Source: a virus
IMG/VR virus record: IMGVR_UViG_3300044972_000416
Span: 1-24,126 of that record
Reading direction: 5' to 3' (one strand)
Length of the DNA stretch: 24,126 nt
Positions within the stretch are counted from its first letter, which is position 1; each line of letters starts with the position of its first letter. The position numbers were made by a program, and so were the translations under genes. Positions 1-24,126 of the stretch are shown here, one piece after another. The notes under the pieces are model-generated. The model had not been told where the DNA came from, made no database searches, and saw only the letters and a list, made by a program, of their open reading frames with translations.

Positions 1-387
1 CTCATTTAGTTCCTTCTTTAAGTTAATCACCACCGTGTACTTGTTCATGTAGTGGTCGCGTTGCTCCCTCAGGGCGTTGTAATGCCTCTGATTGTTTCTG
101 CCGTTTACCTCGTTCTTTACCTTGGTCTTTATAATTTCAAGGGTGTTCTTGTAATTCCTAAGGCATAGGTTGTACACGCCTAGCCTGAACCCAAAGCTGA
201 GGAAGAATGCGTAGTCCTCCTTACTAATCTCCCTGTATATGTCTCCGAAGTGTGAGGTGTATATCTTAATACCTCCCTCGTTCTCGTTAACAATCTTTAT
301 ACCCCTGTAGATGTAAGACCTATACGTTGTTGTGTTTAGCTGGGTGCACCTTCTGTACTCCGATGCCTGTCTCCATAGTTCCTCCAT
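1..387 (-). CDS. Hypothetical protein, 3' end beyond window edge
   Basis: An open frame starts MEELWRQASEYRR and runs 129 codons to the left edge without a stop, so the gene is incomplete. I do not recognise the family. The visible part mixes aromatic and charged residues, with a tyrosine-rich first half. From about residue 85 it becomes a strongly basic, probably helical tail. Codon use is GC-richer than in the small genes just upstream. Its start codon overlaps the stop of the 23-aa peptide gene upstream (TAATG), which implies translational coupling in the leftward operon. Confidence 0.75.
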   Translation of the reverse strand, partial: MEELWRQASEYRRCTQLNTTTYRSYIYRGIKIVNENEGGIKIYTSHFGDIYREISKEDYAFFLSFGFRLGVYNLCLRNYKNTLEIIKTKVKNEVNGRNNQRHYNALREQRDHYMNKYTVVINLKKELNE

Positions 388-458
388 TACTCTATAAATT
401 TAGATATTACCAATACCGATACATAAAACGCGCCTGTTATTAAAAGTCCTAGTCCCAT
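387..458 (-). CDS. 23-aa putative single-pass membrane peptide
   Basis: The frame encodes MGLGLLITGAFYVSVLVISK and three more residues. It is almost entirely hydrophobic with one lysine near the end, as expected for one short membrane helix. Support comes from context. The start follows an A-rich leader (AAATAACAAATG), and the stop overlaps the start of the next gene as TAATG. Similar micro-membrane ORFs occur further up the same strand. Function is unknown, and so short an ORF could be chance, but the head-to-tail fit favours a real gene. Confidence 0.5.
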   Translation of the reverse strand: MGLGLLITGAFYVSVLVISKFIE

Positions 459-461
459 TTG

Positions 462-638
462 TTATTTGTTTTTTATTAATTCATTGTATTCCTCAACCCA
501 TTCAATGTTTATTTGAAGTCCAGCATTATAATATCTAGTAATTACTTCACATACTTCTTTAAATCTTTCTCGTCTTACTTGTTCGTAGTAATATCTTTTA
601 GGAATTAATCCTAGTGGTGGTTTTATTATTTTATTCAT
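462..638 (-). CDS. Hypothetical protein, 58 aa
   Basis: A small basic protein beginning MNKIIKPPLGLIPKRYYYEQ and ending LIKNK. The opening K-P-P-L-G-L-x-P-K/R pattern followed by R-x-R-x-x-E/K is a layout I associate with small ORFs of Bacteroidota phages and prophages; no function is known to me. The start sits in a 21-bp sequence that also precedes the next two upstream genes. The gap to the upstream gene is only 3 nt, so it is part of the leftward operon. Confidence 0.7.
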   Translation of the reverse strand: MNKIIKPPLGLIPKRYYYEQVRRERFKEVCEVITRYYNAGLQINIEWVEEYNELIKNK

Positions 639-641
639 ATC

Positions 642-857
642 TTATTTGTTTTTAAATTGTTCAAACCATTCTTTAGGCTCTATTGGTTTTTTAAATAGTA
701 AACGATAATTTGCATAATCATTCATATCTTCCTCACTATAACCTCGTTGTTGCTTTTCAATTTCTTTGGCTTGTTGAATATACATTTTTTCCATTTCAGT
801 TAATTGTATTTTATGTAACAATATATCAACCAACCATTCTACTGCTGTTTCTTTCAT
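642..857 (-). CDS. Small phage protein of the 'TAVEWL' type
   Basis: The 71-aa protein starts MKETAVEWLVDILLHKIQ and has a central QAKEIEKQQ segment. The combination of an N-terminal T-A-V-E-W-L and a later Q-A-K-E-M/I-E-K-Q-Q is a recurrent signature of a short hypothetical protein common in flavobacterial phages and prophages. It is predicted to be mostly helical and acidic. The role is unknown. It lies 3 nt from both neighbours and shares the repeated A-rich start region. Confidence 0.8.
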   Translation of the reverse strand: MKETAVEWLVDILLHKIQLTEMEKMYIQQAKEIEKQQRGYSEEDMNDYANYRLLFKKPIEPKEWFEQFKNK

Positions 858-860
858 ATC

Positions 861-1166
861 TTATTTGTTTTTAAAAGTTTCTTCAAGTGTTTCTTGTTTA
901 TGAAAATCTTTAAATGCTTTTTTTAATTTTTCATTTGGTTCTGGACTGTTTTCCAAAGCTTCAATAAATATTTTAGCATCTTCTTCAGTTTTGATTATAC
1001 TTTGTTTAGGTTCTTCTTTTGAGTCGCAGTCTTGACAAATAACAGTTTCTATAACTTCGTTATTTCCAACCTCATCTACAAAAGTTATATTTCTTTTTAA
1101 ATTAACATCTGTTTGATGGTACATAAAGTCCTCATTACATATAGGACATATCGTTATTATATGCAT
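861..1166 (-). CDS. Zinc-ribbon protein with an antitoxin-like C-terminal motif
   Basis: The 101-aa protein has a CPIC pair at residues 8-11 and a CQDC pair at about 44-47, consistent with a single zinc ribbon. After a charged linker comes a segment reading DAKIFIEALENSPEPNEKLK. This matches the E/D-x-F-x-x-A/L-L-E-N-P-P-E-P-N-x-x-L-K pattern seen at the C-terminus of DUF1778-type antitoxins and in assorted phage proteins. Metal binding is well supported. A DNA- or RNA-contacting adapter role is inference. It is the first gene after the terminator at 1191-1219, and I found no promoter of its own. Confidence 0.75.
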   Translation of the reverse strand: MHIITICPICNEDFMYHQTDVNLKRNITFVDEVGNNEVIETVICQDCDSKEEPKQSIIKTEEDAKIFIEALENSPEPNEKLKKAFKDFHKQETLEETFKNK

Positions 1167-1190
1167 ATCTTATTTGTTTTTAAATTAATT

Positions 1191-1219
1191 AATAAAAGAA
1201 GGGGCTGTTACACCCCTTC
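1191..1219 (-). terminator. Intrinsic terminator for the 1972-1339 operon
   Basis: On the minus strand a perfect 7-bp stem GAAGGGG/CCCCTTC (1213-1219 with 1198-1204) with an 8-nt loop is followed by TTTTATT. No T-run follows on the plus strand, so it acts leftward. It would end transcription of the three-gene group upstream, or attenuate read-through into 861-1166. Confidence 0.8.
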
Positions 1220-1338
1220 AGTGCAATATCTGAATTTGAGAGTATTATGAATATATCACGTACCAGTCCTCTCTTTGACTCACGCATTCAGACGACCTAC
1301 ATTCCATGCTGGGAAGGATTCTATTCACTGGCACGCTT
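1220..1338 (-). ncRNA. Structured RNA segment (3' UTR or small RNA)
   Basis: No convincing gene lies here, yet the minus-strand RNA can form a 9-bp long-range stem, CGUGCCAGU (1335-1327) with ACUGGUACG (1267-1259). It has one G-U wobble that would be a C-A mismatch in plus-strand RNA, which points to the minus strand. Inside is a UUCC/GGAA hairpin, and further on a GUGAUAU...AUAUUGCAC stem with a small bulge. The segment leads directly into the terminator at 1191-1219. I cannot assign it to a known RNA family. Confidence 0.4.
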
Positions 1339-1533
1339 TTAAATCATCTGAAGGGTTCGTGTCATGACCTTGAAGTTTAACTCACGCCTAACCAACTCCT
1401 TCGCTGTGTTGTAGTCTGTACGAGTCACACTCATCGTGTGAAGTATGTACTCCGTATATTTTTTCTGCCTTGTCGATATCTCCTCTATAGCAAGGCTAAT
1501 GTTAACCTTGCCCTTTGTTATGCGTCTTCTCAT
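1339..1533 (-). CDS. Hypothetical basic protein, 64 aa
   Basis: Begins MRRRITKGKVNISLAIEEIS, is strongly basic and is predicted to be helical. I do not recognise it. A role in nucleic-acid binding is only suggested by its charge. The start overlaps the stop of the upstream gene as ATGA, and it is the last gene of a three-gene coupled group before the structured segment and terminator. Confidence 0.65.
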   Translation of the reverse strand: MRRRITKGKVNISLAIEEISTRQKKYTEYILHTMSVTRTDYNTAKELVRRELNFKVMTRTLQMI

Positions 1534-1763
1534 ACCCTAAATTTTTTTAATAGTCCGTTATTTAATACACTTGATAACGCTCTCTCTTCCGACTCAGTCA
1601 TACCCATAACGTGATGAAGTATGTCTATCCTGTCGTACGTTACGTTCTCCCCGTACACCGAAGAGAACTTACCCATAAACGCAACCAACTCGTGGCCGTT
1701 TAGTTCCTCTTGATTGATGCCGTTACCAAACGAATCAACCCACTTGCCGTTTACTACTCTCAT
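1530..1763 (-). CDS. Hypothetical protein, 77 aa
   Basis: Begins MRVVNGKWVDSFGNGINQEE and ends LKKFRV. There are no membrane segments and no recognisable motif. Its mixed alpha/beta composition suggests a small soluble protein. It overlaps both neighbours by 4 nt (ATGA), a strong sign that all three genes in 1339-1972 are genuine and translated together. Confidence 0.65.
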   Translation of the reverse strand: MRVVNGKWVDSFGNGINQEELNGHELVAFMGKFSSVYGENVTYDRIDILHHVMGMTESEERALSSVLNNGLLKKFRV

Positions 1764-1972
1764 TTTGTGTTTAAATTTTCGTTTCGTGCTACCATATCAA
1801 TACTATCGTTTATGTACTCGATAGTCGTTGGACTTGTTAAAGCCCAGTATAAAATATTCTGAGCCGTCTGCTCATCGCATTCAAAATTATTCTGAACGTC
1901 GCTAACATGCCAAAGGTTATCTACAAAGTAACCCTCGTTTCTTAAAAAATCTTTTGCCTCTGCTAATGTCAT
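1760..1972 (-). CDS. Small conserved phage protein ('NLWHVxDV' type)
   Basis: The 70-aa protein carries NLWHVSDVQ (residues 19-27), then CDEQTAQNIL and ALTSPTTIEYI. The order L-W-x-x-x-D-V, a D/E-rich helix with A-Q, then A-L-T-x-x-x-T-x-x-x-I is one I associate with a small uncharacterised protein common in marine and Bacteroidota phages. Function unknown. It is first in its operon. The promoter candidate and CGACAT repeats at 2037-2148 lie directly upstream. Confidence 0.75.
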   Translation of the reverse strand: MTLAEAKDFLRNEGYFVDNLWHVSDVQNNFECDEQTAQNILYWALTSPTTIEYINDSIDMVARNENLNTK

Positions 1973-2036
1973 AATGTCAATTTTTAGTTCTCTATACTCT
2001 TATATATATTTTAATATAATTCTTATTTTTTTTTCG

Positions 2037-2071
2037 CAAAATAAAAGGAAAAATATCGACATAACGACATT
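2037..2071 (-). promoter_or_regulatory. Candidate leftward promoter with CGACAT operator
   Basis: The minus strand has TTATTTTG (2044-2037), one step from the Bacteroidota -7 consensus TAnnTTTG, about 65 nt before the start at 1972. No TTTG -33 box is present. A double CGACAT repeat (2056-2071) covers the place where it should be. The same arrangement occurs at 6023-6059. Function is inferred. Confidence 0.4.
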
Positions 2072-2148
2072 TTCTATCCTAACTTATTGATAATTAATAT
2101 TTTAACCTGTGTCGTTCTTAAAAAATATCGACACAACATCGACACAAA
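2056..2148. repeat. CGACAT / CGACACAA repeat cluster
   Basis: TCGACATAACGACATT at 2056-2071, GTGTCGTT at 2109-2116, and ATCGACACAACATCGACACAA around 2127-2147 (broken here by a spacer CA). The half-sites match those at 5754-6038, so one DNA-binding protein could recognise both regions. They lie in the 176-bp gap between genes 2149-2430 and 1760-1972. Confidence 0.6.
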
Positions 2149-2430
2149 CTACTCAAAGTCGACACTATTGTACCACTTTACAAATCTTACACAGGCGTTA
2201 TAGGTTGCTTGTATTTTAGTTTCTTCAAGTTCTGAATAATAATCTGTCGGTGTAGTTTCTATGTAACATACGTTTTCTCGTATCTCTACTACAACCCCTA
2301 AACTTTCAATCTTATCCACTACTTGCATAAGCCAGTTCCAATTGTATTCAAATAAGCTTGGCATATCTTCCCACGCTTGTGGGTTTTCACAATTAATAAA
2401 ATCTGCTAATAATTTGTTATTTGTTTTCAT
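2149..2430 (-). CDS. Conserved small phage protein ('WNWLMxVVxKIES')
   Basis: The 93-aa protein has NKLLADFIN near the N-terminus, YNWNWLMQVVDKIESLG in the middle (about residues 29-45) and YNACVRFVKWYN near the C-terminus. This succession (N-K-L-I/L-A-x-F, then W-x-W-L-M-x-V-V-x-K-I, then Y-N-A-x-V-x-F-I/V-K-W-Y-N) is a pattern I know from hypothetical proteins in many Bacteroidota phages. No catalytic motif is visible. It overlaps the next upstream gene by 14 nt. Confidence 0.8.
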   Translation of the reverse strand: MKTNNKLLADFINCENPQAWEDMPSLFEYNWNWLMQVVDKIESLGVVVEIRENVCYIETTPTDYYSELEETKIQATYNACVRFVKWYNSVDFE

Positions 2431-2695
2431 AAGTCTGAATTAATTGTTGGTTAAATTGATAGTAATAGTTGCTCATTGTGTCTATAAGTTCTCTGCCGTA
2501 TGCTGTATGAAACCCATAACTATGTGTGTAACCTCCTATTGCTTTGTTTTCTAATAGAAGATACATCATATCAAACTGATCCTGTTTAAACTTCTTACTT
2601 GCCTTTGTTATAGCCTTCGCCAATGCACTGCAATTGTGTCTTGGCTCTTGTTCTAATGTATTAACTATGTAGTCATTAACATGCTTTGCTCTCAT
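2417..2695 (-). CDS. Hypothetical protein, 92 aa
   Basis: Begins MRAKHVNDYIVNTLEQEPRH. Likely helical in the first half, followed by a glycine- and tyrosine-containing middle (GGYTHSYGFHTAYG) and a glutamine-rich end. It is not recognised. It overlaps its downstream neighbour by 14 nt and sits 4 nt from its upstream neighbour, consistent with one leftward operon. Confidence 0.7.
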   Translation of the reverse strand: MRAKHVNDYIVNTLEQEPRHNCSALAKAITKASKKFKQDQFDMMYLLLENKAIGGYTHSYGFHTAYGRELIDTMSNYYYQFNQQLIQTYENK

Positions 2696-2699
2696 AATA

Positions 2700-3038
2700 C
2701 TATTTTTTTAGGTTGATGAAAAACTCATCGTTAAATTTATACTTATCTCCCTTGTAGTTTGGATTGAATGCTAACACATCGCCTCCCTCTAATCGTAACG
2801 CTATGCTCTCTTGCTCTAGCAGGTCGCATATCAATTCAAATTCTACCAACGTGCTACCCTCAGATACTGAGTTTTCAAACACGGCAACAAATGTTTCCTC
2901 TTGCTTGCCTTCAAACCACCCGTACTGAAACGTGTAGGCTATTAATCTAAACCTCTTATGCTCTGCAAAGAAGTCTACTAGTTGCTCTGTGCTTAGGGTA
3001 TTGTTACCCATACCTATATTTACTTGAAATGTTTTCAT
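2700..3038 (-). CDS. Hypothetical protein, 112 aa
   Basis: Begins MKTFQVNIGMGNNTLSTEQL. The sequence alternates short beta-like and helical stretches: TEQLVDFFAEH helix, TFQYGWFEGK strand, ETFVAVFENS strand, ELICDLLEQESIA helix. This is a compact alpha/beta layout of the kind seen in small DUFs. There is no known function. It is the largest minus-strand gene in the window apart from the regulator candidate at 8790 and the gene cut off at the left edge. Confidence 0.75.
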   Translation of the reverse strand: MKTFQVNIGMGNNTLSTEQLVDFFAEHKRFRLIAYTFQYGWFEGKQEETFVAVFENSVSEGSTLVEFELICDLLEQESIALRLEGGDVLAFNPNYKGDKYKFNDEFFINLKK

Positions 3039-3047
3039 TTTAATAAT

Positions 3048-3203
3048 TTAAAAGTTATACTCAATATCAAAGTCCTCTTTAGTTAATTGTTTCTTTAAGT
3101 CCTCCAAATCATCGAAAAGATTTTCATCTAAGTCCGTTTCATTTGCGTATCTTATTACTGCACTTTCGCCTACTATATCGTACGTGTATGTTTTTGTTTT
3201 CAT
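3048..3203 (-). CDS. Hypothetical acidic protein, 51 aa
   Basis: Begins MKTKTYTYDIVGESAVIRYA and ends DFDIEYNF. It is acidic, with a DENLFDDLEDLKKQ segment. It fills the gap between its neighbours exactly, in the same direction, with an A/T-rich start region (TTTATCATG). The family is unknown. Confidence rests on fit and composition. Confidence 0.6.
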   Translation of the reverse strand: MKTKTYTYDIVGESAVIRYANETDLDENLFDDLEDLKKQLTKEDFDIEYNF

Positions 3204-3214
3204 GATAAATAATG

Positions 3215-3292
3215 TTAGTTTCTTAATACTAGTGCTGAGTTCTTTGCGCCCTCTAATAATTCAAACTTAATTCTTTTTAATAATGCTATCAT
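3215..3292 (-). CDS. 25-aa amphipathic peptide
   Basis: Encodes MIALLKRIKFELLEGAKNSA and five more residues ending LRN. The pattern suggests an amphipathic helix. Its ATG overlaps the stop of the upstream 97-aa gene (ATGA), which is the main support for it being translated. Unknown function. Confidence 0.5.
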   Translation of the reverse strand: MIALLKRIKFELLEGAKNSALVLRN

Positions 3293-3582
3293 AACGATTT
3301 GTATTTAGTAGTTAGTTCGTTTATCCACGATGAATAATTAATAATTTCCTGTCTTTTTTCTTTAGTCAGTCTCTTGATTCCTTGAAATCTTTTCTGCTCT
3401 GCAATCTCTTTTTCAATTGCCATACTTACCACCTTCTTCATTGAAGATTGAAACGGGTATACCTCCCACGTTCTGTTTATGTAGTGGCACTTTGCCTCAC
3501 ATACCAAGGCATTGTTTCTGTATAATTTAGATACGTGAGTGAACCCACTTCTTGTACTTTTGTATTCGTTTTTAATTTCCAT
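3289..3582 (-). CDS. Conserved small phage protein, 97 aa
   Basis: Begins MEIKNEYKSTRSGFTHVSKL. A beta-rich N-terminal half contains AKCHYINRTWEVYPFQS (about residues 30-46), followed by a basic helical C-terminal half. The A-K-C-x-Y-x-N-R-T-W-E-x-Y-x-F-Q-S core recurs in short ORFs of many phages, where it is uncharacterised. Coupled by ATGA to the 25-aa peptide gene downstream. Confidence 0.75.
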   Translation of the reverse strand: MEIKNEYKSTRSGFTHVSKLYRNNALVCEAKCHYINRTWEVYPFQSSMKKVVSMAIEKEIAEQKRFQGIKRLTKEKRQEIINYSSWINELTTKYKSL

Positions 3583-3585
3583 AGC

Positions 3586-3777
3586 TTAATCTTTTCCGTT
3601 AGGGTTATCTTCATAAAACCCAACGACTGCGTCGTCGTTAGGCGTAATTTTTTCTTCGTTAATAAAATCCAATATGTTTTGAATGTCTGCTGAATGCATC
3701 GTTTTGTTGCCTATGGTACACTTAAACATTCGTGCTGTAAGTGTGCCGTATACCTCAATTGTATATCTTTCTTCCAT
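3586..3777 (-). CDS. Hypothetical protein, 63 aa
   Basis: Begins MEERYTIEVYGTLTARMFKC and ends DNPNGKD. The predicted order is beta strands, then a helix (ADIQNILDFINEE), then an acidic tail. It is not recognised. Its start codon overlaps the stop of the upstream 23-aa membrane peptide (TAATG), implying coupled translation. Confidence 0.65.
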   Translation of the reverse strand: MEERYTIEVYGTLTARMFKCTIGNKTMHSADIQNILDFINEEKITPNDDAVVGFYEDNPNGKD

Positions 3778-3848
3778 TAGTCCATATAATTTATAATTAA
3801 TATCATTGCCACTACTATTACTACACCTGCTATAAAACCTACTACCAT
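3777..3848 (-). CDS. 23-aa putative membrane peptide
   Basis: Encodes MVVGFIAGVVIVVAMILIIN followed by YMD, a nearly uninterrupted hydrophobic helix. It overlaps the preceding 27-aa peptide gene by 7 nt and the next gene by one base of a TAATG junction. The tight chain of overlaps argues for a real gene. Confidence 0.5.
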   Translation of the reverse strand: MVVGFIAGVVIVVAMILIINYMD

Positions 3849-3925
3849 ATCAATGCGAATAAAATAATTACTACCCACCATATCGTCATTATAACGATGT
3901 CTGAAAATGTTACTTTTGTTTCCAT
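3842..3925 (-). CDS. 27-aa putative membrane peptide
   Basis: Begins METKVTFSDIVIMTIWWVVI and ends in LFALIW. A short polar start is followed by a tryptophan-containing hydrophobic helix running to the C-terminus. It overlaps the upstream 49-aa membrane protein gene by 16 nt and the downstream peptide gene by 7 nt. Function unknown. Confidence 0.5.
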   Translation of the reverse strand: METKVTFSDIVIMTIWWVVIILFALIW

Positions 3926-4059
3926 GAATTTTGTTGTTTAATTAATAAAATAATAATTGAAGGTATTGCTATTAATTCTGCGACACCCAACACATAAATG
4001 TTTGTCGTTGCTATTGCTACAAATACTAATAACAACGAAATTGATAATAATAATTTCAT
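3910..4059 (-). CDS. 49-aa protein with two predicted membrane helices
   Basis: Begins MKLLLSISLLLVFVAIATTN. The first hydrophobic stretch spans residues 3-18 and a second spans about 29-40, with a short basic tail KQQNSWKQK. This resembles the helical-hairpin organisation of small phage membrane proteins. Its start overlaps the preceding stop by ATGA. Holin-like or host-membrane roles are possible but not shown. Confidence 0.55.
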   Translation of the reverse strand: MKLLLSISLLLVFVAIATTNIYVLGVAELIAIPSIIILLIKQQNSWKQK

Positions 4060-4220
4060 AATACGTTTTTCATTTTACTATTGTTAATTAATTCACGAGG
4101 CGTTATTAAGCCTAACTTATAAGCATTCGTGTAGTTTGTGTCTTCTTTTGTCGCTATCAAGTCTGCAAATATTTTTTCAGTCTCAAAAACTAATCTGTAT
4201 GCTAATTTTATTTTAGTCAT
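4056..4220 (-). CDS. Hypothetical protein, 54 aa
   Basis: Begins MTKIKLAYRLVFETEKIFAD and contains NAYKLGLITPRELINNSKM. It is predicted to be helical. It is the first gene downstream of the type I hammerhead. Cleavage there would leave this mRNA with a 24-nt leader starting UUAACC. Function is unknown. It couples by ATGA to the membrane protein gene that follows. Confidence 0.65.
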   Translation of the reverse strand: MTKIKLAYRLVFETEKIFADLIATKEDTNYTNAYKLGLITPRELINNSKMKNVL

Positions 4221-4237
4221 AATAAATAATTTTAATT

Positions 4238-4288
4238 GGTTAAGACGGGCAATGCCCGTTTCGACTATCTAAGTCTCGTCAGTTAACC
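4238..4288 (-). ncRNA. Hammerhead ribozyme, type I
   Basis: Minus-strand RNA reads stem I GGUUAA (4288-4283), core CUGACGA (4282-4276), stem II GACU/AGUC with loop UAGAU (4275-4263), core GAAA (4262-4259), stem III CGGGC/GCCCG with loop AUU (4258-4246), cleavage dinucleotide UC (4245-4244), and stem I UUAACC (4243-4238). Every stem is perfectly paired and every invariant core base is present. The cleavage triplet is the canonical GUC. With stem I open, this is a type I hammerhead. Predicted cleavage lies between 4244 and 4243. It sits 2 nt after the stop of 4291-4446 and 18 nt before the start of 4056-4220. Confidence 0.92.
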
Positions 4289-4290
4289 TG

Positions 4291-4446
4291 TTACTTTATT
4301 TTGTAGAATATTACGTCACCGCAATTTCCTTGTCTACTAAATCCTTTATTTATTATTTCATTAGCCTCTTGAATAGTTAGCGTTTTGTTTACACCTTTAG
4401 TAGTTAAAAAAATTTGTCCGTTAGGGTAGATTGTTAGTGTTTTCAT
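4291..4446 (-). CDS. Hypothetical protein, 51 aa, second gene of the ribozyme-flanked pair
   Basis: Begins MKTLTIYPNGQIFLTTKGVN and ends VIFYKIK. The layout is a beta hairpin, a helix (TIQEANEIINKG), then a strand with RQGNCGDV, a compact alpha/beta module I do not recognise. It starts 1 nt after the stop of 4448-4672, and its stop lies 2 nt before the type I hammerhead. After cleavage, the transcript carrying it would end in the ribozyme's stem II/III structure with a 2',3'-cyclic phosphate. Confidence 0.65.
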   Translation of the reverse strand: MKTLTIYPNGQIFLTTKGVNKTLTIQEANEIINKGFSRQGNCGDVIFYKIK

Positions 4447-4447
4447 A

Positions 4448-4672
4448 TTATTTAATTTTAACGTTTAACAATATCTTTTGTGCTCTTATGATCGCACTAC
4501 ATTTTTCTAGTATTTCCTCGGCTAATTTATAGTCATCCCCATCATCCTCAAGGTAGTCAAACTGACCTACAAGTTCATACATTGTGTCGTGGTATGTATC
4601 AAAAAACAATCCCATCTCTAGTTGATTATACAACTTGTTTACTTCTTTTTCAATTTGTGATAGTGTCTTCAT
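4448..4672 (-). CDS. Hypothetical acidic protein, 74 aa, first gene of the ribozyme-flanked pair
   Basis: Begins MKTLSQIEKEVNKLYNQLEM. It is predicted to be all-helical, with an acidic middle (LEDDGDDYKLAEEILEK) and a basic end (NVKIK). No known family. It is the first gene of the leftward operon. Its ATG lies 12 nt after the type III hammerhead, whose cleavage would leave a leader of about 60 nt containing most of the ribozyme. The leader has the A/T-rich start region AAAUUAUUUAUUAUG. Confidence 0.75.
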   Translation of the reverse strand: MKTLSQIEKEVNKLYNQLEMGLFFDTYHDTMYELVGQFDYLEDDGDDYKLAEEILEKCSAIIRAQKILLNVKIK

Positions 4673-4684
4673 AATAAATAATTT

Positions 4685-4737
4685 AACGTTTCGTCGTTCT
4701 GCGACTCATCAGCATGGATAACACATCCATGTACGTT
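4685..4737 (-). ncRNA. Hammerhead ribozyme, type III
   Basis: Minus-strand RNA reads stem III AACG (4737-4734), UA cleavage dinucleotide (4733-4732), stem I CAUGGAU/AUCCAUG with loop GUGUU (4731-4713), core CUGAUGA (4712-4706), stem II GUCG/CGAC with loop CAGAA (4705-4693), core GAAA (4692-4689), and stem III CGUU (4688-4685). All invariant core bases and the G10.1-C11.1 pair are present. The cleavage triplet is GUA. Stem III is open and only 4 bp, but may extend by UUU/AAA beyond an AGA bulge. Predicted cleavage lies between 4732 and 4731. It is the last element of the operon leader. Confidence 0.9.
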
Positions 4738-4962
4738 TCTAAACCAACTATAAGCCTCCCAACTTATAACCTTTATAACACCTATTTAGTGCTGTTTACA
4801 TTTCGCTCTTCACGGCAACTACTCCGCTTATAACTCCTGTTTGTTCAGTAGAGTGGTTATGGTGACACTTACACCTCCGCCACTTTATTGCTGTGGTCTC
4901 GCTACATCCCAATAGGAAGGGATGAAATCCGATTTAATAGGTTGTTAATCTCAACCTTAATT
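4738..4962 (-). ncRNA. Structured 5' leader, released by hammerhead cleavage
   Basis: About 225 nt lie between the leftward promoter and the type III ribozyme, with no convincing ORF and less A+T than the region upstream. Minus-strand hairpins include GGUUG/CAACC, CAUCCC/GGGAUG (4924-4919 with 4910-4905) and UAUAAG/CUUAUA (4768-4763 with 4754-4749). Ribozyme cleavage would free it as a discrete RNA of about 230 nt. I cannot assign a family. It may be a regulatory RNA or simply a long UTR. Confidence 0.5.
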
Positions 4963-4968
4963 CTGTCG

Positions 4969-5000
4969 CAAAGTAACGACGACTTTTTTTAATATGCAAA
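4969..5000 (-). promoter_or_regulatory. Leftward promoter, Bacteroidota type
   Basis: On the minus strand TTTG (5000-4997) is followed after 20 nt by TTACTTTGC (4976-4968). This closely matches the Bacteroidota consensus TTTG-N19-20-TAnnTTTG. Transcription would start near 4962 and run through the structured leader, the ribozyme and the small-gene operon. It is the only promoter here with both boxes. Confidence 0.65.
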
Positions 5001-5238
5001 ATTTTAACAAAACTTTAACACTTGCTATCTTTTCATCTTGTGTACCATACTGCTAAGCGTAACGTGTGACCAACTAATTTACAATACTCGGGTGCTTACC
5101 TTTATACATTCACTCATTATATATAGTGCACATGCATATCGGATAGCCTTTGGCAAATAACTTACATAACATTAAAAGAACGTGTCTCATTTTGACTCTG
5201 CGAATATATGGCGACTTTTTTATATATGAAAATAAAAT

Positions 5239-5272
5239 CGATGAAATGCACAAATACTCGTTGAAATGCAAC
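5239..5272 (+). repeat. Iteron-like direct repeat, two copies 20 bp apart
   Basis: CGATGAAATGCACA (5239-5252) and CGTTGAAATGCAAC (5259-5272) share CGWTGAAATGCA at exactly 20-bp spacing, about two helical turns. This suggests a dimeric or cooperative DNA-binding protein. Only two copies are seen. Confidence 0.45.
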
Positions 5273-5753
5273 TTTACTTTAGTTATACACTTGTGAATAG
5301 TAATGAAATATAAGATTTAAGTTTTGCAATAATAATATAAAATATATCGATAAACGATAAATAAGGCGGGTGTTATTCCTTGTCTGCTTGTTTATCGCAA
5401 AGATTTTTTAACCATATCGCATACAGAACCTCAATAAAATCGTTAATTACGTCCCGATTGTACGTTACATACAATATAAATTCAGTAGATCAATACTAGA
5501 TTTGATATATGGTATAACAAAGGCGTTCACTTGTGGAATAAATGTACGTGTATGCGCGCGCGTATGTAATTACATAAACCAACTGCACACGTGTAACGTA
5601 ATAGCCGTTTGTTGTCGTTTGTACACGGCTATAAAAACGCCAAAAATCTGGAGCAAAATTTTGAAATCGATAACCCCCCTTGCAAAAAAAAGTCGTTTTC
5701 TTTTTCACACCCGTCTCGTCAAACTGTTATATAACCCCCAGATTACGCATATC

Positions 5754-6038
5754 TGTGTCGATTTTTTTAATTTGTGTCGATCCCATGTCGTTTTTTTAAA
5801 AGTTTGTCATTGAATTTTCTCTTTATTTATAAGCCTTCCCAAGGTTTAGTGTCGATATGTCGATTTTTACCTATCTATTTCAACAAAAAAAATATATAGT
5901 ATATATATAATTATATATAGTAGTATATAGGGAAAATATTGACATTCCGACATTTTTAATAAGCTTTCCTTTACTGACGTGGCCTAAGAGTATGACAAAC
6001 TTATTTTTTTATCAGCATCGCTTCGACATAGCGACATT
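5754..6038. repeat. CGACAT / TGTCGA repeat cluster
   Basis: TGTGTCGAT at 5754-5762 and 5773-5781, ATGTCG at 5785-5790, GTGTCGATATGTCGAT at 5849-5864, TGACATTCCGACATT at 5940-5954, and TCGACATAGCGACATT at 6023-6038. Most are pairs of a CGACAY half-site with 8-bp spacing, in either orientation. The 2056-2148 cluster uses the same half-site. Those at 6023-6038 sit at the -33 position of the small-RNA promoter. Likely binding sites of a phage regulator or replication initiator. Confidence 0.6.
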
Positions 6039-6051
6039 AAATAATTTGTTG

Positions 6052-6059
6052 TATATTTG
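6052..6059 (+). promoter_or_regulatory. Rightward -7 box for the small RNA
   Basis: TATATTTG matches the Bacteroidota -7 consensus TAnnTTTG exactly. The expected -33 position is taken by the CGACAT double repeat at 6023-6038. The structured RNA begins just downstream. Confidence 0.55.
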
Positions 6060-6064
6060 TAACT

Positions 6065-6211
6065 GAAAAGACAGAACGACATCTGAACAGCTTAACAGCA
6101 GGATTTAGTTTGGACAGTCTTTACAAATTGTCAATACACAAAGTGTAAAGGACGTGGTTGCCCACTGAACCGTAACTGTGGACCGCATTCAACGAAGTGC
6201 GGTTTTTTTTT
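6065..6211 (+). ncRNA. Putative small RNA of about 145 nt
   Basis: A perfect -7 box (6052-6059), a gene-free segment and an intrinsic terminator (6182-6211) delimit a short transcript. It can form GUCUUUACA (6117-6125) paired with UGUAAAGGAC (6144-6153), 9 bp with one bulged G. It can also form the perfect hairpin GUGG-UUGC-CCAC (6154-6165). No ORF of note and no tRNA features. I do not recognise the family. Promoter, structure and terminator together make a genuine small RNA likely. Confidence 0.6.
6182..6211 (+). terminator. Intrinsic terminator of the small RNA
   Basis: Stem ACCGCA (6182-6187) with TGCGGT (6198-6203), extendable by TT/AA past a bulge, is followed by nine T residues (6203-6211). 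A separate promoter (6261-6268) restarts transcription for the genes downstream. Confidence 0.8.
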
Positions 6212-6260
6212 ATATACTTAACATGATATTTGTAGTTTTTAAAAGTTAATTTTTTTTGTG

Positions 6261-6268
6261 TATATTTG
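6261..6268 (+). promoter_or_regulatory. Rightward promoter of the chaperonin operon
   Basis: TATATTTG is a perfect TAnnTTTG -7 box, 20 nt before the ATG at 6289. The leader (AATCAAAATCAAATCAAATG) closely resembles those at 17369-17385 and 23384-23400. No clear -33 TTTG box. Confidence 0.6.
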
Positions 6269-6288
6269 CTGAATCAAAATCAAATCAA

Positions 6289-6423
6289 ATGATAATAGAC
6301 TTTACATTCAGCGCTACACAGTTCCTTCTTGGCTTCGAGTTTTTCGAGAGCGACGAGGACTACAACTACAGAGAGCTAAGTATTCACTTAGCGTTCTTCA
6401 CACTAACATTTAAGAGCTTATAG
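6289..6423 (+). CDS. Hypothetical protein, 44 aa
   Basis: Begins MIIDFTFSATQFLLGFEFFE and ends HLAFFTLTFKSL. It is rich in phenylalanine with an acidic middle (ESDEDYNYRE). The start is set by the promoter at 6261-6268 and the AAATCAAATG leader. It is the first gene of the rightward operon, 1 nt before the next ORF. No function can be assigned. Its aromatic, amphipathic character could suit membrane association. Confidence 0.6.
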   Translation: MIIDFTFSATQFLLGFEFFESDEDYNYRELSIHLAFFTLTFKSL

Positions 6424-6424
6424 T

Positions 6425-6673
6425 ATGGACCACAAGAGAATCGTGCTTTACATGGTTGACATGTTCAACTACGACAAGCAGGACCATGTGTTGGTCCACA
6501 GCAGGTACGACGACGACATTAGGTCGTACGAGGTTACCCTTATACATAAAGGCAGGAAGGATGTTTACAGCACGCTTTACAACGACACGTTTGAAAAGGC
6601 GGAGCAGAACACGTATAAATTAGTATTAAACACTTTAATAGAGAGAGCATTTTTAAATTATGACAGACTTTAA
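6425..6673 (+). CDS. Hypothetical protein, 82 aa
   Basis: Begins MDHKRIVLYMVDMFNYDKQD. The layout is an N-terminal strand or helix, charged beta strands (RSYEVTLIHKG), and a C-terminal helix (KAEQNTYKLVLNTLIERAF). Unknown family. It overlaps the chaperonin gene by 14 nt in another frame, so the two are probably translationally coupled, and it shares GC-rich codon use with the chaperonin gene. Confidence 0.7.
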   Translation: MDHKRIVLYMVDMFNYDKQDHVLVHSRYDDDIRSYEVTLIHKGRKDVYSTLYNDTFEKAEQNTYKLVLNTLIERAFLNYDRL

Positions 6674-8267
6674 TTACAGCCCAAAGGAGCTGATCTTCGA
6701 CCAAGAAGGAAGAGAGAAACTAATAAAAGGAATAAGCACGATCGCCAAGGCGGTTAAGAGCACGTTGGGCCCAAGGGGTAACACGGTCCTTATTGAATCA
6801 CGAAGCCATACCCATGGTATAACGGTTACAAAGGATGGGGTTACGGTTGCTAGGAGCATCGACCTGCTGGATCCTGTTGAGAACCTAGCGGTTCGTATGA
6901 TGAAGGAGGCCGCTGATAGAACGGCATCGATGGCTGGTGACGGTACGACCACTGCGATTGTATTGACTGAGGCGATTGTTAAGAACGGGATGGACATGCT
7001 TAAGGACACGCACAACGTGAGCGAGGTGATTAGGCACATGAACAAAATCACGGACGACGTGATTAAGCTGCTTGAGAAGAGGTCCAAAAAGGTGAGCGGT
7101 AAGACGCTGTCTGACGTGGCTACAATCTCTGCTAACAACGACAAGGAGATTGGGAAGATTATTGCTGACGTGTATAACAAGGTCGGGAAGAACGGGATCG
7201 TTACAGCGAACAACTCACAGACGGCTGAGACGTACTACGAGTTCACAAATGGGATCAAAATCGACAGAGGGTACACGTCTAACTTATTCATTAACGACTT
7301 CAAGAAGGACGAGTGCATCATGGAGGACGTTTATGTGCTGGTGAGTGACCAGGAGATAAATAACATCCTGTCTATCGAGCGTGTGCTGAGACCAATCATT
7401 AACGAAGGTAAGAAGTTGTTGATTATTGCCCCGTGTTCAGGGAACGTGATTAACACCTTGGCAGCTAACGTTGTTCAGAACAAGGTGAAGATGTGCAACA
7501 TCTCTCCGCCTCAGTTCGGGTACAAGCAGAAGGAGCTGATGGGAGACATTGCCCTGGCTGTTGGAGCGAAGTACTTCAGCGAGCAGACTGGTGATGACTT
7601 AAGCTTAATTGGCATGGAGCACTTGGGTAGAGCTGAGCGCATCATCATTGGAAGGGACAGCAGCGTTATTGTTAGATCGGAGGACGTGAGTCCAGAGATG
7701 CAGGAGCGAATTGATCAGCTGTGGCAGGCTCACGAGAACACATCTCGCAAGGCTGACAAGGACTTCATTAAGGAGAGGATCGCCTCATTAACTGGTGGTG
7801 TTGGTGTTATATATGTTGGCGGATCGTCTGACATTGAGCAGAAGGAGAAGTACGACAGGGTTGACGACGCGATTTGTGCGGTTAGATCTGCGATTGAGGA
7901 AGGGATATTACCTGGAGGAGGGTTGGCGCTGTTCAATATCTCGGACGAGTTGTCATTCTTGGCGGATGAGAACATTGAGGACATGAGCAAGGAGCAGTTC
8001 GTGGCGTACCATATTATGTCAAGATCGATGCAGGCACCGCTGTGTCAGATAATGGTCAACGCAGGACTGGACCCATGGGACATCATGAAAGATCCTACGA
8101 CTGCACATGCTTACGGGTACGACGTTAAGAACAACGTGTTCGGTGACATGTACGCTATGGGCGTGATTGACCCACTGAAGGTGACCAAGAACGCGCTTAA
8201 GAATGCGGTGTCGGTGGCATCAACAATACTAAGTACAAATGCAATAATAACAATAGCGAGAGCGTAA
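6660..8267 (+). CDS. groEL: Phage-encoded GroEL-type chaperonin (Hsp60)
   Basis: At 535 aa it covers the whole Hsp60 fold. The equatorial ATP-binding motifs are present: TLGPRGN (35-41), TKDG (57-60, with the D52-equivalent Asp59) and GDGTTT (93-98). The catalytic Asp398 equivalent is Asp403 in RVDDA, followed by EEGILPGGG. The apical domain starts near DRGY (202-205) and keeps some substrate-groove residues, but by eye has Glu where E. coli has Leu234. The protein stops at TIARA without a GGM-repeat tail. All catalytic residues are present, so it should be an active ATP-driven foldase. It probably folds virion proteins together with the GroES-like protein two genes downstream. Codon use is GC-richer than in flanking AT-rich genes. 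Confidence 0.95.
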   Translation: MTDFNYSPKELIFDQEGREKLIKGISTIAKAVKSTLGPRGNTVLIESRSHTHGITVTKDGVTVARSIDLLDPVENLAVRMMKEAADRTASMAGDGTTTAIVLTEAIVKNGMDMLKDTHNVSEVIRHMNKITDDVIKLLEKRSKKVSGKTLSDVATISANNDKEIGKIIADVYNKVGKNGIVTANNSQTAETYYEFTNGIKIDRGYTSNLFINDFKKDECIMEDVYVLVSDQEINNILSIERVLRPIINEGKKLLIIAPCSGNVINTLAANVVQNKVKMCNISPPQFGYKQKELMGDIALAVGAKYFSEQTGDDLSLIGMEHLGRAERIIIGRDSSVIVRSEDVSPEMQERIDQLWQAHENTSRKADKDFIKERIASLTGGVGVIYVGGSSDIEQKEKYDRVDDAICAVRSAIEEGILPGGGLALFNISDELSFLADENIEDMSKEQFVAYHIMSRSMQAPLCQIMVNAGLDPWDIMKDPTTAHAYGYDVKNNVFGDMYAMGVIDPLKVTKNALKNAVSVASTILSTNAIITIARA

Positions 8268-8272
8268 TAGTC

Positions 8273-8542
8273 ATGACAAAATTCGTAAAAAAACAAGTTG
8301 TAATTGAAGCTTTTAAGTTAGAGGATTTAGAAATAAATTCTTTAATGAGACTTCAGAATTTTGCAGGGTTAGGAAATGATAGTTTATTAGCTGTTAGCGA
8401 TGGCATATTAATAAATACACTAGAAGGAAATATGAAAGCTTCAATAGGTGATTGGATTATAAAAGGAGTAAAGGGAGAATTTTATCCTTGTAAACCAGAT
8501 ATCTTTGAAATGACTTACGAACCTTTAACTAAAATAAAATAA
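8273..8542 (+). CDS. Conserved phage protein ('GEFYPCKPDIF' family)
   Basis: The 89-aa protein begins MTKFVKKQVVIEAFKLEDLE and contains ILINTLEGNMKASIGDWIIK followed by GVKGEFYPCKPDIFEMTYE. The core G-D-W/Y-I-I-x-G-V-x-G-E-F-Y-P-C-K-P-D-I-F is a signature I know from a short protein found across many phages and prophages, function unknown. Here it is inserted between groEL and groES. It is far more AT-rich than either: 14 G/C in the 60 bases of 8281-8340, against 32 of 60 at 7081-7140. This suggests a later arrival. Confidence 0.85.
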   Translation: MTKFVKKQVVIEAFKLEDLEINSLMRLQNFAGLGNDSLLAVSDGILINTLEGNMKASIGDWIIKGVKGEFYPCKPDIFEMTYEPLTKIK

Positions 8543-8545
8543 TAA

Positions 8546-8803
8546 ATGAGAGCAATAGGAAAGAATATTATTATTAAGCCAATTGAAGAACAGATCAAGA
8601 CCGACTTTGGTCTTGTTCTTTCTGGCGATGAGTCCGACAAGATAAGATACAAAAAAGCCACGGTTATAAACCCTGGCTCGGATGTTATCTGTGTTAAGGA
8701 GGGTGACGAGATTTACTACGATAAGCGTGCTGGCTACACTATGATCCTAAATGGTGAGCAGCTTACACTTATTTCCGAGAGGGACGTTGTTATCGTGTAT
8801 TAG
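8546..8803 (+). CDS. groES: Phage-encoded GroES-type co-chaperonin
   Basis: The 85-aa protein begins MRAIGKNIIIKPIEEQIKTD. The expected GroES order is visible: a first beta strand, a mobile-loop region with FGLVLSGDESD whose LVL triplet matches the IVL chaperonin-binding triplet (residues 23-25), then KEGDEIYYDKRAG for the barrel and a C-terminal ERDVVIVY strand. It is about 10 residues shorter than E. coli GroES, mostly in the roof-loop region. It should cap the GroEL encoded two genes upstream. Its 3' end overlaps the opposing gene at 8790-9251 by 14 nt. Confidence 0.9.
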   Translation: MRAIGKNIIIKPIEEQIKTDFGLVLSGDESDKIRYKKATVINPGSDVICVKEGDEIYYDKRAGYTMILNGEQLTLISERDVVIVY

Positions 8804-9251
8804 GATCGTTCATCTTCTCAATGATGCGTCTATACCTCTTGTTGGTGTACGACGCATTTTTTGCGAACATTGGGTTGTTCTGGTAGTTATCAGATATGCG
8901 CTCCTCACCGTTAAGCTTTCTGTACACGGCACGGCAAAGGCTCTTCCCTTTGAACGATATCTCGTACAGCGTTGCCTCCTGATGCATTCTCTTGCGCCAT
9001 ATTATAACCCATCCGTCTGTTAGCATCCTGTTAAATCGGTTGACATCCCAGTGCATTGTCATGGAGAACTCGTCGAACGACTTCCTTGTGAATAGCTTCT
9101 CCGAGTAAAGGAACAGAATCATGTCTAGGTCGGCTGATGATATTTTGTGCTTGGTCTTAGCCCACTGACGAACCACACGCCAGTACTTAAGGTAGTCATT
9201 ACTTGGCTCCCTTCTGTCGTATGCCTTTCTAATATTAGTCTTAATTTTCAT
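8790..9251 (-). CDS. Putative winged-helix transcriptional regulator
   Basis: The 153-aa protein begins MKIKTNIRKAYDRREPSNDY. It has a central segment, KHKISSADLDMILFLYSEKL to VNRFNRMLTDGWVIIWRKR (about residues 35-87), with the helix-turn-helix-wing rhythm of MarR-like proteins. A basic C-terminal tail follows. The fold assignment is by pattern only. It is the only minus-strand gene in the right two thirds of the window and faces the groES gene. It starts from a palindromic promoter shared with the first tail fibre gene, where it could bind to regulate both. Confidence 0.55.
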   Translation of the reverse strand: MKIKTNIRKAYDRREPSNDYLKYWRVVRQWAKTKHKISSADLDMILFLYSEKLFTRKSFDEFSMTMHWDVNRFNRMLTDGWVIIWRKRMHQEATLYEISFKGKSLCRAVYRKLNGEERISDNYQNNPMFAKNASYTNKRYRRIIEKMNDPNTR

Positions 9252-9264
9252 TTAATTTTAATTA

Positions 9265-9282
9265 TTATCTTTGCAAAGATAA
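9265..9282. promoter_or_regulatory. Palindromic back-to-back promoter
   Basis: TTATCTTTGCAAAGATAA is a perfect 18-bp palindrome. Each half contains a consensus -7 box, TATCTTTG, on opposite strands (9266-9273 plus; 9281-9274 minus). The plus copy lies 23 nt before the ATG at 9297 and the minus copy 22 nt before the ATG at 9251. The layout is nearly symmetrical, with both leaders A/T-rich. It could also be an operator for the adjacent regulator. No -33 boxes are evident. Confidence 0.65.
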
Positions 9283-9296
9283 AACAAATAAACGAG

Positions 9297-10745
9297 ATGA
9301 CTAAAATTTCATTATTTCCATTAGATACTAATATACAGGACGATGACCTTTTAATAGGAACGGACAAGGAAACGCCTAGCAAATTTACCAAGAACTTTAG
9401 TGTTGGTGATTTAAAAACATTCATTAACGCATCTGCTGTTGCAGGACCAGTTGGACCAGCAGGACCACAAGGAGTGCAGGGACCTATTGGACCAGACGGA
9501 CCTATCGGACCAGTTGGACCAGCAGGGTTGGAGTGGCAGGGTGCTTGGGTATCGGGTACGTCATACGTTGCAGACGACGCCGTTGGTTATGACGGAGCTT
9601 CTTGGTTTTGTATCTTAGCAACATCTGGAACAACACCACCAGACACTGACACTACACACTGGGCATTGCTAGCTTCACAAGGGGCACAAGGACCACAAGG
9701 ACCTACAGGTGCTCAAGGCCCAACAGGTGCTCAGGGACCAGCAGGTAGTTTTTCATACACAGAAGGAAGTCTTAATGCAGATATGTTAGCCCTTGTTAGT
9801 TTCAATAAAATAGAAGAAAACTTTACAAGAGTATATGTTCCTAGCTCTGTTGATAATTTTATAGGTCTATCAAATATTGGCGTAACCACTGGTGAATTTT
9901 TTGTTGTTCAGAACAAATCAACAACAAATAACCTTGTAGTAGTTCCTTTAGATGGAGCTAGATTTTTGCAGCCAAATGGATTTGACGCTCAAACTAATTT
10001 TACAGTAGGACCAAATAGATACGCAAGATTTACTTTAGCAGACAATACAAGTGGTTCTGACAAGGTATTTATGATTGAAATTATAAATCCTTTAGGAGCT
10101 GGAGGTTCTCAAACATTACAGCAAACTGTTGATTTAGGCAATGTAATATCTGATGGCTTTACAACACAGTCAGTTTATGCTAACTTTAATAGATTTGATA
10201 GCTTATTTAATGGTTCGTGGGGAATTTATGGATTAGGCGTTTTTAATATAAGCGACGGAACTAATACTCAAAACGTAGAACTTCCAACCACATTGGCTGG
10301 AGGAGCAAATACTATAACATTTCCAAACGCAACTGGTACGGTAGCTTTGACTAGTGATATTACCTTACCTTACAAGGAATATGTATCTACAGTTCAATTT
10401 AACAGTTCTGGAGATCCTCTTGTAACAGAAGCGTATTCAAATATACAAGGTGGAGTAACTATAACATCAACAGGAACAGGGGTTTATCAAATAGCTTCTT
10501 CAAATAGATTTACTTCTAACAAAACCATAATAAATCCATTTGCTTATCAAGGAAGTACAACTGACTCTGGAGCAGTAAGATTGCCTATATATAGTTCAAA
10601 CGCAATTGTTGGTTATTATTGGTTACAAAGAATAAACTCTAATGAAGTTAGAATGAGTTTTGTGGACACTTCTTCAAACCCTATAAACCCTAATACTTTA
10701 TTAGGAACAAGAAAGATTACAATTGAAATAAAAGTTTACAATTAA
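9297..10745 (+). CDS. Tail fibre protein with collagen-like repeats (482 aa)
   Basis: The start at 9297 (MTKISLFPLDTNIQDDDLLI) is chosen because the -7 box at 9266-9273 lies just upstream; the frame is open further but would overlap the regulator gene. Domain order: an N-terminal virion-attachment segment (1-45), collagen-like Gly-X-Y repeats (50-77), a small module WQGAWVSGTSYVADDAVGY and on (80-123) resembling chitin-binding-type CBM5/12 modules, and a second collagen-like stretch (129-150). A beta-rich shaft and tip run to residue 482, with ANTITFPNATGTVALTSD typical of phage fibres. It should be a trimeric receptor-binding fibre. Two modules are shared with 11559-12554. Confidence 0.85.
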   Translation: MTKISLFPLDTNIQDDDLLIGTDKETPSKFTKNFSVGDLKTFINASAVAGPVGPAGPQGVQGPIGPDGPIGPVGPAGLEWQGAWVSGTSYVADDAVGYDGASWFCILATSGTTPPDTDTTHWALLASQGAQGPQGPTGAQGPTGAQGPAGSFSYTEGSLNADMLALVSFNKIEENFTRVYVPSSVDNFIGLSNIGVTTGEFFVVQNKSTTNNLVVVPLDGARFLQPNGFDAQTNFTVGPNRYARFTLADNTSGSDKVFMIEIINPLGAGGSQTLQQTVDLGNVISDGFTTQSVYANFNRFDSLFNGSWGIYGLGVFNISDGTNTQNVELPTTLAGGANTITFPNATGTVALTSDITLPYKEYVSTVQFNSSGDPLVTEAYSNIQGGVTITSTGTGVYQIASSNRFTSNKTIINPFAYQGSTTDSGAVRLPIYSSNAIVGYYWLQRINSNEVRMSFVDTSSNPINPNTLLGTRKITIEIKVYN

Positions 10746-10748
10746 CAA

Positions 10749-10883
10749 ATGCCATTAAAAAAAGGAACATCGAGCAAGGTTATATCTTCTAACATAAGAA
10801 CGGAGATTAAATCAGGGAAGCCTAGAGCGCAAGCTATAGCAATCGCATTAAGTAAAGCAGGAAAAACTAAAAAAAAGAAATAG
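10749..10883 (+). CDS. Small basic phage protein, 44 aa
   Basis: Begins [20 protein letters not shown] and continues with [18 protein letters not shown]. The start M-P-L-K-K-G-x-S-x-x-x-I-S-x-N-I plus the A-I-A-L-S-K-A-G ending is characteristic of a short basic protein widespread near phage structural genes. Its very high positive charge suggests DNA or virion association; the function is unproven. It starts 3 nt after the fibre gene. Confidence 0.8.
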
Positions 10884-10885
10884 AT

Positions 10886-10996
10886 ATGAAAAACTGTAAA
10901 ATGAAAATGTCTGGTAAAATGAAAATGGCAGACAAAAAACCAATGACTAGTAAATCGGTTACTAAAAAAGTAATGGTTAAAACAACTAAAAAATAA
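10886..10996 (+). CDS. Met/Lys-rich basic peptide, 36 aa
   Basis: Begins MKNCKMKMSGKMKMADKKPM and ends MVKTTKK, with 12 lysines and 7 methionines. Low complexity makes the call uncertain, but it fits exactly between neighbours. It starts 2 nt after the preceding stop, and its TAA stop overlaps the next ATG by one base (TAATG). Possibly a DNA-associated virion peptide. Confidence 0.55.
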   Translation: MKNCKMKMSGKMKMADKKPMTSKSVTKKVMVKTTKK

Positions 10997-11556
10997 TGGC
11001 AAACGTACCAAGTGGAACAAGATTCATAGGAATCTCAGAAAACGTAGATCTTGCTGAAAAAAAGTCGGCTACGTTAAATGCGGAGACTCAACCTTACACA
11101 ATAGAAGATATTGTTGATTCGGTTGAGGTAAATCAAGGCGTAGAGGTTTCTTATTCTGTCGACGGAGGTACATCTGGCACTCAACCAACGTTTAATGGTG
11201 ATCCATTATTTAGTGGGTCGTACATAAGAATAGGCAAGCTGGTTCATTTTCAGGTTCAGGTTGATATGGACAACATTACAAGCTTCGGAACGGGTCAGTA
11301 TTTTATTACACTTCCTTTTGAGTCAGAGCACGGGTATATGTTCAGAGACGGATGCCTTCACGATATAAGCTCATCAAGGGAGTACCACATATCTGGACAC
11401 GTGTATGCTAATTCTAATGTTATGGAGTTGTTTACATCTGACACGCAAGGTAATAATCTTTATGATTTTCCATTCACGTCAACTGAGCCAGTAACATTAA
11501 ATATAGCTGATAATTTCCATATATCTGGAACATACATAACAAACGAAATAATTTAA
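10996..11556 (+). CDS. Short tail fibre or tail tip protein (186 aa)
   Basis: Begins MANVPSGTRFIGISENVDLA and shares its first 40 or so residues with the protein encoded at 11559-12554 (both carry RFIGISENV, EKKSA, LNAETQPYTI). This shared segment is probably the virion anchor. The remainder is beta-rich: SGTQPTFNGDPLFSGSY, then FGTGQYFITLPFE, then REYHISGHVY. It resembles the receptor-facing head domains of phage fibres. There are no collagen-like repeats, so it is a short alternative fibre on the same attachment unit. Confidence 0.75.
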   Translation: MANVPSGTRFIGISENVDLAEKKSATLNAETQPYTIEDIVDSVEVNQGVEVSYSVDGGTSGTQPTFNGDPLFSGSYIRIGKLVHFQVQVDMDNITSFGTGQYFITLPFESEHGYMFRDGCLHDISSSREYHISGHVYANSNVMELFTSDTQGNNLYDFPFTSTEPVTLNIADNFHISGTYITNEII

Positions 11557-11558
11557 AA

Positions 11559-12554
11559 ATGGCAAACGTACCTTTATCTACGCGATTCATCGGTATATCC
11601 GAGAACGTAAATTTAGAAGAAAAGAAATCAGCAGTATTAAACGCTGAGACTCAACCGTATACAATTTCTGACCTAGTTTCTACTATTGGTACAGGTGCTC
11701 AGGGACCTCAGGGTGTGCAAGGACCTCCTGGTCCATTGGGACCAGTTGGACCAGCAGGGTTAACTTGGAGAGGTGCTTGGGTGTCAGGTACGTCTTATGT
11801 AGCTAACGACGCTGTTGGATATAACGGTGCGTCTTATTTTTGTATACTAGCTACATCTGGAACAACTAATCCAAGTGTAAGTCCTGTAAATTGGGCGCTA
11901 TTGGCATCTCAGGGAGCGCAAGGACCTCAGGGAGTTCAAGGCCCAACAGGACCTCAAGGAGCTGGAGCGTCTCAAACATTGCAGCAGACTGTAAATTTAG
12001 GCAACACTATAGATGACGGAGAAGGAACTGTATTAACTATAAATTCATCTCAGGTAAAAATACAAGACGCACTAGGTGGAAAAATAAATATAGAATACAC
12101 TACTGGAAACAAACCATCTATAGAATTTGGTATACCTTCTTCTGGAGGTTTAAAAACATTTTTAAGAACTCCAGATGTACAAACTGGTAATAGAAATATA
12201 AACCTTCCAGATGCTTCAGGTACAATTGCTTTACAGACTTACAAAGAGTTTTCAGGAAGAATATTTCAAGGAAGTATATTACAACCTATAACACTAACTG
12301 TATTTAAAAATGATTTTAATCAATTGCCCACAGTGTTAAATGATTTCGGAAGCCCTTATGACTTTGTTATTTCGCTTGAAAATCAATTTCCACAAAATAA
12401 GACAAGTGTAAAAACTAATGTAGAAAGAGAAAATATAATAGTATCTTATCCTGATGCAGCAGATAACAGTACGGTTTATTTTAATTCATTTGATTTCGCA
12501 GGAGAACAAGCAGCTCCTACATCTTTTACTTTCGAAATTAGAGTTTACAACTAA
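11559..12554 (+). CDS. Tail fibre protein with collagen-like repeats (331 aa)
   Basis: Begins MANVPLSTRFIGISENVNLE, the same anchor as the previous gene. Order: anchor (1-44), Gly-X-Y repeats (about 46-67), a WRGAWVSGTSYVANDAVGY module (about 69-112) nearly identical to that of the first fibre, more Gly-X-Y repeats (about 117-135), then SQTLQQTVNLGN, also found in the first fibre, and a distinct C-terminal beta-rich tip. Sharing the anchor with one neighbour and the shaft with the other shows module exchange inside the cluster. Confidence 0.85.
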   Translation: MANVPLSTRFIGISENVNLEEKKSAVLNAETQPYTISDLVSTIGTGAQGPQGVQGPPGPLGPVGPAGLTWRGAWVSGTSYVANDAVGYNGASYFCILATSGTTNPSVSPVNWALLASQGAQGPQGVQGPTGPQGAGASQTLQQTVNLGNTIDDGEGTVLTINSSQVKIQDALGGKINIEYTTGNKPSIEFGIPSSGGLKTFLRTPDVQTGNRNINLPDASGTIALQTYKEFSGRIFQGSILQPITLTVFKNDFNQLPTVLNDFGSPYDFVISLENQFPQNKTSVKTNVERENIIVSYPDAADNSTVYFNSFDFAGEQAAPTSFTFEIRVYN

Positions 12555-12557
12555 AAA

Positions 12558-12830
12558 ATGCCAGGAAGAACCGCAAAATATTACGCGAACAATCCAGACG
12601 CTAGAAAAAAACGTCTGGAGTATCAGCGTGAGTACAACAAGCAGGACCGTGAGGTAAAGAAGCGAGTTGAACTTAACAAGATTAACAGGCAAAGAGGCAC
12701 GTACGGAAACGGAGATAATCTTGACGCGTCACATACAAAGAGAGGCATAGTTATGAAGAAGGCTTCTGTAAACAGGGGTTCTAAAACAGATACGCCAGGA
12801 GATAGAAGATCTAGAGGAGGTAAGAAATGA
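12558..12830 (+). CDS. Small basic phage protein, 90 aa
   Basis: Begins MPGRTAKYYANNPDARKKRL, then has YQREYN, ELNKINRQRGTYGNGD and ASHTKRG. The order M-P-G-x-x-A-x-Y-Y-x-x-N-P-x-A-R, then E-L-N-x-x-N-R-x-x-G-T-Y-G-N-G-D and D-x-S-H-T-K-x-G matches a family I know from many marine and Bacteroidota phages next to structural genes. It is strongly basic and likely binds DNA or sits in the virion; function unproven. It overlaps the next gene by 4 nt. Confidence 0.85.
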   Translation: MPGRTAKYYANNPDARKKRLEYQREYNKQDREVKKRVELNKINRQRGTYGNGDNLDASHTKRGIVMKKASVNRGSKTDTPGDRRSRGGKK

Positions 12831-13111
12831 GCGTAAAGAGCAAGATGAGATGCGGTGAGGTTAGACCCTCAACTCGTCCAGGTAAGAAGATAATGAAGTT
12901 ATACTGCGATAACGGGAAGGAAAAGCTTGTTCATGCAGGAGCCAAAGGTTATGGTAACAACTACTCTGCCGCTGCTCGTAAGTCGTTCAATGCTAGACAC
13001 AAATGCTCGACAGCAGAGACAGCAACGTCTAAGCATTTAGCTTGCACGGAGCTATGGAAGGCTGGAGGAAGGAAGACAAGTAACCCAAGTAATCGTAAAG
13101 GAAAGTATTAA
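12827..13111 (+). CDS. Small basic phage protein ('RKSFNARHKC' family)
   Basis: The 94-aa protein begins MSVKSKMRCGEVRPSTRPGK. It contains a strand pair KLYCDNGKEKLVHAG and the motif AARKSFNARHKCSTAETATS followed by C-T-E-L-W-K. The R-K/R-S-F-x-A-R-H-x-C-x-T-A signature is shared by a short protein common in marine phages, where it is annotated only as hypothetical. Conserved Cys and His residues could bind a metal; this is inference. Coupled by ATGA to the preceding gene. Confidence 0.85.
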   Translation: MSVKSKMRCGEVRPSTRPGKKIMKLYCDNGKEKLVHAGAKGYGNNYSAAARKSFNARHKCSTAETATSKHLACTELWKAGGRKTSNPSNRKGKY

Positions 13112-13215
13112 TGAAAAAAATTATAAAGAAGGCAAAGGAGTACGAATCTAAGAAGTCATTAGACGGGAAGATGAAGCACTTAAAAGGTAACGTTGGCAAA
13201 ATAAAAAAGAAGTAG
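13111..13215 (+). CDS. Lysine-rich peptide, 34 aa
   Basis: Begins MKKIIKKAKEYESKKSLDGK and ends NVGKIKKK. About 40 percent is lysine. The start overlaps the upstream stop (TAATG) and the next gene starts 1 nt after its stop, supporting a real coupled gene. It resembles the other basic mini-proteins of this cluster in size and charge. Function unknown. Confidence 0.6.
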   Translation: MKKIIKKAKEYESKKSLDGKMKHLKGNVGKIKKK

Positions 13216-13216
13216 C

Positions 13217-13381
13217 ATGTTAGGAGACGATATAGAAAGAGTAACAAAGGCAACGGGTGTTAAAAAAGCTGTTGACTACTTAGCTAAAAAATCAGGAAAA
13301 GACTGCGGTTGCAGTAAAAGAAAGTCTGCGTTAAATAACCCAGGGCTATTAATTAATAAGATAATTTACAAAAAAAAATAA
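13217..13381 (+). CDS. Small phage protein with CGC motif, 54 aa
   Basis: Begins MLGDDIERVTKATGVKKAVD and contains DCGCSKRKSALN. The order L-G-D-x-I/V-E-x-x-x-K-x-x-G followed by C-G-C-x-x-R-x-x-x-L-N occurs in a short protein common in phages and prophages of several phyla, near the tail genes. The two close cysteines suggest metal or redox chemistry, unproven. It ends 3 nt before the next gene. Confidence 0.8.
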   Translation: MLGDDIERVTKATGVKKAVDYLAKKSGKDCGCSKRKSALNNPGLLINKIIYKKK

Positions 13382-13384
13382 ATC

Positions 13385-13651
13385 ATGGCGTATCAAAAAT
13401 TACAAGCAGGAAGAGCAGCGGTTGTTTCACCAAGTAACACGGCTAACATACCAAACGTAGCTACAGAAGACGGATCAGGTAACAACGGATGCGTTTTATA
13501 CGTGGGTACAAAAGGAAATATTAAGGTTATGACTGTCGGTGGTGATGAGGTTACTTTCACTAACATTCAAGACGGTAGCTTTATACCTGTTAATGTTTTA
13601 AAGGTATTCTCTACAGGAACAACCGCATCTAATATTATAGCTCTTTGGTAG
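13385..13651 (+). CDS. Small conserved virion-associated protein, 88 aa
   Basis: Begins MAYQKLQAGRAAVVSPSNTA. It has a beta-rich body with GCVLYVGTKGNIKVMTVGGD and ends IPVNVLKVFSTGTTASNIIA followed by LW. This ending (V-L-K-V-F-S-T-G-T-T-A-S-x-I-x-A-L-W) is strongly conserved in a small phage protein usually found beside tail or neck genes. It may be a trimeric spike or decoration protein; that role is inferred from context. Confidence 0.85.
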   Translation: MAYQKLQAGRAAVVSPSNTANIPNVATEDGSGNNGCVLYVGTKGNIKVMTVGGDEVTFTNIQDGSFIPVNVLKVFSTGTTASNIIALW

Positions 13652-13652
13652 T

Positions 13653-15611
13653 ATGTTTATAGCAATAGCAAATGCAATAGGTAGCATAAGAAGTTTAAAC
13701 GGATATGTTTTATCGCTTATAACAGCTTTTAAAGAAAGAGTTTACGCTGATAACGGTAAGTTTGAAAGTGATGATTGCTTAGTTGCTCAATTACAAGAGT
13801 TGCAAGACGCGAATGTTCTTGATTCTGCTTCACTATTTATAACACCAAACGCTGTTAATGTCAGTAAAGTATACAGTATTATACCAAGCGATGGTAGTGG
13901 TGATCAAGTTTTTACAAGAACAACTGGTTCTACAAGAACAGATAGTACAGGATTAGTAGAAGTGCCAGTTACAAATTTGTGCTTACAAAGCGAGACATTT
14001 TCCAGTGTTACTTGGGTAAAAACAAGCTCTTCTGTTACTGCAAATACAACTACAGCACCTAATGGTACATTAACAGCAGATACTCTTACGGGTAATGGAT
14101 CAATAAATAACCACGACGTAAGACAAAACATATCAGTCGTAGCCGCTAGTACCTATGCTATTTCTATTTATGCTAAGAAGGACACAAATAACTTCATACA
14201 ACTTGTTGGTGCAAATGGTTTTTTTGGAACAAACGTCTGGGCAAACTTTGATTTAAACAGTGGCGTTGTTGGCTCAATAGGAACAAGCACTACAGCTAGT
14301 ATAGAAAATGTTGGTAACGGGTGGTACCGATGTGTTATGGTAGGAACCGCTACAAATGCAGGAAGTCTTAGTTCAACTATTTTTGCAATTATTCCTGCTA
14401 TTGATACACCTAGATTTCAGACTAATACTTTGAGTACATCTGTATTCTTATGGGGCGCTCAGGTAGAACAGAGTATTGTTGCAAAAGAATACCTTCCTAC
14501 AGTTGCTGCTACAAGAACAAAATTTGAAGGTATAACACAAGACGGTTCAAATGCAAATAATCTAGCAAGGTTAGACTATACAGGAGGAGGGTGCCCGAAG
14601 ATATTAATTGAACCAGCAAGAACAAATTTAGTTTTAAGGAGTGAAGAATTTGATTCTGCAAGTTGGGTAAAGCAGAGTTCCGATATTACTAAGAACTTTG
14701 CAATATCGCCAGACGGTACAATGGATGCTGATTTATGCTATCCTACATCTGCTGGTACTTTTAGGGGGTTTAGACAAGCAAGTGCATCATCAACAGGACT
14801 TAGAGCGAAAAGCATATTTGCAAAGCAAAGCGGCAAAAGTAAGTTTTATATAAGATTTGACGATGCTAGTTATGTTACGTTTAATTTAGCTAATGGCACT
14901 ATTTTAGATAACACAACAGCATATACGCCAAAAATTGAAAATTATGGTAATGGTTGGTACAGATGTACAGCTGTAAACAACGTTGTAACAAGTACAAGTT
15001 CTATGTATATTGGATTAATTGATACAACATATCCAAGTGTAACGCCTAATGGTACAGACGGAGTAATATTTTGGGGTGCTCAAGATGAAGCAGGCATAAA
15101 TTCTACATCATATATACCAACAACAAGTGCTACGGTAACTAGAAATATAGATACTTTTTCTAAAACGGGAATAAGTAGTTTAATTGGGCAAACAGATGGA
15201 ACATTATATTTTGATATAAAAGGTTTTGCAGATGGAAATGCTGCTCAACAATTTATAACAGTTAGCGACGGAACAACAACTAATCAAATAGGCATTCTTT
15301 ATAATATAACTTCAGGTTTAATAACTGGATATATAAGGGTTAACTCAGTAACAGGCGGTGTATCTTCAGCTATTTTAAAAACAGTTCCTACTAAAGCGGT
15401 ATTAAAATATAGTGGTAATAATTATAAGTTTTTTATAAATGGCGTATTAATTGGTTCTGACACTACAGCAAGTAGTTTTTCATCCCCATTATCCGTTTTA
15501 CGAAATGGGCAGGGAACTGGAGCTAGTAACTTCACAGGCGAAATAAAAGCAATTGGTATTTGGGAAACAGCTTTAACAGATCAAGAATGTATAGACTTAA
15601 CAACTCCTTAA
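13653..15611 (+). CDS. Large tail fibre / carbohydrate-binding virion protein (652 aa)
   Basis: Begins MFIAIANAIGSIRSLNGYVL. Two related modules are visible: NLCLQSETFSSVTWVKTSS at 108 onward and NLVLRSEEFDSASWVKQSS at 325 onward. Each is followed by a D-G-T-x-x-A-D segment and, about 100 residues later, an N-G-W-Y-R-C strand. This is the layout of jelly-roll carbohydrate-binding domains in phage tail proteins. The last 130 residues (about 520-652) have the strand pattern of a concanavalin/LamG-like domain. It probably binds host surface glycans. The first 60 residues likely attach it to the tail. Confidence 0.8.
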   Translation: MFIAIANAIGSIRSLNGYVLSLITAFKERVYADNGKFESDDCLVAQLQELQDANVLDSASLFITPNAVNVSKVYSIIPSDGSGDQVFTRTTGSTRTDSTGLVEVPVTNLCLQSETFSSVTWVKTSSSVTANTTTAPNGTLTADTLTGNGSINNHDVRQNISVVAASTYAISIYAKKDTNNFIQLVGANGFFGTNVWANFDLNSGVVGSIGTSTTASIENVGNGWYRCVMVGTATNAGSLSSTIFAIIPAIDTPRFQTNTLSTSVFLWGAQVEQSIVAKEYLPTVAATRTKFEGITQDGSNANNLARLDYTGGGCPKILIEPARTNLVLRSEEFDSASWVKQSSDITKNFAISPDGTMDADLCYPTSAGTFRGFRQASASSTGLRAKSIFAKQSGKSKFYIRFDDASYVTFNLANGTILDNTTAYTPKIENYGNGWYRCTAVNNVVTSTSSMYIGLIDTTYPSVTPNGTDGVIFWGAQDEAGINSTSYIPTTSATVTRNIDTFSKTGISSLIGQTDGTLYFDIKGFADGNAAQQFITVSDGTTTNQIGILYNITSGLITGYIRVNSVTGGVSSAILKTVPTKAVLKYSGNNYKFFINGVLIGSDTTASSFSSPLSVLRNGQGTGASNFTGEIKAIGIWETALTDQECIDLTTP

Positions 15612-15612
15612 A

Positions 15613-15894
15613 ATGAATATATCAAAACTAAAATATGTAGATAAAAAAGCTGCTTTAAAGGATTTAAAAGCTAAAGGTGTTTATAATGATGATTTATCAT
15701 TTGGAGACGGTATTCATGCTGTTGTTGAAATAGGTATTATAACATTAACAGATGGAACTTATGACGAAGAAGGTAACGAGATTACTCCTCCTGTATTTGC
15801 AGAAGGTTATCATTATGATATAATGTCGGAAACTAAAATTAACTTTAAGGATAATGAAACACTGCCAAGTAACCCAAAACATGAATTTTTATAA
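15613..15894 (+). CDS. Conserved phage protein downstream of tail fibre, 93 aa
   Basis: Begins MNISKLKYVDKKAALKDLKA. It has IHAVVEIGIITLTDGTYDEE followed by GNEITPPVFAEGYHYDI, and ends NPKHEFL. The H-A-V-V-E-I-G pattern and the final N-P-K-H motif are typical of a small protein found next to tail fibre genes in many phages. It may be a fibre accessory or assembly factor. It starts 1 nt after the fibre stop. Confidence 0.8.
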   Translation: MNISKLKYVDKKAALKDLKAKGVYNDDLSFGDGIHAVVEIGIITLTDGTYDEEGNEITPPVFAEGYHYDIMSETKINFKDNETLPSNPKHEFL

Positions 15895-15897
15895 AAG

Positions 15898-16098
15898 ATG
15901 AGTAGAAAAGAAAAAATAGATTTACTACTTAGCAAGTGGGTAAGTAGAAAGTTAACAGTATTTGTTATAGCATCCGTTGGTTTATTCAGCGGATCTATAA
16001 CCTCTACTGACTGGGTTATAGTTGCAACTGCTTATATAGCTACTGAAGGTGCTACTTCTATTGTTGAACGTTTAATGAAAGTAAAAAATGTCGCGTAA
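15898..16098 (+). CDS. Putative holin, 66 aa
   Basis: Begins MSRKEKIDLLLSKWVSRKLT. Two hydrophobic segments (about residues 20-34 and 38-50) are separated by the short polar turn TSTDW, and the ends are charged. This matches the small two-helix 'SRK...STDWVIVATAYI' proteins often annotated as holins beside phage endolysins. It would form the inner-membrane lesion that releases the M15 peptidase. It overlaps the next gene by 11 nt. Confidence 0.7.
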   Translation: MSRKEKIDLLLSKWVSRKLTVFVIASVGLFSGSITSTDWVIVATAYIATEGATSIVERLMKVKNVA

Positions 16099-16267
16099 CG
16101 ATTTCAGAATGTACATACTAAACAGTATAACTATGGCACTAAGCTTTTCTAACCTGGAGAGTGCATTAAAGATAATACTACTTATCGTATCTATTTTTTA
16201 CACCATTTTAAAGATGGTTGAAACATTAAGAAAAAAAGAAAATGACAACAAAGGAGACAATATCTAA
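16088..16267 (+). CDS. Small membrane protein of the lysis cassette, 59 aa
   Basis: Begins [20 protein letters not shown]. One clear membrane helix spans about residues 27-43 ([17 protein letters not shown]), followed by a charged tail ending [10 protein letters not shown]. It overlaps the holin candidate by 11 nt and the peptidase gene by 26 nt. It could be a second holin, an antiholin or a pinholin. Similar one-helix proteins sit in this position in many phages; the exact role is unknown. Confidence 0.7.
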
Positions 16268-16706
16268 GTACGGAAAACCTAACGTAACAGGTGAGGGTTA
16301 CCTGGTAACTATACTTTTACCTTATCCAATGCGTTTGGCCTGGGACACGGAGTCTGTTGTTAATAAAATGAGGTGCCATAAGCTAGTAGCTGGAAGATTC
16401 TTAGCAGTGTTTAACGAAATACTAAGAGTATACGGTTATGCTAAAATAAAAGAACTAGGTATTGACTTATTCGGAGGATGCTTCAACTTTAGAAAAATGA
16501 GAGGCGGTGATGATTGGTCAAAGCATTCATGGGCAATAGCATTAGATCTTGATCCAGGAAGAAATCAACTAAAGGAAACGTCAAAAACAGCTAGATTTGC
16601 AAGACCAGAGTACAAAGCAATGATAGACATTTTTTATAAGCACGGTTTTATTTCTTTAGGAAGAGAAAAGGGATATGACTGGATGCATTTTGAGATAAAG
16701 GAATAG
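16242..16706 (+). CDS. M15-family peptidase, phage endolysin
   Basis: The 154-aa protein carries both M15 (VanY/peptidase M15A-like) metal motifs: [10 protein letters not shown] (residues 93-102, fitting S-x-H-x-x-G/A-x-A-x-D with His95 and Asp102) and DWMHFE (146-151, His149). These give a complete His-Asp-His zinc site. There is no signal peptide, so export depends on the holin upstream. It should cleave peptide cross-links of host peptidoglycan at the end of infection. Overlap with the upstream membrane protein and adjacency to a spanin-like pair complete a lysis cassette. Confidence 0.9.
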
Positions 16707-16708
16707 AT

Positions 16709-17053
16709 ATGCAAATAAATATACTAAACACTAAAAAGTACATACCATACATTGTTATAGTTGTGCTTTTTATTTTATTACTAACAAGATCTGCTTCGCT
16801 AGAATTAAAGAACGAATTACTTTTGAAGGAGGCTGAAAAACACGATTTAAGAGCTAAATACTTTTTGTCTCAATACGATACATTAAAAAAACAAGATAGT
16901 GTCTTAAAGTTAAAGTATGATAGCGTAGAAAGAGTTAGAACAGTAATTAAAACACAGTACAATGAAAGGATTAAGGTTATTAATAAGTATTCTGTTTCTG
17001 ATATGCAGCAGTACTTCGATGAACGCACAAAAGAAGGTAGTAATACTAGATAG
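16709..17053 (+). CDS. Putative i-spanin (Rz-like), 114 aa
   Basis: Begins MQINILNTKKYIPYIVIVVL. The N-terminal membrane anchor spans about residues 12-27, followed by a highly charged, probably coiled-coil periplasmic segment (ELKNELLLKEAEKHDLRAK and onward). This is the usual architecture of an inner-membrane spanin. It begins 2 nt after the peptidase stop and is overlapped for 92 nt, in another frame, by the exported protein that follows, as in Rz/Rz1 pairs. No homology can be checked here. Confidence 0.6.
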   Translation: MQINILNTKKYIPYIVIVVLFILLLTRSASLELKNELLLKEAEKHDLRAKYFLSQYDTLKKQDSVLKLKYDSVERVRTVIKTQYNERIKVINKYSVSDMQQYFDERTKEGSNTR

Positions 17054-17348
17054 TATTCAGGCCAACAAAATAATAACGGAGTTAGTTCAGAAGGACTTCT
17101 TGACTCTAGAATTAAAAACACTTATAAAGATGGATAGTGTTTCAAGAATAAGGATAGACGCGCTTATAAAGTCAAACGATAAGTTAATGCTTGCGTATAA
17201 GGAAAAGGAGTTTCAGGTAAGCGACTTGAACCTTGTTATAAAAAACAAGGACAGGGTAATATCTAAAGAAAAATCAAAGAATAAATTCCTAAAAATAGTG
17301 TCAATAGCTTCGTTAGCAGCAACAGGACTACTATTGATTACAAGGTAA
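16962..17348 (+). CDS. Exported protein, possible o-spanin partner, 128 aa
   Basis: Begins MKGLRLLISILFLICSSTSM followed by NAQKK, a good signal peptide of the Bacteroidota 'NAQ' type. There is a Cys at residue 15, but the residues before it (FLI) do not fit a strict lipobox. The middle is a charged helix and the C-terminus has a second hydrophobic helix (IVSIASLAATGLLLI). Position and overlap suggest the outer partner of a spanin pair. Two ends that both engage membranes would also fit a unimolecular spanin. Which of these applies is open. Confidence 0.6.
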   Translation: MKGLRLLISILFLICSSTSMNAQKKVVILDSIQANKIITELVQKDFLTLELKTLIKMDSVSRIRIDALIKSNDKLMLAYKEKEFQVSDLNLVIKNKDRVISKEKSKNKFLKIVSIASLAATGLLLITR

Positions 17349-17360
17349 TTTATTTTTTCG

Positions 17361-17368
17361 TATATTTG
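17361..17368 (+). promoter_or_regulatory. Promoter of the packaging gene block
   Basis: TATATTTG is a perfect -7 box, followed by the leader TAAAAAATTTAATCAAATG and the start at 17385. It lies in the 36-bp gap after the lysis cassette, so it probably drives the genes through TerL and the portal. Confidence 0.65.
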
Positions 17369-17384
17369 TAAAAAATTTAATCAA

Positions 17385-17639
17385 ATGAAAAATAAAATTT
17401 CAAAGGAGCAGTTAGAAAAGCTTAACGGCTTTAATAAGTTTATGCGTGAAGCATCAGCTACATTAGGAGACCTACAACTTCAGTACGAGTCAAAGAAAGC
17501 TCAAGTAATCAACGACATTGGTTTTAATCAAAAAAAATTCAACGAGCTAAAGGTAGAGCTAGAAAAAGAATTTGGCACTGTAGACATCAACTTGAATACA
17601 GGCGATATTATTGTTCCAGAAGAAAATGATGGACATTAG
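17385..17639 (+). CDS. Small coiled-coil phage protein, 84 aa
   Basis: Begins MKNKISKEQLEKLNGFNKFM. The body is one long helix with heptad-like spacing (ASATLGDLQLQYESKKAQVI), ending in VELEKEFGTVDINLNTGDI. The tail with E-K-E-F/Y-G-x-V-x-I-N-L-x-T/D-G is a signature I know from short phage proteins in this position. Unknown role, possibly an assembly chaperone. Overlaps the next gene. Confidence 0.8.
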   Translation: MKNKISKEQLEKLNGFNKFMREASATLGDLQLQYESKKAQVINDIGFNQKKFNELKVELEKEFGTVDINLNTGDIIVPEENDGH

Positions 17640-17853
17640 GAAAATATCGGTCGGGGCTGACTACAAGAACAATGCGATGCATTACCTTATAGGGCAGCCT
17701 GTTCTTGATAAGACGTATCATATATGTCATATCAGGCTTGAGCAGGACGATTCCATAAGTATATACATTGAGAAAAACAATGAGCAGTACCTGTGGAAGG
17801 GGTTCAATTCAAATATGCCAATATCAATCGAGTATAACATAAACTTCGAATGA
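17629..17853 (+). CDS. Conserved small phage protein ('MDIRKISVG' family), 74 aa
   Basis: The start at 17629 gives MDIRKISVGADYKNNAMHYL, the usual beginning of this family; the frame is open upstream, and 17626 is an equally possible ATG. Later segments YLWKGFNSNMPISIEYNINF also fit. The family is widespread in phages between tail/lysis genes and terminase genes, and it is uncharacterised. It is beta-rich and overlaps both neighbours, consistent with coupled translation. Confidence 0.85.
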   Translation: MDIRKISVGADYKNNAMHYLIGQPVLDKTYHICHIRLEQDDSISIYIEKNNEQYLWKGFNSNMPISIEYNINFE

Positions 17854-18413
17854 GGTCACCATTTTCATTTATCGTAAAACCTTTAAAAGGAAGGCGTTAC
17901 GATAACATCAAATCCATAGGAGACATCAACTTTATAACAAGCACATCACAGGAGGACCACATGTCATCCAATAGGTTTGCTGAGGTTGTCGCTACACCAG
18001 TTGGGTATGATGGGGAGATTAATGTTGGTGACTTACTTTTAGTTCACCATAACGTGTTTAAGTTCTACTACGATATGAAGGGTAGGCAGCAGAGCAGCCA
18101 CAACTTTTTTAAGGAAGACATGTTCTTTGTTGAGGAGGATCAGTTCTTCATGTTCTTCAATGGTGATGAGTGGAAGTGCTACTCAAAGTACTGCTTCATA
18201 GAGCCAGTTGAAACGAAGGATTACTACCTAGTAAAGCCAGGTACTGAGGAGCCGCTTATCGGAAGGATAAAGTACATAAACCAGGAGCTAATTGACTTAG
18301 GTTTATCTATAGGTGACGAGGTTGCGTTTGAGCCAGATAGTGAGTACGAGTTTAAGATTAATGATCAGAAGCTGTACAGAATGTTTACCAGCAACATAAA
18401 GATTAAGTTATGA
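17850..18413 (+). CDS. Phage protein with GroES-like features (187 aa)
   Basis: Begins MRSPFSFIVKPLKGRRYDNI. Key segments are NRFAEVVATPVGYDGEINVG (about 41-60), DLLLVHHNVFKFYYDMKG (61-78), HNFFKEDMFFVEEDQFF, and EPDSEYEFKINDQKLYRMF near the end. The A-x-V-x-x-T-P-x-G-Y...V-G-D-x-L-L-V-H-H-N-V-F core recalls the GroES barrel, and homologues in marine phages are often annotated as co-chaperonin-like or structural. Whether it binds the phage GroEL is unknown. It overlaps the terminase small subunit candidate by 4 nt. Confidence 0.75.
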   Translation: MRSPFSFIVKPLKGRRYDNIKSIGDINFITSTSQEDHMSSNRFAEVVATPVGYDGEINVGDLLLVHHNVFKFYYDMKGRQQSSHNFFKEDMFFVEEDQFFMFFNGDEWKCYSKYCFIEPVETKDYYLVKPGTEEPLIGRIKYINQELIDLGLSIGDEVAFEPDSEYEFKINDQKLYRMFTSNIKIKL

Positions 18414-18688
18414 CGACAAACGATATAAAGCAGAGAATAATTGAAGCTGGATATAAGGCTGTTGATGAACTTATTAAGGTGGCTGAGGATAAGATTATTA
18501 CAGGAATGGAGGGCGACCTTTCCGCTGACAAGCTTAAGAACGCTGCTGCTACAAAGCGTTTGGCAATAGAGGATGCCTTTCAGATACTAGCTAGAATAGA
18601 GCAGGAGAGCGAAATGATAACAGGTGAAACTAAATCTACATCAAAGAATGAAGACAAAGGAGGATTCGCAGAGAGAAGATCAAAATAA
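18410..18688 (+). CDS. Putative terminase small subunit, 92 aa
   Basis: Begins MTTNDIKQRIIEAGYKAVDE. It is all-helical, with DLSADKLKNAAATKRLAIED and AFQILARIEQE, followed by a polar, basic C-terminal tail. The A/S-D-K-x-K-N-A-A-A-T-K-x-L-A-I-x-D-A-F motif is found in small proteins directly before large terminase genes in phages of this kind. A DNA-recognition role is inferred from position and size. Overlaps TerL by 41 nt. Confidence 0.65.
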   Translation: MTTNDIKQRIIEAGYKAVDELIKVAEDKIITGMEGDLSADKLKNAAATKRLAIEDAFQILARIEQESEMITGETKSTSKNEDKGGFAERRSK

Positions 18689-20912
18689 CCTATACGTTGT
18701 TGTTTCTAATTACATAGATAAAAACGTCGTTAATAATAGGAATAAAAAAAAGGCCTGGGTTTACGGTTACGATGAGAAGTATAACATAGTTATTATATCT
18801 CGTGACGGTACACTTGGTGAGGTTTATAATATAAATGGCCTTCACGTAGGACTGCCAGCCGTCCCAGATTCAGTTTATAAAAGGGACGGCAAAAAAGAAA
18901 AGCAATACTGGGAGCCGTTCGAGTACCCAAAGGAACTACAAAGAATTAAGAGTATATTCCAATGGCACACAATGCCTAAGGACTTTAAATCAAAATGGGT
19001 TGACTATATAGAGGCTGAGTTTGACAGAAGGGAGTCTGGATTCTGGTTCATGAACAACGGATTACCTACATACATTACAGGGTCTAACTACATGTACCTT
19101 CAGTGGACTAAGATCGACGTTGGTCTACCAGACTATCGTGAGGCTAATAGAGTTTTCTGGATATACTGGGAGGCCTGTAAGGCTGACTTTAGATGCTTTG
19201 GTATGATATACCTTAAGATTAGACGTTCTGGGTTCTCATTTATGGGATCCGCAGAGGGTGTTAATACTGGTTCGATTACAAAGAATGCAAGGATAGGTAT
19301 TTTATCTAAGACTGGAGGGGATGCAAAAACAATGTTTACAGACAAGGTTGTGCCTATATCTAGTAACTACCCTTTCTTCTTCAAGCCTATTCAGGATGGT
19401 ATGGACAAGCCTAAAACTGAGCTTGCTTACCGTATGCCTGCTTCTAAGATTACTAAGAAGAACATGTACGACGAGAATCAAGACGAAATAGAAGGCCTTG
19501 ACACATCTATTGACTGGAAGAATACTGGAGACAACTCGTATGATGGAGAGAAGCTGAAGCTTCTTATTCATGACGAGTCTGGTAAATGGTTAAAGCCTGA
19601 TAATATTTTAAATAACTGGCGTGTAACTAAAACATGTCTTCGTTTGGGATCTAAAATTATCGGCAAGTGTATGATGGGGTCTACGTCTAATGCTTTAGAA
19701 AAGGGAGGTAAGAACTTCAAAACACTTTACGAGGACTCTAATGTTTCTACCAGAAACTCAAACGGGCAAACAAGATCTGGACTTTACAACCTATTCATTC
19801 CTATGGAGTGGAACTTTGAGGGTTATATAGACAGATACGGTTTCCCTGTTTTTAGAACACCAGAAAAGCCAGTAATGGGTATAGACGGAATGATGATTAA
19901 AATAGGAGCTATTGACTTCTGGGAGAATGAAGTAGATTCATTAAAAAGTCATCCAGATTCACTTAATGAGTTCTACAGACAGTTCCCTAGAACAGAGTCT
20001 CATGCGTTTAGGGACGAGAGTAAATCATCTTTGTTTAATCTTACTAAGATTTACCAGCAGATAGACTACAATGACTCGTTAATAAAGGAGCGTGTTCTTA
20101 CAAGGGGATCATTTCATTGGATGGATGGAGTTAGAAACACAAAAGTTGTTTGGACTCCAGATGCTAGAGGTAGATTCCTGGTTAGCTGGATACCTCCGAA
20201 GCAATTGCAGAACAGGGTAGAGATACGAAACGGGGTAAAGTTCCCAGGTAACGAACATATAGGTGCCTTTGGATGTGACCCGTACGATATATCAGGAACG
20301 GTTGACGGCAGAGGGTCTAACGGGTCTTTACACGGAATGACTAAGTTCCACATGGACCAAGCCCCTACAAATCAATTCTTCCTAGAGTACATATCAAGAC
20401 CACAGACTGCTGAGATATTCTTTGACGATGTTTTAATGGCTTGTATATTCTACGGAATGCCAGTTCTTGTTGAGAACAATAAGCAGAGGTTGCTTTACCA
20501 CATAAAAAATAATGGATACAGGCAGTATTCAATGAACAGGCCAGATAAACACTATTCTAAGCTATCTAAGACAGAAAGAGAGCTAGGAGGGATGCCTAAC
20601 TCGTCTGAAGACATAAAGCAGGCTCACGCATCATCTATTGAGACGTATATAGAAAAGCACGTAGGATTAGATCTTGAATCTACGTATAGAGATCCAGATG
20701 AAATGGGTTCAATGTACTTCACAAGAACTTTAGAGGATTGGGCTAAGTTTGATATAAATAACAGGACCAAGTTTGATGCCGCTATTAGTTCAGGTTTAGC
20801 TATTATGGCTACACAAAAACACATGTACACTCCAGTTAAAAAAGAATCAAAAATAAGTATTAACTTTGCAAGATACAAAAACGCAGGATTGTATAGTGAA
20901 TTAATTAAGTAA
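18648..20912 (+). CDS. terL: Terminase large subunit (TerL)
   Basis: The ATG at 18648 is preferred; a GTG at 18624 in the same frame is possible. The protein is about 754 aa, longer than typical TerL. An unusual Walker A-like segment KIRRSGFSF (about 190-198) lies before ILSKTGGDAKTMFTDKVVP. The Walker B motif LLIHDE (305-310) supplies the catalytic glutamate. The RNase H-like nuclease domain begins near FGCDPYD (Asp544), with PVLVENN further on. It is the ATP-driven motor that cuts and packages genomic DNA, working with the small subunit candidate upstream and the portal that starts directly after its stop. Length and motif style recall crAss-like and Cellulophaga podovirus terminases. Confidence 0.88.
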   Translation: MKTKEDSQREDQNNLYVVVSNYIDKNVVNNRNKKKAWVYGYDEKYNIVIISRDGTLGEVYNINGLHVGLPAVPDSVYKRDGKKEKQYWEPFEYPKELQRIKSIFQWHTMPKDFKSKWVDYIEAEFDRRESGFWFMNNGLPTYITGSNYMYLQWTKIDVGLPDYREANRVFWIYWEACKADFRCFGMIYLKIRRSGFSFMGSAEGVNTGSITKNARIGILSKTGGDAKTMFTDKVVPISSNYPFFFKPIQDGMDKPKTELAYRMPASKITKKNMYDENQDEIEGLDTSIDWKNTGDNSYDGEKLKLLIHDESGKWLKPDNILNNWRVTKTCLRLGSKIIGKCMMGSTSNALEKGGKNFKTLYEDSNVSTRNSNGQTRSGLYNLFIPMEWNFEGYIDRYGFPVFRTPEKPVMGIDGMMIKIGAIDFWENEVDSLKSHPDSLNEFYRQFPRTESHAFRDESKSSLFNLTKIYQQIDYNDSLIKERVLTRGSFHWMDGVRNTKVVWTPDARGRFLVSWIPPKQLQNRVEIRNGVKFPGNEHIGAFGCDPYDISGTVDGRGSNGSLHGMTKFHMDQAPTNQFFLEYISRPQTAEIFFDDVLMACIFYGMPVLVENNKQRLLYHIKNNGYRQYSMNRPDKHYSKLSKTERELGGMPNSSEDIKQAHASSIETYIEKHVGLDLESTYRDPDEMGSMYFTRTLEDWAKFDINNRTKFDAAISSGLAIMATQKHMYTPVKKESKISINFARYKNAGLYSELIK

Positions 20913-23348
20913 ATGAAAGACGTACAGATATCAATTAATCAAATAGGCTTCCCTAATCAGTTTGCAACGGATAAGGAGAAGGAATCCTATGAATACGGTT
21001 TAAAAATAGGTCAAAGTATACAATACGAGTGGTTTCGTAAGGATGGAAGATCTTGTAGATTTTATAATCAGTGGTCTGACTACCATAGGTTAAGGCTATA
21101 TGCAAGGGGAGAGCAATCTATCCAGAAGTACAAGAATGAAATATCTGTAGACGGTGACTTATCGCACTTAAATATTGACTGGACACCAGTTCCTATTATA
21201 CCTAAATTCGTGGACATTGTTGTCAACGGAATGAATGACAGGTTGTTCGCTATTAAGGCTTTTGCTCAGGATGCTATGTCTACAGAGAATAGATCTAAAT
21301 TCCAGGAGTCTGTTCAGGCTGATATGGTGTCAAAGGATTTATTGCTTCAGGTTAAGAATGACTTCGGTATTGATGCCTTTGAAACAAAGCCAGATGACTT
21401 ACCAGAAACATCAGAGGAGCTTTCTTTATTCATGCAAATGAACTACAAGCCAGCTATAGAAATAGCTGAGGAGGAGGCGATTAATACTATTTTAGAGCAA
21501 AACAGATACTACGACATTAGAAAAAGGGTAGACTACGATATTGTTATACTAGGTATAGGTATTGCTAAGCACCAATTCCTTCCAGGAGCAGGTGTTAAGT
21601 TAGACTATGTTGACCCAGCAAATGTTGTTTACTCATACACAGAGGACCCTAAATTTAGAGATTGCTTCTACTGGGGTGAGATTAAAACAGTTCCAATTAC
21701 TGAGCTTCCTAAAATAGACCCTACATTAACAAACGAAGACTTACAGGAGATATCTAAGTACAGTAAGGCTTGGTATGATTACTACAACTCAGCTCAAATG
21801 TATGCCAACAGCTTGTTTTATCAAGACACAGCTACGTTAATGTACTTTAACTACAAGTCAACAAAGAAGGTTGTATATAAAAAGAAAATAAAGGAAGACG
21901 GAACAGAAACATTAATAGAAAAAGATGACACCTTCAATCCTACAGAGGATATGATGAAGGATAGAAACTTTGAAAAGGTTGAGAAGACTATTGATGTTTG
22001 GTATGATGGGGTTATGGTTATGGGTACTAATATACTTTTAAAGTGGCAACTTTCTAAGAATATGGTTAGACCTAAATCAGCATCTCAGTATGCTATACCT
22101 AATTATGTTGCTGTTGCTCCAAAATTATATAAAGGAAAGATAGAGTCATTACTTAGAAGAATGATACCGTTCGCTGATTTAATTCAGATGACTCACTTAA
22201 AGCTACAACAGGTAATACAAAGAGTTGTTCCAGACGGGGTATTTATTGATGCCGATGGTATTAATGAGGTAGACTTAGGTACTGGAGCCGCATACAACCC
22301 AGAGGATGCATTAAGATTGTACTTCCAAACTGGATCTGTTATAGGTAGAAGTTACACTGGAGACGGTGAATTTAATAATGCTAGGGTTCCAATTCAGGAA
22401 TTAAATACAAATAGTGGACAGGGTAAAATAAATAGCTTAATTGGAAGTTATAATCATTACCTAAGCATGCTTAGAGATGTAACAGGTTTAAATGAAGCTA
22501 GAGATGGTTCTATGCCAGATCCTAATTCATTAGTAGGATTACAAAAGCTTGCTTCAGCAAATTCAAACACAGCTACAAGACACATACTAGAAGGAAGCTT
22601 ACATATAACAAAATCATTAGCAGAGGCTGTTTCTTACAGGGTTGCTGATATTTTAGAGTACTCAGACTTTAAGGAGGAATTTATACTACAAATAGGTAAA
22701 TATAACGTAGGGATACTTGATGAGATTAAGGACCTATACATTTACGACTTTGGTATATTTATTGAGGTAACACCAGACCTTGAAGAGAAGGCTCAGCTTG
22801 AAGCAAATGTTCAGATGGCTTTATCTAAAGGAGATATAAACCTTGAGGATGCTATTGATATTAGAGAGGTTAGAAATATAAAGCTAGCTAATCAAATACT
22901 TAAGCTTAAGAGAAAGAAGAAGCAGGAGCTTGATCAAAAGAATCAGATGATGATATCTCAGCAGCAGGCAGACATAAACTCTCAGTCTCAACAGATGGCA
23001 GCTCAGACCGCTATGATGAAGATCCAGGCCGAGACTCAGTCTAAAATACAAATCAAGCAAGCTGAGGTAGCATTTGAAATTGAAAAACTTAAGAACGAGG
23101 CGATGCTTAAGACTCAGTTAATGGACAAGGAGTTCCAGCTTAACATGCAGCTAAGAGGCGTAGACACTGAGCTTCAGATGACTAAGGAAGACAAGAAGGA
23201 GGCTGCTAAGGATAAAAGAATAAGCATACAGAATACTCAGCAGTCTAAGCTTATAGAGCAAAGAAAAAACAACCTGCCTCCAGTTAACTTCGAGAGTAAT
23301 GAAGATTCATTGGATGCGTTTGATTTAGCTGAGTTCGAGCCTAGATAA
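20913..23348 (+). CDS. Portal protein (811 aa)
   Basis: Begins MKDVQISINQIGFPNQFATD. Identification rests on position directly after TerL, size, and portal-like features. These are WTPVPIIPKFVDIVVNGMND near residues 91-110 (clip/wing region), YVDPANVVYSY with DYDIVILGIGIAKHQFLPGA (central fold), and INSLIGSYNHYLSMLRDVTG (the long crown/stem helix before the tunnel loop). The C-terminal 150 residues form a very long Q/K-rich coiled coil (IKQAEVAFEIEKLKNEAML). It would form the dodecameric gate for DNA entry. The large size suits podoviruses with long portal barrels. Homology was judged by eye. Confidence 0.82.
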   Translation: MKDVQISINQIGFPNQFATDKEKESYEYGLKIGQSIQYEWFRKDGRSCRFYNQWSDYHRLRLYARGEQSIQKYKNEISVDGDLSHLNIDWTPVPIIPKFVDIVVNGMNDRLFAIKAFAQDAMSTENRSKFQESVQADMVSKDLLLQVKNDFGIDAFETKPDDLPETSEELSLFMQMNYKPAIEIAEEEAINTILEQNRYYDIRKRVDYDIVILGIGIAKHQFLPGAGVKLDYVDPANVVYSYTEDPKFRDCFYWGEIKTVPITELPKIDPTLTNEDLQEISKYSKAWYDYYNSAQMYANSLFYQDTATLMYFNYKSTKKVVYKKKIKEDGTETLIEKDDTFNPTEDMMKDRNFEKVEKTIDVWYDGVMVMGTNILLKWQLSKNMVRPKSASQYAIPNYVAVAPKLYKGKIESLLRRMIPFADLIQMTHLKLQQVIQRVVPDGVFIDADGINEVDLGTGAAYNPEDALRLYFQTGSVIGRSYTGDGEFNNARVPIQELNTNSGQGKINSLIGSYNHYLSMLRDVTGLNEARDGSMPDPNSLVGLQKLASANSNTATRHILEGSLHITKSLAEAVSYRVADILEYSDFKEEFILQIGKYNVGILDEIKDLYIYDFGIFIEVTPDLEEKAQLEANVQMALSKGDINLEDAIDIREVRNIKLANQILKLKRKKKQELDQKNQMMISQQQADINSQSQQMAAQTAMMKIQAETQSKIQIKQAEVAFEIEKLKNEAMLKTQLMDKEFQLNMQLRGVDTELQMTKEDKKEAAKDKRISIQNTQQSKLIEQRKNNLPPVNFESNEDSLDAFDLAEFEPR

Positions 23349-23375
23349 CGCTTAAAATACTATAAATTTTATTAA

Positions 23376-23383
23376 TAACTTTG
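23376..23383 (+). promoter_or_regulatory. Promoter of the capsid/scaffold genes
   Basis: TAACTTTG is a consensus -7 box, followed by the leader CAAAAAATTAAATCAAATG and the start at 23400. It lies in the 51-bp gap after the portal gene and would give extra expression of scaffold and capsid. Confidence 0.65.
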
Positions 23384-23399
23384 CAAAAAATTAAATCAA

Positions 23400-24126
23400 A
23401 TGGAAAATTTCACTGTAAAAGACCTAGGTGTAGCTGAACAAAAATCAGTTCAAGAGGTTGAAAACGAATTGCTTCAGAAGCACGAAGAAAAAATGAATGG
23501 CGGCCAAAGTAACGAAGGAGCCGTTGATGATACTGTTCATATTGATGAGAATCAATCAACAGAAATAAAAGACGAGGACGTTCTTTCATATATTAAGAAT
23601 AGATACAATAAGGAGGTTAACTCTCTAGAGGACTTGTTTGAACAAAGATCCAATACAGAAGAGTTACCAGAGGATGTTTCGGCATTCTTGAAATACAAAA
23701 AAGAAACTGGAAGAGGAATCGATGACTTTATTAAATTAAATAAAGGTTACGATGATTCAGATCCAGAATCAGTATTAGCAGAGTACTACGCTCAAACAGA
23801 GGAAGACTTAGACGAAGATGATATTAAGTATATGATCGAGGATAAGTTTGGTTATGATGAGGATCTTGATGACGAAAGGGATATCAAGAAGAAGGAAATG
23901 GCTAAGAAAAAAGAGCTTGCTAAAGCTAAGAAGTATTTGGATTCTTTAAAGGAACAATACAAAACGCCTCTTGAGTCAAGGGGAGGTTTAGTTTCTGATG
24001 AAGAAAAAGAAGGCTACGAGGCTTACAAGAAATACGTTCAAGAAGTAAATGCTTCTCAGCAAGAAAGTCAAAAAAAATCTGAGTATTTTCAGAAAAAAAC
24101 GGAGGAGGTTTTCAGCAAGGAGTTCA
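23400..24126 (+). CDS. Putative scaffolding protein, 3' end beyond window edge
   Basis: Begins MENFTVKDLGVAEQKSVQEV and runs 242 codons to the edge without a stop. It is strongly acidic, with stretches such as QTEEDLDEDDIKYMIEDKFG and a predicted coiled coil (KKKEMAKKKELAKAKKYLDS). Acidic, helical, low-hydrophobicity proteins between portal and major capsid genes are usually internal scaffolds or prohead assembly factors. The YAQTEEDLDEDDI-type segment also occurs in such proteins of related phages. The promoter at 23376-23383 supports this start. Confidence 0.7.
   Translation, partial: MENFTVKDLGVAEQKSVQEVENELLQKHEEKMNGGQSNEGAVDDTVHIDENQSTEIKDEDVLSYIKNRYNKEVNSLEDLFEQRSNTEELPEDVSAFLKYKKETGRGIDDFIKLNKGYDDSDPESVLAEYYAQTEEDLDEDDIKYMIEDKFGYDEDLDDERDIKKKEMAKKKELAKAKKYLDSLKEQYKTPLESRGGLVSDEEKEGYEAYKKYVQEVNASQQESQKKSEYFQKKTEEVFSKEF

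Follow-up and report, generated by a model that had tools for sequence, protein, structure and literature searches.

Type III and type I hammerhead ribozymes around small, exchangeable genes in a Bacteroidota phage

The phage record IMGVR_UViG_3300044972_000416 of IMG/VR, whose 24,126 bases form the window analyzed here, carries on its minus strand a type III and a type I hammerhead ribozyme that enclose two small genes. Judged from their sequences, both elements are almost certainly real hammerheads, and both are probably of the active type, cutting the polycistronic RNA of an accessory-gene operon into separate messages, a form of punctuation at the RNA level. The analogy with similar phage arrays, for which cleavage has been observed both in vitro and in E. 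coli (PMC3088659), lends support to this reading. New here are the wide recurrence of the arrays in Bacteroidota phages, the leading position of the type III element in nearly all mixed arrays, and the retention of the ribozymes while the framed genes are swapped.

The host group of this phage is the Bacteroidota. The window comprises GroEL-like, tail-fibre, tail, terminase, and portal genes, and its terminase has hundreds of relatives in IMG/VR. The named relatives of the phage are Flavobacterium Elemovirus, the Cellulophaga podoviruses (Pachyviridae and Pervagoviridae), and Tenacibaculum and Maribacter phages. The GroEL-like chaperonin (positions 6660-8267, plus strand; PHROG 5725, E 1.6e-135) is phage-encoded and kept in close relatives. 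A repeat of 23-33 nt (456-483, 636-663, 856-878, 1165-1187, and 2412-2434) lies just 5' of several minus-strand start codons and is also found in relatives; it constitutes a repeated translation leader devoid of a ribozyme. The features of the array, all on the minus strand and listed in the direction of transcription, are as follows.

4969..5001, minus strand: promoter-like site of the Bacteroidota type (TTTTG ... TTACTTTG), from sequence and similar motifs in relatives
4738..4963, minus strand: non-coding leader RNA with two short covarying hairpins, removed if the type III element cleaves
4685..4737, minus strand: type III hammerhead ribozyme, predicted cut 4732^4731 (direct reading, core scan, RNAfold, lineage model)
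4448..4672, minus strand: framed gene 1, encoding 74 aa and without known relatives (ORF call)
4291..4446, minus strand: framed gene 2, encoding 51 aa and without known relatives, its stop codon 2 nt short of the type I element (ORF call)
4238..4288, minus strand: type I hammerhead ribozyme, predicted cut 4244^4243 (direct reading, Rfam, core scan, RNAfold, lineage model)
4221..4243, minus strand: 23-nt leader of the downstream message after the type I cut, conserved with the ribozyme
4056..4220, minus strand: gene downstream of the type I element (54 aa), with an unrelated gene in its place in the sister phage

Structure and detection of the two hammerheads

Read on the minus strand, the type III element (AACGU-A^CAUGGAU-guguu-AUCCAUG-CUGAUGA-GUCG-cagaa-CGAC-GAA-ACGUU) comprises stem III (AACGU/ACGUU), stem I (CAUGGAU/AUCCAUG, closed by the loop GUGUU), and stem II (GUCG/CGAC), around a perfect core (CUGAUGA and GAA) and with the cleavage triplet GUA. 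The type I element (GGUUAA-CUGACGA-GACU-uagau-AGUC-GAA-ACGGGC-auu-GCCCGU-C^UUAACC) is built from stem I (GGUUAA/UUAACC), stem II (GACU/AGUC), and stem III (ACGGGC/GCCCGU), and exhibits an equally perfect core (CUGACGA and GAA) and the triplet GUC. Each of the two therefore displays the CUGANGA...GAA core, the three stems, and the NUH triplet that define a hammerhead, stem III being the open one in type III and stem I in type I. RNAfold recovers both folds unprompted. A strict scan for the core plus stems over the 24 kb returns these two sites only, and the same scan finds any match in 4 of 300 Markov-simulated strands of window length.

The Rfam models report both elements below the gathering score, which is the cut-off of the curators and not a biochemical property: RF00163 reaches 26.5 bits in the window (gathering 34; E 0.013 over all Rfam and 3e-6 in a single-family search) and RF00008 22.6 bits (gathering 48.5). 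None of 38 related records passes the Rfam hammerhead gathering scores either, though their elements covary. A search at the gathering threshold would report nothing, and lineage covariance models were used instead. Their training sets, 15 hammerheads for each of types I and III, came from other phages and included neither the window nor its sister phage. Each model returns a single match in the window, at 4238-4288 for the type I model (R1; 52.7 bits, E 4.8e-12) and at 4685-4737 for the type III model (R2; 62.9 bits, E 1.1e-16); these E-values are rough, with a margin of many orders of magnitude. The two hammerheads that an earlier note had read directly from the sequence are thus borne out by cores, folds, and lineage models, although not by the Rfam thresholds to which that note had appealed.

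Framed genes, leaders, and the predicted RNA pieces

ORF calls agree with the earlier reading that two genes (4448-4672 and 4291-4446) sit exactly between the ribozymes. Framed gene 1 has no relative in the fetched loci or in the collections searched, framed gene 2 none among the loci fetched, and Pfam and PHROGs return essentially nothing on the function of either. Since two hammerheads of opposite types lie in coding orientation around two genes, the operon RNA would be cut as that note had described, into a middle piece of 488 nt, with the correction that the leader of the downstream message counts 23 nt (4243-4221) and not 24.

Upstream of the array, the site at 4969..5001 deviates by one mismatch from the Bacteroidota promoter consensus, which we take to be TTG-N~20-TAnnTTTG, and TAnnTTTG-like motifs lie about 120-240 nt 5' of many leading type III elements in the relatives. 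The intervening RNA had been called a structured leader. Its folding energy is unremarkable (z -0.9), so the description rests on two short hairpins, which do covary among relatives: pair counts in 10 of them give 88% of cells paired, with 5 of 8 pairs changed on both sides, a result reached in 0 of 500 shuffles. The leader matches no Rfam family, even at E 10. The leaders located 5' of type III elements fall into a few exchangeable types (window 4738-4963 on the minus strand, L110, L114, L216, L318, L111, L086, and L119), which share a GACCACAG...AAAGTGGCGGA hairpin and a second hairpin, both covarying and without an Rfam match. This leader RNA is possibly an undescribed small RNA.

If the operon is co-transcribed, the type III element at its head would cut off the non-coding leader, and the type I element between genes would leave the upstream message with a 3' end bearing the hairpins of the ribozyme itself, and the downstream message with a leader of about 22 nt that ends at the start codon. 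By topology, the catalytic body of a type III element would stay on the downstream product and that of a type I element on the upstream product. As either body thus stays on the side of the cassette, the piece between a type III and a type I element would carry hairpins at its two ends and terminate in a 5'-OH and a 2',3'-cyclic phosphate. The stability of such an end-capped piece may plausibly be tuned and its translation uncoupled from that of its neighbours; the 5'-OH and 2',3'-cyclic-phosphate ends could also be destabilising rather than stabilising.

Recurrence of the arrays and gene exchange

Hammerhead arrays recur in a large group of Bacteroidota phages, including the cultured Flavobacterium Elemovirus and Cellulophaga phages. 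Contexts were collected by running two DNA patterns over IMG/VR, one fixing only stem I and the CUGANGA part of type I, the other fixing the core, the stem II flank, and the GUGU stretch of loop I of type III and leaving its stems I and III free. GAAA is present in 136 of the 137 type I contexts, 121 of which form both unconstrained stems (at least 3 and at least 4 pairs), and both unconstrained stems form in 75 of the 84 type III contexts. Nearly all Watson-Crick types are seen at each stem pair in either set, so that the stems of both ribozymes covary across homologues. Elemovirus also possesses a type III homologue with a covarying stem I. The type I element shared by Elemovirus A and B shows a double compensatory change in stem II, which reads GAC/GUC in one isolate and GGU/ACC in the other. 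In Elemovirus F (L348, NC_055853.1, about 16045-16102, minus strand), stem II of type I combines the GAC and ACC halves, with two pairs broken; from its sequence, this element looks like a natural recombinant or knock-down.

Run against 39 records, the two lineage models report type I elements in 13 and type III elements in 13, among them Elemovirus (both types) and the Cellulophaga phages phi19:3 and phi18:3 (type I); the type III-model match of phi19:3 is weak and overlaps its type I element. At least one element is present in 5 of the 7 terminase-selected records above 52 kb. The close relative L086 is devoid of the type I element and some related records lack both, which indicates that the elements are dispensable. 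No type II hammerhead was found in the 13 loci scanned.

The position of the elements relative to genes is regular, the loci counted having been chosen by ribozyme patterns or terminase similarity and some being incomplete, so that the position and array counts given here are no census. Over distinct contexts, sites outside called same-strand ORFs number 156 of 158 for type I and 101 of 107 for type III. Measured from the type I start, the stop codon of the preceding ORF ends between -20 and +10 nt in 127 of 148 cases; the commonest such stop (40 cases) is the UAA contained in the type I stem I arm (GGU UAA). The median distance to the next ATG is 22 nt from the type I cut and 23 nt from the type III end. 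At least two ribozymes are present in each of 62 locus-strands, a number that includes some overlapping fetches of one contig; the maximum is six, and the orders include III-I, III-I-I, I-I-I-I, and III-III-III. Intervals mostly hold one to four genes. The type III element comes first in 15 of the 16 mixed arrays (13 plus L114, L115, and Elemovirus), the exception being L162. The arrays thus group several same-strand hammerheads around single phage genes or short runs of them, and in the window likewise the elements share a strand and are separated by short gaps. The comparative search envisaged by the earlier note does find the III-I pair in relatives, although along with other orders, and the two-gene cassette does not hold as a conserved unit, as the number and identity of the framed genes differ from phage to phage. 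Some phages possess type III elements only (L112, 11565-14616; L247, L250, L263, L281, and L289), in arrays of two or three that surround a more conserved gene set, including a class II glutamine-amidotransferase-like protein.

The closest relative, IMGVR_UViG_3300033571_002446 (L118), shares 96-97% identity with the window over most flanking genes and 99% over the terminase protein. Homology ends at 4964 and resumes at 4063, and between these positions only two islands are kept, the type III element with the start region (74 nt, 96%) and the type I element with its leader (72 nt, 98.6%); the leader between the promoter-like site and the type III element, the two framed genes, and the gene that follows the type I element are unrelated. 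A 92%-identical relative, the above-mentioned L086, keeps the type III element with other genes. About twenty other phages carry one of the framed genes of L118; it immediately precedes a type I element in several of them and immediately follows one in a single phage, and in most no ribozyme is adjacent. Among the distinct ribozyme-adjacent proteins, 204 of 395 are singletons. Elsewhere, non-coding insertions of ~170 nt or longer lie between conserved genes of L118 (about 1498 down to 946, minus strand) and L086 (about 13424-13592) and are absent from the window at 3583/3587; that of L118 has a fold z of -0.9 and no Rfam match.

A conserved ribozyme creates homology ends by itself, for which reason a breakpoint test on all homology ends (odds ratio 5.4) was discarded and repeated with long blocks only. 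Per-site means of long-block ends are 0.73 at ribozyme junctions and 0.44 at plain gene junctions (per-locus Wilcoxon p 2e-5), 0.70 against 0.60 when compared with junctions within 1 kb (p 0.05), and 0.70 against 0.56 within 2 kb (p 0.008), the locus pairs being non-independent in all three comparisons. The excess shrinks against nearby junctions, so that variability extends to the entire neighbourhood; the locus as such is hypervariable, with a hint that the ribozymes are stable connectors for rapidly exchanged genes. In terms of RNA punctuation, the array would lie in a hypervariable accessory-gene locus in which ribozyme and start region persist and the intervening genes are exchanged.

Alternative readings and known systems

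The same exchange data suggest a different role, which we regard as possible and favour less: the ribozymes may be mainly conserved DNA islands that, with the start region, provide short homology for recombination, ORFs being swapped as ready-made cassettes with an integron-like outcome, without an integrase, and RNA cleavage being secondary. The 72- and 74-nt ribozyme-plus-start islands, 96-99% identical between sisters whose leader, framed genes, and next gene are unrelated, are consistent with it, as are the many singletons (204/395), the more frequent ends of long homology blocks at ribozyme junctions (0.73 vs 0.44, p 2e-5), and the apparently chimeric type I element of Elemovirus F. However, the excess is small against neighbouring junctions (0.70 vs 0.60 within 1 kb, p 0.05; locus pairs non-independent), and neither compensatory change nor an invariant catalytic core is needed for DNA homology, so that both speak for selection on RNA structure. 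It is highly improbable that the elements are inactive relics, or chance hairpins such as terminators with a mere likeness to hammerheads: the Rfam scores are below gathering and some hammerhead-like RNAs in Perreault 2011 are inactive (PMC3088659), but the cores are perfect, the model E-values amount to 1e-12 and 1e-16, the stems covary over dozens of phages with fixed orientation and position, and, by direct reading, no long T run lies 3' of either element.

Ends of the hammerhead type (5'-OH and 2',3'-cyclic phosphate) are ligatable by RtcB, and the earlier note had deemed circularisation of the framed RNA conceivable. The stem I arm is often common to the type I copies of a locus (63 of 86 pairs, a figure biased by the search pattern), so that pieces between two type I elements could in principle rejoin. 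Cleavage in the service of circularisation or ligation is nevertheless very unlikely for the piece between a type III and a type I element, because its own ends complete the cleavage junction of neither ribozyme, because RtcB was not found in 39 related phage records (phages only were searched; a host RtcB is possible), and because Perreault et al. sought spliced or circular array products and found none (PMC3088659). Nor is this opposite-type pair the same-type tandem of hammerhead circles. In retrozymes and viroid-like satellite RNAs, two hammerheads also delimit a unit of several hundred nt, as a same-type tandem around a non-coding, circularising monomer (PMC6155905, PMC4918200); here, in contrast, opposite topologies surround protein genes in a DNA phage, and no retrozyme-like tandem is present.

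RNA punctuation, the reading we prefer, has its closest counterpart in prophages, where multiple hammerheads of types I, II, and III flank single genes or short gene blocks; self-cleavage was seen in vitro for three of these arrays and in E. coli for one (Perreault et al. 2011, PMC3088659). A 2017 review describes hammerheads close together, flanking ORFs for small non-conserved proteins and persistently related to phages, and still treats the role of hammerheads in prokaryotes and phages as an open question (PMC6155905). The arrangement, which the earlier note had held to be undescribed, therefore belongs to an already described kind. Nothing closer than these two papers was found on phage hammerheads that accompany gene cassettes or process mRNA. 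In the open-licence papers searched, no description was found of such arrays in Elemovirus or Cellulophaga phages, of an order headed by type III, or of framed-gene exchange; with the search so restricted, this negative is no proof of absence. The Perreault arrays resemble the present ones in that several hammerheads of types I-III lie on one strand around small, variable, unknown phage genes, and they were likewise proposed to process long phage RNAs. They differ in that the phages here are mostly of about 60-75 kb and related to Elemovirus and the Cellulophaga podoviruses, that type III comes first, after a variable leader RNA, and type I follows, and that the ribozymes are conserved between sisters whose framed genes differ. 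The window type I element also aligns to the core of the RAGATH-1 hammerhead (RF03152), but with 28 bits against a gathering score of 56.3, and the extra 5' hairpin of that family would fall, poorly matched, in the coding end of framed gene 2.

Integron gene cassettes share with the array small unrelated ORFs, each with a conserved structured element behind it, whereas the element is here an RNA ribozyme and no integrase or attC site was identified, so that there is resemblance only; the GTTAAC arm looks superficially like GTTRRRY and does not match it. As a tentative extension, the hammerhead with its start region might be a universal connector, type III at the head and type I internally, that offers homology for exchange and amounts to an integrase-free cassette system for fast-changing accessory genes. 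An ORF placed between two connectors would be expressed at once, because the connector makes both the preceding 3' end and the next 5' leader in the RNA. If true, this would account for the small size of the framed ORFs and for their lack of relationship between phages. Since cultured carriers exist (Flavobacterium Elemovirus, Cellulophaga phi18:3 and phi19:3), along with natural variants that are compensatory (Elemovirus A vs B) or broken in stem II (Elemovirus F), the role of the hammerheads is directly testable by RNA-seq of ordinary laboratory infections. These arrays are a real example, testable in cultured phages, of a known but unexplained phenomenon.
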